This document shows, piece after piece, positions 1-64,000 of a stretch of 64,000 bases of DNA. Made by a program: the position numbers and the translations under genes. The notes beneath the pieces are model-generated. The model saw only the letters and a list, made by a program, of their open reading frames with translations, was not told where the DNA came from and did no database searches. The stretch lies in NCBI RefSeq assembly GCF_030160015.1, contig NZ_BSNN01000002.1:620001-684000 (forward strand), given 5' to 3'. Source of the stretch: Amylibacter marinus (GTDB lineage: Bacteria > Pseudomonadota > Alphaproteobacteria > Rhodobacterales > Rhodobacteraceae). Each line of letters begins with the position of its first letter. Position 1 is the stretch's first letter.

Positions 1-1
1 C

Positions 2-424
2 GGAGTAGGCGTAATTCCTGCTTTGTTATGCACCGTTGGTTTTGCCGGTAGCGCCCTGTTCACCAAACAGTTGACCAACCGCGTGACAATCACCTGTATC
101 ATGTTTTGGATGACGGTGATGCAATTGTTATTTGGTATTATCTGTGCAGGCTATGATGGAGATATCGCCCCCCTTAGCGGCCCAGCATGGGGGTGGATAT
201 TTGTGGTGGGCCTTGGGGGGTTATCGGCACATTTTTGCCTGACATCAGCGCTGTCTTTGGCCCCGGCGACAGTGGTGACGCCTATTGATTTCACGCGCCT
301 GCCGGTTATCGCCTTGGTGGGATATGTGCTTTATAATGAACCCGTTGAATTGGCCGTGATCATTGGGGCTGTGGTGATTTTTACATCAAACTACATCATC
401 ATCTGGAAGAGTAAAAATGTGTGA
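2..424 (+). CDS. DMT-superfamily (EamA) transporter, 3' end only
   Basis: C-terminal part of an inner-membrane EamA-type transporter. The reading frame is open to the left edge, so the start lies outside the window. The visible 141 codons encode about five hydrophobic segments, with a positively charged hinge (TKQLTN) near the beginning and the typical family ending in which a final membrane helix is followed by a short basic tail (IIIWKSKNV). Proteins of this family export metabolites or amino acids; the substrate cannot be read from this fragment. The stop codon overlaps the start of the next gene by 8 nt, so the two are probably co-transcribed and translationally coupled. Confidence 0.8.
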   Translation, partial: GVGVIPALLCTVGFAGSALFTKQLTNRVTITCIMFWMTVMQLLFGIICAGYDGDIAPLSGPAWGWIFVVGLGGLSAHFCLTSALSLAPATVVTPIDFTRLPVIALVGYVLYNEPVELAVIIGAVVIFTSNYIIIWKSKNV

Positions 425-1001
425 TACTGCCAGCTGTTTTTTTGGTTATGGCTCGTTGGTTAATCTGCGCACCCATAACTATCAAAACCCGCAGACAGGT
501 CGGATTTCAGGCTGGCGGCGGGTGTGGAGGTCTGCACGCAATGGGGATATCTCTTTTCTCAGTATCGAGCCATATGATGGTGAGATTTCGGGGATGTTTG
601 CCAGCACCGCTGGCATCGGTTGGGATGCACTAGATCTGCGCGAGCGCGGCTATGCGCGCCAGAGCTTGCCCAAGGGGTGCATTATTGGCACCCAGCCAGA
701 TAGCCCCGCGATGATCTATGTTGGCGCCCCCAATGCCATAGACCCAAGCGTGCAAAAACCGATATTACTTAGCTATTTAGATGTGGTTGTTCAGGGGTTT
801 CATGTTCATTTTGGCCGCCAAGGGGTTGCAGATTTTTTCAACTCGACCGCGCAATGGGCCCGCCCAGTACTGGATGATCGCGCCGCGCCAATTTATCCAC
901 GCGCCCAAGAATTAACCCTAGAGCAACAGCAATTAGTGGATGAAAACCTAGAGAGACTGCCGCAGGCCCACCTTGTGCGCGACCTATCTGTTTCGTTTTA
1001 A
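417..1001 (+). CDS. gamma-glutamylcyclotransferase-like protein
   Basis: A 194-residue cytoplasmic protein of the gamma-glutamylcyclotransferase (AIG2/GGCT) fold. The diagnostic substrate-loop motif FGYGSLVN is at residues 9-16, followed by an arginine-rich stretch (RISGWRRVWRSARNG) typical of the family. Enzymes of this fold release 5-oxoproline from gamma-glutamyl amines or peptides, but several subfamilies have unknown substrates, so the exact reaction is left open. The ATG overlaps the end of the transporter gene by 8 nt, which favours this start and suggests coupling. Confidence 0.7.
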   Translation: MCDTASCFFGYGSLVNLRTHNYQNPQTGRISGWRRVWRSARNGDISFLSIEPYDGEISGMFASTAGIGWDALDLRERGYARQSLPKGCIIGTQPDSPAMIYVGAPNAIDPSVQKPILLSYLDVVVQGFHVHFGRQGVADFFNSTAQWARPVLDDRAAPIYPRAQELTLEQQQLVDENLERLPQAHLVRDLSVSF

Positions 1002-1042
1002 TTCTGCAAAGCGTTTGAATTATCCGCCGTTATTTGATTTAG

Positions 1043-1927
1043 GTGGTGGCAGATAATTTCGAGGATGCCATGCTGTATAAATCTGCTGATGATTGGGATA
1101 ATGCACCGCACAAGCGGGTTATGCTCTTTGGCATGTCTGGCTTGGGGAAAACCTATCTGTCTGAAATTTTACGCGCCAATGGCAATTGGTTTCATTACAG
1201 CGTCGATTATCGCATCGGGACACGTTATATGGGCGAGCATATCGCCGACAATTTCAAGCGCGAGGCAATGAAGGTTCCGTTTCTAGCGGAATTGTTACGC
1301 TCGGATGCCATTTATATTGGCGCAAATCTGCGATTTTCAGATCTATCGGCGCTGTCTACCTATCTGGGAAAACCCGGAGATATCAGCAAGGGCGGGATTG
1401 AGTTTCCCGAGTTTTTGCGTCGTCAGCGCCTGCACCGCGCTGCGGAAATCAGCGCCATGAAGGATACCGTATATTTCCAAGAGCGTGCCCAGCAAATCTA
1501 TAACTATCAAAATTTTATCTGTGATACCTCTGGATCGGTTGTCGAGGTGGTAGATGCCGCAGATGATAACGACCCCGTACTATCCTATGTCAGCCAGCAT
1601 GTTCTGCCAGTGTGGATCGAGGGTGGTGCCGGGCACAATGATGAATTGGTGCGCCGTTTTCAGGCCAACCCCAAGCCGATATATTACCCCGAAAATTTCC
1701 TGATAGAATGCTGGGAGCGCTATCTAGACACCCACGCCCTTCGCCCCGAACAGGTGGATCCAGATGCCTTTATTGTATGGGGATATCGTCAGTTAATGGA
1801 GCACCGCCTGCCCCGTTATCGCAAGATTGCCCAGAACTGGGGCGTAACGATCCAATCCGAGGATGTATCAAACATTCGCACCGAACAAGAGTTTAACGCG
1901 CTCGTTTCCCGCGCACTGAGAGCCTAG
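1043..1927 (+). CDS. P-loop ATPase/kinase-like protein of unknown function
   Basis: A 294-residue protein with a clear Walker A motif GMSGLGKT at residues 30-37, preceded by a hydrophobic strand (RVMLFG), as in nucleotide kinases and AAA-like ATPases. I recognise no specific family beyond that. The start is a GTG at 1043; an ATG at 1070 would remove nine residues and still keep the P-loop, so the start is uncertain. It ends 1 nt before metA, which implies that metA is expressed from the same transcript. There are no membrane segments or signal peptide. Confidence 0.6.
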
Positions 1928-1928
1928 T

Positions 1929-2843
1929 ATGCCTATTAAAATCCCTTCAAAGTTGCCCGCCTTCAATGTTTTGCAAAGCGAAGGCGTCAGTATCATGTCG
2001 CACGGGCAAGCGGCACGCCAAGATATCCGGCCCTTGCGCATTGGTTTGCTGAACCTAATGCCTTTGAAAATACAAACTGAAACGCAGTTTGCCCGTTTGA
2101 TCGCAGCAACCCCGCTCCAGATCGAGCTGACCTTGATCCGGATGACCGAGCATTCCAGCAAGAACACCAGCGCCGAGCACATGGAGGCCTTTTATCGCAG
2201 CTTTGATCAGGTGCGGGATGAGAAATTCGACGGGTTGATTATTACTGGTGCCCCCATCGAGCATCTGCCCTTTGAAGATGTAACCTATTGGGACGAGCTG
2301 AAGGAGATTATGGATTGGACACAAGACAATGTGCATTCCACCTTTGGGGTGTGTTGGGGTGCTATGGCGATGATCTACCATCTACATGGTGTTAAAAAAT
2401 ATGCGCTAGCCGACAAGGCATTTGGATGTTTTCGCCACCAAGTGCTGAATTTATCCTCGCCCTACTTACAGGGGTTTTCGGACGATATCGTAGTGCCTGT
2501 TAGTCGCTGGACAGAAAACAAGGCCGAAGAGATCGAGGCCGCAGGACTAGAAATACTGGTGAATTCCGAGCAATCTGGCCCCTGTTTGGTAGAGGATCCC
2601 GCGCATCGCGCGCTCTATATCTTTAACCATCTGGAATATGATAATCATACCCTAAAACAGGAATATGACCGCGATATTGCCAATGGAACCGCGATCAATG
2701 TACCGGCTAATTACTACCCAAATGATGATCCCAGCCTGCCGCCCGAGAATCGCTGGCGCAGTCATGCGCATCTACTCTACGGCAATTGGATCAACCAGAT
2801 CTATCAGACAACCCATTACGACATATCTAAAATCGGCACATAA
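1929..2843 (+). CDS. metAA: homoserine O-acetyltransferase/succinyltransferase MetA
   Basis: A 304-residue cytoplasmic enzyme of the MetA family, which acylates L-homoserine as the first committed step of methionine synthesis. The catalytic cysteine is C142 (FGVCWGA) and the downstream His-x-Glu pair is H234/E236 (NHLEYDN). Residue 111 is glutamate ([11 protein letters not shown]). In characterised MetA enzymes Glu at this position goes with acetyl-CoA and Gly with succinyl-CoA, so an acetyltransferase is predicted here. Only 1 nt separates it from the upstream ATPase-like gene, leaving no room for a SAM riboswitch. The length is normal for the family. Confidence 0.9.
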
Positions 2844-2846
2844 CAT

Positions 2847-3836
2847 ATGGGACTAATTCTGTGCCTTGTTTTAGGGTTAGCCATGGTGGTTTCGCTATTA
2901 TCGCGACACAAACGACAAAAAATAGAGGCACAGTATCCACCTATCGGTGATTTTATCGCCCTAAACGACAAGCGCATTCACTACCTGCGGCGGGGCTCTG
3001 GGCCTGTGGTGGTTTTGATACATGGGGCTGGTGGTAATCTACGAGATTTCAATTTTGCCCTGATCGAGATTTTAGCAAAGCATTTCACTGTGATCGCATT
3101 AGATCGCCCAGGCCATGGTTATTCTGATCGTTTTCAATTGGATGGTGAAACATTGGGCCAGCAGGGCGATATTTTGGTGGATGCTTTGCGCGCCATTGGC
3201 GTCAAACAGGCCCATGTTCTGGGCTATTCCATGGGCGGTGCTGTGGCCACGCACATGGCCCTTAATCACCCCAAGTTCACCCAAGGCCTATTATTGCTGT
3301 CTGCGCCATTGCACCTGTGGCCGGATATGCAGGTATCGCTGACTTATCGGCTGGTTGCCCTACCGGTAATCGGGCCATTATTAATGCATTTAGCCTTTGT
3401 GTTGTTGGGGGATCGCTACTTTCGCAATAGTTATGCATCCGTGTTTAACCCGCAATCCCCACCACAAGGTTTTTTGGATTATGTGGGGGTTGGCCTAACG
3501 GTACGCCCGAAATCATTCGTGGCCAACGCCCGTCAATTGCGAAACCTTGCACCAGATACGGTCTCTGCCCTGTTACGATACCCAAATCTCAACTTACCCA
3601 TCGATATCATCCACGGCATAGAAGACACCAGTGTTGCCCATATCTACCACTGTCAAGAGTTCGCAGCGGCGGCCAAACATGCAGAGATAAACATCCAGCT
3701 GTTACAGGGTTTAGGCCATGGAACACACCAATTAGCGCTACGTGAAATAGAGGCTGCGTTGAAAAAAAATTGTAATCAGTCGGATACACTCCATATTAAA
3801 AACAGTATAGGAGAGACCAATGACCAAACCCTTTGA
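2847..3836 (+). CDS. alpha/beta hydrolase, membrane-anchored
   Basis: A 329-residue alpha/beta hydrolase fold protein. Residues 2-18 form a single hydrophobic segment followed by basic residues (SRHKRQK), suggesting an N-terminal anchor. An oxyanion-hole motif HGAGGN lies near residue 60, the nucleophile elbow GYSMGG has its serine at 128, an acidic residue sits in HGIEDTS and the catalytic histidine in GLGHGTH near the C terminus. The substrate is unknown. It starts 3 nt after metA and its end overlaps ppk2 by 17 nt, so it belongs to a metA-hydrolase-ppk2-tetR run. Confidence 0.8.
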   Translation: MGLILCLVLGLAMVVSLLSRHKRQKIEAQYPPIGDFIALNDKRIHYLRRGSGPVVVLIHGAGGNLRDFNFALIEILAKHFTVIALDRPGHGYSDRFQLDGETLGQQGDILVDALRAIGVKQAHVLGYSMGGAVATHMALNHPKFTQGLLLLSAPLHLWPDMQVSLTYRLVALPVIGPLLMHLAFVLLGDRYFRNSYASVFNPQSPPQGFLDYVGVGLTVRPKSFVANARQLRNLAPDTVSALLRYPNLNLPIDIIHGIEDTSVAHIYHCQEFAAAAKHAEINIQLLQGLGHGTHQLALREIEAALKKNCNQSDTLHIKNSIGETNDQTL

Positions 3837-4698
3837 TGGTGCCATAAGCACCTATTTCACCCAACACGCCCCAGACGATGTGCGTAATGCCATTCGCACC
3901 GCCGAGAAAAACCAGATTTTGGATCAAAATTTCCCCTATAGTGATCGTATGAAACGGCGCGAATACGAAAGCACCCTTGCCGACCTACAGGTAGAATTGG
4001 TCAAGGTGCAATCATGGGCGGCGGAGACCGGTGCGCGGGTCGTGGTTGTTTTCGAGGGGCGTGATGCGGCGGGCAAAGGCGGCACTATCAAGAGATTCCG
4101 AGAGAACCTAAATCCGCGGGTTGCGAAGGTGGTCGCCCTGTCAAAACCATCTGATACCGAGCGTAGCGAGTGGTATTTTCAACGCTACATCCGCCATTTA
4201 CCCAGTGCTGGAGAGATCGTCATGTTTGACCGGTCATGGTATAATCGCGGTGTGGTCGAGAAGGTATTCGGGTTTTGCACCGAGAAGCAGCGAACTGTAT
4301 TTTTCAGCCAAGTGAATGATTTTGAACGCATGCTGGTGAATGATGGAATCACAGTTGTTAAACTATGGTTGAATGTGGGGCGTGCGGAACAATTGCGCCG
4401 TTTTCTGGATCGCGAGGGCGATCGCTTAAAGCAATGGAAGCTGTCGGGTATTGACGTGAAGGGCCTGTCAAAATGGGATGACTATACCGCTGCCATTTCC
4501 GAGACATTGGATAAATCATCCAGCGATCATGCGCCGTGGCATGTGATACGTACAGATGACAAGCGGCGCGCGCGCATTGCCGCGATCCGCACCGTATTAT
4601 CCAAGTTGCCCTATCCACAAAAATCATCCAATATTGCCACCCTACCCGATCCGGAAATCACCGGTGGGCCAGAATTACTATCGGCGGACAATGGCTAA
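3820..4698 (+). CDS. ppk2: polyphosphate kinase 2 (PPK2)
   Basis: A 292-residue single-domain PPK2, which transfers phosphate between polyphosphate and nucleotides in the cytoplasm. The Walker A motif GRDAAGKGG is at residues 80-88 and the Walker B/lid motif DRSWYNR at 137-143. The rest matches the family in order, including SEWYFQRYIRHLP and the basic lid region around RFLDREGDRLKQWKLS. Whether it prefers ADP, GDP or NMPs cannot be decided by eye. The ATG overlaps the upstream hydrolase by 17 nt, and the end overlaps the tetR gene by 8 nt, so co-expression is likely. Confidence 0.92.
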   Translation: MTKPFDGAISTYFTQHAPDDVRNAIRTAEKNQILDQNFPYSDRMKRREYESTLADLQVELVKVQSWAAETGARVVVVFEGRDAAGKGGTIKRFRENLNPRVAKVVALSKPSDTERSEWYFQRYIRHLPSAGEIVMFDRSWYNRGVVEKVFGFCTEKQRTVFFSQVNDFERMLVNDGITVVKLWLNVGRAEQLRRFLDREGDRLKQWKLSGIDVKGLSKWDDYTAAISETLDKSSSDHAPWHVIRTDDKRRARIAAIRTVLSKLPYPQKSSNIATLPDPEITGGPELLSADNG

Positions 4699-5305
4699 AA
4701 AATCCTATCACCATGGCAACTTGCGCCAAGCATTGGTTGATGCGACAACGACTCTGCTAGAAACAAAGGGCCCCACCGGATTTACCATGGCCGAGGCTGC
4801 GAAATCCGCCGGTGTGTCCGCCGCCGCTCCGTATCGGCATTTCGTGGGGCGAGAAGAGATGATTGGCGAGGTTGCCCTGCAGGGGTTTGGTATTTTTGCC
4901 GAGCTGATGGATTTTGCCAGCGCCAAGGCCGCGACACCTCTTGCCGCTTTCGAGAGTGTTGGGCGTGCCTATTTGGCCTTTGCCCGCAAACATCCAGGCC
5001 ACTATATTGCAATGTTTGAAAGCGGTCTGAAGATCAATGCAAATGCAGATCTGGCCAATGCCGCCAACCGGGCTATGGATGTGTTAAACAGCGCTGCAAA
5101 CGAGCTGAGCAAAGGCCTACCGGCCCATAGGCGCCCGCCTGCGATGATGATCAGCCAACATATTTGGGCTATGAGCCATGGGATTGTTGAGCTATTCGCC
5201 CGCGGCGAACCTGGATCAAATTCGCCCTTTTCGCCCGAAGAGCTGTTGGAAACGGGCACCGGAATTTATTTGCGCGGATTGGGAATAATCCCAGAGGATC
5301 ACTAG
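4691..5305 (+). CDS. TetR-family transcriptional regulator
   Basis: A 204-residue regulator. The N-terminal TetR helix-turn-helix is clear (residues about 5-60: HHGNLRQALVDATTTLLE, then MAEAAKSAGVSAAAPYRHF), and the C-terminal ligand domain has the WHG-type look (MISQHIWAMSHGIVELFARG). The frame is open for 45 codons upstream, but the ATG at 4691 starts exactly at the conserved N terminus and overlaps the ppk2 stop by 8 nt, so I chose it. The ligand and targets are unknown; local targets could include the hydrolase-ppk2 run. Its stop codon lies inside a 20-bp tandem duplication shared with the end of the convergent merR gene. Confidence 0.85.
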   Translation: MAKKSYHHGNLRQALVDATTTLLETKGPTGFTMAEAAKSAGVSAAAPYRHFVGREEMIGEVALQGFGIFAELMDFASAKAATPLAAFESVGRAYLAFARKHPGHYIAMFESGLKINANADLANAANRAMDVLNSAANELSKGLPAHRRPPAMMISQHIWAMSHGIVELFARGEPGSNSPFSPEELLETGTGIYLRGLGIIPEDH

Positions 5306-5340
5306 TTATCCCAGAGGATCACTAGTTATCCCAGAAAATC
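5288..5340. repeat. 20-bp tandem duplication at the tetR/merR junction
   Basis: The 20-bp unit ATCCCAGAGGATCACTAGTT occurs at 5288-5307 and again at 5308-5327, followed by a partial, diverged third copy (ATCCCAGAAAATC) from 5328. The first copy holds the tetR stop codon and the third encodes the end of the convergent merR gene. Confidence 0.85.
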
Positions 5341-5709
5341 AATGATCGGGCAGTTTGGGCGCTCATCACCATGACAGGCATTCACCAGATGGGCCAGCTC
5401 ATCATGCAGGTGCTGTAGTTCCAGCTGCTTCTTCTGGATCATCTCCAAATGCGCAGAGGCCAGCTTTTTTACGTCTGCGGCGCTGCGTTGGTGATTGGTG
5501 TAAAGGGCCAGCAACTCACGGCATTGATCGATTGAAAAATCAAAACTGCGAGCGCGGCGTATGAAGATCAGTTGTTTCAACGCCTCTAAATCATACAGGC
5601 GATACCCCGCATCCGAGCGCCCACTGGGCGTAACCAAGCCAATATCGGCATAGTAGCGCACGGTTTTTATCGGCAGGTCGGATTTTTTTGCAATTTCGCC
5701 AATTTTCAT
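5326..5709 (-). CDS. CueR-like MerR-family Cu(I)-responsive regulator
   Basis: A 127-residue MerR-family activator. The winged helix-turn-helix fills residues 1-70 (MKIGEIAKKS, TVRYYADIGLV, RLYDLE) and is followed by a dimerisation helix. The metal loop carries C112 and C120 in the form CHGDERPNCPII, the same spacing and numbering as the Cu(I)-binding cysteines of E. coli CueR, so response to Cu(I)/Ag(I)/Au(I) is expected. The protein stops right after this loop and lacks the histidine/cysteine tail of E. coli CueR. It is divergent from a DUF4396 membrane protein gene, and the start codon directly adjoins the operator of that gene. Confidence 0.85.
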   Translation of the reverse strand: MKIGEIAKKSDLPIKTVRYYADIGLVTPSGRSDAGYRLYDLEALKQLIFIRRARSFDFSIDQCRELLALYTNHQRSAADVKKLASAHLEMIQKKQLELQHLHDELAHLVNACHGDERPNCPIIDFLG

Positions 5710-5740
5710 TTTACCCTCCAGTTACTGGAGAGGTTATAAA
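5710..5740 (+). promoter_or_regulatory. MerR/CueR-type promoter with 19-bp spacer
   Basis: A -35 hexamer TTTACC (5710-5715) and a -10 hexamer TATAAA (5735-5740) are 19 bp apart, the over-long spacing typical of MerR-family promoters. The spacer holds an imperfect inverted repeat, CTCCAG-TTA-CTGGAG with flanking ACC/GGT, as in CueR operators. It drives the DUF4396 gene at 5763. Confidence 0.75.
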
Positions 5741-5762
5741 AGAGCCAAGCAAGGGAATCAAT

Positions 5763-6209
5763 ATGACAAGTATCGCGCAAAATCTTCAGATAAATTGGTA
5801 TTGCCGCCATACATGGCCGCGGGCCGCCAAGAACACCGCATGGTGCTTGCTGGGCTGTTCAATTGGCGATTTGGGAACCATTGCCTATTTTCAATACACG
5901 GGCATTGGCTGGCCTGTTCTGGCAATTATGACCCTGGCGATTATTAATGGGCTGTTGACCTCCATTGCGCTAGAAACCTTCATTCTGGCTCGCCAGATGG
6001 CGTTTCGTATTGCGTTCAAGACTGCGATTGGAATGTCTCTGATTTCCATGATCGCGATGGAGGCGGCAATGAATATCGTGGATGTGGTCCTAACTGGGGG
6101 CGCTAAATTAACATGGTGGGTGATCCCTATTATGTTGCTGGCGGGGTTTCTTGCGCCGCTACCCTACAATTACTGGCGACTAAAGGCTCTTGGTAAGGCC
6201 TGTCACTAA
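5763..6209 (+). CDS. DUF4396 membrane protein, predicted copper-regulated
   Basis: A 148-residue integral membrane protein that I assign to DUF4396 from its overall pattern. There are about four hydrophobic segments (roughly residues 25-45, 48-68, 80-105 and 115-138). C14, H16, C28 and C32 cluster around the N-terminal loop and first helix and could bind a metal. The ATG at 5763 has a good ribosome-binding site (AAGGGA, 5 nt upstream); the longer open frame upstream would cross the promoter. The CueR-type promoter and divergent CueR-like gene predict induction by copper. Whether it transports, senses or sequesters metal is unknown. Confidence 0.7.
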   Translation: MTSIAQNLQINWYCRHTWPRAAKNTAWCLLGCSIGDLGTIAYFQYTGIGWPVLAIMTLAIINGLLTSIALETFILARQMAFRIAFKTAIGMSLISMIAMEAAMNIVDVVLTGGAKLTWWVIPIMLLAGFLAPLPYNYWRLKALGKACH

Positions 6210-6334
6210 GCTATCTGCAGTTTTTCGCCCGATTTAAAATATTTTTGCACTGATGCTTGAAACTGACTGAGAACTGTCTAGATATGTTAATGTGAATAAC
6301 ATTTACATTACTTCTCACCTCGAAAGGACACCTA

Positions 6335-6733
6335 ATGACTTCGACAATCTCATGGTACAACGCCCCAATCCAGTGGCTGGATGAACGCGGTAAGGGCGCT
6401 TGGCTCGTGGCCATGATCCTTGGATTCATTTTTATATGGCCTCTGGGATTGGCCATTCTCTTCTATATGATCTGGAGCAAACGCATGCAAAACACCTTCT
6501 TTAAATGTCGCTCATCCGCACATCACAAGGGCAGCACAGGCAACAGCGCCTTTGATGCCTATAAAGAAGACACAATCAATCGTCTAAACGAAGAACAGGC
6601 CGCATTTAACGCCTTCCTTCAGCGTCTGCGCAGTGCCAAGGACAAATCCGAGTTTGATGATTTTTTGGATGAACGCGCCAAAGAAAAGACCAACGTATCA
6701 GATGATGCAGAATTGGTAGAACCGGCCAAGTAA
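6335..6733 (+). CDS. DUF2852 membrane protein
   Basis: A 132-residue protein of the DUF2852 family, common in Rhodobacterales. One strong hydrophobic stretch spans residues 24-47 (WLVAMILGFIFIWPLGLAIL), followed by a basic patch (SKRMQ) and a charged, probably helical cytoplasmic tail ending in an acidic region. The family has no known function. The ATG follows a CGAAAGGA ribosome-binding site, and the gene stands alone between a DUF4396 gene and an RDD gene on the same strand. Confidence 0.8.
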   Translation: MTSTISWYNAPIQWLDERGKGAWLVAMILGFIFIWPLGLAILFYMIWSKRMQNTFFKCRSSAHHKGSTGNSAFDAYKEDTINRLNEEQAAFNAFLQRLRSAKDKSEFDDFLDERAKEKTNVSDDAELVEPAK

Positions 6734-6810
6734 AATCCGCCACTATTCCCCCTTGTGGCAGGATCGCGCCGCCCCTAATCTGGGGCGGTGCATTTAGTTT
6801 AGGAATTTAT

Positions 6811-7260
6811 ATGCAAGATCACCATAGTGGTTTACCTGACCCCATACTTGACGCCCAATTCTATGCGGGCGTGCCATTCAAACGATTGATTGCCTGGGGT
6901 GTTGATCTGGTTATCATCCTGCTGATCTCGCTCGTGTTGGTCGTTGTTACCCTAGGAATTCTGTTGTTTCTGTTTCCATTGCTGTTTTTATCGGTGGGGG
7001 TTGGGTATCGAATATTTATGATCAACAGGCGATCGGCAACACTGGGGATGATCTTTACCGGCATTGAATTTAGAAACAATCAAGGAAATCGATTTACGCT
7101 AGAGCAATCCATTTGGCATACCTTGGCCTTTAGCTGTATGAGCATATCTGTTCTGTTGCAATTGGCCAGCATGGCGATGATGCTGTTTGGTGCGCGGGGT
7201 CAAGGATTGCATGATTTGATCATGGGCACTACGGCCATCAACCGCCCCGTTGAACATTGA
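6811..7260 (+). CDS. RDD-family membrane protein
   Basis: A 149-residue inner-membrane protein of the RDD family. It shows the family's N-terminal pattern of an Arg/Lys and an Asp close to the first helix (RLIAWGVDLVIILLISLVL), a second helix up to about residue 70, a TLGMIFTGIEFRN linker, then a C-terminal helix and the GQGLHDLIMGT ending. RDD proteins are implicated in transport in a few bacteria, but no substrate can be inferred here. It lies 24 nt upstream of bpt and may be co-transcribed with it. Confidence 0.82.
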   Translation: MQDHHSGLPDPILDAQFYAGVPFKRLIAWGVDLVIILLISLVLVVVTLGILLFLFPLLFLSVGVGYRIFMINRRSATLGMIFTGIEFRNNQGNRFTLEQSIWHTLAFSCMSISVLLQLASMAMMLFGARGQGLHDLIMGTTAINRPVEH

Positions 7261-7284
7261 ATTAGAACTTGTTAGCCTATTGTA

Positions 7285-8109
7285 ATGAAACACACCCTTC
7301 CGCTTGCGCCGCAATTCTATGTTACCGCCCCCCAGCCCTGCCCCTATCTAGAGGGCAAGATTGAGCGAAAGCTTTTTACTGGGCTACAAGATGCCCATGG
7401 CAAAGCTCTAAATGACATACTGTCGACCCAAGGGTTTCGCCGATCGCAAAATGTATTGTATCGCCCTGCCTGCGCAGATTGTAATGCTTGTATTTCGGCG
7501 CGGATCCGGGTGGCGGATTTCACGTTTTCCAAATCACAACGCCGAATATTACGCCGCAACACAGATCTAGAGCGCGGATCCCACACCGCCTGGGCCACCG
7601 AAGAGCAGTATGATCTGTTCAAAACATACCTGCAAACCCGCCATGCAAATGGCGGTATGGCGGATATGGATATGTTCGAATTTGCCGCCATGATCGAAGA
7701 AACCCCCGTACGCACACGGATCGTTGAGTATCAATCCAAGGGCGATAATGGCCGCCTCGAGCTCCGTGCGGCCTGTTTGACCGATGTTGTCGCAGATGGC
7801 TTATCCATGGTCTATTCCTTCTTTGATCCAGAGATCAGCCGCAATAGTCCCGGTCGGTTTATGATTTTGGATCACATTAACATCGCCAAAGAGTCGGGCC
7901 TAGAATACGTCTACCTCGGCTATTGGGTCGCAGGCAGTGCCAAGATGGATTACAAGGCAGAGTTCTCGGCGCTGGAGCTATACTATAACAACCAATGGAA
8001 CAAAGTTGTCGACCCAGAGGTGGTACAGGCCGAGGTGAAGGCAAGCCCCAAGCGATCTATCCAGGAACAGGTTGCTGCAATATTGTTACCGGATCTTACA
8101 CTCGGATAA
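7285..8109 (+). CDS. bpt: aspartate/glutamate leucyltransferase Bpt
   Basis: A 274-residue aminoacyl-tRNA-protein transferase that adds leucine from Leu-tRNA to proteins with N-terminal Asp or Glu, feeding the ClpS/ClpAP N-degron pathway. Recognisable parts are the N-terminal cysteine-rich segment (residues about 11-75, with CPYLEG and the [10 protein letters not shown] cluster), the arginine-rich [10 protein letters not shown] motif, and the C-terminal GNAT-like part with [18 protein letters not shown]. The length matches bacterial Bpt, and the family spans eukaryotic ATE1 arginyltransferases. The specificity is taken from the bacterial subfamily, not from residues I can check. Confidence 0.9.
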
Positions 8110-8153
8110 TGTAATTTGTGAAATTTTAGGCACATTTATCGCCCATGATAGCA

Positions 8154-8193
8154 ATTTAATTACCAAAATTGGCTGTCTTTGTAATTAAATTAC
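8154..8193. promoter_or_regulatory. AT-rich inverted repeat upstream of the ilv leader
   Basis: ATTTAATTAC (8154-8163) is repeated in inverse as GTAATTAAAT (8181-8190), separated by 17 bp. The right arm extends into its own palindrome, GTAATTAAATTAC (8181-8193). It lies about 30-70 bp upstream of a candidate -35 (TTGACG at 8224), a position suited to an activator or an Lrp-like regulator. The binding protein is unknown. Confidence 0.4.
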
Positions 8194-8223
8194 AATTTTA
8201 CCACCAAATTCTCAATTTTTCGC

Positions 8224-8251
8224 TTGACGAACCTTGTTCAGCCATTAGACC
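8224..8251 (+). promoter_or_regulatory. candidate ilvB leader promoter
   Basis: A TTGACG hexamer (8224-8229) and a weak TAGACC (8246-8251) are separated by 16 bp. Transcription would start close to 8258-8259, so the leader ORF at 8259 might be read without a ribosome-binding site. The -10 match is poor. Confidence 0.35.
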
Positions 8252-8258
8252 TGCCTTT

Positions 8259-8294
8259 ATGAGAAACGTAAGAGCAAAAATTGTGGTCAGCTAG
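8259..8294 (+). CDS. ilvB leader peptide MRNVRAKIVVS
   Basis: An 11-codon ORF that ends with Ile-Val-Val-Ser and a TAG stop, placed 46 nt before an intrinsic terminator that itself sits just upstream of ilvB. Four of its eleven residues are branched-chain (V4, I8, V9, V10), which is the arrangement expected of a transcription-attenuation leader for an acetolactate synthase operon. No ribosome-binding site precedes the ATG; if transcription starts near 8259 the leader would be leaderless, as described for trpL in rhizobia. Confidence 0.65.
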   Translation: MRNVRAKIVVS

Positions 8295-8298
8295 ATCA

Positions 8299-8360
8299 GC
8301 GCAGCATGCAAAAAGCCAATGCTTTTGTAGGTAATGCGCACCCCAGTTTGGGGTTTTTTT
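8299..8360 (+). terminator. ilvB attenuator: upstream hairpin plus intrinsic terminator
   Basis: The terminator stem is ACCCCA (8340-8345) / TGGGGT (8349-8354) with a three-base loop, followed by a T-run to 8360, only 28 nt before the ilvB ATG. Immediately upstream, GCGCA (8299-8303) can pair with TGCGC (8335-8339), enclosing an inner stem CAAAAAGC/GCTTTTG (8309-8327). I could not establish by eye which pairing is the antiterminator. Confidence 0.65.
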
Positions 8361-8388
8361 ATGCCAGAAAGACAAGGATAGTGGGATT

Positions 8389-10146
8389 ATGGCACAACAG
8401 ATGACGGGCGCAAAAATGGTGATCCAAGCATTGCTGGATCAGGGCGTGGATACCGTTTTTGGATACCCTGGTGGTGCGGTATTGCCCATCTATGACGAGA
8501 TTTTCAAAGAGAAGAAAATCCGCCACATTCTGGTGCGCCACGAACAGGGCGCAACCCATGCCGCCGAGGGTTACGCGCGCTCAACCGGTAAGCCAGGTGT
8601 TGTTCTGGTAACCTCTGGGCCCGGTGCCACCAATGCGGTAACCGGCATGACAGATGCGCTGTTAGACAGTGTTCCCTTGGTGGTTCTAACGGGTCAAGTG
8701 CCGACCTTTATGATTGGCTCTGATGCCTTTCAAGAGGCCGATACCGTTGGGATCACCCGCCCCTGTACCAAACACAACTGGTTGGTAAAAGACACCAACG
8801 AGCTATCGGATATTTTACATCAGGCCTTTCACATCGCCACAAATGGTCGCCCCGGCCCTGTATTGATAGACATCCCCAAGGACGTTCAATTTGCATCAGG
8901 TGATTATACCAAAAAGGACGATGCGCGCCTGCATCATTACGCCCCAGCAAAGGTTGGCGATGAAGCCGCAATTACCGCGCTCGTTGAATTAATGGAAACC
9001 GCCCAGAAGCCCGTATTTTATACCGGAGGCGGCGTGATTAATTCTGGGGTTGAGGCCTGTGAGACACTGCGCGCTCTGGTGCGCGAGACCAATTTCCCGA
9101 TCACTTCGACACTTATGGGATTGGGCAGCTATCCGGCCTCTGGTGAGCATTGGATCGGCATGCTGGGCATGCATGGCACCTATGAAGCAAATCTAACCAT
9201 GCATGATTGCGATCTGATGATCAATATTGGCGCACGCTTTGATGATCGCATCACTGGTGTGATCGATAAATTCAGCCCAAATTCAGAAAAAGTTCACATC
9301 GATATTGATCCGTCCTCTATTAACAAGGTTATCCATGTGGATGTACCGATTTTGGGCGATGTTGGTACAGTACTGGAACAGGCGATCACCATTTGGCGCG
9401 CGCGTGGATCGCGCACCAACGCCACCGCTGTGAAGACGTGGTGGGATCAGATCAACAAATGGCGCGCCGTCAAGTGCCTATCCTACGAACAATCAGACAA
9501 GATCATCAAGCCGCAATATGCCCTAGAGCGCCTAGAGGCCCTAACCAAGGACCACCCGAACCGCTTTATCACCACCGAAGTGGGCCAGCACCAGATGTGG
9601 GCCGCACAGTATTTGGGATTTGAAGACCCGAAACGCTGGATGACATCGGGGGGCTTGGGCACAATGGGCTATGGTTTGCCTGCCTCTGTTGGCGTACAGG
9701 TGGCCCATCCTGATGGCTTGGTTATCAATGTGGCTGGCGAGGCCTCTTGGCTGATGAATATGCAGGAAATGGGCACATGCACCCAGTATAACCTGCCTAC
9801 CAAACAGTTTATCTTGAACAACGAGCGCCTTGGTATGGTACGCCAATGGCAGGAATTGCTGCACGGCGAACGATACTCGCAATCTTGGTCAGAGGCCCTG
9901 CCTGATTTTGTGAAATTGGCTGAAGCCTTTGGCGGCAAAGGAATTCAGGTATCGGATCCTGCCGATCTGGACGAGGCGATCATGGAAATGATAACCTATG
10001 ACGGCCCCGTGATTTTTGACTGCTTGGTTGAAAAGCACGAGAACTGTTTGCCCATGATCCCATCGGGCAAGGCGCATAACCAGATGATCCTCAGCAGCTC
10101 GTCAACCAAAGATGCAATCGATGCCGACGGCGCGGTTATGGTATAA
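8389..10146 (+). CDS. ilvB: acetolactate synthase large subunit
   Basis: A 585-residue thiamine-diphosphate enzyme that condenses pyruvate with pyruvate or 2-oxobutyrate, the first common step of valine, leucine and isoleucine synthesis. The N-terminal TPP domain has the catalytic glutamate in RHEQGATHAAEGYAR, the central FAD/NAD-like domain covers about residues 195-335, and the C-terminal TPP domain contains the cofactor motif. That motif reads VAGEASWLMNMQE, with Glu where most homologues have Asp (GDG/GDA); I recall this variant in alphaproteobacterial enzymes. It lies downstream of a leader-peptide attenuator and upstream of ilvH, with a sulfotransferase-like gene between. Confidence 0.95.
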   Translation: MAQQMTGAKMVIQALLDQGVDTVFGYPGGAVLPIYDEIFKEKKIRHILVRHEQGATHAAEGYARSTGKPGVVLVTSGPGATNAVTGMTDALLDSVPLVVLTGQVPTFMIGSDAFQEADTVGITRPCTKHNWLVKDTNELSDILHQAFHIATNGRPGPVLIDIPKDVQFASGDYTKKDDARLHHYAPAKVGDEAAITALVELMETAQKPVFYTGGGVINSGVEACETLRALVRETNFPITSTLMGLGSYPASGEHWIGMLGMHGTYEANLTMHDCDLMINIGARFDDRITGVIDKFSPNSEKVHIDIDPSSINKVIHVDVPILGDVGTVLEQAITIWRARGSRTNATAVKTWWDQINKWRAVKCLSYEQSDKIIKPQYALERLEALTKDHPNRFITTEVGQHQMWAAQYLGFEDPKRWMTSGGLGTMGYGLPASVGVQVAHPDGLVINVAGEASWLMNMQEMGTCTQYNLPTKQFILNNERLGMVRQWQELLHGERYSQSWSEALPDFVKLAEAFGGKGIQVSDPADLDEAIMEMITYDGPVIFDCLVEKHENCLPMIPSGKAHNQMILSSSSTKDAIDADGAVMV

Positions 10147-10150
10147 TCTA

Positions 10151-10164
10151 GGGGCCTTGGCCCC
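10151..10164 (+). terminator. short GC hairpin after ilvB
   Basis: GGGGCC-TT-GGCCCC forms a perfect 6-bp stem right after the ilvB stop and is followed by CTTCGTT, without a real T-run. It is more likely an mRNA-stabilising or weak termination element than a strong terminator, as ilvH lies downstream on the same strand. Confidence 0.35.
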
Positions 10165-10226
10165 TTCGTTATCCCTGATCCAAGCATTTTAAAGAAAATT
10201 TTACTATTTAGCGCCACGGTTTTTCC

Positions 10227-11024
10227 ATGACGCTTAATACATCTTTGCCCCCGACACACCCCATGGGTCCGAAAATCGTTTTCTCCTACGGGATGACCAA
10301 ATGTGGCTCGACGCTGGCCTTTGAATTAGCCCGCAGCGGTCTGGAATTGGCTGGCTATGCACAACCAAAATTAAAGGCCGATGGGATATCCGAGAAATCG
10401 AGGATCAATTTCGCCCATCATCTGGACCACGATCAATTGGATCAGATTTGGCAGGAGATTCAGGAAATCGGCCACCCGGTGGTGATAAAAACCCATTGCC
10501 GCCCTGACCCCAGCATCATCAAGGCAATGGAGCAAGGCATCGCCATCGCTCAGGCCACCTATCGCGATCCCCGCGATATGGCGCTGTCGATGCTGGATCA
10601 TGGCAACCGCAGCCGGTCAGAGGGGCGTATGGCTTTTTCGGAGATCACAGATATGCAATCCGCGCTGTTGGATATCACATCACAGGTCGACAGCCTGACA
10701 CAGTGGCTAGTACGCCCTAATTGCCTGCCGTTGTACTACGAGGATCTGGCATTTGATATGAATATCACCACCCGTCATATCCTAGCACAGCTACTGCTAG
10801 AAATCCCTGCGGCGCAAGTGGCCCGTTTCGTGCGCAAGAGCCGCTTTACACAAATGAACAAAGGTATTCAAAAAAGGTTTGTTTCTGAAATGCCTGCATC
10901 AGAAATTCGTACATTTCGCAAAACATTCGCACCCTTCTTAAAAACGCTAATCCGGCGACGACAGCGTTTGGTCTATACAGGGGCGCCAATTTTACCCGAC
11001 GGCACTATTTTGATTGCAAACTGA
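10227..11024 (+). CDS. sulfotransferase-like protein
   Basis: A 265-residue protein with the two PAPS-binding signatures of sulfotransferases: a 5'-phosphosulfate loop near residue 24 (GMTKCGSTLAFEL) and the 3'-phosphate motif YRDPRDMALSM near residue 112. The acceptor is unknown. It sits between ilvB and ilvH on the same strand, with 80 nt before and 57 nt after, an unusual place for such a gene. No strong ribosome-binding site is seen; ATG 10227 gives the full family length, while ATG 10263 would start directly before the PAPS-binding strand. A non-PAPS role, as in other divergent members, cannot be excluded. Confidence 0.7.
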   Translation: MTLNTSLPPTHPMGPKIVFSYGMTKCGSTLAFELARSGLELAGYAQPKLKADGISEKSRINFAHHLDHDQLDQIWQEIQEIGHPVVIKTHCRPDPSIIKAMEQGIAIAQATYRDPRDMALSMLDHGNRSRSEGRMAFSEITDMQSALLDITSQVDSLTQWLVRPNCLPLYYEDLAFDMNITTRHILAQLLLEIPAAQVARFVRKSRFTQMNKGIQKRFVSEMPASEIRTFRKTFAPFLKTLIRRRQRLVYTGAPILPDGTILIAN

Positions 11025-11081
11025 GGCTGACAAGCCTTCCTAAACCTCTTAAACTAGCCCAAACACTAAGAGGAAAAATCG

Positions 11082-11642
11082 ATGAATGCTCTGCACCTGA
11101 AGAAAGGTTCTTCGCGCAAAAGTGCCTACAATCTTCGCAGCACCCTAGGGGATGCGATAGAAACCCATACCCTGGCCATTTTGGTTGATAACGAGGTAGG
11201 TGTACTAGCACGCGTTATCGGATTGTTTTCCGGCCGTGGCTATAACATCGAGAGTTTGACCGTGGCCGAGACCAACCACACTGAGGGGCTATCACGCATC
11301 ACTGTTGTTACCACAGGTACGCCCTCGATCATCGAACAAATCAAATCGCAATTGGGTCGTTTGGTCCCTGTGCACGACGTGCATGATTTGACTGTCGAGG
11401 GCCCCTCAGTAGAGCGCGAATTGGCGATGATCAAGGTGGTAGGCAAAGGTGATAACAGGGTTGAGGCCCTGCGCACATCCGAGGTTTTCCGCGCCAATGT
11501 CGTGGACAGCACACTTGAAAGCTTTGTGTTCGAACTAACTGGCACCCCGGAGAAAATCGACGCATTCGTAGAGCTGATGCGGCCCTTGGGGCTGATTGAT
11601 GTCGCGCGTACCGGTGTTGCCGCTATTTCTCGTGGCGGGTAA
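11082..11642 (+). CDS. ilvH: acetolactate synthase regulatory (small) subunit
   Basis: A 186-residue regulatory subunit that activates the IlvB catalytic subunit and confers feedback inhibition by valine. The N-terminal ACT domain is clear at residues about 25-100 (THTLAILVDNEVGVLARVIGLFSGRGYNIESLTVAET), and the C-terminal domain matches IlvH/IlvN (RELAMIKVVG, FELTGTPEKIDAFVELMRPLG). The start ATG follows an AAGAGGAAA ribosome-binding site. The stop codon shares one base with the ATG of the following hydrolase (TAATG), implying coupling. Confidence 0.95.
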   Translation: MNALHLKKGSSRKSAYNLRSTLGDAIETHTLAILVDNEVGVLARVIGLFSGRGYNIESLTVAETNHTEGLSRITVVTTGTPSIIEQIKSQLGRLVPVHDVHDLTVEGPSVERELAMIKVVGKGDNRVEALRTSEVFRANVVDSTLESFVFELTGTPEKIDAFVELMRPLGLIDVARTGVAAISRGG

Positions 11643-12430
11643 TGGATTGGGATTGCGCATATGACGTACGCGCCGCGATCAAAGATGCCGAGCTAATTCT
11701 AAGCAACTGGTCGGCGCGGGCCAAACGGTTCCGCGCACAACTACCTGACGCACAATTCGGATTAGACTACGGCGCGCATCCCCGTGAAAAATACGACTTC
11801 CTACCCTGCTCGGCCGCGCCTGCCGCCGCTGTGATTTTTATTCATGGTGGGTACTGGCGCAGCCTTGATCGCAGTGTTTTCACACATCTGATGGCTGGTT
11901 TCTTGGATCATGATGTGGATGTGTTTATGCCCAGCTATCCCTTGACCCCAGAGGTGCGCATAGAACAGATCGTGGACTCCATTGGACGCGCCTTAGAAGC
12001 CATCGCCGCGCGCACCAAACAGCCGATTTATTTGGTGGGTCATTCCGCGGGTGGGCATTTGGCCATGCGGATGATTTGCGATACGGCCCCCCTTTCGCGT
12101 GACACCCAAGCACGCATAGTGCGCGCCACCAGCGTCAGCGGCCTACATGATCTTCGCCCCCTATTGAAAACCAAAATGAACGAAGGCTTTCGCCTAACCA
12201 TGGCCGAGGCAGAGCAGCAAAGCCCCGCTTTGGCACAAAATCTTGTCAAAGATGTACAAATCTGGGTTGGGACAAACGAGGTCCCCAGCTTCTTTCAGCA
12301 ATCTACAACACTGAATGAAGCATGGGATAGCGCACGTATAAACACCGAACCCGATGCCGATCATTTTACGATTCTAGAGCCCCTCGCAGATGCGCAATCT
12401 AGGTTAGTGCGCTCTATTCTTGATCGCTAA
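11642..12430 (+). CDS. alpha/beta hydrolase, arylformamidase-like
   Basis: A 262-residue alpha/beta hydrolase. It has the HGGYWR oxyanion motif near residue 64, shared with kynurenine formamidase-like and BD-FAE hydrolases, the nucleophile motif GHSAGGHL near residue 138, and an Asp/His pair towards the C terminus (TEPDADHFTI). A kynurenine formamidase role is possible but not supported by neighbouring tryptophan-catabolism genes. Its ATG overlaps the ilvH stop by one base. Its last 17 nt overlap the convergent pta gene. Confidence 0.75.
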   Translation: MDWDCAYDVRAAIKDAELILSNWSARAKRFRAQLPDAQFGLDYGAHPREKYDFLPCSAAPAAAVIFIHGGYWRSLDRSVFTHLMAGFLDHDVDVFMPSYPLTPEVRIEQIVDSIGRALEAIAARTKQPIYLVGHSAGGHLAMRMICDTAPLSRDTQARIVRATSVSGLHDLRPLLKTKMNEGFRLTMAEAEQQSPALAQNLVKDVQIWVGTNEVPSFFQQSTTLNEAWDSARINTEPDADHFTILEPLADAQSRLVRSILDR

Positions 12431-13361
12431 TATTGCTCCAAACCGAGGCCAAGGCCACCGAAGCCAAGCGCGCATCGGCACTATCTGCGCGTGATGTCAG
12501 CAACATCGGAACCTTGCCCCCAACCACGAGGCCAGCGGCACAAGCCCCCCCCAGATAGACCATTGATTTGAACAGGGTATTGCCAGAGGTAATATCCGGC
12601 ACAATAATCGCATCCGCATTTCCAGCCACAGGATCATCCTGCAAACCTTTAATATCGCGTGATTTTTCCGAGAAAATTAGATCCAGCGCAAGAGGCCCAG
12701 AGAACTGAGCATTGGGCACCTGTGCTGTGGCCCAATCACGCAATTCTCGCGCCTCTATACTATTTGGCACCGAGGGAATTGGACTCTCGGTTGCAGATAA
12801 ATAGGCGACCTTGGGGGTTCTTATCCCATGCGCATGTAGCAGGCGCACCACTGCGCGGGTGGCATCCTTGCGGGTGTCTAGATCGGGGCTGACATTTACC
12901 GCCGCATCTGAAACCACCACCGGTGTCTCTGCCCCGCCGGAATAGAGCGCGAAGAGATGCACAAAGCGTGCACCAAGGCGCAGACCTGCATCCCTTGACA
13001 GTGCATTTTTCATGAATACGTCCGTATGCAGCTGTCCCTTCATCAGCACATCCGCATCCCCCGCGCCGCACAATTCGGCAGCGGTTTTCGCAGCCTCGGC
13101 CTCGCCATTGGTATCAATGATTTCAAATTCAGAGATATCCCAATTCAAGGTCTTGGCTTCTGACAGAATATCAGCCTGTTCACCCACAAAGATTGGGCGC
13201 ATGATGCCTGCATTTACGCCCTCTTGGGCGGCCTGCATAGGCAGAGGCGCACCCGCACGCGCGATAGCCACACGTGGGGTATTCCCCGCCCGCGCCAGAT
13301 CCAGCAAAGATGCAGGACAGGGCGTGGTGGTTTTTGACAGATAGTCAGATGTTCCGGACAT
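12414..13361 (-). CDS. pta: phosphate acetyltransferase (short form)
   Basis: A 315-residue Pta of the short type without the N-terminal regulatory domain. It converts acetyl phosphate and CoA to acetyl-CoA. Family features include the VLMKGQLHTDVFMK segment, DAAVNVSPDL and the C-terminal SGNTLFKSMVYLGGACAAGLVVGGKVP region. The ATG overlaps the xsc stop by one base (TAATG), so the two enzymes are translated as a pair: Xsc makes acetyl phosphate, which Pta channels to acetyl-CoA. This linkage is known from sulfonate-degrading Rhodobacterales. Confidence 0.93.
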   Translation of the reverse strand: MSGTSDYLSKTTTPCPASLLDLARAGNTPRVAIARAGAPLPMQAAQEGVNAGIMRPIFVGEQADILSEAKTLNWDISEFEIIDTNGEAEAAKTAAELCGAGDADVLMKGQLHTDVFMKNALSRDAGLRLGARFVHLFALYSGGAETPVVVSDAAVNVSPDLDTRKDATRAVVRLLHAHGIRTPKVAYLSATESPIPSVPNSIEARELRDWATAQVPNAQFSGPLALDLIFSEKSRDIKGLQDDPVAGNADAIIVPDITSGNTLFKSMVYLGGACAAGLVVGGKVPMLLTSRADSADARLASVALASVWSNISDQE

Positions 13362-15139
13362 TAGGTACCTTCTTGGGCTCGCATATCAGCGGGATCAATA
13401 CCAGCAACGCTCACCGGTGCTTTCATCGCATCCCGACGGAATGGTTCACCGAGTTCCTTATTTAGAAGGATTTCGATAAAGGTGGTCTTGTTTTCCGTCA
13501 TTTGCGCCTTAATTGCAGTGTCCAACTTTTCTGTCAAGTCATCCATGCTGGTTGCCTGCACGCCAACCAAACCACAGGCCTGCGCGATTGCAGCGTAGGA
13601 GACATCCTCGTCTAACTCTGTGCCTACAAAATTGTCTGAATACCACAGGGTTGTGTTACGCTTCTCGGCGCCCCATTGATAATTGCGGAAGATGACCATG
13701 GTAATCGCGGGCCACTCGCCGCGGCCTACAGCCGTCATTTCATTCATGGAAATCCCAAAGGCGCCATCGCCCGCAAACCCGACCACGGGGGTCTTGGGTT
13801 GGGCAATTTTGGCACCAGCAATCGCTGGGAAACCATAACCGCAAGGGCCAAACAGGCCGGGGGCCAAATACTTACGCCCTTGCTCAAAGCTGGGGTAGGC
13901 ATTGCCGATGGCACAGTTGTTTCCGATATCCGAGGAGATGATCGCCTCGGTCGGAAGGGCCTTCTGGATTGCGCGCCATGCCATACGCGGGCTCATGTGG
14001 TCGGGTTTATCCGCCCGTGCGCGTTCGTTCCATGTGGTGCCTGGATCATCATCTTCGTGATCCATAGAGGTAAGCTCTTGGGCCCAAGCAGATTTGGTTT
14101 GGGCAATGGTTGCGCGACGTGCATCTCGCCCGATGTCACCTGCACTATCGGCCAGTTCCGCCAGCAGTTGTTCTGCAACCTTTTTCGCATCACCCACAAT
14201 CCCAACGCTGACGGGCTTGGTTAGGCCAATGCGATCTGGGTTAAGGTCTACTTGGATTATTTTGGCGTTGGTTGGCCAGTAATCGATGCCATACCCAGGC
14301 AGGGTAGAAAATGGATTAAGCCGCGTGCCAAGTGCCAGGACTACATCCGCTTGCGCGATCAATTCCATCCCTGCCTTGGATCCATTATAGCCCAATGGCC
14401 CTGCGAATAACGGATGAGTACCTGGGAATGCATCATTGTGCTGATAGCCACAGCACACGGGTGCATCCAAACGCTCGGCAAGGGCCGCAGAGGCAGGAAT
14501 ACCACCCGCCAGCACCACACCTGCGCCATTTAAAATAACGGGAAATTTGGCGTTTGATAGCAGCTCAGCCGCTTTTCCGATGGCCTCTTGGCCGCCTGCT
14601 GGGCGTTCGAATTCCACAACCTGAGGCAAATCAATATCGATCACTTGGGTCCAGAAATCACGCGGGATATTGATCTGTGCTGGGGCTGAGGCGCGTTTGG
14701 CCTGTAGAATCACGCGATTCAAAACCTCGGCCATGCGCGATGGGTCGCGGACCTCTTCTTGATAGGCGACCATATCCTCGAACAATTTCATTTGTTCGAT
14801 CTCTTGGAAGCCGCCCTGCCCGATGGTTTTATTGGCGGCCTGTGGCGTTACCAACAACAGGGGCGTGTGATTCCAATAGGCTGTTTTAACCGGTGTTACG
14901 AAATTGGTGATCCCTGGGCCGTTTTGTGCCACCATCATTGACATTTTGCCAGAGGCACGCGTGTAGCCATCAGCCATCATGCCCCCATTACATTCATGGG
15001 CAACATCCCAAAAGGTAATGCCGGCTTTGGGGAACAAATCGGAAATGGGCATCATGGCCGAACCAATAATGCCAAAGGCATTATCAATACCATGCATTTG
15101 CAGGACTTTTACGAAGGCCTCTTCGGTGGTCATTTTCAT
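13361..15139 (-). CDS. xsc: sulfoacetaldehyde acetyltransferase
   Basis: A 592-residue thiamine-diphosphate enzyme that cleaves sulfoacetaldehyde with phosphate to acetyl phosphate and sulfite, the central step of taurine, isethionate and other C2-sulfonate degradation. The subfamily-specific N terminus (GIIGSAMMPISDLFPKAGI, then HECNGGMMADGYTR) separates it from acetolactate synthase, and the TPP motif is GFAGDGAFGISMNE. The start at 15139 follows AAAGGAT; M3 at 15133 is an alternative. It is followed by pta with a one-base overlap. No tauR or taurine dehydrogenase gene is in the window, so the upstream steps are encoded elsewhere. Confidence 0.94.
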   Translation of the reverse strand: MKMTTEEAFVKVLQMHGIDNAFGIIGSAMMPISDLFPKAGITFWDVAHECNGGMMADGYTRASGKMSMMVAQNGPGITNFVTPVKTAYWNHTPLLLVTPQAANKTIGQGGFQEIEQMKLFEDMVAYQEEVRDPSRMAEVLNRVILQAKRASAPAQINIPRDFWTQVIDIDLPQVVEFERPAGGQEAIGKAAELLSNAKFPVILNGAGVVLAGGIPASAALAERLDAPVCCGYQHNDAFPGTHPLFAGPLGYNGSKAGMELIAQADVVLALGTRLNPFSTLPGYGIDYWPTNAKIIQVDLNPDRIGLTKPVSVGIVGDAKKVAEQLLAELADSAGDIGRDARRATIAQTKSAWAQELTSMDHEDDDPGTTWNERARADKPDHMSPRMAWRAIQKALPTEAIISSDIGNNCAIGNAYPSFEQGRKYLAPGLFGPCGYGFPAIAGAKIAQPKTPVVGFAGDGAFGISMNEMTAVGRGEWPAITMVIFRNYQWGAEKRNTTLWYSDNFVGTELDEDVSYAAIAQACGLVGVQATSMDDLTEKLDTAIKAQMTENKTTFIEILLNKELGEPFRRDAMKAPVSVAGIDPADMRAQEGT

Positions 15140-15361
15140 GGGATGGATCCTTTTAAACAGTGATAATTGTGCCCTGTGGCATTGCGAAAAACTCTAGTTG
15201 GTTCCCACCCATTATCCAATGCCTATAGGACTGTTTTATCGTCAATTTACGACAGAACCCGCCCTGTCAGCAGATTCCCCCGTGCGCAGGAATATTAAGC
15301 CAAAATAATGTTGCCGCCCTATTCTATACTATGACAGATTGAACGGGGGCTTTTCCGCTGG

Positions 15362-15404
15362 CCTACAAAAATGACCCTTACGTCACTTTGTAGGACGTGG
15401 CGTC
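15362..15404. promoter_or_regulatory. palindrome in the xsc/acyl-CoA dehydrogenase intergenic region
   Basis: The 342-bp gap 15140-15481 carries no ORF I can support and must hold two divergent promoters. CCTACAAA (15362-15369) is inversely repeated as TTTGTAGG (15387-15394), with TGAC/GTCA nested inside almost concentrically. GACG-TGG-CGTC follows at 15394-15404, and a further ACCTTAACGTCA element is near 15445. These CGTCA-containing elements look like operator sites for the dehydrogenase gene at 15482; the regulator is unknown. Confidence 0.45.
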
Positions 15405-15481
15405 ATCACCGCCCCAAAACATTGCGCATTTTCGCAGATGTTTTACCTTAACGTCAGAAAAGATATTTTTGGGAGGCCATA

Positions 15482-17257
15482 ATGCCAACATATACTGCAC
15501 CGAACGCGGACTTTGATTTTGTCCTGCACAATGTTCTCAACATTCAAGAGCAAGATATTCCAGGATATGAAGATCTGACACAGGATTTCACATCAGCTGT
15601 GCTTGAAGAGGCCGGAAAACTGGCGCGTGATGTTTTTCAGCCCATCAACGCCTCTGGCGATCAACAGGGCTGTGTCTTGGAAAACGGTGTGATTACAACA
15701 CCGGATGGATTCAAAGAAGCCTTTGATGCCTACCGCGAGGGCGGCTGGAACACGCTGGATGTTGATACAGACTATGGAGGTCAGGGCTTGGGCTATGTTT
15801 TGGCATCCTGTGTCGGCGAGATCTTTTCTTCGGCCAATATGGCGCTGACCATGTATCCCGGCCTGACACATGGTGCGATTTCAGCAATCCATGCCCACGG
15901 TACAGATCAACAAAAACAAACCTTCCTGCCCAAGATGGTCGATTTGGCGTGGTCAGGGACTATGAACCTAACCGAGCCTCACTGCGGCACGGATTTGGGG
16001 CTGATGCGAACCAAGGCCGAACCACAAGACGATGGTAGCTATAAAATATCTGGCCAGAAGATTTTCATCTCGGCGGGGGATAATGACATGACAGAGAATG
16101 TCGTGCATCTGGTTCTGGCCAAAATCCCCGGCGGCCCAGAGGGTGTGAAGGGGATTTCTTTGTTCATCGTGCCAAAATTCTTGGTGAACGACGATGGATC
16201 ATTAGGTGCACGCAATGGTGTAGCCGTGGGCAATATTGAAGAGAAAATGGGCATTCATGGCAATGCCACCTGTGTCATGAATTATGACGAGGCGACAGGA
16301 TATTTGCTGGGCGATGCACATAAGGGTATGCGCGCTATGTTCACCATGATGAATGAGGCCCGCTTGGGCGTGGCTATGCAGGGTGTATCACAGGCCGAGG
16401 CCGCCTATCAAAACGCGCTGGCCTATGCCAAGGACCGCCTACAGGGGCGCGATGTAACCGGCGTGAAGAACCCAGAGGGCCCTGCAGATCCATTGATTGT
16501 GCATCCCGATATTCGCCGCATGTTGATGAACCAGAAATCATTCGTTGAGGGGGCGCGCGCCTTTGCCCTATGGGGAGCGGTGATGATTGATCGCGCGCAC
16601 AAGAACGAAGATGCGGCGGCGGATGGGCTGGTTTCATTGCTCACACCAGTCCTAAAGGGGTTTTTAACAGATGTTGGGTTTGACATGACCGTACAGGCGC
16701 AGCAGATCTTTGGCGGCCATGGATACATCGAGGAATGGGGCATGTCGCAGTTCACCCGCGATGCCCGCATTGCCATGATCTACGAGGGCGCCAATGGGGT
16801 TCAGGCACTTGATCTGGTTGGGCGCAAGATGCCCAAAGATGGCGGCAAACATGTGATGGCGTTTTTCGATATGGTCAAAACATTCCTAACCGAGAACAAG
16901 GACAACGCAGCACTGGCAGATTTTGTGGGGCCCTTAAAAGAGGCATCAAAAGATCTACAGGCGGTTTTAATGCATTTCATGCAGGCTGGGATGAAAAACC
17001 CCAATGATGCCTTGGCGGGGTCGACGGATGCGCTGCATATGTTTGGGCACGTGTGCCTAGGCCTGATGTGGGCGAAAATGGCCAAGGCCGCGCAGGAAGC
17101 TTTGGATGCGGGTACCGATAATCCAGAATTCTACAACACCAAGATCACCACAGGTCGTTATTACATGGCACGCTGGCTGCCAACCAACAAAACCCATATG
17201 GCCCGCGCCATGTCCAGCAGCGATGTTGTTATGGATCTGCCGGCCGAGGCGTTTTAA
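15482..17257 (+). CDS. acyl-CoA dehydrogenase, DmdC/FadE5-like
   Basis: A 591-residue flavoprotein that oxidises an acyl-CoA to the enoyl-CoA. It is longer than the usual 380-residue acyl-CoA dehydrogenases because of an extra C-terminal domain, as in DmdC (3-methylmercaptopropionyl-CoA dehydrogenase) and FadE5-type enzymes. FAD and substrate signatures are visible ([36 protein letters not shown]), and the catalytic glutamate is in [10 protein letters not shown]. The substrate cannot be fixed by eye: the DmdC assignment would imply DMSP demethylation, but no other dmd gene is nearby. The ATG follows a GGGAGG ribosome-binding site. The end overlaps the convergent RTX gene by 4 nt. Confidence 0.88.
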
Positions 17258-18756
17258 AAAATAAAGTCGTCGGCAGAGAAATCCTCTGCCGACAGGCTCT
17301 GCCCATCGTCGGTTTCGATGCGGATTTTCTCGTTGCGAATGGTAATTATCGCCCCGTATTCGCGAGATTTTATCTCGAAATCATTCACTGATTCAATCAA
17401 TGCATAGGCGGATAGATCGATCAAATCTATACCCTGTTCGTAATCCAGAATAACATCTGTACGTTTGTCTGGGATAAACACAAATATATCCGCCCCCGCA
17501 CCACCGGTTAGGTAATCTTTGCCCTGCCCGCCATCCAAAATATCATCCCCTGCCCCGCCAAATAGTTGATCTCCTTGGCGAAACCCATACAGATGGTCAT
17601 CTTCTGCCCCACCTGTCAGGATATCTTTCGCGTTCGTTCCGATCAGCTGCAGCCCGATCTCATCGGGGGTGAATGTGAACTGGGTAAACCCGTCCTCGAC
17701 AGCGCTGGCAACAAACACGTGTATTTCCCCCTCGATCTCTGTGATCTCGATCGCACTGATATTGGTCAACGCCACCTCAAAATCATCCTCGTAATCCACC
17801 ACCCAACGCAGAGTTCCATTGGGCATCAGCTCGAATACCGATAACCCATCATCGCTGCCAGCGGCAAAAACAAACGCCCGCCCCGCGGTTTCCACCACCG
17901 TCAGCTCGCTAACCCCTTCAAAGCGGGTATGTAGACTATCGATGATATGATCCACCTCGACCAAGCGGCCCTTTTCACCAATACGAAAAACCGTGAGGCT
18001 GTCGCTGCCCGCGGCCCCCATAACCAGATATGTAATATCTCCGATCTGTGCAGTGACCAATTTCTGCGCATAGGAAAACCCAGATTGGGTTTCTGGCTCA
18101 ATCGAAAAGCGCTGATGCAGATTGCCATGGCGCCCCATGCGAAACAGATCCAGACCCCCATCAAATGCTGAAATAACTGCAACGAAAACTTTATCGTCCA
18201 CAACCGTTGATGTGATGTCCGTAATATCCCCCAAGTGGTTATTTCCACCATCCGTCACGATCTGCTTTTCGTTAAACTCCAGATCCTCTCCTACATGAAA
18301 GCTGAGCAAGGCCGCATCATTGCGCTTGGTGGCTAAAACATAGACTTGATCCTCGATATAAACAGTGTGGGTGGTTTCGAAATAGGCATAATCACTGGCG
18401 TCCCCGGTAACGGATGTCGGCGAATTTAGAGAGGTGCTATTTCTGCCACTGATTTTTATCAATCCAGCGCTGTCATCATAGCGTCCAGACGTAATGAAAT
18501 AGGAAACACCAGCGATGCTCAGGGGCTCTAGATCATTTAGGGCCACTGTGCCGGTATCTTCGCCAAGCTTTAAATTATGCCGTAGCGTTGTGCCGCCATT
18601 TGCATAAATATAGTATAGCTTTAAATCACTGGTACCCTCATTCCCAAGGATCAGAAATGTCTGCCCATCCTTGGTATAAAACTCAAAATCCGAAATCCCA
18701 CTGAATCGATTGCCAGGGCCCGTATACACGGACTCGACAACAGTTAAGTTGCTCAT
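17254..18756 (-). CDS. RTX-type calcium-binding protein with beta-propeller repeats
   Basis: A 500-residue protein without an N-terminal signal peptide. Residues 1 to about 375 consist of repeats of some 45-55 residues with beta-strand character (for example [20 protein letters not shown]), suggesting a propeller. They are followed by RTX nonapeptide repeats ([37 protein letters not shown]) and an aspartate-rich C terminus ([18 protein letters not shown]). Such proteins are exported by type I secretion, fold on binding calcium and act outside the cell. No ABC/membrane-fusion secretion genes lie nearby. Function unknown. Confidence 0.85.
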
Positions 18757-18888
18757 AGGAACCCACTCCTAACCCATATTACCCGAGGCTGAAGATGGGT
18801 CAGAGGGGTTTAACAGGGGGTCAATTCACGCCCATTGCTTACGCTGAATTGGTCTCTAATTTTGCAATAATTTAACGCAATAGGGCAT

Positions 18889-18913
18889 GAAAAAGGCAGG
18901 CGAAACGCCTGCC
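18889..18913 (-). terminator. intrinsic terminator of ychF
   Basis: GGCAGGCG (18895-18902) and CGCCTGCC (18906-18913) form an 8-bp perfect stem with a three-base loop. Read on the minus strand, a TTTTT run follows the stem. It lies 24 nt after the ychF stop. Confidence 0.85.
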
Positions 18914-18936
18914 CTCATTTTCAGCATGATCCTGTA

Positions 18937-20034
18937 CTAGGTGTTGAACAGGAAATGTACAACATCGCCGTCAGCCATGACATAGGCCTTGCCCTCGGCG
19001 CGCATCTTGCCTTTTTCCTTGGCACCTTGTTCGCCATTGCAGGCGACGTAATCATCATATGCAATGGTTTCTGCGCGGATAAAGCCGCGTTCAAAATCCG
19101 TGTGAATAACGCCCGCCGCTTGGGGGGCGGTGGCGCCTGCGTGTACTGTCCATGCGCGGGCCTCTTTCGGGCCACAGGTAAAATAGGTTTGCAACCCAAG
19201 CAGATCATATCCCGCAGCAATCAGGCGATCCAACCCCGCCTGTTCTAACCCAAGTTCGGAGAGGAACATCTCGGCCTCTTCGGGTTCCAGCTGGCTGATC
19301 TCTTCTTCAATCGCGGCAGAAATCACGACACTGGCGGCACCCTGCTCTGCGGCCATCTTTGCAACGGCCTCGGAGTGTTGATTGCCCTCGCCAGCATTAT
19401 CTTCCTCAACATTGCACACATATAAAACTGGCTTGGCCGACAACAGTGTTAACTGAGCCCATGCTTTCTCTTCATCTTCGCTGATCTCTACGGTGCGGGC
19501 AGGTTTTCCGGATTCGATCGCTGCCTTGGCGCGGTTCAGCAGATCATTTTGCTCTGCCGCCTCTTTGTCGCCGCCCTTCATCTTGCGGACCAAATTTTGT
19601 TGGCGTTTCTCGATGCTTTCTAGATCGGCCAACATCAACTCGGTTTCGATGGTATCAGCATCTTCGATCGGATTAACGCGCCCATCAACGTGGGTCACAT
19701 CATCGTCCTCGAAACACCGCAGAACATGGGCGATGGCGTCACATTCGCGAATATTGGCCAAAAACTGGTTGCCCAGCCCCTCACCTTGGGATGCCCCCTT
19801 CACAAGGCCCGCGATATCCACAAATGTCATCCGCGCAGGAATGATGGATTTAGAGCCCGCGATCTCGGCCAATGTATCAAGACGTTTGTCCGGTACAGAT
19901 ACTTCGCCGACATTTGGCTCGATGGTACAAAACGGAAAATTTGCGGCCTGTGCGGCGGCGGTACGCGTAAGCGCATTAAACAATGTAGATTTGCCCACAT
20001 TGGGCAATCCAACGATACCGGTTTTAAATCCCAT
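18937..20034 (-). CDS. ychF: redox-regulated ATPase YchF (Obg-like)
   Basis: A 365-residue Obg-family P-loop protein that hydrolyses ATP rather than GTP and associates with ribosomes. The G1 motif GLPNVGKST is at residues 8-16, G3 is DIAGLVKGAS, and the altered G4 motif typical of YchF reads NVEED. The C-terminal TGS domain follows (CGPKEARAWTVHAGATAPQAAGVIHTDFERGFIRAE). I start at 20034 (MGFKTGIVG), the conserved N terminus; the open frame extends 17 codons further upstream without family similarity. Monocistronic, with its own terminator. Confidence 0.95.
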   Translation of the reverse strand: MGFKTGIVGLPNVGKSTLFNALTRTAAAQAANFPFCTIEPNVGEVSVPDKRLDTLAEIAGSKSIIPARMTFVDIAGLVKGASQGEGLGNQFLANIRECDAIAHVLRCFEDDDVTHVDGRVNPIEDADTIETELMLADLESIEKRQQNLVRKMKGGDKEAAEQNDLLNRAKAAIESGKPARTVEISEDEEKAWAQLTLLSAKPVLYVCNVEEDNAGEGNQHSEAVAKMAAEQGAASVVISAAIEEEISQLEPEEAEMFLSELGLEQAGLDRLIAAGYDLLGLQTYFTCGPKEARAWTVHAGATAPQAAGVIHTDFERGFIRAETIAYDDYVACNGEQGAKEKGKMRAEGKAYVMADGDVVHFLFNT

Positions 20035-20161
20035 AACACGACCTTTTTTAAGCTGTTTCGCGCATCTATCTGGCCAAAGGGGCAAAGGTCAAGCAATACG
20101 CCATTGATTTTCTGTGCAGATTGCCCCAAACCCGAGATTGAATTCAAAAAGGTTACCAAAA

Positions 20162-20953
20162 ATGACTCGTATCGCCGCCAAATTTGAAGAACTGAAATCC
20201 AAGGGCCAATCGGCATTTGTCTCTTATATCATGGCAGGTGATCCCGATTATGACACAACCCTAGAGGTGCTAAAGGGTCTGCCGGCCGCGGGCGTAGATA
20301 TTATCGAGCTTGGTGCGCCTTTTACTGATCCTATGGCCGATGGCTCAACAATCCAGCTGGCAGGTCAACGCGCGCTGGATGGCGGGATGACGTTGAATAG
20401 AACCTTGGAAATGGTTGTAGAATTCCGCAAAAACGACCAATCCACACCCATTGTTTTGATGGGATACTATAACCCCATCTATAATCATGGTGTCGCGCAA
20501 TTCTTGGCAGATGCCAAGGCAGCGGGTGTTGACGGTTTGATTGTAGTGGATCTGCCGCCCGAAGAAGACGAAGAGCTGTGCATCCCCGCCGGTGCGGCAG
20601 GGATCGATTTCATCCGCCTTGCCACCCCCACGACCGATGCACGGCGCTTGCCAAAGCTCTTGCCCAATACCAGCGGGTTTATTTATTACGTTGCCGTAAC
20701 GGGTGTTACAGGCACGGGATCAGCCAATGTGGATACAGTAGGCACAGAAATTGCCCGCATCAAGCAAAGCACTGACCTGCCACTGGTCGTTGGTTTTGGG
20801 ATTAAGACCCCCCAAGATGCCAAAGAGATGGCGGCCGTGGCGGACGGCGCGGTGGTGGGATCTGCTATCGTATCCAAAATCGCCGATGGTGCGCCAGTTG
20901 CGGATGTTTTGGCCTTTGTTAAATCCTTGGCCGATGGCGCGCATAGCGCCTAA
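20162..20953 (+). CDS. trpA: tryptophan synthase alpha subunit
   Basis: A 263-residue TIM-barrel protein that cleaves indole-3-glycerol phosphate and passes indole to TrpB. The family signature is visible ([15 protein letters not shown] at about residues 45-60, including the catalytic Glu and Asp), with the phosphate-binding loop [10 protein letters not shown] and [11 protein letters not shown] start at 20162 ([11 protein letters not shown]), the usual N terminus, rather than at the longer frame opening at 20114. trpB is not adjacent: trpA stands alone between ychF (divergent) and the lactate dehydrogenase gene. Confidence 0.95.
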
Positions 20954-21000
20954 TATGCCTGCGTAGTCCTACGGATTGACGCCTGTCTGAGATTGAAATA

Positions 21001-21027
21001 CCTTTGGTAAAATTATTTTACCAAAGG
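21001..21027. promoter_or_regulatory. 12-bp-arm perfect palindrome just before the lactate dehydrogenase gene
   Basis: CCTTTGGTAAAA (21001-21012) and TTTTACCAAAGG (21016-21027) are perfect inverted repeats around TTA. The right arm provides the AAAGGG purine stretch that should serve as the ribosome-binding site of the ATG at 21035. The element could be an operator (GT...AC symmetry suits GntR-type proteins) or a translation-blocking hairpin in the mRNA. Confidence 0.65.
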
Positions 21028-21034
21028 GCACCAC

Positions 21035-22198
21035 ATGAGTATTGTCACCACAATCGATGATCTAAAACCCATCTACAGACGGCGGGTGCCGAAGATGTTT
21101 TATGACTATGCCGAAAGTGGGTCGTGGTCTGAGCAAACCTTCCGCGAAAACGAGAGTGATTTTAACCAGCTTTACTTTCGCCAGCGGGTTGCCGTGGATA
21201 TTTCCGATCGCTCAACCACCAGCGAAATGATCGGCCAGAAAGTCTCTATGCCCGTAGCGCTTGCCCCAGTTGGGCTTACCGGTCTTCAGCACGCCAATGG
21301 CGAGATTCTGGCCGCGCGCGCCGCGCAAAAACAGGGTGTGCCCTATACCCTGTCGACCATGTCCATTTGTTCAATCGAAGATGTTGCCGAGGCCACAGAC
21401 AAACCCTTTTGGTTTCAGCTGTATTGTATGAATGATCGTGATTTCATCGCCAATTTGGTGGATCGGGCCAAGGCCGCCAATTGTAGTGCCTTGGTTATTA
21501 CCCTTGATCTGCAAATTTTGGGCCAGCGCCACAAGGATATCAAAAACAACCTAAGCGCCCCGCCGAAGTTAACGTTAAAAAACGCCTTGAACATTGCAAC
21601 CAAACCCAGATGGGCGCTGGGGATGAAAGATGCCAAGAGGCGGGATTTTGGGAATATCATCGGCCATGCAACGGGGGTAGAGGATTTGAACAACCTGCAC
21701 GAGTGGTCAGAGAATAATCTAATGCGCACGCTGGATTGGAAGGAGCTGGATTGGATCATCAAACGCTGGGGTGGCAAAGTAATCCTAAAGGGTATCCAAG
21801 ATGTAGAGGATGCTAAAATGGCCGCCAAGACCGGTGCCCATGCGATTGTTGTATCCAATCACGGGGGACGACAACTAGACGGCGCACTTTCCTCTATCCG
21901 CGCCCTGCCCGAGATTATCGAGGCCGTTGGCGATAAAATCGAGATTTGGATGGATGGCGGTATCCGCTGTGGTCAGGATGTAGCCAAGGCGATCTGTTTT
22001 GGTGCCCAAGGCGTGATGATCGGGCGGCCCTATATATATGGCCTTGGGGCATTTGGTCAGCGCGGTGTCGAGATGGCTTTGACGATCATTCAAAAAGAGC
22101 TGGAAACCACCATGGCACTATGTGGCGAAGGAAGCTGTGCAAATATGACCCGCGAGAACTTGCTGGTACCGCGTGGGTTTAGCGGCGATTGGGAATGA
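21035..22198 (+). CDS. lldD: FMN-dependent alpha-hydroxy-acid (L-lactate) dehydrogenase
   Basis: A 387-residue FMN enzyme of the LldD/glycolate oxidase family, oxidising L-lactate (or a related 2-hydroxy acid) to the 2-oxo acid and passing electrons to the respiratory chain. The active-site stretch SNHGGRQLDGA near residue 275 holds the catalytic His and an Arg, and the phosphate-binding part (WMDGGIRCGQDV; MIGRPYIYGL) follows. N-terminal YDYAESGSWSEQT and FQLYCMNDRD also fit. The exact substrate is an inference from subfamily length and pattern. A large palindrome covers its ribosome-binding site, suggesting tight control. Confidence 0.85.
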   Translation: MSIVTTIDDLKPIYRRRVPKMFYDYAESGSWSEQTFRENESDFNQLYFRQRVAVDISDRSTTSEMIGQKVSMPVALAPVGLTGLQHANGEILAARAAQKQGVPYTLSTMSICSIEDVAEATDKPFWFQLYCMNDRDFIANLVDRAKAANCSALVITLDLQILGQRHKDIKNNLSAPPKLTLKNALNIATKPRWALGMKDAKRRDFGNIIGHATGVEDLNNLHEWSENNLMRTLDWKELDWIIKRWGGKVILKGIQDVEDAKMAAKTGAHAIVVSNHGGRQLDGALSSIRALPEIIEAVGDKIEIWMDGGIRCGQDVAKAICFGAQGVMIGRPYIYGLGAFGQRGVEMALTIIQKELETTMALCGEGSCANMTRENLLVPRGFSGDWE

Positions 22199-22315
22199 TA
22201 ATACCCCGAATTTGGATGCGAAACTAGGACTTCACATTTATCAAAAACTGTCCTATAGGACGCGTTCACTGGCCTTACACCCCTGGAGGAAGGCCCACAT
22301 TTATGGAGAATTATC

Positions 22316-22969
22316 ATGGCAGGAAAAATTCCTGATCTAGAATTAACGCCACGCGCGGGGACAGGCAAGGGAGCCGCCCGCCAAGCACGTCGCGACGGTT
22401 TGGTACCTGGTGTTGTATATGGTGGTGGCCAAGAGCCCCAATCCATTACGATCCCATTCAATATCTTGTTTAAACAGCTGAAAGCGGGCGGTTTCATGTC
22501 CACGCTGTTTAACCTAAAGATCGAAGGTTCCGACGATGTCCGTGCCGTATGTCGTGGCGTTCAACGCGATGTAGTTAAAGATTTGCCAACGCATATCGAT
22601 TTCTTGCGCCTAAAACGCGACAGCCGTATTAACATGAACATCCCTGTTGTCTTCTTGAACGAAGAATCATCAGCTGGTCTGAAAAAAGGTGGTACATTGA
22701 CCATCGTTCGTCCAGACGTGGAATTGATGGTGACTGCGGGCAATATCCCGGATGCAATCGAAGTGGATCTGGAAAATCTGGATATTGGTGAGACTGTAAA
22801 CATCTCAGACATCACCCTACCTGAAGGCGCACGCCCAGTTATTACGGATCGTGATTTCGTGATCGCCAATATCGCAGCACCAGGTGGCGCCGCAGATGAG
22901 GACGAAGACGAAGATGGCGCAGAGGCAGAAGATGCCCCAGCAGCCGCAGAGGGTGAAGCTGAAGAATAA
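22316..22969 (+). CDS. rplY: 50S ribosomal protein L25 (long, Ctc-type)
   Basis: A 217-residue L25 that binds 5S rRNA. Residues 1-95 are the 5S-binding domain ([28 protein letters not shown]), followed by the C-terminal TL5/Ctc beta domain and a very acidic Ala/Glu/Asp tail from about residue 190 ([16 protein letters not shown]). The start ATG follows TGGAGAA. It precedes pth, a common pairing, but a terminator separates the two. Confidence 0.95.
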
Positions 22970-22992
22970 TTCAGCCCCTCTTATGAATTTTG

Positions 22993-23026
22993 AAAGCCCG
23001 TGAACCCTGTTTGCGGGCTTTTTCTT
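22993..23026 (+). terminator. intrinsic terminator of rplY
   Basis: AAAGCCCG (22993-23000) pairs with CGGGCTTT (23014-23021), followed by further T residues (TTTCTTTT). It lies 24 nt downstream of the rplY stop. Confidence 0.85.
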
Positions 23027-23105
23027 TTCGGCACGCTACACGAGGTGGCAATTGCAATGCGCGCACGCACCTCGTAAAACAAGCCCAAAGAATAGGGTAT
23101 CAGCT

Positions 23106-23792
23106 ATGAAATTATTCGTGGGCCTTGGTAATCCGGGTGCCAAATACGCTGGCAATCGCCACAACATCGGCTTTATGGCGCTGGATCAAATTGCCAGCGA
23201 TCATCATTTTGCTCCCTGGCGTAAAAAGTTCCAAGGACAGATCAGTGATGGCCGCTTGGGTCTCGAAAAAATAGTCCTGCTGAAGCCAGAGACATTCATG
23301 AACCTATCGGGTCAATCGGTAGGCGAGGCGATGCGATTTTATAAGCTGACGCCCGATGATATCTATGTGTTCCACGACGAGCTGGATCTGGCCCCTGCCA
23401 AGGTGCGGGTCAAATCCGGTGGCGGGCATGCCGGACACAATGGGTTGCGATCGATGCATCAACATATCGGCGCCGAGTATCACCGCGTGCGGTTGGGCAT
23501 TGGTCATCCGGGTCACAAAAACAAGGTGGCCTCTTATGTGTTGAATGATTTTGCAAAGGCCGAGCAGGGATGGCTGGATGATGTGATCCGTGGGATCGGC
23601 GATGGGGCACCTGATCTGGCCAATGGCGATAATAGTAAATTCATGAATGCCATTGCGCGGCGCACTGTGGTACAGCGCCCCAAGCCAAAACCAGTGCAAA
23701 AACCCACAAGCACGCCCGTGTCAAAGGCCGCCCCAACGCCAGCAGACACCAGAAGCCCAATGCAAAAACTGATGGATAAATTCGGAAAGTAA
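23106..23792 (+). CDS. pth: peptidyl-tRNA hydrolase
   Basis: A 228-residue enzyme that releases peptides from prematurely dissociated peptidyl-tRNA. The family N terminus MKLFVGLGNPGAKYAGNRHNIGF contains the catalytic His (N-R-H-N), and the second signature VFHDELDLAPAKVRVKSGGGHAGHNGLRS follows near residue 90. After the catalytic domain (to about residue 190) there is a Pro/Lys/Thr-rich tail that ends in a short predicted helix (MQKLMDKFGK). I chose the ATG at 23106 because it begins at the conserved N terminus; a TTG 54 nt upstream only extends the frame. Confidence 0.95.
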   Translation: MKLFVGLGNPGAKYAGNRHNIGFMALDQIASDHHFAPWRKKFQGQISDGRLGLEKIVLLKPETFMNLSGQSVGEAMRFYKLTPDDIYVFHDELDLAPAKVRVKSGGGHAGHNGLRSMHQHIGAEYHRVRLGIGHPGHKNKVASYVLNDFAKAEQGWLDDVIRGIGDGAPDLANGDNSKFMNAIARRTVVQRPKPKPVQKPTSTPVSKAAPTPADTRSPMQKLMDKFGK

Positions 23793-23796
23793 TTCT

Positions 23797-25002
23797 ATGG
23801 ATCTTGTGCAACTGACCGATACATTTACCGCCGTATTTGGCCGCCTATTGCGCGCAGATTTTAAGGGGATAAATCGGTTGATAAAAATCAACAACCTCTT
23901 TGACCGCGATAAAATCATCTGGAATTTTTCCAATATGGATCAGCTGGCAGAAACCGCTACCCTAGGCTGTGCTGCTAAAACTCCAAGCCCTCTGCCCCAT
24001 GACCCCAAGCCTCTGATCACACAGTATATATTTCAAGGCAAAACAACGACACTTGCCGATTATAAACGCGAGAAAAACCTGACCGCCCTATTGGTGCTCA
24101 AGGACAATAAAATCGCCCATGAGGAATATCTGCAAGGCACCGGCCCCGATGATCTTCGCATTTCATGGTCCATGGCCAAGAGCGTGATCTCGCTGTTATT
24201 AGGCGCATTGATAGACAAAGGGGAAATCCCGCGGGATGCCTTGGATTATCAAATCGCGGACCATGTGCCGTTATTGCGCGGCTCTGGGTATGATGGGGCC
24301 AGCCTGCGTAATATCCTGCAAATGTCCAGTGGGGTGGATTTTAACGAGGACTATTTAGACTATCACTCCGATATCAACAAAATGGGGCGGGTTCTGGCCA
24401 TGGGCGGCTCGATGGATGCTTTTGCCGCACAGCTGAAAAATGCCACGCCTCCTGGGAAATACATGAACTATGTCTCTGTTGACACACATGTGATTGGAAT
24501 GATGATCCGCGCGTTAACGGGCGAGGATATCTCTCGCCTGACAATCGAGCATATTTTCACCCCTCTTGGGTTGGAAAAAGATCCGGTTTTCATCACCGAT
24601 AGCCTAGGTGAGCCGTTTATTCTGGGTGGGTTAAACATGACCACCCGCGATTATGCCCGCATCGCGCTGATGGTTTTGAACGGAGGGAATTGGAATGGTC
24701 AACAGATTGTCTCGCCAGAGTGGCTAGCACTATCCACCTGCCAATCAGCCCCGCCGGTTACACCAGAAAAACGTGATATTCCAGAGGGTTGGTTGGGTTA
24801 CGGGATGCAATGGTGGTTACCCCAAGACCCAGTTGGCGGTGAAATTTATGGCATCGGTATTTATGGCCAATACCTGTATATCAATCCCATGTACAATGTT
24901 GTGATCGCCCAAAACGCCGGTGATATAGATTTCAAACACGGCCAAGGGATTGTAGAACATGAAACCCTAGCGATGATGCGCCAGATGGCTGAAAGCCTAT
25001 AA
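23797..25002 (+). CDS. serine hydrolase, class C beta-lactamase-related
   Basis: A 401-residue protein of the beta-lactamase class C/penicillin-binding-like (CubicO) family. The catalytic Ser-x-x-Lys is in WSMAKSVIS near residue 127, and the Tyr-x-Asn-type second motif is in KYMNYVSVDTH. There is no clear signal peptide, which is unusual for a true beta-lactamase and favours a role as a cytoplasmic or membrane-associated esterase/peptidase (compare 6-aminohexanoate hydrolase-like proteins). It follows pth by 4 nt and could be co-transcribed. Substrate unknown. Confidence 0.75.
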   Translation: MDLVQLTDTFTAVFGRLLRADFKGINRLIKINNLFDRDKIIWNFSNMDQLAETATLGCAAKTPSPLPHDPKPLITQYIFQGKTTTLADYKREKNLTALLVLKDNKIAHEEYLQGTGPDDLRISWSMAKSVISLLLGALIDKGEIPRDALDYQIADHVPLLRGSGYDGASLRNILQMSSGVDFNEDYLDYHSDINKMGRVLAMGGSMDAFAAQLKNATPPGKYMNYVSVDTHVIGMMIRALTGEDISRLTIEHIFTPLGLEKDPVFITDSLGEPFILGGLNMTTRDYARIALMVLNGGNWNGQQIVSPEWLALSTCQSAPPVTPEKRDIPEGWLGYGMQWWLPQDPVGGEIYGIGIYGQYLYINPMYNVVIAQNAGDIDFKHGQGIVEHETLAMMRQMAESL

Positions 25003-25012
25003 GCTGTACGCT

Positions 25013-25029
25013 TTTAGAACCATTCTAAT
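25013..25029. promoter_or_regulatory. Irr-box-like (iron control element) site upstream of nfu
   Basis: The 17-mer TTTAGAACCATTCTAAT fits the alphaproteobacterial Irr/ICE pattern TTTAGAA-NN-ATTCTAAA in all but the last base; its TTAGAA/TTCTAA arms are perfect. It abuts a TTGACT -35 hexamer (25032-25037), with a CATATT -10 candidate 17 bp further. The target is an Fe-S scaffold gene. Confidence 0.55.
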
Positions 25030-25088
25030 TCTTGACTTTCCCCCTGCGCAAGATCATATTCTAACCCGAGCAACAAGGAACAGGCCTG

Positions 25089-25649
25089 ATGTTTATCCAA
25101 ACAGAATCAACACCAAACCCCGCAACGCTGAAATTCTTGCCCGGTCAGACCGTTATGGCCATGGGCACCGCTGATTTTCCATCATCAGATGCCGCGAGCG
25201 CATCCCCCCTAGCCATGCGGATCTTTGCGGTCGAGGGTGCAACTGCTGTGTTTCTTGGGCCTGATTTTGTAACTGTAACCAAATCCGATGATGCTGAATG
25301 GGATCACATAAAGCCCGCATTGCTGGGCGCGATTATGGAACATTTTCAGTCTGGTCAGGCAGTTATTGATGGCGAAGACAATTCCGGTGGTCATGCGGAA
25401 CACAATGGCGAAGACGGCGAAATTGTTGAACAAATCAAAGAACTACTGGATACTCGAGTGCGCCCTGCCGTGGCCCAAGATGGCGGCGATATCACCTTCC
25501 ATGGCTTCGAGCGTGGGGTGGTCTATTTGCATATGCAAGGCGCCTGTGCTGGATGCCCATCCTCGACCATCACACTGAAAATGGGTATTGAGAACCTGTT
25601 GCGCCATTATATCCCCGAGGTCACCGAGGTTCGCCCTGTTGGTGTCTAA
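25089..25649 (+). CDS. nfu: NfuA/NifU-family Fe-S cluster carrier
   Basis: A 186-residue Fe-S scaffold/carrier protein. The N-terminal Scaffold_N (Nfu_N) domain is at residues 1-90 (FIQTESTPNPATLKFLPGQTV), and the C-terminal NifU domain follows with the cluster-binding CAGCPSST motif (CxxC, near residues 154-157). The ATG follows an AAGGAAC ribosome-binding site. An Irr-box-like palindrome in front of the promoter suggests iron-dependent regulation. It is 4 nt upstream of tsaB and so heads an nfu-tsaB-rimI operon. Confidence 0.93.
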   Translation: MFIQTESTPNPATLKFLPGQTVMAMGTADFPSSDAASASPLAMRIFAVEGATAVFLGPDFVTVTKSDDAEWDHIKPALLGAIMEHFQSGQAVIDGEDNSGGHAEHNGEDGEIVEQIKELLDTRVRPAVAQDGGDITFHGFERGVVYLHMQGACAGCPSSTITLKMGIENLLRHYIPEVTEVRPVGV

Positions 25650-25653
25650 ACCA

Positions 25654-26277
25654 ATGATCTTATCGATTGATACATCGGCCGCGCATTGCGCGGTCGCAGT
25701 TCATAGGGGCACCGATTTACGCGCCTATCAGCTTGAAGAAATGCGCAAAGGTCAGGCGGAACGTCTATTCCCCCTGTGCGAAGAACAATTGGAAAGCGCA
25801 GAAACCAAATGGGCAGAGCTATCGGCCATTGCGGTGTGTGTCGGCCCTGGCAATTTCACGGGCGTGCGGATTGGGGTTTCTGCCGCGCGCGGCTTGGCGC
25901 TCAGCCTTGGCATTCCGGCGATCGGTGTAACACGCCTAGAGGCCATGAGTTATGGTAGCAATGGCGCCCAACGCGTCATTCTGGATGCCCGCCGTAATCG
26001 TGCTTTCCATCAGGATTTCAACGATTCCCGCGCCCTTGCCCCCGCCACGATCGGCCCGCTGATCCAACATAACGCGACCACTTATATTACCGAACCCACG
26101 GATCAGCATTTGATTACCATCGGTAAGGTTGCGCCGCCGCAATATCCCGTGGCACAAGCCTGTGGGTTGATCGCACTAGGCAAATTGGATCAGGAAAACC
26201 CACGACCGGCACCGCTATACCTAATGGCTGCTGATGCGGCCCCGTCCTCGATACCAGCGCCTAAGATCATCCCATGA
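25654..26277 (+). CDS. tsaB: tRNA threonylcarbamoyladenosine protein TsaB
   Basis: A 207-residue ASKHA-fold protein that partners TsaD (and TsaE) in making the universal t6A37 tRNA modification. It has the N-terminal phosphate-binding strand MILSIDTSAAHCAVAV and the diagnostic GPGNFTGVRIGVSAARGLAL at about residues 68-87. The start at 25654 is the conserved N terminus; the open frame upstream overlaps nfu. The last 4 nt overlap rimI (ATGA), a frequent gene pair. Confidence 0.92.
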   Translation: MILSIDTSAAHCAVAVHRGTDLRAYQLEEMRKGQAERLFPLCEEQLESAETKWAELSAIAVCVGPGNFTGVRIGVSAARGLALSLGIPAIGVTRLEAMSYGSNGAQRVILDARRNRAFHQDFNDSRALAPATIGPLIQHNATTYITEPTDQHLITIGKVAPPQYPVAQACGLIALGKLDQENPRPAPLYLMAADAAPSSIPAPKIIP

Positions 26278-26705
26278 CGCCCACAGAAATGGCCGCCCTA
26301 CACGCGGTATGTTTTACAAATACTCGCCCTTGGGGCCGCGCGGAATTTGAATCTCTATGTGCACAAAAACACACCAAGACCTTCTGTCTCCCCAGCGGTT
26401 TTGCCTTGATTCAAGTTATTGCAGACGAAGCCGAAATCCTGACCATTGCGATCGCACCACAGGCACAGAGGCGCGGAATTGGCACACTGCTGTGCAAGAA
26501 AATTTCAGAGGATTGTGGAAAAAATGGCGTTACTAAAATTTTTCTAGAGGTCGCCGCTGACAATCATAAGGCACGAGGATTATATCAAAAACTAGGATAT
26601 CGCGAGATTGCCCGCAGGGCGGGCTATTACACCAGCGGCCGCGAGGTTGCTCAGGATGCTATAATACTGGCACAAAACCTAACCAGTGTCGCAAAAATCA
26701 TCTAA
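26274..26705 (+). CDS. rimI: GNAT N-acetyltransferase RimI
   Basis: A 143-residue GNAT acetyltransferase, probably acetylating the N terminus of ribosomal protein S18 or other proteins. The acetyl-CoA-binding signature is APQAQRRGIGTLL near residues 62-74, followed by FLEVAADNHKARGLYQKLGY, the typical GNAT B-motif. The start overlaps tsaB by 4 nt. The bS18 assignment is by position next to tsaB and by length. Confidence 0.85.
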   Translation: MTPTEMAALHAVCFTNTRPWGRAEFESLCAQKHTKTFCLPSGFALIQVIADEAEILTIAIAPQAQRRGIGTLLCKKISEDCGKNGVTKIFLEVAADNHKARGLYQKLGYREIARRAGYYTSGREVAQDAIILAQNLTSVAKII

Positions 26706-26818
26706 ATTGGCACAGTTGCTATTTTCTAATGATTTAAAAAAGGTTATGCGAGCGATACCCACGCCCCAAAAAATTGAATCGCTTTAGGGCTGCTTATCCA
26801 ATGCATTGAGGAACCGTT

Positions 26819-28702
26819 ATGCAATCCATTACTCTTACACTCGAAATGATCGTGGTATTGTGTTTGCTTGGTTTTACGGTGGTACTCTTCGTCTCCGAAG
26901 TTTTGCGCGTCGATTTGGCCGCGATCCTGATTATGGTTCTCATCGGCGCACTTAGCTATATCCCCGCATTGCATGGGTTGGCGGATGTCAAACATCTGTT
27001 CGATGGCTTTGCTTCAAATGCGGTGATTTCTATTATCGCCGTTATGATTATTGGGGCAGGTCTGGATAAAACCGGCCTTATGAATACTGTCGCCGCTAAA
27101 ATATTACGGGTTGGTGGCACAACTGAAAGGCGCATTATCCCCGTTGTATCCGGCACTGTTGGATTGATTTCTAGTTTCTTGCAAAATGTGGGGGCGGCGG
27201 CGCTGTTTTTGCCCGTGGTCAGCCGAATTTCTGCCAGTACTGAAATCCCCATGGCACGTTTGTTAATGCCCATGGGGTTTTGTGCAATTCTTGGCGGGAC
27301 AATGACCATGGTTGGGTCTTCGCCCTTGATTTTGCTGAATGATTTGATCGATACCTCTAATGCTGATTTACCACCCGAGATGCAAATGGAACCCTTTGGA
27401 TTGTTCTCTGTTACACCAATTGGGATTTCGCTGGTGATCACGGGCATTTTGTACTTCATCCTGTTCGGGCGCTGGGTATTACCCGGCAACACAGACAAAG
27501 AGAATGCCTCGTCGGGGCAGTCGATGAAGGATTACCTAAAGAGAATCTATGGTCTAAAGGCGGACATCGTAGAGGTTATGGTTCCCGAGGGATCTATTCT
27601 ACTGGGGGAAACATTGGGCGATGTTATGGATGCCCACCACGTCTACATTATCGGCACCTACCACAATGGGCGCCGCTGGGTTGGGCCAACATTAGATACC
27701 GAAATCACCCCCCCTTGTCGTTTAGCTATTCTAGGGCGCAAAAAGGTGATCCTAGAAATGTGCCAAGATTATGGGCTAGAGGTTTTACCTGATCTTGAGG
27801 TTTTTGCCGAAGAATTTGTCCCGAGCAAGGCTGGTGTTGCCGAAATCGTTGTCCCACCGGATTCGGCCTTGATTGGAAAATCAGCGCGCGATTTGCAATT
27901 TCGCAAAGCCTACGGTCTGGCAATGCTGGCGGTGCACCGAGCAGACGAGACCTTTAGCCATGTGGAAACAGAAGATCATGCCGCGACCCGCATTGGGGTT
28001 ATCCCTTTGCGTGCGGGGGATACGTTGGTGGTGCAGACACAGTGGCAGGCATTGGCCCGTTTGCGAGGTGACAAAAATTTCGTCATCGTAACAACAGACT
28101 ACCCCCAAGAAGAGCTGCGCCCGCAAAAGGTGGGCTTTGCGCTGGTCTTTTTTCTGATAGCATTAGGTTTGATCCTATTTTCACCCATCAGGTTATCACT
28201 GTGTCTATTGATCGGTGCCATTGGTATGATCGTAACGCGTGTTCTAAGCATCGACGAGGCCTATGAGTCCGTCGGATGGAATACGGTATTTATGCTGGCT
28301 AGTTTGATCCCCTTGGGACAGGCTGTGCAAAGCACAGGCACGGCTGAATGGATTGCCCAAGGCGTGCTAACGGTCTTGGATGGCTGGCCGATTTGGGCCT
28401 TACAAACGGGCGTGGCAGTTCTGGCCACCATGTTCACCTTGGTAATGTCAAACGTTGGGGCAACGGTTCTGTTGGTGCCTCTGGCGGTATCTATCGCCGT
28501 CGCTGCGGGCGGAGATCCTGCGCTATTTGCCCTGACGGTTGCGATTTCCACATCAAATTCATTTCTGATCCCAACCCATCAGGTCAATGCGCTGATTATG
28601 GGGCCTGGGGGGTACCGCGTCGCCGATTTCATTCGTACCGGCGGTATTATGACGCTTCTGTTCTTGGTCGTATCGATGGGGGTTATGGCACTATTTTATT
28701 GA
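26819..28702 (+). CDS. SLC13/DASS-type permease with TrkA-C (RCK) domains
   Basis: A 627-residue inner-membrane transporter. About five hydrophobic helices come first (to residue 220), then a soluble middle part (about residues 230-430) with two TrkA-C/RCK-like domains (IVEVMVPEGSILLGETLGD; AEIVVPPDSALIGKSARDL), then a second membrane block (about residues 440-627) ending in the family signature region TVAISTSNSFLIPTHQVNALIMGPGGYRVADFI. Related proteins carry sulfate or dicarboxylates with sodium; the substrate here is not known. Single gene; it ends 3 nt before the convergent helicase gene. Confidence 0.88.
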   Translation: MQSITLTLEMIVVLCLLGFTVVLFVSEVLRVDLAAILIMVLIGALSYIPALHGLADVKHLFDGFASNAVISIIAVMIIGAGLDKTGLMNTVAAKILRVGGTTERRIIPVVSGTVGLISSFLQNVGAAALFLPVVSRISASTEIPMARLLMPMGFCAILGGTMTMVGSSPLILLNDLIDTSNADLPPEMQMEPFGLFSVTPIGISLVITGILYFILFGRWVLPGNTDKENASSGQSMKDYLKRIYGLKADIVEVMVPEGSILLGETLGDVMDAHHVYIIGTYHNGRRWVGPTLDTEITPPCRLAILGRKKVILEMCQDYGLEVLPDLEVFAEEFVPSKAGVAEIVVPPDSALIGKSARDLQFRKAYGLAMLAVHRADETFSHVETEDHAATRIGVIPLRAGDTLVVQTQWQALARLRGDKNFVIVTTDYPQEELRPQKVGFALVFFLIALGLILFSPIRLSLCLLIGAIGMIVTRVLSIDEAYESVGWNTVFMLASLIPLGQAVQSTGTAEWIAQGVLTVLDGWPIWALQTGVAVLATMFTLVMSNVGATVLLVPLAVSIAVAAGGDPALFALTVAISTSNSFLIPTHQVNALIMGPGGYRVADFIRTGGIMTLLFLVVSMGVMALFY

Positions 28703-28705
28703 CGC

Positions 28706-30220
28706 CTATTCCGCCATGGGCTCCAGCGTTAGTTCGTGTTTGATTTCGCTCCGCAGATCATCGGTATTCAGAGGATCACTTGGCAATCCCAAACGGTAGT
28801 TTTGCACCCAAAACAAGCGATCCACCGCGCGCGTTATTGCCACATAAGCTAGACGTTTCCACAGGGGTATCCCCGCCTCTATTCGCCCCATACGCGCCGC
28901 CACCTCTAGATCGGGGGCAAAAACCTGCACATTAGACCACTGTGACCCTTGGGCCTTGTGAATGGTACAAGCCGCCCCATGCACGAAGGCAGCCCCCATA
29001 CGCGCAGCAAAGGGGATAAAGGGTTCTTCCTGATCTGGGGCTTCGATTTTAATGATGCTGGCGGCAGAAACCTGTGGATCCTCGGCACCGATCACATGCA
29101 ACCGCGAGAATCCAGGCTTGCGCCCATCACCCAAGAACACCACCTGCGCACCTTTGATCAACCCGCGGGCCTCTAGGTCGATGCGTTTCTTTCGATGCTT
29201 TTGGGGTAGCTCTATCCCATCACAAATCAACGGTTCACCCGACAACAAACGATCCGATGGGGCATTATAGGCACGGCGAAAGGCTTGGATCAGGCGCACC
29301 CGAGTGGCATTTCGCCAGACCAAAACAGGCGAGCGCGCCATGAGATTTGATTGCACCGAAGGCGCCATCACCACGCGTTCATCTCGAGCAGATATCTCGG
29401 TGATCATTCTTTGAAATTGATGAAAATTCAGATCAGGTTCTGCAAGCGCATGGGCCAAATCCAGAATAGGGCTATCCCCCGTTTGGCGATGAACACGGGT
29501 CAGATGTTTCTGACGCTCCTTGGGCACATTCTCGAATGCCATAGAACCGGATTGCCCAACTGGGGCCAACTGTGCCGGATCTCCAAATAGAATAAGAGTT
29601 GTAAAAATTTCCTGAAGGTCTTCGAATTGCTTATCATCCAGCATCGAACTTTCATCAACGAAGCCAATATCCAAGGGCTCTTCGCGGCGTTTCCAGCCGG
29701 TTATGAAATCCGATCCACGTAACCCCGCCACCGCTAATGCGCCGGGAATTGATTTATTCGCCCCATAAAACTCTTTCGCGCGATCCAGTGCCGCATCCGT
29801 GATTCCCTCGACCTCGGGGCGATCGCCACCGTTTACCAACCATTCGGCAATCTTTTCATATTCTGGATCATACATGGGGGTGTAGAGGATACGATGAATT
29901 GTGGTTGCCTGAACCCCGCGGTTGCGCAACACGCTGGCGGCTTTGTTCGTAGGGGCCAAGATCGCCAAGCTTCGGCGGTCCTTGCGCGACTTCCCCTCGT
30001 AATCCCCCGAAATGATATCTACGCCCAGATCGCTGATTGCATCGGCCAGTTTCGCCAGCAGCAGAGTTTTACCCGACCCCGCCTTACCCAAAATTGCCAA
30101 AACCTGACTCTTGCCCTCAGATTGAGGCAGGATCATCTCAGACTGTAGATCCACACCTGCACTGCGCAAGGCCTGTGCAACGCTATCGTGGGCTTCTGCT
30201 TGGTCTGGGGAATATTGCAT
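28706..30220 (-). CDS. RecD-like superfamily 1 DNA helicase
   Basis: A 504-residue SF1 helicase. The Walker A motif GKAGSGKTLL is near residue 47, motif II/III-like segments follow (DIGFVDESSMLDDKQFEDL; LFGDPAQLAPVGQSG), and the C-terminal UvrD_C_2 part holds HGAACTIHKAQGSQWSNV and YVAITRAVDRLFW. It resembles the stand-alone AAA_30/RecD-like proteins that many alphaproteobacteria encode outside RecBCD; the physiological role is unclear. It is downstream of luxI on the same strand, with a 61-bp gap containing a 9-bp-arm inverted repeat. Confidence 0.85.
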   Translation of the reverse strand: MQYSPDQAEAHDSVAQALRSAGVDLQSEMILPQSEGKSQVLAILGKAGSGKTLLLAKLADAISDLGVDIISGDYEGKSRKDRRSLAILAPTNKAASVLRNRGVQATTIHRILYTPMYDPEYEKIAEWLVNGGDRPEVEGITDAALDRAKEFYGANKSIPGALAVAGLRGSDFITGWKRREEPLDIGFVDESSMLDDKQFEDLQEIFTTLILFGDPAQLAPVGQSGSMAFENVPKERQKHLTRVHRQTGDSPILDLAHALAEPDLNFHQFQRMITEISARDERVVMAPSVQSNLMARSPVLVWRNATRVRLIQAFRRAYNAPSDRLLSGEPLICDGIELPQKHRKKRIDLEARGLIKGAQVVFLGDGRKPGFSRLHVIGAEDPQVSAASIIKIEAPDQEEPFIPFAARMGAAFVHGAACTIHKAQGSQWSNVQVFAPDLEVAARMGRIEAGIPLWKRLAYVAITRAVDRLFWVQNYRLGLPSDPLNTDDLRSEIKHELTLEPMAE

Positions 30221-30227
30221 GGTGTTC

Positions 30228-30258
30228 TTTGCCTATATTTCCCCGAAACATAGGCAAA
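30228..30258. repeat. inverted repeat before the RecD-like helicase gene
   Basis: TTTGCCTAT (30228-30236) is perfectly inverted as ATAGGCAAA (30250-30258) with a 13-bp spacer. It lies 8 nt upstream of the helicase ATG and 24 nt past the luxI stop. No T-run follows on either strand, so an operator or mRNA hairpin is more likely than a terminator. Confidence 0.55.
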
Positions 30259-30281
30259 ACCAATACGGAAAACCAGCGCAA

Positions 30282-30914
30282 CTAGGCTGCGGCATCAGAT
30301 TTATTGTCAAATGCACGCCGTATCCAGAGGCGGGATAACTCGGGCGAAACACCTGCGCGTTTGGCCATATTGCGCCGCGTGGTTTCAGAAAATTGCCATG
30401 TGCCTGCACAAATACGATCACGCCCAGTGCCAATCGAGCCTAGAACCTGCGGTGGCCATCCTAGCGTGCGATAAATGCGCACCATGCGCGGATCAAATAT
30501 CGCCACCGCCTTTTCTAGGTTAAACTGTAGGCCAATTTCACAGCCCGCCAACATAATTGCCGCGGATATGCGAAAAGCTCTATCCCGAAGATCAGGTGCG
30601 AGACAAAATCGGGTGCTTTCCCAGATGTTTGGCGCGGAAATCTCATGCCCAATCACCTCTTTGAAATGATCGTTCACCATTACTGGCCCCGTGGTCGGCA
30701 GCGTGCGCATCGAACCGCCGTGGCGTCCATCGGGCAAAACCCAAATGGCGTAGAGCGGATTTAGCTGATCATAGTCGTCTTGCTCGTATCCCTGTTCATC
30801 AACCTGCACCGCCCACTGTAGGCGGCGTTTGAATTGATCCGCGCGGTCCTTGAACATAGATTCATAAAGCTTGGGATAGGCGTGAAGTTCAGTGTGGTAT
30901 AGGTAATGCAACAT
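30282..30914 (-). CDS. luxI: acyl-homoserine lactone synthase (LuxI family)
   Basis: A 210-residue autoinducer synthase that makes an N-acyl-homoserine lactone from SAM and acyl-ACP. Conserved family residues are in order: F-x3-R-x5-W near the N terminus (MFKDRADQFKRRLQW), the DDYDQLNPLYAIW segment, GGSMRTLPTTGP and WESTRFCL with the invariant Glu and Arg. The ATG at 30914 has a strong CAGGAGG ribosome-binding site. It follows luxR by 72 bp. The acyl chain length cannot be predicted by eye. Confidence 0.93.
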   Translation of the reverse strand: MLHYLYHTELHAYPKLYESMFKDRADQFKRRLQWAVQVDEQGYEQDDYDQLNPLYAIWVLPDGRHGGSMRTLPTTGPVMVNDHFKEVIGHEISAPNIWESTRFCLAPDLRDRAFRISAAIMLAGCEIGLQFNLEKAVAIFDPRMVRIYRTLGWPPQVLGSIGTGRDRICAGTWQFSETTRRNMAKRAGVSPELSRLWIRRAFDNKSDAAA

Positions 30915-30986
30915 CGCAGGTCCTCCTGAGATGTTGCTAACTGAAAAGTATTTAACCTTGCCTAGAGCGGCGAACGCTGTCGTTAA

Positions 30987-31700
30987 CTATAGGGTAATCA
31001 AGCCTTGCATCATGGCCTTTGCCACTGCGTGGGTGGTGTTGGCCGCTTGTAATTTTGAGCGCGACGATTCAATATACACACGCAAAGTATGTTCAGAAAT
31101 CTTCAGCTTTTCAGCCACGCGGGCGCGATTTTCCCCCAATCCCAGCAGGGTGAGGCTGTCTATTTCACGCGGTGATAGCACCGAATATTTTTCATCCACG
31201 GAGCGTTCTGTCAATCGGCGCGCTGCTGCATGGATATAGTGCCCAACCAACAATAAATGATGCATTTCACGGGCAATAAAATTCTGCCACTCTTCATCGC
31301 TGGCGGTGGTATTTACCGAATATAGCGCCAATTCCCCGTGGGGGCCACGCATCGGAATCGAGACCCCTTGATTTCCCACCCCGCCATCGGTTGCATCCAA
31401 CATCAAGCGTCGTGCGGGGCGCGATGACCAATCAAGGGTTTTCCATTCATAAGGTTCAAATTTTTGGAAAGAGGCTAAAACCACCGGATCGGCCAAAAAC
31501 ATTTTTTCTGACTCGTAGTAGTTGGCCCACTCGGCAGAATAGCTGGCTAATGCAAAGGCAGATTGGCTCTGTTGGATGGAATGATAAATCGTATGTTCTA
31601 CTTCGAACGTTTCTCTGGTTGAGAGCACAAGCTCGTGCAATTTCTCGATGGAGTTAGCGTTGGTAAATTGTTCCAGTAGTTCTACGATCTGATATTTCAT
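30987..31700 (-). CDS. luxR: LuxR-family quorum-sensing regulator
   Basis: A 237-residue LuxR-type regulator. The autoinducer domain retains the ligand-pocket residues with exact TraR spacing: W58, Y62, D71, P72 (WANYYESEKMFLADP), and the later W and G (SIPMRGPHGEL). The GerE-type helix-turn-helix is at the C terminus (LSPREIDSLTLLGLGENRARVAEKL, then ISEHTLRVYIESSRSKL). I start at 31700, preceded by AGGGAG; an in-frame start at 31751 would add 17 residues lacking family similarity. An overlapping 66-codon ORF precedes it, and luxI follows. Confidence 0.92.
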   Translation of the reverse strand: MKYQIVELLEQFTNANSIEKLHELVLSTRETFEVEHTIYHSIQQSQSAFALASYSAEWANYYESEKMFLADPVVLASFQKFEPYEWKTLDWSSRPARRLMLDATDGGVGNQGVSIPMRGPHGELALYSVNTTASDEEWQNFIAREMHHLLLVGHYIHAAARRLTERSVDEKYSVLSPREIDSLTLLGLGENRARVAEKLKISEHTLRVYIESSRSKLQAANTTHAVAKAMMQGLITL

Positions 31701-31854
31701 CTGCTCCCTGAGCGCTCCCTTGCCGCTGGGCAGCAAGTTCCGAAGCCGCAACCAACAGCGTATCTTCTATATGTTCAGCAAGGCGGTCTAAATCATGTTG
31801 CTTTGCGAAATTCTGAAGATCCGAAAGTACATCAATCATCCACTCATGTTTCAT
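31654..31854 (-). CDS. small protein overlapping the 5' end of luxR
   Basis: A 66-codon ORF whose last 47 nt overlap the start of luxR in another frame. The N-terminal half predicts an amphipathic helical fold (MKHEWMIDVLSDLQNFAKQ, then LDRLAEHIEDTLLVAASEL), and the C-terminal 20 residues are polar and probably unstructured. A GAGG ribosome-binding site lies 7 nt before the ATG. I have a vague memory of similar small ORFs before Roseobacter luxR genes but cannot confirm it. Overlap with luxR implies translational coupling; function unknown. Confidence 0.55.
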   Translation of the reverse strand: MKHEWMIDVLSDLQNFAKQHDLDRLAEHIEDTLLVAASELAAQRQGSAQGADEISDRRTTGTIYQR

Positions 31855-31875
31855 AGCAAGCCTCATTCAAAATAG

Positions 31876-31901
31876 TTAACAATAACTTAATAAAAAGTTA
31901 T
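31876..31901. promoter_or_regulatory. CtrA-like site and 20-bp palindrome upstream of the luxR operon
   Basis: TTAA-N7-TTAA, the full CtrA consensus, is at 31876-31890. Partly overlapping it is ATAACTT-N6-AAGTTAT (31882-31901), a 20-bp palindrome of lux-box size. Both are 22-47 nt upstream of the small ORF that precedes luxR. The A/T-rich context makes chance matches possible. Confidence 0.4.
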
Positions 31902-32040
31902 CAACTCTATGAAAGCACATGCTGGGAAACTGGTCACCTAACCAAAAATGGGGGGTGAATTTACTGTAAGCCGTTGAATTCATTAGCACAGGATAGCAGA
32001 GGCTGCGATCAAGATAGCCGCAACCCCTGATTTTTATTGG

Positions 32041-32961
32041 CTATACCTTAAGGTTGGGGATGATTTGTTTTTTCCGAGACATCACCCCAGGCAATACGAC
32101 GCTGTCGCCTGTTGGCGTTTGGCCAAATGATTTTTCAGCAACGCTTGCCACCATTTCATTAGCAACCAACAGCGTCGCCTCTTCGTTTAAAATATCAACG
32201 ATGAACAACAACACCTGATCAACGCCGTCTTCCTGTGCCACGGCAGGCATTGAATTGATCAGGCTGGTTTTACGCGCGATCAAGGCCGCAGGACTGGTAG
32301 TCTCTAAGACCGATACGCGGAAATTGGTGCCGCCGACCTCGTATTTTTTGCTGTCTAGGCGCAAAAGTTCTGCATCAGTCATATGAGATACGTCAGACTT
32401 GGCCGCGAACATTTCACTTGCATAGCTGTTGATGTCTACCCCTAGATCCTTGGCCAAGCGCGCGGCCAGCTCTTGATCATAGGCCGTGGTGGTTGGACTG
32501 CGGAATTCCAAGGTATCGGACAGAACACAAGACAGTATCAGTCCTTTGATACCTTCGGGCGCGCTATCCAAACGGCCTTCTGAATCTAGCATTTGCGCCA
32601 TAATGGTAGCGGTAGAGGCCAGCGGTTTGATGGTGATTTCAATAGGCTCGCGTGTTGTGATGCCGCCAACCAGCAGGTGGTGGTCGATGATCTGGCGGAT
32701 ATGCGCATTGCTTACGTTATCAGGCAATTCGGCAGGATTATTGGTATCCACAATGACAACTTCGTCCGTATCAGTCACGGTTTCCAACAGATCAGGCGTT
32801 TCAAATCCCCAACGTTGCAAGACGAAGGCGGCCTCGGTATTGGGGGTGCCAAGAACAAAGGGCTGCGCCTCTTGACCTTGGTCGGATAAGGCCCAAGCCC
32901 AGATAATTGCGGAACCCGTGGCATCGGTATCCGGTGCTTTATGGCCGAAGATTTTTAACAT
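32041..32961 (-). CDS. ppaC: manganese-dependent inorganic pyrophosphatase
   Basis: A 306-residue family II (DHH/DHHA2) pyrophosphatase that hydrolyses pyrophosphate to phosphate in the cytoplasm. Metal-binding motifs are seen at the N terminus (FGHKAPDTDATGSAI), the DxN motif (VIVDTNN), and the DHH signature (QIIDHHLL). The DHHA2 domain follows, with the C-terminal SRKKQIIPNL segment that holds the Lys/Arg substrate ligands. Normal length. Apparently monocistronic. Confidence 0.93.
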   Translation of the reverse strand: MLKIFGHKAPDTDATGSAIIWAWALSDQGQEAQPFVLGTPNTEAAFVLQRWGFETPDLLETVTDTDEVVIVDTNNPAELPDNVSNAHIRQIIDHHLLVGGITTREPIEITIKPLASTATIMAQMLDSEGRLDSAPEGIKGLILSCVLSDTLEFRSPTTTAYDQELAARLAKDLGVDINSYASEMFAAKSDVSHMTDAELLRLDSKKYEVGGTNFRVSVLETTSPAALIARKTSLINSMPAVAQEDGVDQVLLFIVDILNEEATLLVANEMVASVAEKSFGQTPTGDSVVLPGVMSRKKQIIPNLKV

Positions 32962-33019
32962 AGCTGACTCTCTTATTGAAATTTCGCCGCCTTATACCGC
33001 CCTGTATCCTCTGTGTAAA

Positions 33020-34417
33020 CTAGGCCAAATGCGCAATGGATTGTGCATAATAAGAGATAATATCGCTGTGCTGAGGGTTCAGCTGATATTTATCATCCTC
33101 ATGGCGAATGGCATGACGTAAAACCAACATGCGCAAACCGACCTCAACGGCATATTCAAAATCAGCTCGCGGCACATGCATATATGCCCCCGCCTCTAAC
33201 AGCCTATCCAGCTCGCGCTTGGCCTTGGAATGCACCTGCGCGATGCTTAGCTGTGCCTTGGTATTGGTTAGGAACACCCGCGCAATTAGGGAAACGGGCA
33301 GCACCGGCACCGCCTCGCCCACCCGTGCCATCAAAACCTTACCCAAGGCCTTGGTACTGGCCTCATGGCTGCTTTTGGGGCGGCCGGCTATAAACTCTTT
33401 TAGGGAGATGGGTGCGCCAAAACTGACCGATGCATATCCAAAACGATACATGCGCCCACGTAGGCGCAACCATAGATATTTGCCAACAAATCTGAAAAAC
33501 TCTCGGATCTTCACCACTGTTTTAGTGCGCTCGCCCCGATGCGAGGCTATTAAAATACGATCCTCTATGACCCGATCATAATTCAGCCCAACAGGCACAA
33601 AATGCACATCTCGCGTGCCATTGGGGTCAAATCCGCTAATAATGTAATTTAACAAGCCCAATTTCGCGGGTTGCAAACGCCCATCCCGCGTGAGCTGGCC
33701 CTCGGGAAATACCGCCTGCGCCACCCCCGCCTCGGTGGCCATTTGCACATAACGCGCCAGAACCTGCCGATACAACTTGCTATGCGATCGGCGGCGGATA
33801 AAATATCCCCCCATAGATTTTATCAGCGGTTTTAGAGGCCAAACCCGCGCCCATTCCCCCACCGCATAGGCAAGCGCAGAACGGCGCGCCGCTAAATAAG
33901 TGACCAAAACATAGTCCATATTGCTACGATGGTTCATCACAAAAATAACTGTCGCGTCTTTGTCCAGCGCTTGTAGCGCCTTGCGATCTACATAGCCTAG
34001 GCGCACGCGGTACAGCGCGGTAGAAATCCAGCGCGCCAAACGGATAGCGACCTTGAAATATATCGCCGCACTAAAGGCGGGGACAATCTCGCGCGCATAC
34101 CTCTCGGCCAGATGCTGCGATACCGCAAAGGGGGTGTTCTCTTCGGCGCTGTGGTTCAAAATGGCCTGAACCACCGTTGGGTCATTGGTCAGGCGATCGA
34201 TTAGCACCCGTCGCTTGGTTAATTTGAAGGGCTGGATTTTCAAATCCAGCTTATTGTTCAAAACCTCTACCGCACGATCAAGGCGTCGCTTTAGGTACCA
34301 GCGCACCGTTGGCATCAGGATACGATCCAATAGGCCAATACAGGCCAAAATACCTGCTAACCAAACGCACCAAACGGGGATTTCTATTACGTCAAACATC
34401 AGAGGATTAATCTGCAT
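33020..34417 (-). CDS. glycerol-3-phosphate/lysophosphatidate acyltransferase-like protein
   Basis: A 465-residue membrane-bound acyltransferase. An N-terminal hydrophobic segment (residues 10-30) precedes the acyltransferase domain. Its block I NHRSNMDYV (catalytic His-x4-Asp) is near residue 158, and block III FPEGQLTRDGR follows about 80 residues later. The block I sequence and the long C-terminal part (with SKAKRELDRLLEAGAYMHVPR) resemble PlsB-type glycerol-3-phosphate acyltransferases more than PlsC, but the protein is much shorter than E. coli PlsB. Probably in phospholipid synthesis; acceptor not certain. Confidence 0.75.
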   Translation of the reverse strand: MQINPLMFDVIEIPVWCVWLAGILACIGLLDRILMPTVRWYLKRRLDRAVEVLNNKLDLKIQPFKLTKRRVLIDRLTNDPTVVQAILNHSAEENTPFAVSQHLAERYAREIVPAFSAAIYFKVAIRLARWISTALYRVRLGYVDRKALQALDKDATVIFVMNHRSNMDYVLVTYLAARRSALAYAVGEWARVWPLKPLIKSMGGYFIRRRSHSKLYRQVLARYVQMATEAGVAQAVFPEGQLTRDGRLQPAKLGLLNYIISGFDPNGTRDVHFVPVGLNYDRVIEDRILIASHRGERTKTVVKIREFFRFVGKYLWLRLRGRMYRFGYASVSFGAPISLKEFIAGRPKSSHEASTKALGKVLMARVGEAVPVLPVSLIARVFLTNTKAQLSIAQVHSKAKRELDRLLEAGAYMHVPRADFEYAVEVGLRMLVLRHAIRHEDDKYQLNPQHSDIISYYAQSIAHLA

Positions 34418-34498
34418 GGCCTAGGCCATAACGTCAAGCAATCCTGCATTGATCCCCCAAGATTTATCGCTACCTTGTCAGAAAACAGAGGTAACCAC

Positions 34499-35482
34499 AT
34501 GCAGTATAGAACACTGGGCGCAAATGGCCCACAGGTTAGCGCCATCGGGTTTGGCGCTATGAGTATCATCGGCTTCTTTGGACCAACTGATGACAAGACC
34601 ACCCATGCCTGTCTGTCGGCGGCACGCGATGGTGGGATCACATTCATTGACACCGCAGAGCTATACGGTGGCGGGCGATCCGAGGAGCTGATTGGGCAGT
34701 TTTTAAAAACCAGCCCCCATGCCTTTCATATCGCAAGCAAGGCAGGAATTCGCGTAAAACCCCAGCGCAGGTTTGATAACTCTAAACGCTATTTAACCGA
34801 GGCCCTAGAGGGATCCCTTCGCAGGCTTGGGGTGGACCACATCGATCTATATTATATCCATAGGCGCGATCCCGATACCGCGATCGAAGATATGGTAGAG
34901 ACCCTGCAAGGTTTCATCCAGCAGGGCAAGATCGGCGGCTATGGCCTATCTGAGGTATCGCCCACAACATTGCGGCGCGCCCACGCCATCCATCCCTGTC
35001 GGGCCGTACAAAATGAATACTCGCTTTGGACGCGCCTGCCTGATCTGGGGCTGATACGAACCTGCAGCGAACTTGGTGTGAGCTTTGTGCCGTTTTCACC
35101 ACTTGGGCGTGGGATGCTGACGGATGCACCGGCAAAACGCGCGGCAATGGTTGAACCAGACTTGCGCATTAGCAACCCCCGCTTCCAAGAACCAAACCTT
35201 AGCGACAACCTAGCGGTAATTTCAAAATTCCAAAACTGGGCACGGGACAATGGTATGAATACGCCAACCGCTGCCCTGGCGTGGGTGCTACAACGCGGCG
35301 ATCATGTCATACCCATTCCAGGGACGCGCACCGCAGCCCACCTGAACCAGTGGATTGGCGCAAGTGAGGTGCATCTAAGTGATACACAAATCCAAGAAAT
35401 AGAAACCCTATTGCCCATCGGTTGGGCCTACGGCGATCGCTATTCACCAGCGCAAAACATTGGCCCTGAAACCTATAGCTAA
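34499..35482 (+). CDS. aldo/keto reductase
   Basis: A 327-residue NADPH-dependent oxidoreductase with TIM-barrel fold. The AKR hallmarks are in order: GFGAMSIIGFFGP, FIDTAELYGGGRSEE (Asp and catalytic Tyr), IASKAG (catalytic Lys), DLYYIHRRDP (His) and the cofactor-binding IPIPGTRTAAHL. The subfamily pattern matches the YakC/AKR13-like general reductases. The start at 34499 is preceded by AGAGGT; an upstream TTG is in frame but unlikely. Substrate unknown. The end overlaps the convergent gene by 4 nt. Confidence 0.88.
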   Translation: MQYRTLGANGPQVSAIGFGAMSIIGFFGPTDDKTTHACLSAARDGGITFIDTAELYGGGRSEELIGQFLKTSPHAFHIASKAGIRVKPQRRFDNSKRYLTEALEGSLRRLGVDHIDLYYIHRRDPDTAIEDMVETLQGFIQQGKIGGYGLSEVSPTTLRRAHAIHPCRAVQNEYSLWTRLPDLGLIRTCSELGVSFVPFSPLGRGMLTDAPAKRAAMVEPDLRISNPRFQEPNLSDNLAVISKFQNWARDNGMNTPTAALAWVLQRGDHVIPIPGTRTAAHLNQWIGASEVHLSDTQIQEIETLLPIGWAYGDRYSPAQNIGPETYS

Positions 35483-36231
35483 TGGGTTTCGGGGAGGCTT
35501 AGTACCAGTAGGTTGGTTAATTTGTCTGGGGTAACATATAGGTTGCCACAGCTGTCTACCTGATCTGATCTGCGCATTCGGCAATAATTATAGGCCCCCA
35601 TATCAAGGTTAAGGGCCATATACGGGTTCAGATCCTCTTGGATTTGAACCGCGGCCTCATATAGGGTCATGGGTTTTTCTGTCTCAAAGATCCCCCAACC
35701 ATGCGCATCTTGGAATGCCATACGCCGAATAAATCTGCGCGCTGGTTCTACCTGTTGTAGATCCAATGCACCATCAGATATCAATAAATGTGATTGAATA
35801 ACCGATGCCCCCGTGGTCTGTGCCAATGCCGTAAAATCACGCCGATCTGGTTGTGTCTTTAGATTATACACCCGTCCTTCGAAATGCACGCTATTGGTAT
35901 TGTGAATTTCTGGAACCCCTTGGGCATCGACGATTAATATACCATCCCACCCCTGAAACCGACGGCTAATCATTTGGCCCTTGTTCATGGCTAGGCCCTC
36001 AACTCCATAGCGGTCTCCACTTGAATATGCACCGGTAACGGCCAAGAAATCCCGGCTTTTCAACTCCATATCCAGAGGCATAAAGCGCAACGTCATCTGT
36101 GCAGGAAAAGCACAACTGTGATACAATGATACTGCCTCGCGCGCGGGACAACCCTCGGCTGATGCAGATATCGGTGCCAAGGGGAGCGCCACACCAATAA
36201 TTCCCAAAGTATAGATCAGTAATTTTTTCAT
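35479..36231 (-). CDS. secreted protein, possibly phosphodiester glycosidase-like
   Basis: A 250-residue protein with an N-terminal signal peptide (MKKLLIYTLGIIGVALPLA, cleavage probably after ISASA). Four cysteines in the mature part suggest disulfides in the periplasm. The pattern of a small-residue core (GLAMNKGQMI...GILIVDAQGVPEI) and the late LNLDMGAYNY segment weakly recalls NAGPA/DUF2233 phosphodiester glycosidases, where similar stretches carry active-site residues, but I cannot assign it. Gene neighbours give no clue. No certain function. Confidence 0.6.
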   Translation of the reverse strand: MKKLLIYTLGIIGVALPLAPISASAEGCPAREAVSLYHSCAFPAQMTLRFMPLDMELKSRDFLAVTGAYSSGDRYGVEGLAMNKGQMISRRFQGWDGILIVDAQGVPEIHNTNSVHFEGRVYNLKTQPDRRDFTALAQTTGASVIQSHLLISDGALDLQQVEPARRFIRRMAFQDAHGWGIFETEKPMTLYEAAVQIQEDLNPYMALNLDMGAYNYCRMRRSDQVDSCGNLYVTPDKLTNLLVLSLPETH

Positions 36232-36370
36232 CCTTCCAAAGTATTGTAAATCTCTCCCCTGTCAATTCATGCGTTGCTACAATTATACCACCCTGCGCAG
36301 ATCCGCTTGACACAGGCGGCTCACTGCCGATGATACGCACAAGCTTTGAGCAGATTTTAAGGAAATTAAT

Positions 36371-39088
36371 ATGGAATTGGGTATTCTAGCGATTGTTTTG
36401 TCTGGTATCGCACTGTTAAAGATGCGCAATCTAAAAAAACATGTGCATAGCCTGCAAGAACAAGTCGACCTATTAAACACTGCGCGCACAGATTTGACCA
36501 TAGCGCCCGAAGAGCACTCTCGGGCATCCGCCGCCGTGCATAAGTCACCAAGTGTTGACAAAAAACCCGACCAATCAGCTGTGGAAGAGTTGGGAACACC
36601 AAGACAACCCGATGCCGATGATAAAGAGGGCACAGACACACGCCCCGAAACCACCGGCCCGCAAATTGTTTTGAATAAAAGTGCATCCACAACACCACCT
36701 GCACCGCCCACGCCCCAAGGCCCAACCTGGTTTGACAGGTTCTGGGATAGCCTTACCCAGAACTGGATCATCTGGATGGCCGCCACTTCACTGGCCTTTG
36801 GTGGTTTGTTCATGGTGCAATACGGCCTAGAACGCGGTTTTTTAGGCCCTGTAGCGCGGGTGCTATCGGCGCTGGCCTTTGGTGCGGCGTTGTTGGGGGT
36901 CGCGCAATACCTACAGCGCAAGCGTAGGCAGGATCTTTCGGGGTGGTTCTCAGTACCTGTTGCCTTAGCGGCGGGGGGGGTGGCCTCGCTTTATGCTGGG
37001 GTGGTTTCCGCACATACTCTTTATGGGCTGACATCTGCACTGGTTGGGCTTGCATCCATGGTTGCGGTCTCGTTTATCGCCATGGGCGCGGCCTTGATCT
37101 ATGGGCCAGTGATGGCGGTGATCGGAATTTTGGGCGCATTTTTCTCGCCTTTGTTGGTTACGGGGGGCGAAACTGGCCCCTTGATGTACCTCTATTTTCT
37201 AACCGTTCTTGTGGCAGCGCTAATGGTAGAGCGGGTTCAACGCTGGATCTGGCTGTCAGCCTTAGCGGTGGGGCTTAGCCTATTGTGGGGTATGCTTCTG
37301 TCAATGGACATGCCGGGCGAGGTTTACTTTGCCTTTTACACCGCGGCGATCATATTGATTGCCACGACGATCCCTGCCTTTGGCCTGCGCCCACAATGGC
37401 ACAGCGCGGTGATGGTTGATCAAACAGCGCTGCGCGAAATTTCACACCACTATCCGACGATACTAGCCCTAGCTACAGCATTTGCTGGTACGATTTTGAT
37501 TGGCCTAGCTGCGGATATGCAGAATTTCCTCTATTGGCAGAGCAGCATGGTGATCCTGCTCGCCCTGTTGGCCTGGTCTATCCTGTGGAATGACAGGGCA
37601 GAAAACCTAGACCAAATGGCGGCTATTTTCGGCTTTGGTGCCGTGGCAGGATCCGCAATTGGTATCTACGGCATGGCGGTGCGCAGCTTTGGTACAGGAT
37701 TCGACCATAGCCAACTTCCCTTTGGGTTTGCCATTGGTGTTGCGCTTTGCGGTATTGGAGCGTTTTTATTCGCGGCATTTTGGCGGGCGCAAAAATCTGT
37801 ACGTCCTCTCTATTGGATCGCACTTGGCGCCATCGCTCCGGTGCTGTTTTTTGGTGTACTATATGGAAATTGGCAACATTTCGGCACCCTTAACAGCCAA
37901 CAATGGGGGGGCCTTGCGGCTGGCCTTGCGGCTATAATGCTGGGCTGTGCCTATCTGATGAGCAAGCGTGAATTCGCTGCCAGCAAGCAATCCGCAGATC
38001 TCTTTTTTGTTTCGGGTCTGTTGCTTGCGGGTGGGGTTAACTATTTGTGGTTCACAGATATGCAATACGGGTTTGCGGTTCTGTCTCTTGGGGCATTGGC
38101 GCTGACGTTGCGCTTTGGGTACTATTGGACGGACAAGTTGATCTGGTTGTTTGTGACACTTGCTGGCTTGGTTCAAACCAAATCAATTCTGAATTTCGCC
38201 TTCATCTTTTTTGGGGATATGCCCAGCCAGATTTATATCTCTAGCGCGATCATTGTGGCGCTTTTTTACGCCGGCTATCACCTTGCCACCCGCGCAGAGG
38301 TGTTCCGCCGCAGTGTACTATTTGAAACGGCGGGGCTCTTGGTGGCGGCAATTTTGGTCTGCTGTGTGCTGGAACAGATTGTTGCAGGGCAGAATTCAGA
38401 GGATTACATGTACCCTGCCCTATTCTCTAGTGTTTGGTTGATGATGGCGGGTGTTCAATTTCGCCGTATGCAAATCCCAGATCGCTTGAACAAGATCCGC
38501 AATATTCTAGGGTGGGGCTATCTTGGTATCAGTGCGCTGTTGATGTTGTTGGCCTTGATCATTTCGCCATTGGCACAGGGTGATGTGAACGGGATATTCC
38601 CCGTTGATACCATCATGGTGGCCTATTGTTTGCCCCTGTTAATCGGGTTAATACTTTATTATTTCAATGCACTAGCGCCACAGATCCCCAGCAAGATCTA
38701 CAAGGTTCTAGCCATTGCATCAGGGGTTTTCATCGCGATACTAGAGGTGCGTCATTTTTGGCATGGCAGCAACATTCGCCTTTATAAGGGCGTGGAAACG
38801 GGCGAGCTATACACCTATACAGTGGTTCTGCTTGCGATCACGATAACAATGGTGGTCCTGGCGCTACAACGCCGTGATAGCCGCCTGCGCAAGCTGGGCT
38901 TGGGCTTTGCGGCACTAACCGCGGCCAAGGTATTCTTGTGGGATATGAGCGGCATGGCCGGCCTGCCCCGCGCCACGGCTTTTATCATATTAGGGCTGAC
39001 GCTGGCAGGAATTGGATGGCTGTTGCAAGGGTCTCGTTTTGATACAGCCCCAGAAGATGCAGACAAAATCCCCGATCAAGACGCATAA
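36371..39088 (+). CDS. DUF2339 polytopic membrane protein
   Basis: A 905-residue inner-membrane protein. A short N-terminal hydrophobic segment is followed by a coiled-coil-like and Pro/Thr/Asp-rich linker to about residue 115, and then more than twenty hydrophobic segments fill the rest. The sequence opening the membrane domain (PTWFDRFWDSLTQNWIIWMA...GGLFMVQYGLERGF) is typical of DUF2339. The family's function is unknown; some members are near envelope genes. A single gene with an AAGGAAA ribosome-binding site. Confidence 0.85.
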   Translation: MELGILAIVLSGIALLKMRNLKKHVHSLQEQVDLLNTARTDLTIAPEEHSRASAAVHKSPSVDKKPDQSAVEELGTPRQPDADDKEGTDTRPETTGPQIVLNKSASTTPPAPPTPQGPTWFDRFWDSLTQNWIIWMAATSLAFGGLFMVQYGLERGFLGPVARVLSALAFGAALLGVAQYLQRKRRQDLSGWFSVPVALAAGGVASLYAGVVSAHTLYGLTSALVGLASMVAVSFIAMGAALIYGPVMAVIGILGAFFSPLLVTGGETGPLMYLYFLTVLVAALMVERVQRWIWLSALAVGLSLLWGMLLSMDMPGEVYFAFYTAAIILIATTIPAFGLRPQWHSAVMVDQTALREISHHYPTILALATAFAGTILIGLAADMQNFLYWQSSMVILLALLAWSILWNDRAENLDQMAAIFGFGAVAGSAIGIYGMAVRSFGTGFDHSQLPFGFAIGVALCGIGAFLFAAFWRAQKSVRPLYWIALGAIAPVLFFGVLYGNWQHFGTLNSQQWGGLAAGLAAIMLGCAYLMSKREFAASKQSADLFFVSGLLLAGGVNYLWFTDMQYGFAVLSLGALALTLRFGYYWTDKLIWLFVTLAGLVQTKSILNFAFIFFGDMPSQIYISSAIIVALFYAGYHLATRAEVFRRSVLFETAGLLVAAILVCCVLEQIVAGQNSEDYMYPALFSSVWLMMAGVQFRRMQIPDRLNKIRNILGWGYLGISALLMLLALIISPLAQGDVNGIFPVDTIMVAYCLPLLIGLILYYFNALAPQIPSKIYKVLAIASGVFIAILEVRHFWHGSNIRLYKGVETGELYTYTVVLLAITITMVVLALQRRDSRLRKLGLGFAALTAAKVFLWDMSGMAGLPRATAFIILGLTLAGIGWLLQGSRFDTAPEDADKIPDQDA

Positions 39089-39110
39089 AAAAGGGCCCCT
39101 CGGGGCCCTT
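39085..39110 (-). terminator. intrinsic terminator of sdhB
   Basis: AAGGGCCCC (39091-39099) pairs with GGGGCCCTT (39102-39110). On the minus strand a run of T follows. It also lies directly after the convergent DUF2339 gene, so it may stop transcripts from both sides. Confidence 0.85.
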
Positions 39111-39132
39111 AATTCTAAAACTTGGTGGCGGT

Positions 39133-39912
39133 TTACAATGTCCGCTCGACCATCTTTTTCTTGATCTCCGCAATTGCCTTGGCGGGGTTCAGACCCTTTG
39201 GACAAGTCTTGGCACAGTTCATAATTGTATGACAGCGGTACAGCTTGAACGGATCTTGCAGCTCATCTAGGCGTTCGCCAGTGGCTTCGTCTCTGGAATC
39301 GATAATCCAGCGATAGGCGTGCAACAATGCTGCTGGCCCTAGATAGCGATCGCCATTCCACCAATAGGATGGGCAAGAGGTAGAACAACAGGCACACATC
39401 ACACACTCGTACAGGCCATCTAGCTTTTTACGATCTTCTATAGATTGTAACCATTCCTTAGCGGGGCGGTTCGTTTTTGTTTCCAACCACGGCATGATGC
39501 TGGCGTGCTGCGCATAGAAATGCGTTAGATCGGGGATCAAATCTTTGACCACTGGCATATGCGGCAACGGATAGATTTTCACATCGCCCTTGATCTCATC
39601 CAAGCCATATATACAGGCCAGCGTGTTAATCCCGTCAACATTCATAGCACAGGAACCACAGATACCCTCGCGACAAGAGCGACGGAACGTTAGCGTCGGG
39701 TCAATCTCGTTTTTGATTTTGATAATCGCGTCCAAAACCATGGGGCCGCATTTATCCATATCTAGAAAATAGGTATCAACCCGAGGATTTTCACCGATAT
39801 CGGGGTCATAGCGATAGATTTTAAACTTGCGGACGTTGGTCGCCCCTTCTGGTTTGGGCCATGTTTTACCCACTGTTGTTTTTGAATTTTTCGGAAGGGT
39901 TAGTTCAACCAT
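39133..39912 (-). CDS. sdhB: succinate dehydrogenase iron-sulfur subunit
   Basis: A 259-residue SdhB. The N-terminal ferredoxin domain has the [2Fe-2S] cysteines ([16 protein letters not shown], near residues 79-94, with a fourth Cys in NTLACI), and the C-terminal part holds the [4Fe-4S] and [3Fe-4S] motifs ([33 protein letters not shown]). It carries electrons from SdhA to the membrane anchor in complex II. It is transcribed apart from sdhCDA: two small lipoprotein genes, each with a terminator, lie between sdhA and sdhB. Confidence 0.96.
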
Positions 39913-39982
39913 GGCGTCACCTAGATAGATATCATTCAGTTGGCGCCATTCTAAACGAATACTGAGGTAAGTTACATCGAAA

Positions 39983-40013
39983 AATACCCTTATTTTATTA
40001 AAAAAAGGGTATT
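39983..40013 (-). terminator. terminator of the 105-aa lipoprotein gene
   Basis: AATACCCTT (39983-39991) pairs with AAGGGTATT (40005-40013), and T residues follow on the minus strand. The stem starts inside the stop codon of the lipoprotein gene at 40012. Confidence 0.75.
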
Positions 40014-40329
40014 ACAGCGCTGAATAGCTATCTGTTGGGTCCAATCCGGCGTTCTGCTGAACACAGCGAACATAGCGTTTGTCTTTTTGCTTGGGACTGC
40101 TGATATCAACGGTCAGCGACAGATCGCTGCGCGGACGCACATGTCCGTTTGACCCCACCTCTACACCCAGACCAAATTCGGTCTTTGGCTTGCTCGCCGA
40201 TTCAATTTGCGCGCGGCACATCTGCATAGCATCCGTCAAAGACATGGTGGGGATAGACTGGATCTGGTCTTTGGGGGCACAGGCGGCTAGCGCGAGAATA
40301 CCAGAGCTAATAATTTTCACATATTGCAT
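40012..40329 (-). CDS. small putative lipoprotein
   Basis: A 105-residue protein with a short signal sequence and a lipobox ending LAAC (Cys17; MQYVKIISSGILALAACAP), so a lipid-anchored envelope protein is predicted. The mature part contains two further Cys residues (MCRAQI, RYVRCVQQN) that may form a disulfide. I recognise no family. It lies between sdhB and a second small lipoprotein gene, followed by its own terminator. A connection to succinate dehydrogenase is not evident. Confidence 0.6.
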   Translation of the reverse strand: MQYVKIISSGILALAACAPKDQIQSIPTMSLTDAMQMCRAQIESASKPKTEFGLGVEVGSNGHVRPRSDLSLTVDISSPKQKDKRYVRCVQQNAGLDPTDSYSAL

Positions 40330-40379
40330 TTCAAAGGCTTTCGTTAGGTCAAAGTATAACGTACAGGGCCAGAAATGAA

Positions 40380-40405
40380 AAAGGCGCGAAATAAATCGCG
40401 CCTTT
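40380..40405 (-). terminator. terminator of the 39-aa lipoprotein gene
   Basis: AAAGGCGCGA (40380-40389) and TCGCGCCTTT (40396-40405) form a perfect 10-bp stem with a six-base loop, followed by TTTC on the minus strand. Confidence 0.85.
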
Positions 40406-40424
40406 CGTAGAATTCAAAGAAAGC

Positions 40425-40544
40425 TTATAGCTTTCCTTCCATTGCTGGTTCTTCCATCACTTTTTCCATCACTGGCTCTTCTTTTGCACATGCAGTCAGC
40501 GCCAATGTTGCAACAGCAACAACAGTCATTGTCAAAGCTTTCAT
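40425..40544 (-). CDS. 39-residue Met/Glu-rich lipoprotein
   Basis: A very short protein with a full lipoprotein signal (MKALTMTVVAVATLALTAC, lipobox LTAC with Cys19) and a 20-residue mature part that repeats Glu/Met/Pro/Lys (KEEPVMEKVMEEPAMEGKL). The ATG has a strong ribosome-binding site (AGGAGAGATAAA), and an ideal terminator lies 20 nt downstream, so the gene is surely expressed. Function unknown; small lipoproteins of this kind may act in the envelope. The longer open frame that reaches to 40676 has no support. Confidence 0.75.
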   Translation of the reverse strand: MKALTMTVVAVATLALTACAKEEPVMEKVMEEPAMEGKL

Positions 40545-40700
40545 TTTATCTCTCCTAAATTTCGTTTCGAATCTACCTTCGGTAGTGAAGGCTTGTTCAG
40601 GCAAGAGGGTATCATATCCCCCCCCTATAGGAAGCAAATATTTAACCAACCGGCAGGATTTGGCCCGAAATAACAAAATCGTGTTCTCAGTATCGGATAC

Positions 40701-40720
40701 AAAAAAGGGCCCGAAGGCCC
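40701..40720 (-). terminator. intrinsic terminator of sdhA
   Basis: GGGCC (40707-40711) and GGCCC (40716-40720) flank a CGAA loop (TTCG on the transcribed strand), followed on the minus strand by six T. It begins 5 nt after the sdhA stop and ends the sdhCDA transcript. Confidence 0.85.
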
Positions 40721-40724
40721 GTTT

Positions 40725-42545
40725 TTAATATACGCGTTCTTTGGGTGCGATCTTTGCCAGATCAATCCCGCCGTCTTCTTGCTTGGTCAGCGGATCCAGA
40801 TGTACATCTCGATAGGTCAATTCGACCTTGTTGTCATCAACCCGCATCAGCGAGTGTTTGCGCCAATTCACGTCATCACGATCAGGATAATCCTCATGTG
40901 CATGTGCACCACGACTTTCTTTGCGCGCCTCGGCACCAACGATTGTGGCCAATGCGTTAGGCATCAGGTTGGTCAGCTCTAGGGTTTCCATCAGGTCAGA
41001 ATTCCAGATCAGGCTGCGGTCAGTGATTTTCAGGTCATGCACCTTGGCGGCAACTGCGGTCATCTTTTCGCACCCCTCGGCCAGCGTCTTATCTGTGCGG
41101 AAAACGGCCGCGTCTGATTGCATGGTTTTTTGCATCTCTAGGCGCAACTCTGCGGTGCTAATACCGCCATCAGCATGGCGTAGCCCATCAAAACGTGCCA
41201 TTGATTTCTCAACAGACTTCTCGTTGAGCGGCTCGTTTGGCGCCTTGGCGTCCACAACCTCGGCCGCGCGAATAGCCGCCGCCCGCCCAAAGACCACCAG
41301 ATCAATCAGGCTGTTTGATCCCAAACGATTGGCGCCGTGCACAGATGCACATCCCGCCTCGCCAACGGCCATCAGACCAGGCAATACCCGATCATGATCG
41401 TCGGCCGTTGGGTCTAGCACTTCTCCCCAATAATTGGTGGGGATACCGCCCATGTTATAATGCACCGTTGGCAAAACAGGGATCGGCTCTTTATTCACAT
41501 CAACACCAGCGAATATTTTCGCACTTTCGGAAATGCCGGGCAGACGTTCTGCCAAGGTCTCAGGTGGCAGGTGGTTCAGGTGCAGATGGATATGATCGCC
41601 ATCTGCCCCAATGCCGCGACCTTCGCGGATTTCAATGGTCATACAGCGCGATACCACATCACGGCTGGCCAGATCCTTGTAAGTGGGCGCATAGCGTTCC
41701 ATAAAGCGTTCGCCCTCAGAGTTGGTCAAATACCCCCCCTCACCGCGCGCACCTTCGGTGATCAAACAACCCGAACCATAGATACCCGTTGGGTGAAATT
41801 GAACAAATTCCATATCTTGCAATGCAAGACCTTGGCGAGCAACCATACCGCCACCATCACCCGTACAGGTATGAGCAGAGGTCGCACTAAAGTAGGCACG
41901 CCCGTAGCCTCCGGTGGCCAGAACAACCATTTTGGCGTTAAAGCGGTGTATCGTTCCGTCGTCCAATTTCCATGCAATTACACCCTGACAACGACCATCT
42001 TCGGTCATGATCAGATCAGTGACGAAATATTCAATGTAAAACTCTGCATCGTTTTTCAATGATTGCCCATACAGCGTATGTAGAATGGCATGACCAGTAC
42101 GGTCAGCCGCGGCACATGTGCGCTGAACCGACGGACCCTCGCCAAACTTCGTGGTATGACCTCCAAAGGGGCGTTGGTAAATTTTACCCTCTTGGGTACG
42201 TGAGAATGGCACACCGTAGTGTTCCAGCTCGTAAACCGCCTTGGGGGCTTCGCGTACCAGATACTCCATCGCATCTGTGTCGCCCAACCAATCCGAACCC
42301 TTAACCGTGTCATACAAATGCCACTGCCAGTGATCGTTGGGTGTGGTGCCCACATCCATGTTTGCCAACGAGGCGGCGATACCACCCTGTGCGGCCACCG
42401 TGTGACTACGCGTTGGGAATACCTTGGATACGCAGGCTGTTTTCAGACCTTGCTCTGCCATGCCCAACGTGGCACGCAACCCTGCACCACCGGCCCCAAC
42501 CACAACAACATCATATTCATGATCAATATATTCGTAAGCAGTCAT
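40725..42545 (-). CDS. sdhA: succinate dehydrogenase flavoprotein subunit
   Basis: A 606-residue SdhA that oxidises succinate to fumarate with covalently bound FAD. The dinucleotide motif [13 protein letters not shown] is near residue 15, the FAD-linking His is in [14 protein letters not shown], and the active-site region reads HRYNMGG-like [12 protein letters not shown] plus the Arg of [15 protein letters not shown]. The C-terminal [18 protein letters not shown] is typical. Two adjacent ATGs occur; I take 42545 ([13 protein letters not shown]), with GGAG 6 nt upstream. It follows sdhD by 13 nt. Confidence 0.96.
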
Positions 42546-42558
42546 CATAGTCTCCGAG

Positions 42559-42939
42559 TTAGGCAGAAAATGCAATTTTTGCTATTGCAAATATCGCGGC
42601 CAGCCCGAAGGACCAGCAAAAGAGTTTCGTCAAAACGATCAGGGTCAGCGCAGCACCCTTACCATGCACATAGTCCTCGATCACAACCTGCAGGCCCTCT
42701 TCTAGGTGCTTGAAGGTTACCGCGAAGAACAGGATCAGGGCTATGGCCTTGACCGGGTTCTGCAGGGTCGCAACGACCTGTTCATAAGGCGCGCCGATCA
42801 TCGGGGCCATGATACAGAAAAACGCCAACGTAAGTGGGATTAGGGCAAATGCCTTTATGCGCTCGCCCAGCCAATGCTCGGCACCGGTTTTGGCACTGCC
42901 AAGGCCGATCACGCGGCCCTTGTCGGTTTTATAACTCAT
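42559..42939 (-). CDS. sdhD: succinate dehydrogenase membrane anchor subunit
   Basis: A 126-residue membrane anchor of complex II with three hydrophobic helices (about residues 25-50, 58-78 and 98-124). The histidine of [16 protein letters not shown], and the Asp-Tyr nearby, are typical quinone/heme-site residues of SdhD. I start at 42939 ([19 protein letters not shown]), where the ATG overlaps the sdhC stop by one base; six more codons upstream are open but overlap sdhC further. Confidence 0.9.
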
Positions 42940-43331
42940 CACAACACTCCCAAGCAAATCAGCGACAGCGCTGTTAGGACAAAGCTGCCAGCGATCACGC
43001 CATAACCCATGCGATCAGCTGTCTTCACATCAAACCCATAACCCAAGTCCCAAATCAAATGGCGAATGCCTCCAAGACTGTGGTACCACAGCGCCCAAAT
43101 AGACAGCACCCAAATGATCACGGCAAACCATCCGGTCAATAGGCCATTCACCGTGGCGAAATATTCAGGGCCGGTTGCGGCGGCCAATAACCACCATATA
43201 ACCATAACAAAACCCAAGGTCAGGGATATCCCTGTCAGGCGAACGAATATCGATGTCATGGAACTCATTTGCGGGCGGTAAATGCCCAAGTGTGGTGATA
43301 AAGGGCGGTTGCCTCTATTTACATCTGCCAT
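42939..43331 (-). CDS. sdhC: succinate dehydrogenase cytochrome b556 subunit
   Basis: A 130-residue SdhC with three membrane helices. The family signature is complete: N-terminal NRPLSPHLGIYRPQMSSMTSIFVRLTGISL (Ser and Arg near the quinone site) and the heme-ligand region WYHSLGGIRHLIWDLG with His residues. The ATG at 43331 has a GGGGAG ribosome-binding site 5 nt upstream; the longer frame adds four residues. The gene is first in sdhCDA. A large GTGATCAC palindrome lies about 155-185 nt upstream. Confidence 0.93.
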   Translation of the reverse strand: MADVNRGNRPLSPHLGIYRPQMSSMTSIFVRLTGISLTLGFVMVIWWLLAAATGPEYFATVNGLLTGWFAVIIWVLSIWALWYHSLGGIRHLIWDLGYGFDVKTADRMGYGVIAGSFVLTALSLICLGVL

Positions 43332-43484
43332 GTGTCTCCCCATGGGTTTGGCTTGTTAGCTGACTGCGGTCTAAAACATTTCCCTGCAAAGGCACAGAGC
43401 CATATCCGATTTATGGGCGGATTTTTTCAATTTTTGTAAAGATTGTAAAGAGAGCTTGTCAGAGTCTTGTAAATTTCACGGTGT

Positions 43485-43536
43485 TTAGTGATCACAAATT
43501 CGATTTGTGATCACTAATTGATAATTCACATGTGAA
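43485..43536. promoter_or_regulatory. paired GTGATCAC operator upstream of sdhC
   Basis: TTAGTGATCACAAAT (43485-43499) and ATTTGTGATCACTAA (43503-43517) are perfect 15-bp inverted repeats around TCG, each containing a GTGATCAC palindrome (centres 19 bp apart). A second palindrome, TTCACATGTGAA (43525-43536), lies beside it on the side away from sdhC. Similar sites occur before sucA and the GntR gene at 53996. Confidence 0.75.
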
Positions 43537-43567
43537 ACCAGCACCCACATTGATTCGACTCCATAGG

Positions 43568-43771
43568 CTATAGCTGACCCAGCTTTAACTCTCGCGAATA
43601 GGTCGTATTGGTTGTTTTGGTTACTGCCTGTGCACAGCGCATAACCCCACGGCTGGCATCAAAGGCGTATTGCGGATCCCCCTGCAAGGCCCAGCCCTTG
43701 GCCAAGGCCTCGGTCACTCGGTGGCAAAACTCGGATGTGTCATCCTCGGTAATTAGTCGATAAGCAATCAT
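43568..43771 (-). CDS. DUF1737 small protein
   Basis: A 67-residue cytoplasmic protein of the DUF1737 type (MIAYRLITEDDTSEFCHRVTEAL... GWALQGDPQYAFD), known from many proteobacteria but without assigned function. Its ATG overlaps the stop of the upstream NnrU gene by one base (TGATG), so the pair is translationally coupled. A GTG immediately upstream is a less likely start. Confidence 0.8.
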   Translation of the reverse strand: MIAYRLITEDDTSEFCHRVTEALAKGWALQGDPQYAFDASRGVMRCAQAVTKTTNTTYSRELKLGQL

Positions 43772-44343
43772 CACGCATATGTTCCTAGAAATGGGTTGTA
43801 GCCAAGGGCCGTATGAATGGCCGTAATCACCCCAAACACCACAATGGTGATCACAATCAAAATGATGTCTTTCTTCAGGGGGCCAGCGGTTGGGCGGGTC
43901 CAGGCACCTTCGGCGCGATTAATCACCAAAATTTCCAGCAAGGCCCAAACACCAAGACCCCCAAATAGGACCAGCGATGCAAGATCCCCATTCACGAGCA
44001 AATGTGCAATAGACCAAACAACAACAGCCAAGAGCATAGGATGGCGCAACAGCGTACCAATGCGTCCCGTTGAATGGCTCATGCCGATCAACATCACAGC
44101 CAGAAGCATCAACAAATTGTTCAAATGCCCAATACCTGCAAACGGCGTGTATATCGCTATGTGCGGGGCGCTTCGATATCCAATGATCATCAGCATTAGC
44201 CCAACGGCGATTTCTGCGGCAATCAATCCGCGTAGGACACCCGCCCCCATTTTCTGTTCCAGTTGTGTATAATTCTGCGGCACCAGCCGTTTAAACAAAT
44301 GGGCCGTAGTCCACAAAATGAACCCGATAATCAACAAAACCAT
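43771..44343 (-). CDS. NnrU-family membrane protein
   Basis: A 190-residue inner-membrane protein with six or so hydrophobic segments. The family-specific parts are the N-terminal GFILWTTAHLFKRLVPQ, the SHSTGRIGTLLRHPMLLAVVVWSIAHLLVNGD segment with its conserved histidines and arginines, and the C-terminal LGYNPFLG. NnrU was first described next to nitric-oxide/nitrite reduction genes and is related to NnrU/isoprenylcysteine methyltransferase-like folds; no such genes are here, so the role is open. Start at 44343 after GAAAGG. Confidence 0.85.
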   Translation of the reverse strand: MVLLIIGFILWTTAHLFKRLVPQNYTQLEQKMGAGVLRGLIAAEIAVGLMLMIIGYRSAPHIAIYTPFAGIGHLNNLLMLLAVMLIGMSHSTGRIGTLLRHPMLLAVVVWSIAHLLVNGDLASLVLFGGLGVWALLEILVINRAEGAWTRPTAGPLKKDIILIVITIVVFGVITAIHTALGYNPFLGTYA

Positions 44344-44494
44344 TGCAATGCCTTTCTGTTTGGGGATGCCAGCCATATGCTGGTGAGCCTACATAGGCCG
44401 CATAGTTAACGATATTTTTGACATTTAACAGCATGTTTTATCCATACCAAAGACATCTGTTCCAGATGCTCTTGTTGTGATGAAAGGACATCTA

Positions 44495-44806
44495 ATGACC
44501 CACAAATTCCTTGCACTATCCCTTGGTTTCGCACTGTGTGTTATGGCCAGCAATGCCAAAGCTCAGCAGGTGCGCTGCGCAGAGCGGGGCGAAGTGATTG
44601 CCAATCTTGCGAAGAAATACGGCGAAACTCGGCAAAATATCGGTCTTGGTCGCAATAATGGTATTATCGAAACCTACGCCTCTGAAGAGACCGGAACATG
44701 GACGATCCTGATCACCGCGCCCAATGGCCAATCGTGCCTGATTGCAGCGGGGGACCATTATGAAAACCTGAACGAGCCCGCCATCACCAGAGGTGATGAT
44801 ACCTAG
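44495..44806 (+). CDS. small periplasmic protein
   Basis: A 103-residue protein with a signal peptide (MTHKFLALSLGFALCVMASN, cleavage probably after AKA). The mature domain (CAERGEVIANLAKKYGETRQ, NGIIETYASEETGTWTIL, NGQSCLIAAG) has two cysteines. I recall similar Rhodobacterales hypothetical proteins but no function. The ATG at 44495 has an AAAGGA ribosome-binding site; earlier in-frame starts at 44477 and 44480 are possible. Confidence 0.7.
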   Translation: MTHKFLALSLGFALCVMASNAKAQQVRCAERGEVIANLAKKYGETRQNIGLGRNNGIIETYASEETGTWTILITAPNGQSCLIAAGDHYENLNEPAITRGDDT

Positions 44807-44865
44807 TTGATCGGCGGTAAATTCCGCGCTAAACCGTATCCAATTCAATTAGAATGGATATTTAA

Positions 44866-45381
44866 ATGCGCACATTACTCTTGGCCGTTGCGGCTATTTC
44901 TACCCTAAGCTTTTCCCACTCATCTCCTGCCCAAGCACAGACAGGAGATGGATCATTGGCAGCCCAGCTGTTTATCGAGGGCTGCCTACCCAATCCTGGT
45001 GATGGGCAACTATCTATCTTAAATTTTACCCGCAATCGTGATTTAACCAAAGACTCCACCCATTCCAAAGGATCGCTGTTGGGGAGCGGCTCTTCCACAA
45101 ACCAATTCTGGCACTATAATGGGCGGGTATTTGGGTTTGTTTATGATGCATCCTTTGGCAAGGCGGCCTGCTCTGGCGTGGTGTCAAAACCCGCAAATCT
45201 AGAGCAAACCATGCAAGAGGCGTTTGACCATCTGGTGCGCGCTGGTGTCTTTAGCCCCAGCCAAGCCCGCAAGAAAGTGCGCAATAAAAAAACCAGATAT
45301 ATCATAAAGATGCACGGTTATACGATCCAGATCGGGCGCAATCTAACCGGTAAAAACATGTCTATATCACTGGTCCCCTAG
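44866..45381 (+). CDS. secreted protein of unknown function
   Basis: A 171-residue protein with a signal peptide (MRTLLLAVAAISTLSFSHSS, cleavage probably after AQA). The mature part has two cysteines (EGCLPNP, AACSGV) and a basic central stretch (SPSQARKKVRNKKTRYI). No recognisable family. The ribosome-binding site is weak (AATGGATATTTA). It follows the 103-residue periplasmic protein by 59 nt on the same strand, so they may be expressed together. Confidence 0.6.
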   Translation: MRTLLLAVAAISTLSFSHSSPAQAQTGDGSLAAQLFIEGCLPNPGDGQLSILNFTRNRDLTKDSTHSKGSLLGSGSSTNQFWHYNGRVFGFVYDASFGKAACSGVVSKPANLEQTMQEAFDHLVRAGVFSPSQARKKVRNKKTRYIIKMHGYTIQIGRNLTGKNMSISLVP

Positions 45382-45440
45382 GGCCCGTGCGACAACTGCG
45401 CCCCTATAACCCCCTTGCTCTCAGGGGTCAGGTGTTTTAG

Positions 45441-46439
<999 letters not shown>

Positions 46440-46462
46440 AAAACCGACCTAAAGAACATTCT

Positions 46463-46494
46463 AAAACGCGTCCTGTAAAGGGCGCGTTTTTTTT
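46463..46494 (+). terminator. intrinsic terminator of mdh
   Basis: AAAACGCG (46463-46470) pairs with CGCGTTTT (46483-46490), with an inner CC/GG pair, followed by TTTT. It separates mdh from the sucA promoter. Confidence 0.85.
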
Positions 46495-46593
46495 ACCATC
46501 CCCGATGCATGCTTGCGCAAGATCGAACAACTGACATGGCATCATATCCCCAAGAATACGTGCAAATCCCTTGATATTTCGCTGAAAACTCTG

Positions 46594-46648
46594 TTTTCCA
46601 CTTTTTGTGATCACAGCAAAGTTTATTGTGATCACAAAAGGTGGAAAA
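46594..46648. promoter_or_regulatory. paired TGTGATCACA operator upstream of sucA
   Basis: This is the main feature of the 335-bp gap 46440-46774. Two 22-bp arms (46594-46615 and 46627-46648) are inverted repeats with one mismatch; each has a TTTTCCAC outer part and a TGTGATCACA core (46606-46615, 46627-46636; centres 21 bp apart). A partial third site, TGTGATCTAC, is at 46701-46710. The sucA start is 127 nt beyond the paired site. I see no ORF in the gap. Confidence 0.75.
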
Positions 46649-46774
46649 TCGTCACAATTCTGTTTCTTAGGTCAAAATCATCTTTTTCCCTTGGTCACTT
46701 TGTGATCTACATTTAGGCAACGCCAGTTTTCTATCGGCGCCACCCCATCGCCCTTGAATGGAAAAGGAACACCA

Positions 46775-49720
46775 ATGCCAAGCACCAATGACACGATGCA
46801 TGCCTCGTCATTTTTACAAGGCCACAATTCTGAATATATTGAACAGCTTTATGCCCGGTATATGGCTGATCCCTCTTCTGTTGATCCTACGTGGATTGAT
46901 TTTTTCAAATCCTTGGACGATGCGCCCGAAGATGTGGCCGCAGGTGCTGCCGGTGCCCCCTGGAGCCGCAGCGATTGGCCCCCACAAAAGGCCGATGAAT
47001 TAACCGCGGCCCTTGATGGGCAATGGGCTGAAGCCCCCGCAAAAATAGGTGAGAAAATCGCCAGCGCCGCCAAGGCGGATGGCCAAAACCTATCTAGCGA
47101 CGATATTCAGAACGCAGCCATTGATTCCATGCGCGCCCTGATGATCATCCGCGCCTACCGTATTCGCGGCCATTTGATTGCAGACCTAGATCCACTAGAT
47201 ATGCGTGCCAAGGATCCGCACCCAGAGCTAGACCCCGAGTTCTACGGCTTCAAAGAAATCGATATGGACCGCCCGATCTTCCTAGACAATGTTCTGGGAA
47301 TGAAATCTGCCTCCATGCGCCAGATTATTGAAAAGCTGCGCAAAACCTACTGTGGCACATTTGCTTTGCAATACATGCATCTGTCCAACCCAGAAGAGGC
47401 CGGATGGCTGAAAGAGCGGATCGAAAATTACGACAAAGAGGGTTTTTTCACGACCCAAGGCCGCAAGGCGATCCTGAACAAGATGGTCGAGGCCGAAGGG
47501 TTCGAAAAATTCTGCCATGTGAAATACTCTGGCACCAAGCGTTTTGGTCTGGATGGCGGCGAGGCCCTAATCCCGGCAATGGAACAAATCATCAAACGTG
47601 GTGGCGCCTTGGGGGTCAAAGATATCATCATCGGCATGCCCCACCGCGGCCGCTTGAATGTTTTGGTCAACGTGATGTCCAAACCCTACCGCGCGATTTT
47701 CAACGAATTCTTGGGCGGATCTTACAAACCTGATGATGTCGAGGGGTCTGGCGATGTAAAATACCACCTTGGCGCCTCTTCTGATCGCGAATTTGATGGC
47801 AACAGCGTGCACCTGTCACTGACGGCCAACCCCTCACATCTAGAGGCCGTAAACCCTGTGGTTCTAGGCAAGGCCCGCGCCAAGGGCGACCAAATGGGCC
47901 GCAACCGCAATGCGGTTATGCCAATACTGTTACACGGTGATGCCGCCTTTGCAGGCCAAGGTGTGATCGCGGAATGCTTTGGCCTATCAGGGCTAAAGGG
48001 CCATAAAACCGGCGGTACAATCCACATCGTTGTGAACAATCAGATCGGCTTCACAACCAGCCCGCATAAATCTCGCTCCAGCCCCTACCCTACAGATATC
48101 TCATTTATGGTAGAGGCCCCAATTTTCCACGTAAACGGCGACGACCCAGAGGCGGTGGTTCATGCAGCCAAGGTCGCAACAGAATTCCGCCAAAAATTCG
48201 AAAAAGACGTGGTGATCGATATCTTCTGTTACCGTCGCTTTGGCCATAACGAAGGCGACGAGCCTATGTTTACACAGCCAACAATGTACAAGAAGATCAA
48301 GTCGCACCCCACCTCATTGACGCTCTACACCCAGCGCTTGGTGCGCGACGGCCTAATTCCAGAGGGCGAGATCGAGGATATGAAAACGGCGTTTCAGATG
48401 CGCCTGAACGAAGAGTTCGAGGCGGGCAAGGCCTTCAAGCCCAACAAGGCCGATTGGCTGGACGGGCGCTGGTCGCATCTGCAATCCAAGGATCCAGAAT
48501 ATCAACGCGGTAAAACCCACATCACAGAGAAGCGGTTCAAGGAGGTCGGTGCCGCACTGACCAAATTGCCCGAAGGCTGGGCACCGCACCGCACTATTCA
48601 GCGCATTCTAAATGCCAAAGAAGACATGATATCTTCGGGCACGGGCATCGATTGGGCCACGGCCGAGGCTCTGGCCTTTGGCACACTTCAGGTCGAGGGT
48701 TTCCCTGTGCGCCTGTCTGGCCAAGACTGTACCCGCGGCACCTTTAGCCATCGGCATTCGGGGATTTTGGATCAAAACACCGGCCTAAAGCACTACCCGC
48801 TAAACAACATTCGCCCCGACCAAGAAGGCCACTACGAGGTCATCGACAGTATGCTGTCTGAATACGCGGTACTAGGCTATGAATATGGCTACTCGCTGGC
48901 AGAGCCAAACGCCCTAACCCTTTGGGAGGCACAGTTTGGCGATTTCGCTAATGGTGCGCAGATCATGATCGACCAGTTCATCTCGTCTGGCGAGAGCAAA
49001 TGGTTACGCATGTCGGGATTGGTAATGCTACTGCCCCACGGGTTCGAGGGCCAAGGCCCAGAGCATTCCTCTGCCCGCCCAGAGCGGTTCTTGCAGATGT
49101 GCGCCGAGGACAACTGGGTCATTGCGAATTGCACAACACCCGCCAACTATTTCCATATTCTGCGCCGGCAGATGCACCGCCCCTACCGCAAGCCGCTGGT
49201 GATCATGACGCCAAAATCGCTGCTTCGCCACAAAGGTGCAGTCAGCACAATGGATGAATTCACAGGCAAATCCAGCTTCCACCGTATCCTATGGGATGAT
49301 GCAGAACGCGGCAACTCAGACACAAAACTGGTTAGCGACAGCAAAATAAAGCGCGTAGTCGTTTGTTCAGGCAAGGTCTACTATGACCTGTTAGAAGAGC
49401 GCGACAAGCGCGGCATCACAGATATCTATCTGATGCGCCTTGAACAGCTCTACCCCTATGCCAAGGACGCCATGCGCGAAGAATTCACACGTTTTAAAAA
49501 CGCTGAATTCGTCTGGTGCCAAGAAGAGCCCAAAAACCAAGGTGCTTGGCTCTATATCAACCCGCATATCGAAAATGCGCTGATCGAAGCTAAATGTAAA
49601 AAAACCCGCCCAACCTTTGCAGGTCGTGCACCAGCATCCGCACCGGCCACCGGTCTGGCGGCAAAACACAAAATTGAACAAGCAGCGCTCGTAAACGACG
49701 CCTTGACCTTGAAAGGATAA
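46775..49720 (+). CDS. sucA: 2-oxoglutarate dehydrogenase E1 component
   Basis: A 981-residue thiamine-diphosphate E1 that decarboxylates 2-oxoglutarate and transfers the succinyl group to lipoyl-SucB. It starts with the typical SSFLQGHNSEYIEQLYARY peripheral segment, and then shows RFGLDGGEALIPAM, GMPHRGRLNVL, the TPP/Mg region ILLHGDAAFAGQGVIAE, IVVNNQIGFTT and, in the C-terminal domain, GQDCTRGTFSHRH and LPHGFEGQGPEHSSAR. Start at 46775 (MPSTND) with AAAGGA; an upstream TTG is in frame. It is followed by sucB after 3 nt. Confidence 0.97.
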   Translation: MPSTNDTMHASSFLQGHNSEYIEQLYARYMADPSSVDPTWIDFFKSLDDAPEDVAAGAAGAPWSRSDWPPQKADELTAALDGQWAEAPAKIGEKIASAAKADGQNLSSDDIQNAAIDSMRALMIIRAYRIRGHLIADLDPLDMRAKDPHPELDPEFYGFKEIDMDRPIFLDNVLGMKSASMRQIIEKLRKTYCGTFALQYMHLSNPEEAGWLKERIENYDKEGFFTTQGRKAILNKMVEAEGFEKFCHVKYSGTKRFGLDGGEALIPAMEQIIKRGGALGVKDIIIGMPHRGRLNVLVNVMSKPYRAIFNEFLGGSYKPDDVEGSGDVKYHLGASSDREFDGNSVHLSLTANPSHLEAVNPVVLGKARAKGDQMGRNRNAVMPILLHGDAAFAGQGVIAECFGLSGLKGHKTGGTIHIVVNNQIGFTTSPHKSRSSPYPTDISFMVEAPIFHVNGDDPEAVVHAAKVATEFRQKFEKDVVIDIFCYRRFGHNEGDEPMFTQPTMYKKIKSHPTSLTLYTQRLVRDGLIPEGEIEDMKTAFQMRLNEEFEAGKAFKPNKADWLDGRWSHLQSKDPEYQRGKTHITEKRFKEVGAALTKLPEGWAPHRTIQRILNAKEDMISSGTGIDWATAEALAFGTLQVEGFPVRLSGQDCTRGTFSHRHSGILDQNTGLKHYPLNNIRPDQEGHYEVIDSMLSEYAVLGYEYGYSLAEPNALTLWEAQFGDFANGAQIMIDQFISSGESKWLRMSGLVMLLPHGFEGQGPEHSSARPERFLQMCAEDNWVIANCTTPANYFHILRRQMHRPYRKPLVIMTPKSLLRHKGAVSTMDEFTGKSSFHRILWDDAERGNSDTKLVSDSKIKRVVVCSGKVYYDLLEERDKRGITDIYLMRLEQLYPYAKDAMREEFTRFKNAEFVWCQEEPKNQGAWLYINPHIENALIEAKCKKTRPTFAGRAPASAPATGLAAKHKIEQAALVNDALTLKG

Positions 49721-49723
49721 CCC

Positions 49724-51181
49724 ATGACCAACGTAAAAGTCCCAACACTGGGTGAAAGTGTAACAGAAGCCACCGTCGCTACATGGTTCAAGGCCGTCGG
49801 CGACAGCGTTGCCGCCGATGAAATGCTGTGCGAGCTGGAGACAGACAAAGTGACCGTAGAGGTCGCGGCCCCCGTTGCCGGCACTCTGGCAGAAATCGTT
49901 GCCCCAGAGGGCACCACTGTGGGTGTTGACGCATTGCTTGCCAATATCACCGAAGCTGCCGCAGGTGCAGTCCCCCCCACCGCAGAGCCATCCACCACCA
50001 GCACCGCAAAAACCGTGGACATCATGGTGCCCACATTGGGCGAAAGCGTAACCGAGGCCACCGTGGCAGGCCTGACCAAGGCCGTGGGCGATAGCGTGGC
50101 CCAAGACGAGGTGATCATGGAGCTGGAAACAGACAAGGTCACCGTAGAGGTCACCGCCACCGCATCTGGTACATTGGCCGCCTTGGATGTAGCCGAGGGC
50201 GATACCGTATCTGCAGGCGCAAAATTAGGCGCCTTGTCCGCAGGTACGCCACCAACCTCCGCACCAACCCCCGCCGCTGCAGCCGCCCCTGCCCCAACGG
50301 CGGCCGTTAAAAACGCCCCCTCGGCCGAAAAACTGATGGCAGAAAACAACATCACCAATGTCGCCGGCACAGGACGCGATGGCCGCGTGATGAAGGGCGA
50401 TGTATTGGCCGCCATAGCAAACCCAGCACCAGCCCCCGCTGTGGCTCAGCCCCCGCGCTCCGGTGGCCCCCGCGCCGAGGATCCGCGCGAAGAGCGCATC
50501 AAAATGACCCGCCTACGCCAAACCATTGCGCGTCGCCTGAAAGAAAGCCAAAACACCGCCGCGATGCTGACCACCTATAACGAGGTCGACATGACCGAGG
50601 TGATGGCCCTGCGCACCGAATACAAAGACCTGTTCCTGAAAAAACATGGCGTAAAGCTGGGCTTTATGTCCTTCTTCACCAAGGCATGTTGTCACGCATT
50701 GAAAGAAATCCCAGAGGTCAACGCCGAGATTGATGGCGACGAGGTGGTTTACAAAAACTTCGTCAATATGGGCGTGGCTGCGGGTACACCCACCGGTCTG
50801 GTTGTGCCTGTGATCAACGATGCGGATCAGATGTCTTTTGCCGATATTGAAAAGGCCATCGCTGAAAAAGGCGCACGCGCACGCGATGGCAAACTGGGCA
50901 TGGCAGAAATGCAGGGCGGCACTTTCACCATATCCAACGGGGGGGTCTACGGATCATTGATGTCCTCGCCCATCCTAAACCCGCCGCAATCAGGCATCTT
51001 GGGCATGCATGCGATCCAGAAACGCGCCATGGTCGTGAACGACGAGATCGTGATCCGCCCGATGATGTATCTGGCCCTGTCCTATGACCACCGTATCGTC
51101 GATGGCAAAGGTGCGGTGACCTTCTTGGTACGGGTCAAAGAGGCCCTAGAAGATCCGCGCCGCTTGTTGATGGATCTGTAA
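49724..51181 (+). CDS. sucB: dihydrolipoyl succinyltransferase E2 with two lipoyl domains
   Basis: A 485-residue E2. It has two N-terminal lipoyl domains, residues 1-75 and about 101-175, each with the ETDKVTVEV lipoyl-lysine loop; most SucB proteins have one. Pro/Ala-rich linkers follow, then the peripheral subunit-binding domain ([29 protein letters not shown]) and the catalytic domain with [10 protein letters not shown] (catalytic His) near the C terminus. It forms the core of the 2-oxoglutarate dehydrogenase complex, between sucA (3-nt gap) and two small genes before lpd. Confidence 0.96.
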
Positions 51182-51185
51182 TTCG

Positions 51186-51404
51186 GTGGCCTATCTGAAA
51201 CCCGCCTCTCTAACATGCCCGCAGTGTGGGCTGTCGGGGGATGTGCAGTTTGTGGTTCATTTAGGCCCCCATTCAAAACCCGATGATGGGCCCGCGCGCC
51301 GTTCTATTCGCCGCGCGGGCCCCTATCAAAAACGTGGGCAGACGCTGATCTGCCCGGTTGATCAAACTCAAATCTGGCCTAAATCAAACGGCGGAGACAT
51401 CTAA
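51186..51404 (+). CDS. small zinc-ribbon-like protein
   Basis: A 72-codon ORF starting with GTG 4 nt after sucB. It has CPQC near the N terminus (LTCPQCGLSG) and a later single Cys-Pro (LICPVDQT), so it could bind a metal, although a full four-cysteine ribbon is not complete. It ends exactly at the ATG of the next gene, with a one-base overlap (TAATG). Its place between sucB and lpd fits what I recall for Rhodobacterales. Function unknown. Confidence 0.6.
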   Translation: MAYLKPASLTCPQCGLSGDVQFVVHLGPHSKPDDGPARRSIRRAGPYQKRGQTLICPVDQTQIWPKSNGGDI

Positions 51405-51793
51405 TGACACCAGAAATTTTCACTCTTGCGCTAGCGGGTCTTTTGCATGTGGCCTTGATGCTGTTGTATGTTGCGATGGTGGGTTTAACGGTGCCGCTGC
51501 GCGATTCCGTTGGGAACCGGGACCAGCCGCTGAACATCACGGGCAAATCTGCACGGGTTAAGCGTACCATGAACAATAGCTTCGAGGCGCTTATCCTCTT
51601 TGCTGTTGCCGCCATTTGCGTGATGGGGTTGGCCAAATCCACCCCCCAGACCGAAACCTATGCGCTGGTGTTTTTACTCGCCCGCATCGCCTATATTCCC
51701 TGCTATATCTTTGCTCTGGGCCCCTTTCGTACCATTATGTGGGCGATAGGTCTGGGGGCGACCACTTTGATGCTTATTGCTGCCGTGATTTAG
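51404..51793 (+). CDS. MAPEG-family membrane protein
   Basis: A 129-residue membrane protein with four hydrophobic helices. The MAPEG pattern is visible: first helix to residue 30, then the polar loop (VPLRDSVGNRDQ) and RVKRTMNNSFEALILFAVAA, then ALVFLLARIAYIPCYIFALGPFRTIMWAIGLG. Family members are glutathione- or eicosanoid-related enzymes in eukaryotes; bacterial roles are mostly unknown. The start overlaps the stop of the zinc-ribbon-like gene, and lpd begins 48 nt downstream, so it is part of the sucAB-lpd operon. Confidence 0.85.
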   Translation: MTPEIFTLALAGLLHVALMLLYVAMVGLTVPLRDSVGNRDQPLNITGKSARVKRTMNNSFEALILFAVAAICVMGLAKSTPQTETYALVFLLARIAYIPCYIFALGPFRTIMWAIGLGATTLMLIAAVI

Positions 51794-51841
51794 GCGGCTG
51801 ATCCCCATTGGCGCCCCGCGCCGGAACTGAAAGGTTAAACC

Positions 51842-53224
51842 ATGTCAAACTATGATGTTATTGTTATCGGCGGCGGCCCGGGCGGCTATGTTTGCGCCAT
51901 TCGTTGCGCGCAATTGGGCCTTAAAACCGCGGTGGTCGAGGGTCGCGAGGCACTGGGCGGGACTTGCTTGAATATTGGCTGTATTCCGTCCAAGGCCCTG
52001 TTGCATGCCTCGCATTCCTATCACGAGGCCACCCATAATTTCACCCAAATGGGCCTAATGGGCAAGGCGCCTTCGGTCGATTTTTCTAAGATGAAAGAGT
52101 ATAAAGACAACGTCGTTGCCCAAAACACCTCCGGCGTTGAATTCCTGATGAAGAAGAACAAAATCGATTGGATCAAAGGCTGGGCCACGATCAGCGATAA
52201 AAACACCGTAAGCGTGGGTGCGGACAGCTATACCACCAACAACATCGTGATTGCCACCGGATCAGAGCCCGCTTCCCTACCCAATATCGAGATCGACGAA
52301 AAGATCGTGGTATCATCCACAGGCGCACTTGAGTTCTCTAAAATCCCCAAGAAAATGGTGGTTATTGGCGCCGGTGTCATCGGCCTCGAGCTGGGCAGTG
52401 TTTATGCCCGCCTTGGCACAGAGGTCACCGTGATCGAGTATCTAAAGAACATCACCCCCGGCATGGACGGCGAAGTTTCAAAAACCCTTCAACGCCTGTT
52501 GAAACGTCAGGGGCTGAAATTCATCATGGGTGCGGCGGTACAATCCACAAAAGTGAACCGCAACAAAGCCAAAGTCACCTATAAAAAAGGCGACGAAGAG
52601 GCAGTGCTGGATGCGGATGCAGTTTTGGTTGCTACCGGGCGCAAACCTTTTATGGATGGTTTGGGTTTTACCGATCTGGGCGGAAATCTAACCGAGCGCG
52701 GCCAAATCGCCACTGATAACCACTGGCGCACCAACATCGAGGGCATCTATGCCATTGGCGATGTGATCGAAGGCCCGATGCTGGCCCACAAGGCCGAAGA
52801 CGAAGGCATGGCCGTCGCGGATGTGATCAAAGGCAACCATGGGCATGTGAACTATGATGTGATCCCAGGCGTGATCTACACAACCCCCGAGGTCGCAAGT
52901 GTCGGCAAAACCGAAGAAGAGCTGAAAGCCGCAGGCGTTGATTACAAGGTTGGCAAATTCAGCTTCAAGGGCAATGGCCGCGCCAAGGCGATCTTCCAAG
53001 CGGATGGTTTTGTGAAAATGATCGTTGATGCGAAAACCGATCGCATCTTGGGATGCCACCTGATCGGCCCCGCCGCAGGTGATATGATCCATGAAATCTG
53101 TGTGGCCATGGAATTTGGCGCATCTGCACAGGATATCGCCCTAACCTGCCATGCGCACCCCACCTATTCCGAGGCCATGCGCGAAGCGGCGCTGGCCTGT
53201 GGTGACGGCGCAATTCACGCTTAA
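51842..53224 (+). CDS. lpd: dihydrolipoyl dehydrogenase E3
   Basis: A 460-residue FAD enzyme that reoxidises the lipoyl groups of 2-oxo-acid dehydrogenase complexes. FAD motif [14 protein letters not shown] at residues 7-20, redox-active disulfide [13 protein letters not shown] at about 39-51, NAD motif [17 protein letters not shown]-contact [12 protein letters not shown] and the C-terminal active-site HAHPTYSEA (His and Glu). The start has a GAAAGG ribosome-binding site. The gene completes the 2-oxoglutarate dehydrogenase cluster. Confidence 0.96.
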
Positions 53225-53258
53225 AAAAATCCCCCTGACAGGTGTGGCTGTCAGGGGG
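53223..53258 (-). terminator. terminator between lpd and the GntR gene
   Basis: CCCCCTGACA (53231-53240) and TGTCAGGGGG (53249-53258) form a perfect 10-bp stem. Read on the minus strand it is followed by seven T, which protects lpd from antisense transcription coming from the GntR gene. The plus-strand side lacks a T-run but may still slow polymerase after lpd. Confidence 0.8.
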
Positions 53259-53354
53259 TAACGATCCTCTTGGGAAAGAGGCTAAAGGTCAGGGGCAACC
53301 TTTATAAAAGTAATACGCAGGCCCCCGCACGCTCCGTCGCATTTTTTTAAAAAT

Positions 53355-53996
53355 TCAACCACCGCTTAGCATGCGCAATCCTTGGGTCACATCCAATCTA
53401 ATAGCCAGCTTTAACCCCGGCTCGTCACCAGCCTTTAGCGCGGCGATGATGGTGTGATGGTTACGCGCAGCCTCGCGCCGCTGTAGCCGCGCATACAGCG
53501 CACGCATGGTCGGGCCCAGCTGCAACCATACCGTTTCCACCAAGGCCAGCATCGCAGGCGCCTGCGCACGCAAATACAGCGTGCGGTGGAAATCCAGATT
53601 GCTGCGCACATAGGCTACAGAATCGTTTTTCACGATGGCCTGCTCGATCAATGTGTTGATACGGCTCAGACGTTCTATCAAATTGATATGCGCACGCGGC
53701 AAAGCCCGCGCCGCCAACTCTGGCTCTAGCAATGCACGAATAGACGCCAGCTCCTCAATACGCTCTGCGCGCAACTCTGGCGTGCTCAGCCGCCCTGTGG
53801 CAGAAATGCTGATCGCCTTATCCGCCGTTAACCTGCGCACGGCTTCGCGCGCGGGGGTCATGCTGGTCTCGAACTGTTGGGCAACGCCACGAATGGTTAT
53901 GGCTTGTCCCGGCGTCATCTCGCCATGCATTATCGAATTGCGCAAGGCTCGATAAATGGTCTCATGGGTCGACAGTGTGTTATCATTTTCAATCAT
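53355..53996 (-). CDS. GntR-family (FCD) regulator, candidate TCA-cycle regulator
   Basis: A 213-residue regulator. The N-terminal GntR winged helix is at residues 8-70 (THETIYRALRNSIMHGEMTPGQAI, QQFETSMTPAREAVRRLTADKAI), and the all-helical FCD domain follows (SIRALLEPELAARAL, LDFHRTLYLRA, NHHTIIAALKAGD), which in relatives binds small organic acids. The ATG at 53996 lies directly against a TGTGATCACA palindrome; a GTG at 54011 is in frame but falls within that site. It is convergent with lpd. Because the same palindrome precedes sdhC and sucA, I infer autoregulation and control of these operons; not proven. Confidence 0.85.
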   Translation of the reverse strand: MIENDNTLSTHETIYRALRNSIMHGEMTPGQAITIRGVAQQFETSMTPAREAVRRLTADKAISISATGRLSTPELRAERIEELASIRALLEPELAARALPRAHINLIERLSRINTLIEQAIVKNDSVAYVRSNLDFHRTLYLRAQAPAMLALVETVWLQLGPTMRALYARLQRREAARNHHTIIAALKAGDEPGLKLAIRLDVTQGLRMLSGG

Positions 53997-54015
53997 ATCA
54001 CATGTGATCACAAAT
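53997..54015. promoter_or_regulatory. TGTGATCACA operator at the GntR gene start
   Basis: The 19-mer ATCACATGTGATCACAAAT contains two overlapping palindromes, ATCACATGTGAT (53997-54008) and TGTGATCACA (54003-54012). It abuts the ATG of the regulator. The elements TGTGATCACAAAT and TCACATGTGA are both also found upstream of sdhC. Confidence 0.7.
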
Positions 54016-54025
54016 AGAGCTGTGT

Positions 54026-54712
54026 TTAAAGTAGATATTGGTGCAATCGCGCACCATTTTTCCGCAACCAGTCGCGCTGTGGTTGATAATTGGGGTATAT
54101 CTGCTCAACCAAGGCCCAATAGGCCTGTGAATGATTCATTTCAATCAAATGACAGGCCTCATGGGCGGCCACATAATCCTGCACAGATGGTGGTGCCATC
54201 ATCAAACGCCACGAGTACATCAAATTCCCCGCAGAGGTACATGAGCCCCAGCGCGACCGTGTGTCTCGCAGCGTAACGCGGCCCATTTTCACCCCCAGCG
54301 CATCGGCATAGCGCTCAGAGGCAATCACCAGACGTTCGCGCGCCAGTGTTTTGTAAAATCCGCGCAACTTGCCCCCCAACTGCGCCGAAGTTGCAGAAAC
54401 ATTCAAAACATCCCCTGCCAAAACAACACGCCGTCCCGTTGCTTTCGCGATGGTAACCAAACGTCCATCCAAGAGAATCTGCTCGCCAAATGCGGGTAGG
54501 ATCTCGGGTAGCTGACGTGCCAGATGTTTGCGCATCCAGCCCTCTTGGGCCTTGGCGAATTCACAGGCCTCTTGCATCTTCGCGCCGCGCGGCAGGGTCA
54601 GGCTGATTTTTCCATCCTTATTCGATATGCGTAATGTATAACGCTTGGCACGTATATTGGGGCGCAAATGCACCGTGATTGGGGGCGTTCCAATGTGAAT
54701 GGTTTCCGTCAT
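54026..54712 (-). CDS. YgjP-like M48-type metallopeptidase
   Basis: A 228-residue protein of the YgjP/DUF45 metallopeptidase group. The zinc motif HEACH is followed by the conserved LIEMNHSQAYW (with the third ligand region), and the preceding RDTRSRWGSCTSAGNLMYSWRLMMAP is diagnostic. The N-terminal part (RPNIRAKRYTLRISNKDGKISLTLPRGA) is also typical. No signal peptide, hence a cytoplasmic protein. Its substrates are unknown. It is divergent from the FYDLN-acid gene. Confidence 0.88.
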   Translation of the reverse strand: MTETIHIGTPPITVHLRPNIRAKRYTLRISNKDGKISLTLPRGAKMQEACEFAKAQEGWMRKHLARQLPEILPAFGEQILLDGRLVTIAKATGRRVVLAGDVLNVSATSAQLGGKLRGFYKTLARERLVIASERYADALGVKMGRVTLRDTRSRWGSCTSAGNLMYSWRLMMAPPSVQDYVAAHEACHLIEMNHSQAYWALVEQIYPNYQPQRDWLRKNGARLHQYLL

Positions 54713-54783
54713 GTTGCCATATTACGCCCGCTTAGGGGCAAGGCAACGCCAATAACCACCTGATTTCTTCTTTTCACCTTTGA

Positions 54784-54808
54784 CAAGTGCCATTTGATGT
54801 GGCACTTG
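54784..54808. promoter_or_regulatory. palindrome between the YgjP-like and FYDLN-acid genes
   Basis: CAAGTGCCA (54784-54792) and TGGCACTTG (54800-54808) are perfect 9-bp inverted repeats with a 7-bp spacer. They overlap a TTGACA -35 hexamer (54780-54785) facing the FYDLN gene, a position fitting a repressor site. The corresponding -10 is not obvious. Confidence 0.5.
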
Positions 54809-54849
54809 GCCAACAGAATTTCGAAAATCTGATGTGAAAGGGATAACAC

Positions 54850-55191
54850 ATGCCCAAGGAAGAATGGGGCGTAAAGCGCCTGTGCCCAGAAAGCGGCAAA
54901 CGTTTCTACGATTTAAACAAAGACCCGATCGTTAGCCCATACACCGGCACAGAATACCCCCTGTCATTCTTCAGCAATGACAAATCCAAGGCCTCTATGG
55001 CGGACAAAGCCGATAAAAACTCTGTAGCGACTGCAACAGAGGATGATCTGGCGGATGACGTAGATGTGTTGGATGACGAGGATGTATCTGACGTGGATCT
55101 GGGCGATGATGTTCTGGACGACGAAGACGATGCAGATACCGTTCCATTGGAAGAGGTCGCCGGCGTCGCCGCGAATGACGACGACGGATAA
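54850..55191 (+). CDS. FYDLN-acid protein (TIGR02300)
   Basis: A 113-residue protein with a conserved N-terminal segment (WGVKRLCPESGKRFYDLNKDPIVSPYTGTEYPLSFF) containing the name-giving FYDLN motif, and a long, low-complexity acidic tail from about residue 65 (DDLADDVDVLDDEDVSDVDLGDD). The family is widespread in alphaproteobacteria with unknown function; a single cysteine in the head makes zinc binding unlikely on its own. It precedes the tRNA-Ala gene. Confidence 0.88.
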   Translation: MPKEEWGVKRLCPESGKRFYDLNKDPIVSPYTGTEYPLSFFSNDKSKASMADKADKNSVATATEDDLADDVDVLDDEDVSDVDLGDDVLDDEDDADTVPLEEVAGVAANDDDG

Positions 55192-55272
55192 AAATCCGAA
55201 AAATATGAATTTCGCGCTTGCACTATCAGGCGCGGTTTTCTAAACAGCGCGAGTGTTCGCAATCGCGCACAT

Positions 55273-55348
55273 GGGGCCTTAGCTCAGCTGGGAGAGCGCT
55301 TCGCTGGCAGCGAAGAGGTCAGGAGTTCGATCCTCCTAGGCTCCACCA
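55273..55348 (+). tRNA. tRNA-Ala (GGC anticodon)
   Basis: A complete 76-nt cloverleaf: acceptor GGGGCCT/AGGCTCC, D-arm GCTC/GAGC, anticodon stem CTTCG/CGAAG with loop CTGGCAG (anticodon GGC at 55306-55308), T-arm AGGAG/CTCCT with TTCGATC loop, and a genome-encoded ACCA end. Confidence 0.97.
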
Positions 55349-55475
55349 AATTCCCCCCTATATTCCCTAACGTTTAGGCTCTTTAAACTGACGTGAATTC
55401 AGTAGTTTTTTAGCTCCGTTATGATTTGCGACAGAAATCAGATCTATCCAAATAGATCCACAAGAGGGATCTATC

Positions 55476-56159
55476 GTGGAAAATACCCAAGTCCTTACCT
55501 TTAACATCCCCGGCCACAGCGGCCTCAGCGCCGTTTTAACCTCGGTTGAAAACCCCGCAGCGATTTTCGTAATGGGGCATGGCTCAGGAGGACGACTGGA
55601 TACCCCATTGATGCAGGCCATCGCCACGGCATGCGCCAAGGTTGACATCGCCTGCCTGCGGTTCAATTACCCCTATTCGGCGCAAGACGAATACCAACCG
55701 TTTACAGACATGCCAGTTGATCCGGATGCAATTCTGTTGGAAACCATCGATGCGGCACTGGACTTAGGACGATCGATAATGCCAAGAGCCAAGATCATTC
55801 TCGGTGGGCACTCTATGAGCGGGCTCTATGCCACCTATCTCGATACCACAACCTCACTGGGCATTGATGGTCTGGTCTGCCTCGGTTATCCCCGCAAAGA
55901 CCTACCAGAGCGCTCTGAGCACCTCTCTCAGCTCGCCTCCCCTCTGCTAGTGATCCAAGGTTCAAAAGACAGGCTAGGCACAGAACAGGAAATCACTGAA
56001 ATGCTGTGGGCAATCGATCCCCCCGCCCAATTAGATTGGATCAAGGGCGCATCCCATGCTTTCACACAGGATAATTTATCACGTGAACAGACCTCTGCGC
56101 AGATCGCAGATAATATCCAACGCTTCGTTCTAAAATTGGACGAGCGTTATGACTTGTAA
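55476..56159 (+). CDS. alpha/beta hydrolase (KANL3/Tex30-like)
   Basis: A 227-residue alpha/beta hydrolase of the dienelactone-hydrolase-like KANL3/Tex30 type: FVMGHGSGGRLDTPLM near residue 35, CLRFNYPYS, and the nucleophile elbow GGHSMSGLYA near residue 110, with LLVIQGSKDRLGT (Asp) and the catalytic His in GASHAF. The start is a GTG at 55476; no good ATG is available. Substrate unknown. It ends at a bidirectional terminator shared with carD. Confidence 0.78.
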   Translation: MENTQVLTFNIPGHSGLSAVLTSVENPAAIFVMGHGSGGRLDTPLMQAIATACAKVDIACLRFNYPYSAQDEYQPFTDMPVDPDAILLETIDAALDLGRSIMPRAKIILGGHSMSGLYATYLDTTTSLGIDGLVCLGYPRKDLPERSEHLSQLASPLLVIQGSKDRLGTEQEITEMLWAIDPPAQLDWIKGASHAFTQDNLSREQTSAQIADNIQRFVLKLDERYDL

Positions 56160-56169
56160 TCTATACACA

Positions 56170-56191
56170 AAAACCCCCGATTGGGGGTTTT
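56170..56191. terminator. bidirectional terminator between hydrolase and carD
   Basis: AAAACCCCC (56170-56178) and GGGGGTTTT (56183-56191) form a 9-bp stem with a GATT loop; T residues flank it in both directions. It lies between two convergent genes. Confidence 0.85.
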
Positions 56192-56211
56192 AGAATCGCT
56201 ATATTGATAAA

Positions 56212-56724
56212 TTAGGCGGCGCGGGAAATCAAAATTCCGGTGACCTTTTCAGAGGCTTCACCCTCTTCGGTACCATCTACCGCTGCCACTTCGCGGGTCA
56301 GGCGTTCTAGGGCCGCTTCGTACAGCTGACGCTCAGAATAGGATTGCTCGCGCTCTTCATCATTGCGATGCAAATCCCGCACAACCTCTGCAATAGAGAT
56401 CAAATCGCCTGAATTGATCTTTTGCTCATACTCCTGTGCACGGCGCGACCACATGGCGCGCTTAACACGGGCGCGCCCCTTTAGGGTTTTCATAGCTTTT
56501 TCCACCAATTCGGCGCTGGCCAAATTGCGCATGCCAACGGCGGTTGCCTTGGCGGTGGGAACACGCAATGTCATCTTGTCCTTAGCAAAGGAAATGACGA
56601 ATAATTCCATTTCGGTCCCTGCAATTTCAGTGGTCTCTACCGATAGGATTTGACCCACACCATGAGCAGGATAAACAACAAATTCATTTAGACGAAAATC
56701 GCCAATCTTCTTACCTTTAGCCAT
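56212..56724 (-). CDS. carD: CarD-family transcriptional regulator
   Basis: A 170-residue CarD/CdnL protein. The N-terminal RNA-polymerase-interacting Tudor-like domain is clear (FRLNEFVVYPAHGVGQILSVETTEIAGTEMELFVISFAKDKMTLRVP, residues about 9-54), followed by the helical DNA-binding domain (LKGRARVKRAMWSRRAQEYEQKI with its conserved Trp). In alphaproteobacteria CarD stabilises open complexes at many promoters, including those of rRNA. Monocistronic, upstream of fdxA only by position; a terminator follows it. Confidence 0.93.
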   Translation of the reverse strand: MAKGKKIGDFRLNEFVVYPAHGVGQILSVETTEIAGTEMELFVISFAKDKMTLRVPTAKATAVGMRNLASAELVEKAMKTLKGRARVKRAMWSRRAQEYEQKINSGDLISIAEVVRDLHRNDEEREQSYSERQLYEAALERLTREVAAVDGTEEGEASEKVTGILISRAA

Positions 56725-56865
56725 TCAAAGCTGATCCTTTATTTTGAAAATACACAACCAAGTAAACGCAAGTGGGTGTTCGCGCGTTTTGGGGATTTCA
56801 TGCGGGTGTCTAGATCGCCGCCAATGCCAGTACTCTCCTTGGTTTAGAGATTAACATAGCACAAA

Positions 56866-56893
56866 AAACGCCCCTATACCAGTGGGGGCGTTT
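56866..56893 (-). terminator. intrinsic terminator of fdxA
   Basis: AAACGCCCC (56866-56874) pairs with GGGGCGTTT (56885-56893); on the minus strand TTTTTT follows. It lies 39 nt after the fdxA stop. Confidence 0.8.
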
Positions 56894-56931
56894 CAATAGA
56901 TTTGGCCGCTGATGCGCGCGGGGATCCGCGC

Positions 56932-57273
56932 CTATTGCCCAGCCGTTCCAGGGTTCTCGGAGAAATATTTCTCCAACTTACCAGACTCGCCATCGCGTGC
57001 CTCTGCATCTGGCAATTGATCTACCTTGGTGATGATAACCGGCCAAATTTCCGCGTACTTGCGGTTAAACTCTACCCATTTTTCGGCATCAGGTTCCGTG
57101 TCAGGCAGAATCGCCTCGGCGGGGCACTCCGGCTCACATACACCACAATCGATGCACTCATCCGGGTGGATCACCAGCATGTTCTCACCCTCATAGAAAC
57201 AATCCACTGGGCACACTTCTACGCAATCCGTGTATTTACAGGCGATACAGGCGTCATTCACAATATAGGTCAT
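56932..57273 (-). CDS. fdxA: seven-iron ferredoxin FdxA
   Basis: A 113-residue ferredoxin of the 7Fe-8S type. The N-terminal cluster cysteines are arranged [14 protein letters not shown] (the middle Cys spacing typical of a [3Fe-4S] plus [4Fe-4S] pair) and the second motif is [14 protein letters not shown]-terminal extension of about 45 residues ([19 protein letters not shown]) is usual for FdxA. It acts as an electron carrier in the cytoplasm; partners are not known. It lies 48 nt downstream of the S4 protein gene, possibly in the same transcript. Confidence 0.95.
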
Positions 57274-57321
57274 AGTCTTATCCGCGATTACTCTGCATGC
57301 CTATTATGGGTTCGCGTCGGA

Positions 57322-57693
57322 TCAATCAAGACCACGTGTTGAAAAAGAGGACATGGCCTGCCGCTCTTTGCGGCTGGGGCGACCTTTTCCCTCGAATCTG
57401 GGGTTTTTCAGGTATTTATTCCGCTCGGGGGGCGGTTCAGATCGATCCTCGTACAGCGCCTGAGCCTCAGGCGCAGGGCCACGGCGGCTGCCGATCGCGC
57501 AAATGTGAATGATGCGCGCCCAATCGCCGGTTTCGAATTTCAACTCATCGCCGATTTTTATCTGAACCGAAGGCTTGGAAATACGCGTATCATTCACGCG
57601 TATTTTCCCCGCAGACACCTGTCTGGCACTTAGCGTGCGGGTTTTGAAAAACCGCGCATGCCACAGCCATTTATCGATGCGTTGCGCGCTCAG
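57322..57693 (-). CDS. S4-domain RNA-binding protein (HslR-like), probable CTG start
   Basis: A 123-residue RNA-binding protein of the heat-shock HslR (Hsp15) type. The S4 domain is complete only if translation begins upstream of the first GTG at 57618: the preceding 25 codons read QRIDKWLWHARFFKTRTL, the core of the S4 motif. No ATG, GTG or TTG exists there before a stop at 57699. A CTG at 57693 overlaps the helicase stop as CTGA and is preceded by AAAGGA with good spacing, so I choose it. The C-terminal tail is basic. HslR recycles stalled 50S subunits in E. coli. Confidence 0.75.
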   Translation of the reverse strand: MSAQRIDKWLWHARFFKTRTLSARQVSAGKIRVNDTRISKPSVQIKIGDELKFETGDWARIIHICAIGSRRGPAPEAQALYEDRSEPPPERNKYLKNPRFEGKGRPSRKERQAMSSFSTRGLD

Positions 57694-60356
57694 GATTTAT
57701 CCTTTAGCGCCATAAGCGCGGCAAAGGGATTGTCGGGATCAAGAGGCTTGTCCTTCTTGGGCGCGCTGGACGCCTTGCGCGGCGCTTTGCGCGCAGGCTT
57801 TGCCCCGCCTTTGGGTTTGCGGAACTTTTGATCTGGGCGTTGTTGGCGGGCCTTTGCAACCCACTTAAAGGTGTAGAACACCTCGATCATATCCTCAGCC
57901 TCAGCAGGCGTTTCTGGCGCTGCATCCGCTGGGGCCTCCTCTGCCACGGCGTCTTCTGTGCTTTCGGATACAGGCTTTACCTTCTCGCGCTCGCCCCGTT
58001 GGACATCAAAGCCCAGTCCGCCCATCAGATCGGCGAATTGCTCCAGAGACGTACCAGAAATAGACAACATGTCAGGATTGGCCTCAAAGCCCTCTTTTAC
58101 ATTCTGCGCCCGCGTCAGATCCGCAAGCCGCTCTAGCATATCAATACGGATCGCCCGTGCACCGGCCAAACGATACCCCGCACGTGGATAATATCCCTTG
58201 GGCGCGCCCTTGACCTCGGCAATGGTTACCAAACCAGCGGGCGGGGCCTCAGGGAATTCACCAAAATCTTCGAACAAGGACCACAACACCAAACGCAGGC
58301 GCGTTGGCGCTGGTTTCAACATCTGATGTTGAAACAGGGTATACTGACCAAAACGCACGCCATGTTTGCGCAACAGGCCTCGGGCATCTTGATCCAATTC
58401 CTTCACATCACGCGCCACAACAGAGCGTGGAATCACGCCAAGGCTTTCCACCAAACGGAATGCCAAACCACGGGCCATGCCAGTGATGGCAGGATCATCA
58501 CGCAATGCAATCAAGGCTTCAAACCCAGTGCTGACCTTGCGATCCATAAAATGGCTTAGGCGCTTTTGCACCTTATCGGCCACATCGCTACCAGCCTCGT
58601 CATCAACAAAAACCTCTATTCTGGGGGTCAGAATATCATCGCCCTTGACCAATTTGCCAACACCGTATTCGCCCCACATCAATCCACCCTGCTCGGTGAA
58701 TTCAAATTCCGTATCGGGGGCGTTGTAAATGCGATCTGCGCGCAATTTAAACTCGGGTTGCAGCGCCTGAATCGCCGCCGCTCGTAGGGTTTTTGCCTCT
58801 TCGCCGCTGGCATTTTTATCCAGCTGGAAACGGAACCCATTTAATTTTCCGACAAATTCGCCTTCGACGGAAACTTCACCCATTGTATCAACCTCAGCCA
58901 CAAGGCTCTCCTTTTGTTTCAAACGCCGCATTAAAATAGAGGTGCGCCGATCGATAAATCGTTGTGTTAATGCACCGTGTAGCGCATCTGATAGGCGATC
59001 TTCTACTGCACGGGTTTCCTCTCGCCAATAGTTTTCATTGGATACCCAACCTTTTCTTTGGCAGATGTAGGTCCATGTGCGGATATACGCCAATCTTTTC
59101 GATAATGCGTCGATATCACCATGCGGTTTATCGATATTGGCTACTTTTTGAGCAATCCAATTTTCGGGCACCGCCCCGTGTTCATGCAAAAAATTGAATA
59201 CCCGCGCAACCAAGGTGGTATGATCCACAAAAGATACCTGCCTAAAATCAGGTATCCCACAAGTTTCCCACAATAGTTTCACAGATTTTGCATCACTGGC
59301 CCGCGCGGCAATTTCGCCTGTCTCGACCAACGTGTGCAAGGTCTTTAGATCGGTACTGGGGCGCGTTTTCACCAAAATTGGATTATTCGATGGCTGATCC
59401 AAGCTGGCCAATAGGCTAGAGGTGGTGCCAAATTGCAGACGCGAATTACGCCACTGTAGGCGGCGCAGGGGCATGAAATGATTGTTCTCTATCGCTTCGA
59501 CCATATCCGCATCCAGCGGCTCGGCCTCGCCCGTTACCCCAAAGGTACCCGCATTCAAATGCCGCCCCGCGCGCCCCGCGATCTGTGCCAATTCATTCGG
59601 CCACAAGTAGCGCATTCGTTGCCCGTCAAACTTCATCAAATTGCTAAAGGCCACGTGATTGATATCTAGGTTCAACCCCATGCCGATAGCATCAGTTGCC
59701 ACCAAATGATCGACATCACCGTTTTGATACAGCTCTACCTGCGCATTGCGTGTGCGCGGGCTAAGCGCGCCCATCACAACCGCCGCCCCGCCCTTCTGGC
59801 GGCGCAACAACTCTGCGATGGCATAAACGCTGTCCGCCGAAAACCCTACGGTAGCGCTGCGCGCGGGCATGCGGCTTAGCTTGCGCACCCCTGTATATTC
59901 CAACGTAGAAAACCGCTCTCGATGAATAAATTCTACATTTGGAATCAGCTGGCCAATGACCTTGCGCATCGTGAATGCGCCCATAAACAGGGTCTCGAAC
60001 CGGCCGCGCATGTTCAACAACCGATCGGTAAACACATGCCCTCGCTCTGGGTCGGCGCATAGCTGAATCTCATCAATAGCCACAAAATCAGCGCCAATGT
60101 CCAATGGCATAGATTCGACCGTACAGACCCAATACTTGGCCCGCGCCGGCACAATGCGCTCCTCACCCGTTAGCAAGGCCACCGCCCCCGCCCCTCGCAA
60201 GGCAACGATTTTATCATAAACCTCGCGCGCCAATAGACGCAGCGGCAGACCAATCACCCCCGTAGGGCGCGCCAACATCCGTTCGATAGCATAGTGGGTT
60301 TTACCCGTGTTGGTTGGGCCCAATATGGCCGCAACACGTGGGGAAAGGATATTCAT
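57690..60356 (-). CDS. SUV3-like RNA helicase
   Basis: An 888-residue SF2 helicase related to mitochondrial SUV3. The Walker A motif GPTNTGKTHYA is at residues 13-23, the DEIQ-type Walker B is in FVAIDEIQLCADPERG, and motif VI reads QIAGRAGR. The middle domain contains the family-specific VATDAIGMGLNLDINHVAFSN. The C-terminal 250 residues are Lys/Ala/Pro-rich and end with the low-complexity tail KPARKAPRKASSAPKKDK followed by a conserved short motif (LDPDNPFAALMALKD). In the SUV3 family it would unwind RNA in decay. It overlaps the S4 gene by 4 nt. Confidence 0.88.
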   Translation of the reverse strand: MNILSPRVAAILGPTNTGKTHYAIERMLARPTGVIGLPLRLLAREVYDKIVALRGAGAVALLTGEERIVPARAKYWVCTVESMPLDIGADFVAIDEIQLCADPERGHVFTDRLLNMRGRFETLFMGAFTMRKVIGQLIPNVEFIHRERFSTLEYTGVRKLSRMPARSATVGFSADSVYAIAELLRRQKGGAAVVMGALSPRTRNAQVELYQNGDVDHLVATDAIGMGLNLDINHVAFSNLMKFDGQRMRYLWPNELAQIAGRAGRHLNAGTFGVTGEAEPLDADMVEAIENNHFMPLRRLQWRNSRLQFGTTSSLLASLDQPSNNPILVKTRPSTDLKTLHTLVETGEIAARASDAKSVKLLWETCGIPDFRQVSFVDHTTLVARVFNFLHEHGAVPENWIAQKVANIDKPHGDIDALSKRLAYIRTWTYICQRKGWVSNENYWREETRAVEDRLSDALHGALTQRFIDRRTSILMRRLKQKESLVAEVDTMGEVSVEGEFVGKLNGFRFQLDKNASGEEAKTLRAAAIQALQPEFKLRADRIYNAPDTEFEFTEQGGLMWGEYGVGKLVKGDDILTPRIEVFVDDEAGSDVADKVQKRLSHFMDRKVSTGFEALIALRDDPAITGMARGLAFRLVESLGVIPRSVVARDVKELDQDARGLLRKHGVRFGQYTLFQHQMLKPAPTRLRLVLWSLFEDFGEFPEAPPAGLVTIAEVKGAPKGYYPRAGYRLAGARAIRIDMLERLADLTRAQNVKEGFEANPDMLSISGTSLEQFADLMGGLGFDVQRGEREKVKPVSESTEDAVAEEAPADAAPETPAEAEDMIEVFYTFKWVAKARQQRPDQKFRKPKGGAKPARKAPRKASSAPKKDKPLDPDNPFAALMALKDKS

Positions 60357-60368
60357 TATTCGCTATTC

Positions 60369-60947
60369 CTAAAGTGGGGTGCCCTGTAATTCCAGCGTGA
60401 TGCGCGCAATGCCATCATTGGCTACCGCTGACTTGGGATGCAGCTTCACCACATCCTTATAAACAGCCAATGCCTCCTCTGGGCGGAAACTTTCCTCTAG
60501 AATCAGGCCAAGCCCCCCCATGGCGCCAAAATGGCGCGGGTTTAACCTCAGGGTATGTTCAATATCCGCCACCGACAAACCAAATTCACCCATTAAATAA
60601 AAGGCAGTCGCGCGCATATTCCAGCCTTCGGCGAATTCGGGCGCGTGATCGATCACAGCGGTAAAATGCTCTACCGCCTCGCCCAAGCGACCCAAATCCA
60701 TCGCCGCCATGCCCCGCTCTAGCAAAAAATCCACGCTATCAGACCCAGACTTGCGCCATTCCGTCCAGATTTTTTCCTCAACACGCGCGGCATCTTGCTC
60801 ATTCCCCTCAAGCAATTGAGCGAACAACGACTCGAGCGTATCCGTTTGCGCGTAAGCGTGATTTTTGTCACCTATTTGGCACAAAAACAAAACTAACGTG
60901 ACGATACCTGCTTTGAGTGCGGTTGATATTGGACATTCTTTTCTCAT
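60369..60947 (-). CDS. secreted/periplasmic TPR protein
   Basis: A 192-residue protein with a signal peptide (ALKAGIVTLVLFLCQIGD, cleavage probably after AYA) and three tetratricopeptide repeats (VDFLLERGMAAMDLGRLGEA, AEGWNMRATAFYLMGEFGLS, FGAMGGLGLILEESFRPEEA). It probably mediates protein contacts in the periplasm. I start at 60947 (MRKECP); the frame is open 81 codons further upstream but without family similarity and overlapping the divergent SCP2 gene. It is 12 nt upstream of the helicase gene. Confidence 0.78.
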   Translation of the reverse strand: MRKECPISTALKAGIVTLVLFLCQIGDKNHAYAQTDTLESLFAQLLEGNEQDAARVEEKIWTEWRKSGSDSVDFLLERGMAAMDLGRLGEAVEHFTAVIDHAPEFAEGWNMRATAFYLMGEFGLSVADIEHTLRLNPRHFGAMGGLGLILEESFRPEEALAVYKDVVKLHPKSAVANDGIARITLELQGTPL

Positions 60948-61007
60948 GTTGTGACAAGGATAGCACGAAGCCCACCAAAGGGAAGGGCAATAACTGTGGA
61001 GAGCATC

Positions 61008-61298
61008 ATGAGTGACGTGATTGAAATGGCCGTTAAGGCGATAAACGAAAAATTGGGTGCAGATGGCTTTGATGGATCGATCAAAATCGACATCGAGGAC
61101 GAGGGTAGCCTGATCATCGATGAAAATGGCGCCAGCGCCAGCGATGACGAGATGGAATGTACCATGTCTGCAGATGCAGAAACATTCCAAGGCATTCTAA
61201 GCGGTGATGTAAACGCGACCAGCGCCTTTATGTCGGGCAAATTGGCTGTCGAGGGCGACATGTCTCAGGCCATGAAGCTTGGCGCTGTTCTGAGTTAA
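61008..61298 (+). CDS. SCP2 sterol-binding domain protein
   Basis: A 96-residue single-domain SCP2 (sterol carrier protein 2-like) protein, which forms a hydrophobic pocket for lipids. Recognisable are the DEGSLIIDENGASASDDEMECTM beta-strand region and the C-terminal LSGDVNATSAFMSGKLAVEGDMSQAMKLGAVL, typical of the family. The ATG at 61008 has a GGAGAG ribosome-binding site. It is followed closely (11 nt) by a lysophospholipase-like gene, which suggests lipid metabolism. Confidence 0.9.
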   Translation: MSDVIEMAVKAINEKLGADGFDGSIKIDIEDEGSLIIDENGASASDDEMECTMSADAETFQGILSGDVNATSAFMSGKLAVEGDMSQAMKLGAVLS

Positions 61299-61309
61299 CG
61301 GTGAGAGCC

Positions 61310-62233
61310 ATGGAAAACGCCCCCTTCTATTCTGACATCGCGCGTGCACCTTTGGGTGAAATATGCGAGTACCGCACCGCAAGCGATGGCGTGCGACTGC
61401 GCGTTGTGGGATGGAAGGGTGGCACCAAGGGCACAGTCTTAATTTTCCATGGCCGAACTGAATATTGCGAAAAATACGGGCCAACGGTCGAGCATTTCTG
61501 CACGCGCGGTTATTCTGTGGCAATGGTCGATTGGCGGGGCCAGGGCCTATCACAGCGCATCCACAAACGCCCGACTATAGGGCACGTCGAAAATTTCACC
61601 GATTACCAATTGGATGTGGCGGTGCTACTAGAGTTTCTTATGGATCACGGCTTCCCAGCGCCCAGGGTGATGCTGGCGCATTCTATGGGCGGTGCCATTG
61701 GCCTTCGGGCGCTCTTTGAAGGGCTCAACATCGAGCGTGTGCTGTTTTCTGCGCCCATGTGGGATATCGCGGTTAATGGCTGGCTAAACCAAATCATCAA
61801 GGTCTACATTCAAAGCTTCGGGCGCATCATTTCTCCCAAAAGTTTGGTGTCTTCGACTAATATCAGAAACCCCTCTTTTGTGCAGGATTTGGATACAAAT
61901 AACCTAACCAACAACGCCGAGGAATACGAATTTCGCATCAAACAACTAAGCACACATCCAGATTTAGAAATCGGTGGCCCCTCTATACAATGGGTTTATG
62001 AGGCCCTGCGGGAAACCAAGCTGTTGCGCGCGAAACCCACCCCCAAAGTGCCTGTGATGTGTTTCCTCGGAACAGATGAGAGAATCGTCAGCCAAGCAGC
62101 CGTTTACAAGATGATGGATCGCATGGAAAATGGCACCCTAAGGGTCTATCCAGATGCCAAGCACGAACTATTGATCGAACAGCCCCATGTCACCTCGGCC
62201 ATTTGGAACGAAATTGACCAGTTCATCGCCTAG
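61310..62233 (+). CDS. alpha/beta hydrolase, lysophospholipase-like
   Basis: A 307-residue monoacylglycerol/lysophospholipase-like hydrolase (PldB type). Motifs are FHGRTEYCEKYGP (oxyanion region), VDWRGQGLSQR, the nucleophile elbow AHSMGGAIGLRAL near residue 124, MCFLGTDERIVS (Asp) and the catalytic His in YPDAKHELLIE. No signal peptide. I take the ATG at 61310; a GTG three codons earlier is also open. It lies 11 nt after the SCP2 gene and ends 6 nt before the convergent phosphatase gene. Confidence 0.85.
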   Translation: MENAPFYSDIARAPLGEICEYRTASDGVRLRVVGWKGGTKGTVLIFHGRTEYCEKYGPTVEHFCTRGYSVAMVDWRGQGLSQRIHKRPTIGHVENFTDYQLDVAVLLEFLMDHGFPAPRVMLAHSMGGAIGLRALFEGLNIERVLFSAPMWDIAVNGWLNQIIKVYIQSFGRIISPKSLVSSTNIRNPSFVQDLDTNNLTNNAEEYEFRIKQLSTHPDLEIGGPSIQWVYEALRETKLLRAKPTPKVPVMCFLGTDERIVSQAAVYKMMDRMENGTLRVYPDAKHELLIEQPHVTSAIWNEIDQFIA

Positions 62234-62239
62234 TTCGGC

Positions 62240-63037
62240 CTATTGATTTAACAATGCTATCGCCTGCGCATAAATGTCCGAATTTGCGGCGGCCACGACT
62301 GTGCCACCCGCGTGGGCGGGCCCGCCCTTCCAATTGGTCACAATGCCACCTGCGGCCTCGACCACAGCAATCGGGGCCTGTATATCATAGGCATTTAACC
62401 CCGCCTCAATCACCAAATCCACCTGCCCTGCCGCCAACAGCCCATAGGCATAGCAATCCATGCCATATCTGGTCAGCTTGGCCACGGAACTAACGCGCTG
62501 AAATGCAGCGCGCTCATTTGCGGTGCCGACCTCTGGGAAGGTTGTGAACAAAATTGCATCCGCAAGTGTCGTGGTCTGCCGTGTCGCCAAAGGCGTCGTC
62601 TGGCCAGCACGGCGCAATTCGGCACGCCCCAATCCCCCCATAAAGGTTTCGCCTGTATAGGGTTGATCAATCGCCCCCCAAATCGGCCCCTGCGCATCGC
62701 TTAGGGCGATCAGCATGCCCCAAGTCGGGGTGCCAGAAATAAACCCGCGCGTGCCATCAATTGGATCTAGTACCCATGTATAGCCAGATTGACTGGCCAC
62801 CGGCGGGAATTCCTCGCCCAGAATACCGTCCATCGGCCGCTCGGCCTTCAGAATTTCGCGAAACGCCAGCTCGATTTCCTTATCCGCCTGTGTCACCGGA
62901 TCAAATCCATCAGACAGTTTATTCGCCAATCCCTGATCCGGCTGGCGAAAATAAGCCAAGGCGATATCACGACCTGCGGAAATCATCCGACCCACGGTTT
63001 GTTCAATCTGCTTTTGGTCACTGGATTTCAGGCCCAT
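62240..63037 (-). CDS. hisN: inositol-phosphatase family protein, HisN-like histidinol phosphatase
   Basis: A 265-residue Mg-dependent phosphatase of the inositol monophosphatase fold. The metal motifs are GEEFPP (Glu) and WVLDPIDGTRGFISG (Asp-x-Ile-Asp-Gly-Thr), with the third Asp in AYDIQAPIAVVEAAGG. The TRGFISG variant is typical of HisN-type histidinol-phosphatases rather than SuhB, so a role in histidine synthesis is inferred. The start codon is preceded by GGAGA-T7, with the GGAG in the stem of a large hairpin, so translation may be controlled. Confidence 0.82.
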   Translation of the reverse strand: MGLKSSDQKQIEQTVGRMISAGRDIALAYFRQPDQGLANKLSDGFDPVTQADKEIELAFREILKAERPMDGILGEEFPPVASQSGYTWVLDPIDGTRGFISGTPTWGMLIALSDAQGPIWGAIDQPYTGETFMGGLGRAELRRAGQTTPLATRQTTTLADAILFTTFPEVGTANERAAFQRVSSVAKLTRYGMDCYAYGLLAAGQVDLVIEAGLNAYDIQAPIAVVEAAGGIVTNWKGGPAHAGGTVVAAANSDIYAQAIALLNQ

Positions 63038-63090
63038 AAAAAAATCTCCAAATTCACAGCACTGTTAATGTGCTGCGCGTTTGGAGATTT
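63038..63090 (-). promoter_or_regulatory. hairpin sequestering the ribosome-binding site of the HisN-like gene
   Basis: On the minus strand, AAATCTCCAAA and TTTGGAGATTT (63080-63090, 63042-63052) form a perfect 11-bp outer stem, with CAGCAC/GTGCTG (63070-63075, 63057-63062) as an inner stem. The 3' arm holds the GGAG ribosome-binding site, and T residues run directly up to the ATG at 63037. The form also fits an intrinsic terminator, so premature termination, translational control or both are possible. Confidence 0.65.
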
Positions 63091-63132
63091 CATATCAAAC
63101 CCTCAAGATTTAGAAAACCTTGAAATCTGATC

Positions 63133-63516
63133 CTATGCTGCGTCACTAAGCACGCGGGCCAGATCAAATAGTTTTTTGCGTTGGTTCTCCGGAATGGAAT
63201 AATAGGATCGCACCAATTCCAGCGCCTCTTTGTCGGCCAGCAAGTCTCCCGCTTTGCTGTTTGCTGGGGCGGTTTGCGAGGCATTTTCCACTTCGCCTTC
63301 TTCGTATCCTTCGAAGAAGAAGCTAACCACAACATCCATCGCATTTCCGATATCCCACAAGCGCGATGCGCTAACGCGGTTCATACCGGTTTCGTATTTT
63401 TGGATCTGCTGGAATTTAATTCCTACAGCCTCGGCCAATTGTTGTTGAGTCATGCCAACCATCCAGCGGCGATGACGAATTCGTTTACCTACATGCACGT
63501 CTACAGGGTGTTTCAT
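63133..63516 (-). CDS. XRE-family transcriptional regulator
   Basis: A 127-residue regulator with a Cro/C1-type helix-turn-helix at residues 10-65 (VGKRIRHRRWMVGMTQQQLAEAVGIKFQQIQKYETGMNRVSASRLWDI), followed by VSFFFEG and a C-terminal helical domain. I recall closely similar proteins across alphaproteobacteria. The start at 63516 has a strong GAGG ribosome-binding site; the nine extra codons upstream are not supported. It is upstream of the HisN-like gene on the same strand, separated by the hairpin element. Confidence 0.85.
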   Translation of the reverse strand: MKHPVDVHVGKRIRHRRWMVGMTQQQLAEAVGIKFQQIQKYETGMNRVSASRLWDIGNAMDVVVSFFFEGYEEGEVENASQTAPANSKAGDLLADKEALELVRSYYSIPENQRKKLFDLARVLSDAA

Positions 63517-63559
63517 TTTTTCCTCAAACTCAATTTCTGGCAATTAGTATAGCGGAAAA

Positions 63560-63593
63560 GGTGAAGAAAATTCACCGAAATGACGTAGGGTCA
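63560..63593. promoter_or_regulatory. palindromes upstream of the XRE gene
   Basis: GGTGAA-N5-TTCACC (63560-63576) and TGAC-N5-GTCA (63581-63593) lie 44-77 nt upstream of the XRE start codon. Either could be an autoregulatory operator. The rest of the 240-bp gap up to typA holds A/T-rich sequence and the typA terminator; I see no further gene. Confidence 0.35.
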
Positions 63594-63719
63594 CGAAAAT
63601 TATATATTAGCGCATAAGCAATTGTAATAATTATGTAAAAGAAAAAACCTATACTAAAGGACAGGTACCTTAGAACAGGTCCTAAAAGGTTAGTTTTTTG
63701 CAACTCGTTTAGTGGATTG

Positions 63720-63750
63720 AAAAAACCGAACGCTATTCGCGTCCGGTTTT
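63720..63750 (-). terminator. intrinsic terminator of typA
   Basis: AAAACCG (63722-63728) pairs with CGGTTTT (63744-63750), with an inner ACGC/GCGT stem. On the minus strand six T follow. It lies 34 nt after the typA stop. Confidence 0.8.
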
Positions 63751-63783
63751 CATGAGATTCGAAATTGCAACTTATAGGGGTTG

Positions 63784-64000
63784 TTAACCTTGTTGCGATT
63801 TGGCGTGACGCTTACGTTCATGTGGGTCCAAATAGCGCTTACGCAGGCGGATCGCGTTTGGTGTGACCTCTACCAACTCATCATTATCAATATAGGCAAT
63901 CGCCTCTTCCAATGACAATTTAATCGGTGTGGTCAGACGCACCGCCTCATCCGTACCAGAGGCGCGAACATTGGTCAGCTTCTTACCCTTCAACGGATTA
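63784..64000 (-). CDS. typA: ribosome-associated GTPase TypA/BipA, 3' end only
   Basis: The last 72 codons of TypA/BipA, running off the right edge of the window. The C-terminal domain motif is diagnostic: [20 protein letters not shown], then [44 protein letters not shown]. The GTPase domain lies outside the window. BipA is an EF-G-like GTPase involved in ribosome assembly and stress adaptation. Confidence 0.93.

Follow-up and report, generated by a model that had tools for sequence, protein, structure and literature searches.

What does a CueR-type switch control in a genome that has no CopA? In Escherichia coli, CueR activates the P1B-type ATPase CopA, which is its textbook target, together with CueO. 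In the stretch of Amylibacter marinus DNA analysed here (64,000 nucleotides, positions 620,001 to 684,000 of contig NZ_BSNN01000002.1; hereafter the window), a regulator of this type is encoded divergently from a small membrane protein of the DUF4396 family, with the two start codons 53 bases apart. The reading that we favour, by a modest margin when all of its parts are taken together, is a copper switch of the CueR kind with a single target, in which a compact DUF4396 effector occupies the place of the CopA ATPase. The elements of the switch are as follows.

5326-5709, minus strand: CueR-type MerR-family regulator of 127 amino acids (TIGR02044, Pfam MerR domains, alignment to E. coli CueR 1q05, conservation).
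5710-5740, plus strand: CueR-type promoter of the DUF4396 gene, with the -35 element TTTACC at 5710-5715, a 19-bp spacer and the -10 element TATAAA at 5735-5740 (sequence, genome scan, 47 of 47 cueR-adjacent loci).
5713-5734, no strand assigned: dyad operator within the spacer, ACCCTCCAGTTACTGGAGAGGT (pattern scan of the window, conservation in related loci).
5763-6209, plus strand: compact DUF4396 membrane protein of 148 amino acids, complete, with four predicted membrane helices (PF14342, structure model).

The type of the regulator is shown. The best-scoring family is TIGR02044, the CueR family (144.0 bits, E 2.4e-42), ahead of ZntR (98.6 bits), CadR/PbrR (94.6 bits) and MerR (84 bits); the score falls 3.4 bits under the curated TIGR02044 cut-off of 147.4, and for this reason the protein is labelled CueR-type. 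Its nearest solved relatives are the E. coli CueR structures (best 1q05), with which C112 and C120 align exactly. The metal-ligand criterion of CueR, Cys112 and Cys120 at 7-residue spacing, is met, and both residues are kept in 48 of 48 intact homologous regulators. Position 77, which is Ser in E. coli CueR, is Ser in 47 of the 48 and Ala in the window's own regulator; Cys at this position, a feature of Zn, Cd or Hg (divalent-metal) sensors, occurs in none of them. Position 118, at which CueR and GolS, a gold sensor, are not alike, is Pro in 47 of 48 regulators and Ala in E. coli CueR. At the other end of the gene, a 20-bp tandem duplication (two copies of CCCAGAGGATCACTAGTTAT, 5290-5329) lies across the convergent ends of cueR and a TetR-family gene, whose two stop codons fall one in each CCCAGAGGATCACTAGTTAT copy.

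The operator is also shown, as a site only and without binding data. The spacer dyad reads ACCTCTCCAGTAACTGGAGGGT on the minus strand (5713-5734), and when up to 3 mismatches are allowed it occurs once in the window, against 0 occurrences expected. Across the whole genome the sole exact match to the 27-base operator pattern is this promoter, and the remaining three matches carry 3 mismatches each, which is the level reached by the control pattern. No ordinary sigma-70 promoter was found at the DUF4396 gene by a consensus scan, an expected outcome because the spacer is 19 bp long. To score related loci, an operator weight matrix was built from 42 unique sites adjoining cueR; with the spacing fixed at 19 bp, the operator scores above the 99% shuffle level in all 47 cueR-adjacent loci (the window included), a result that is partly circular since those loci supplied the matrix. 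The same threshold is passed by 14 of the 34 loci that have no neighbouring cueR and that lay outside the matrix construction, and 12 of these 14 operators score 21.9 or more, against 8.5 for the best of 1620 shuffles and 16.0 for the best of 1422 control stretches. The CueR criterion of a dyad in a 19-bp-spaced target promoter is met here and conserved in 47 of 47 loci, and in the 14 loci the operator accompanies DUF4396 without a regulator gene next door.

The minus strand of 5710-5765, read by eye toward cueR, also contains TTGATT-17-TATAAC together with a GGAGG immediately ahead of the start of cueR, an arrangement that the consensus promoter scan did not list. It is possible, again by eye only, that an operator half-site doubles as the cueR ribosome-binding site and that the divergent promoters share one -10 region.

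The gene behind the operator encodes a protein that matches PF14342 over its full length (profile 1-141 of 141) at 128.1 bits, against a gathering cut-off of 27; no other domain matches, and the actuator, phosphorylation and ATP-binding domains of a P1B-type Cu-ATPase are absent. The AlphaFold2 model (pLDDT 84) has four membrane helices, which together with the Lys/Arg-rich segments (positive-inside) predict an N-in/C-in topology. Conservation across 69 sequences marks four groups of residues.

5802-5810, plus strand: C14-x-H16, predicted cytoplasmic N-terminal ligands (C14 in 67 of 69, H16 in 58 of 69).
5844-5870, plus strand: C28-x3-C32-x3-D36 (CxxGCxxGD) on one face of helix 1 (invariant in 69 of 69; helical angles).
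6033-6083, plus strand: ladder of M91, M96, M99, E100, M103 and D107 on one side of helix 3 (invariant in 69 of 69; helical angles).
6201-6206, plus strand: C147-H148 at the C-terminus (C147 in 69 of 69; H148 in 66 of 69, with 3 gaps).

E71 is invariant in the same 69 sequences. Cys, His and Met are the usual ligands of Cu(I), a matter of established chemistry. No relative of known structure could be identified: a search of PDB sequences with the DUF4396 profile gave no match at E values up to 1, and Foldseek on the model gave a best E of 0.88, with no confident fold match. A second structural comparison offered Mtr subunits of methanogens, then Rnf/Nqr complexes, with Z up to 7.5, and was set aside as this range is uninformative for helical bundles.

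An initial annotation, made without database searches, had proposed C112 and C120 at the E. coli CueR spacing, the divergent TTTACC-19 bp-TATAAA promoter with a dyad in its spacer, and an N-terminal cluster of C14, H16, C28 and C32. The first claim held on alignment to 1q05, and so did the second; absence of the dyad and spacing from orthologous loci, which was to have counted as refutation, did not occur, the operator being present at 19-bp spacing in every cueR-adjacent locus. The four residues of the proposed cluster are present, and the conservation check that it had suggested was run on the 69 sequences with the counts given above, but the N-terminal-cluster part failed for C28 and C32, which lie within helix 17-46 of the AlphaFold2 model, a predicted membrane helix, and not in a soluble N-terminal cluster. 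The annotation had missed the invariant C147, the near-invariant C-terminal H148 and the invariant Met ladder (M91, M96, M99, M103).

The conservation and the gene neighbourhood of this arrangement are likewise shown. A scan of named bacterial genomes returned at least 586 DUF4396 relatives, of which the best 80 were kept; these are 70-81% identical and come mostly from marine Alphaproteobacteria, SAR116 included, with some Gammaproteobacteria. The DUF4396 gene is adjoined by a cueR-type gene, nearly always divergent, in about 47 of the 80 loci. A copper gene other than a cytochrome lies within 4 kb in 40 of 80 loci, and at 4-8 kb in 5 of 40 complete loci; the neighbours within 4 kb are led by CopD (23), CopC (22) and multicopper oxidase (21), with names checked by Pfam, and CopB and cupredoxin genes also occur nearby. 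The genes downstream of DUF4396 on the same strand often encode cytochrome c, CopC, CopD and multicopper oxidases. No CopC/CopD or multicopper oxidase gene was found near the DUF4396 gene of the window, where the next genes encode DUF2852 and RDD proteins. A Rhodobacterales relative (L048) has the same flanks with a cytochrome c gene after DUF4396, and the window is therefore taken as a reduced form.

We do not extend the copper linkage to the whole family, since the long DUF4396 proteins of the same order have no CueR, CopC, CopD, multicopper oxidase or ATPase homologue in their fetched flanks. Several of these long members share the CxxGCxxG[DE] motif; the compact subfamily differs from them in lacking the N-terminal extension, in having the Met ladder and the C-terminal CH, and in being linked to copper. 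Two long DUF4396 proteins, L008 (G129) and L011 (G033), carry a Met/His-rich tail (HGCMTLPG...) and have HCxAGD in place of CxxGC, with no copper gene found in their fetched flanks. Six SAR116-type loci without a neighbouring cueR (L063, L064, L071, L075, L082 and L104) have two small conserved genes on the opposite strand upstream (-1 and -2), one of which gives a weak, below-cut-off match to 'nickel responsive protein SCO4226-like'. The idea that compact DUF4396 is common plasmid cargo was rejected, as the plasmids of PLSDB yielded a single DUF4396, a distant one from Streptomyces tendae.

The window's genome (2.72 Mb, 99.98% complete) contains one CueR-type gene, one operator and one Cu-ATPase, and neither a CopA nor a PF07732 multicopper oxidase was found in it. 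Its sole Cu-ATPase is CcoI, the assembly pump of the cbb3 oxidase, flanked by FixG/FixH (FixG_C, FixH) and FixS genes. A survey across the class covered 386 genomes, 33 of them carriers of compact DUF4396 and 353 non-carriers; any Cu-ATPase was found in 9 of 33 carriers versus 263 of 353 non-carriers (Fisher p about 1e-7), and 8 of the 9 carrier enzymes are CcoI by their neighbours (ccoG, ccoH or ccoS). When a CopA level was set at E <=1e-160 (classified CcoI proteins reach at most 521 bits, and three clear non-CcoI proteins begin at 557 bits), a CopA-level ATPase was present in 1 of 33 carriers versus 200 of 353 non-carriers (Fisher p about 4e-10). This near-absence of CopA from carriers is shown, with the proviso that the genomes are related and not independent, such that Fisher p-values overstate independence. 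A second carrier set (n=51, partly overlapping the first) contains 14 genomes with a Cu-ATPase, which is non-CcoI in 3 or 4 of them. In the one exception of the first set, compact DUF4396 and the ATPase, which is CopA-like, share a multi-metal island on contig 2 of G488 (L172-L173), next to integrase-like genes; the island also contains Cus-like RND genes and another regulator of the MerR type (gene names assigned by eye).

The contrast persists at finer taxonomic scale. Within the window's order, a CopA-level ATPase is present in 185 of 194 non-carriers versus 0 of 2 carriers (p 0.003); of the five congeners sampled, all have a CopA-level ATPase and none has compact DUF4396; and in each of four families (f27, f30, f91 and f93) a carrier has no Cu-ATPase and the listed non-carriers have one. 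Carriers with genomes of 2.5-4.5 Mb likewise lack CopA, and these contrasts together mean that small genome size alone is no explanation. Many small CopA-less genomes in the class also lack DUF4396, and CopA loss therefore does not require DUF4396. The CopA association stands without formal genome-size matching; RND (CusA-like) efflux was outside the survey, and CopA-less carriers could have another exporter; and the 4 carriers in the phylum-wide sample were not enough to support a test of their own. The initial annotation's claim that the switch is dedicated to DUF4396 held genome-wide, with one cueR, one operator, no CopA-type ATPase and no PF07732 multicopper oxidase, and the genome survey that it called for found cueR beside compact DUF4396 in the proportion given above. 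Its interpretation of DUF4396 as a copper-handling membrane protein is supported, copper induction being inferred without induction data; the apparent role as a stand-in for CopA had not been part of it.

Taken in turn, the parts of our reading carry different weight. That CueR regulates DUF4396 in response to copper can be stated with high confidence, although copper as the inducer is inferred and there are no induction data. That compact DUF4396 is a functional stand-in for CopA is probable. Whether the DUF4396 protein itself exports Cu(I) is close to an even call; the export function is inferred, without transport data, from the kind of regulator, from the near-absence of CopA in carriers and from ligands that lie buried. 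Apo-CueR would sit on the over-long 19-bp spacer, and binding of Cu(I) (or Ag(I)/Au(I)) to C112/C120 would lead it to distort the promoter DNA and so activate DUF4396 transcription, as inferred from the CueR family. The ion path is also inferred: on the cytoplasmic side, C14/H16 and C147/H148 would capture Cu(I), and the ion would then move across the membrane between helices 1 and 3, along the face of helix 1 that bears C28, C32 and D36 and the face of helix 3 that bears the Met, Glu and Asp residues. Proton coupling, an inference as well, may involve the invariant D36, E71, E100 and D107, and the protein is perhaps a homo-oligomer. Many relatives encode periplasmic partners alongside (cytochrome c, CopC/CopD, multicopper oxidase), to which the released copper would pass. 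It counts against export that it would be unusual for a protein of 148 residues, with no ATPase domain, to act as an exporter, and that no confident fold match exists.

Set beside the E. coli CueR-copA regulon, the window shares the CueR-type sensor with C112/C120, the 19-bp-spaced promoter with its dyad and, in relatives, copper-tolerance genes nearby; it differs in that the target is a 148-residue DUF4396 protein, in a genome with no CopA or PF07732 oxidase and only one operator. DUF4396 resembles the CopA Cu+-ATPase in its place in the CueR regulon and in the role proposed for it, which is to clear Cu(I) from the cytoplasm, but it has no ATPase domain, is unrelated in sequence and is about a fifth of the size. 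Eukaryotic Ctr1 is also small, carries MxxxM within a membrane helix and has a Cys/His motif at its C-terminus, a resemblance that offers a lead and not a classification; Ctr1 has three helices and imports copper, and no sequence or fold relation to DUF4396 was found.

The main rival, which remains possible, holds that DUF4396 is a membrane Cu(I) buffer or chaperone that passes copper on to partners in the periplasm or membrane (cytochrome c, CopC/CopD, multicopper oxidase, cytochrome oxidase), and that export is performed by something else or is unneeded in copper-poor sea water. The small size of the protein, its many soft ligands, the absence of an ATPase or known carrier fold, and the frequency of CopC, CopD, cytochrome c and multicopper oxidase among its neighbours all speak for this view. 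Against it, the switch is kept in the window's genome despite the lack of a nearby CopC/CopD or multicopper oxidase gene and of any PF07732 oxidase genome-wide, and the predicted membrane helices contain invariant Cys, Met and acidic residues, a placement that suits passage better than storage.

Less probable is the view that CopA scarcity is a by-product of marine genome streamlining, with DUF4396 an accessory copper gene of the same lineages that replaces nothing. Genome size is indeed 1.2-2.5 Mb in many carriers, Cu-ATPases are also missing from many small genomes that lack DUF4396, and relatedness inflates the significance of the CopA anti-association; yet carriers of 2.5-4.5 Mb lack CopA too, non-carriers of the same genus (5 of 5) and the same family have it, and DUF4396 occupies CopA's usual regulatory position directly behind the CueR operator. 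It is very doubtful that the regulator responds mainly to Au(I)/Ag(I), in the manner of GolS, or to some other metal that DUF4396 would serve instead of copper. Pro118 in 47 of 48 regulators, where E. coli CueR has Ala, and the missing Ser77 of the window's regulator favour that idea, whereas the neighbouring genes are copper genes, the Cys of Zn, Cd or Hg sensors is absent at position 77, and the anti-association is with the Cu-ATPase family.

On the preferred reading, that of a single-target CueR switch with DUF4396 in place of CopA, the switch is of a known kind; what is new is the DUF4396 effector and the apparent replacement of CopA, neither of which is described in the sources searched, although a description that we have not seen may exist. 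The sole paper with 'DUF4396' in the literature searched (PMC7760498) names it only as the flank of a metal island; 'PF14342' appeared in no paper of that literature, and copper searches gave no description of compact DUF4396, with most subscription journals outside the scope. A bolder reading, which we consider tempting but rather less probable than its negation, is that of a minimal Cu(I) exporter family (about 150 residues, four helices), probably driven by the proton gradient, that displaced the otherwise near-universal CopA, with the CueR switch kept, in some Gammaproteobacteria and in many of the marine Alphaproteobacteria.

All but about 5% of sampled members of the window's order have a CopA-level ATPase. 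If our reading is true, SAR116 and related bacteria, which are abundant in the sea, would have in DUF4396 a new effector of copper detoxification, and perhaps an overlooked route of copper removal. A domain of unknown function would thereby gain a specific and easily tested role, and, if the replacement is true, counts of copA genes would underestimate the copper tolerance of marine genomes.
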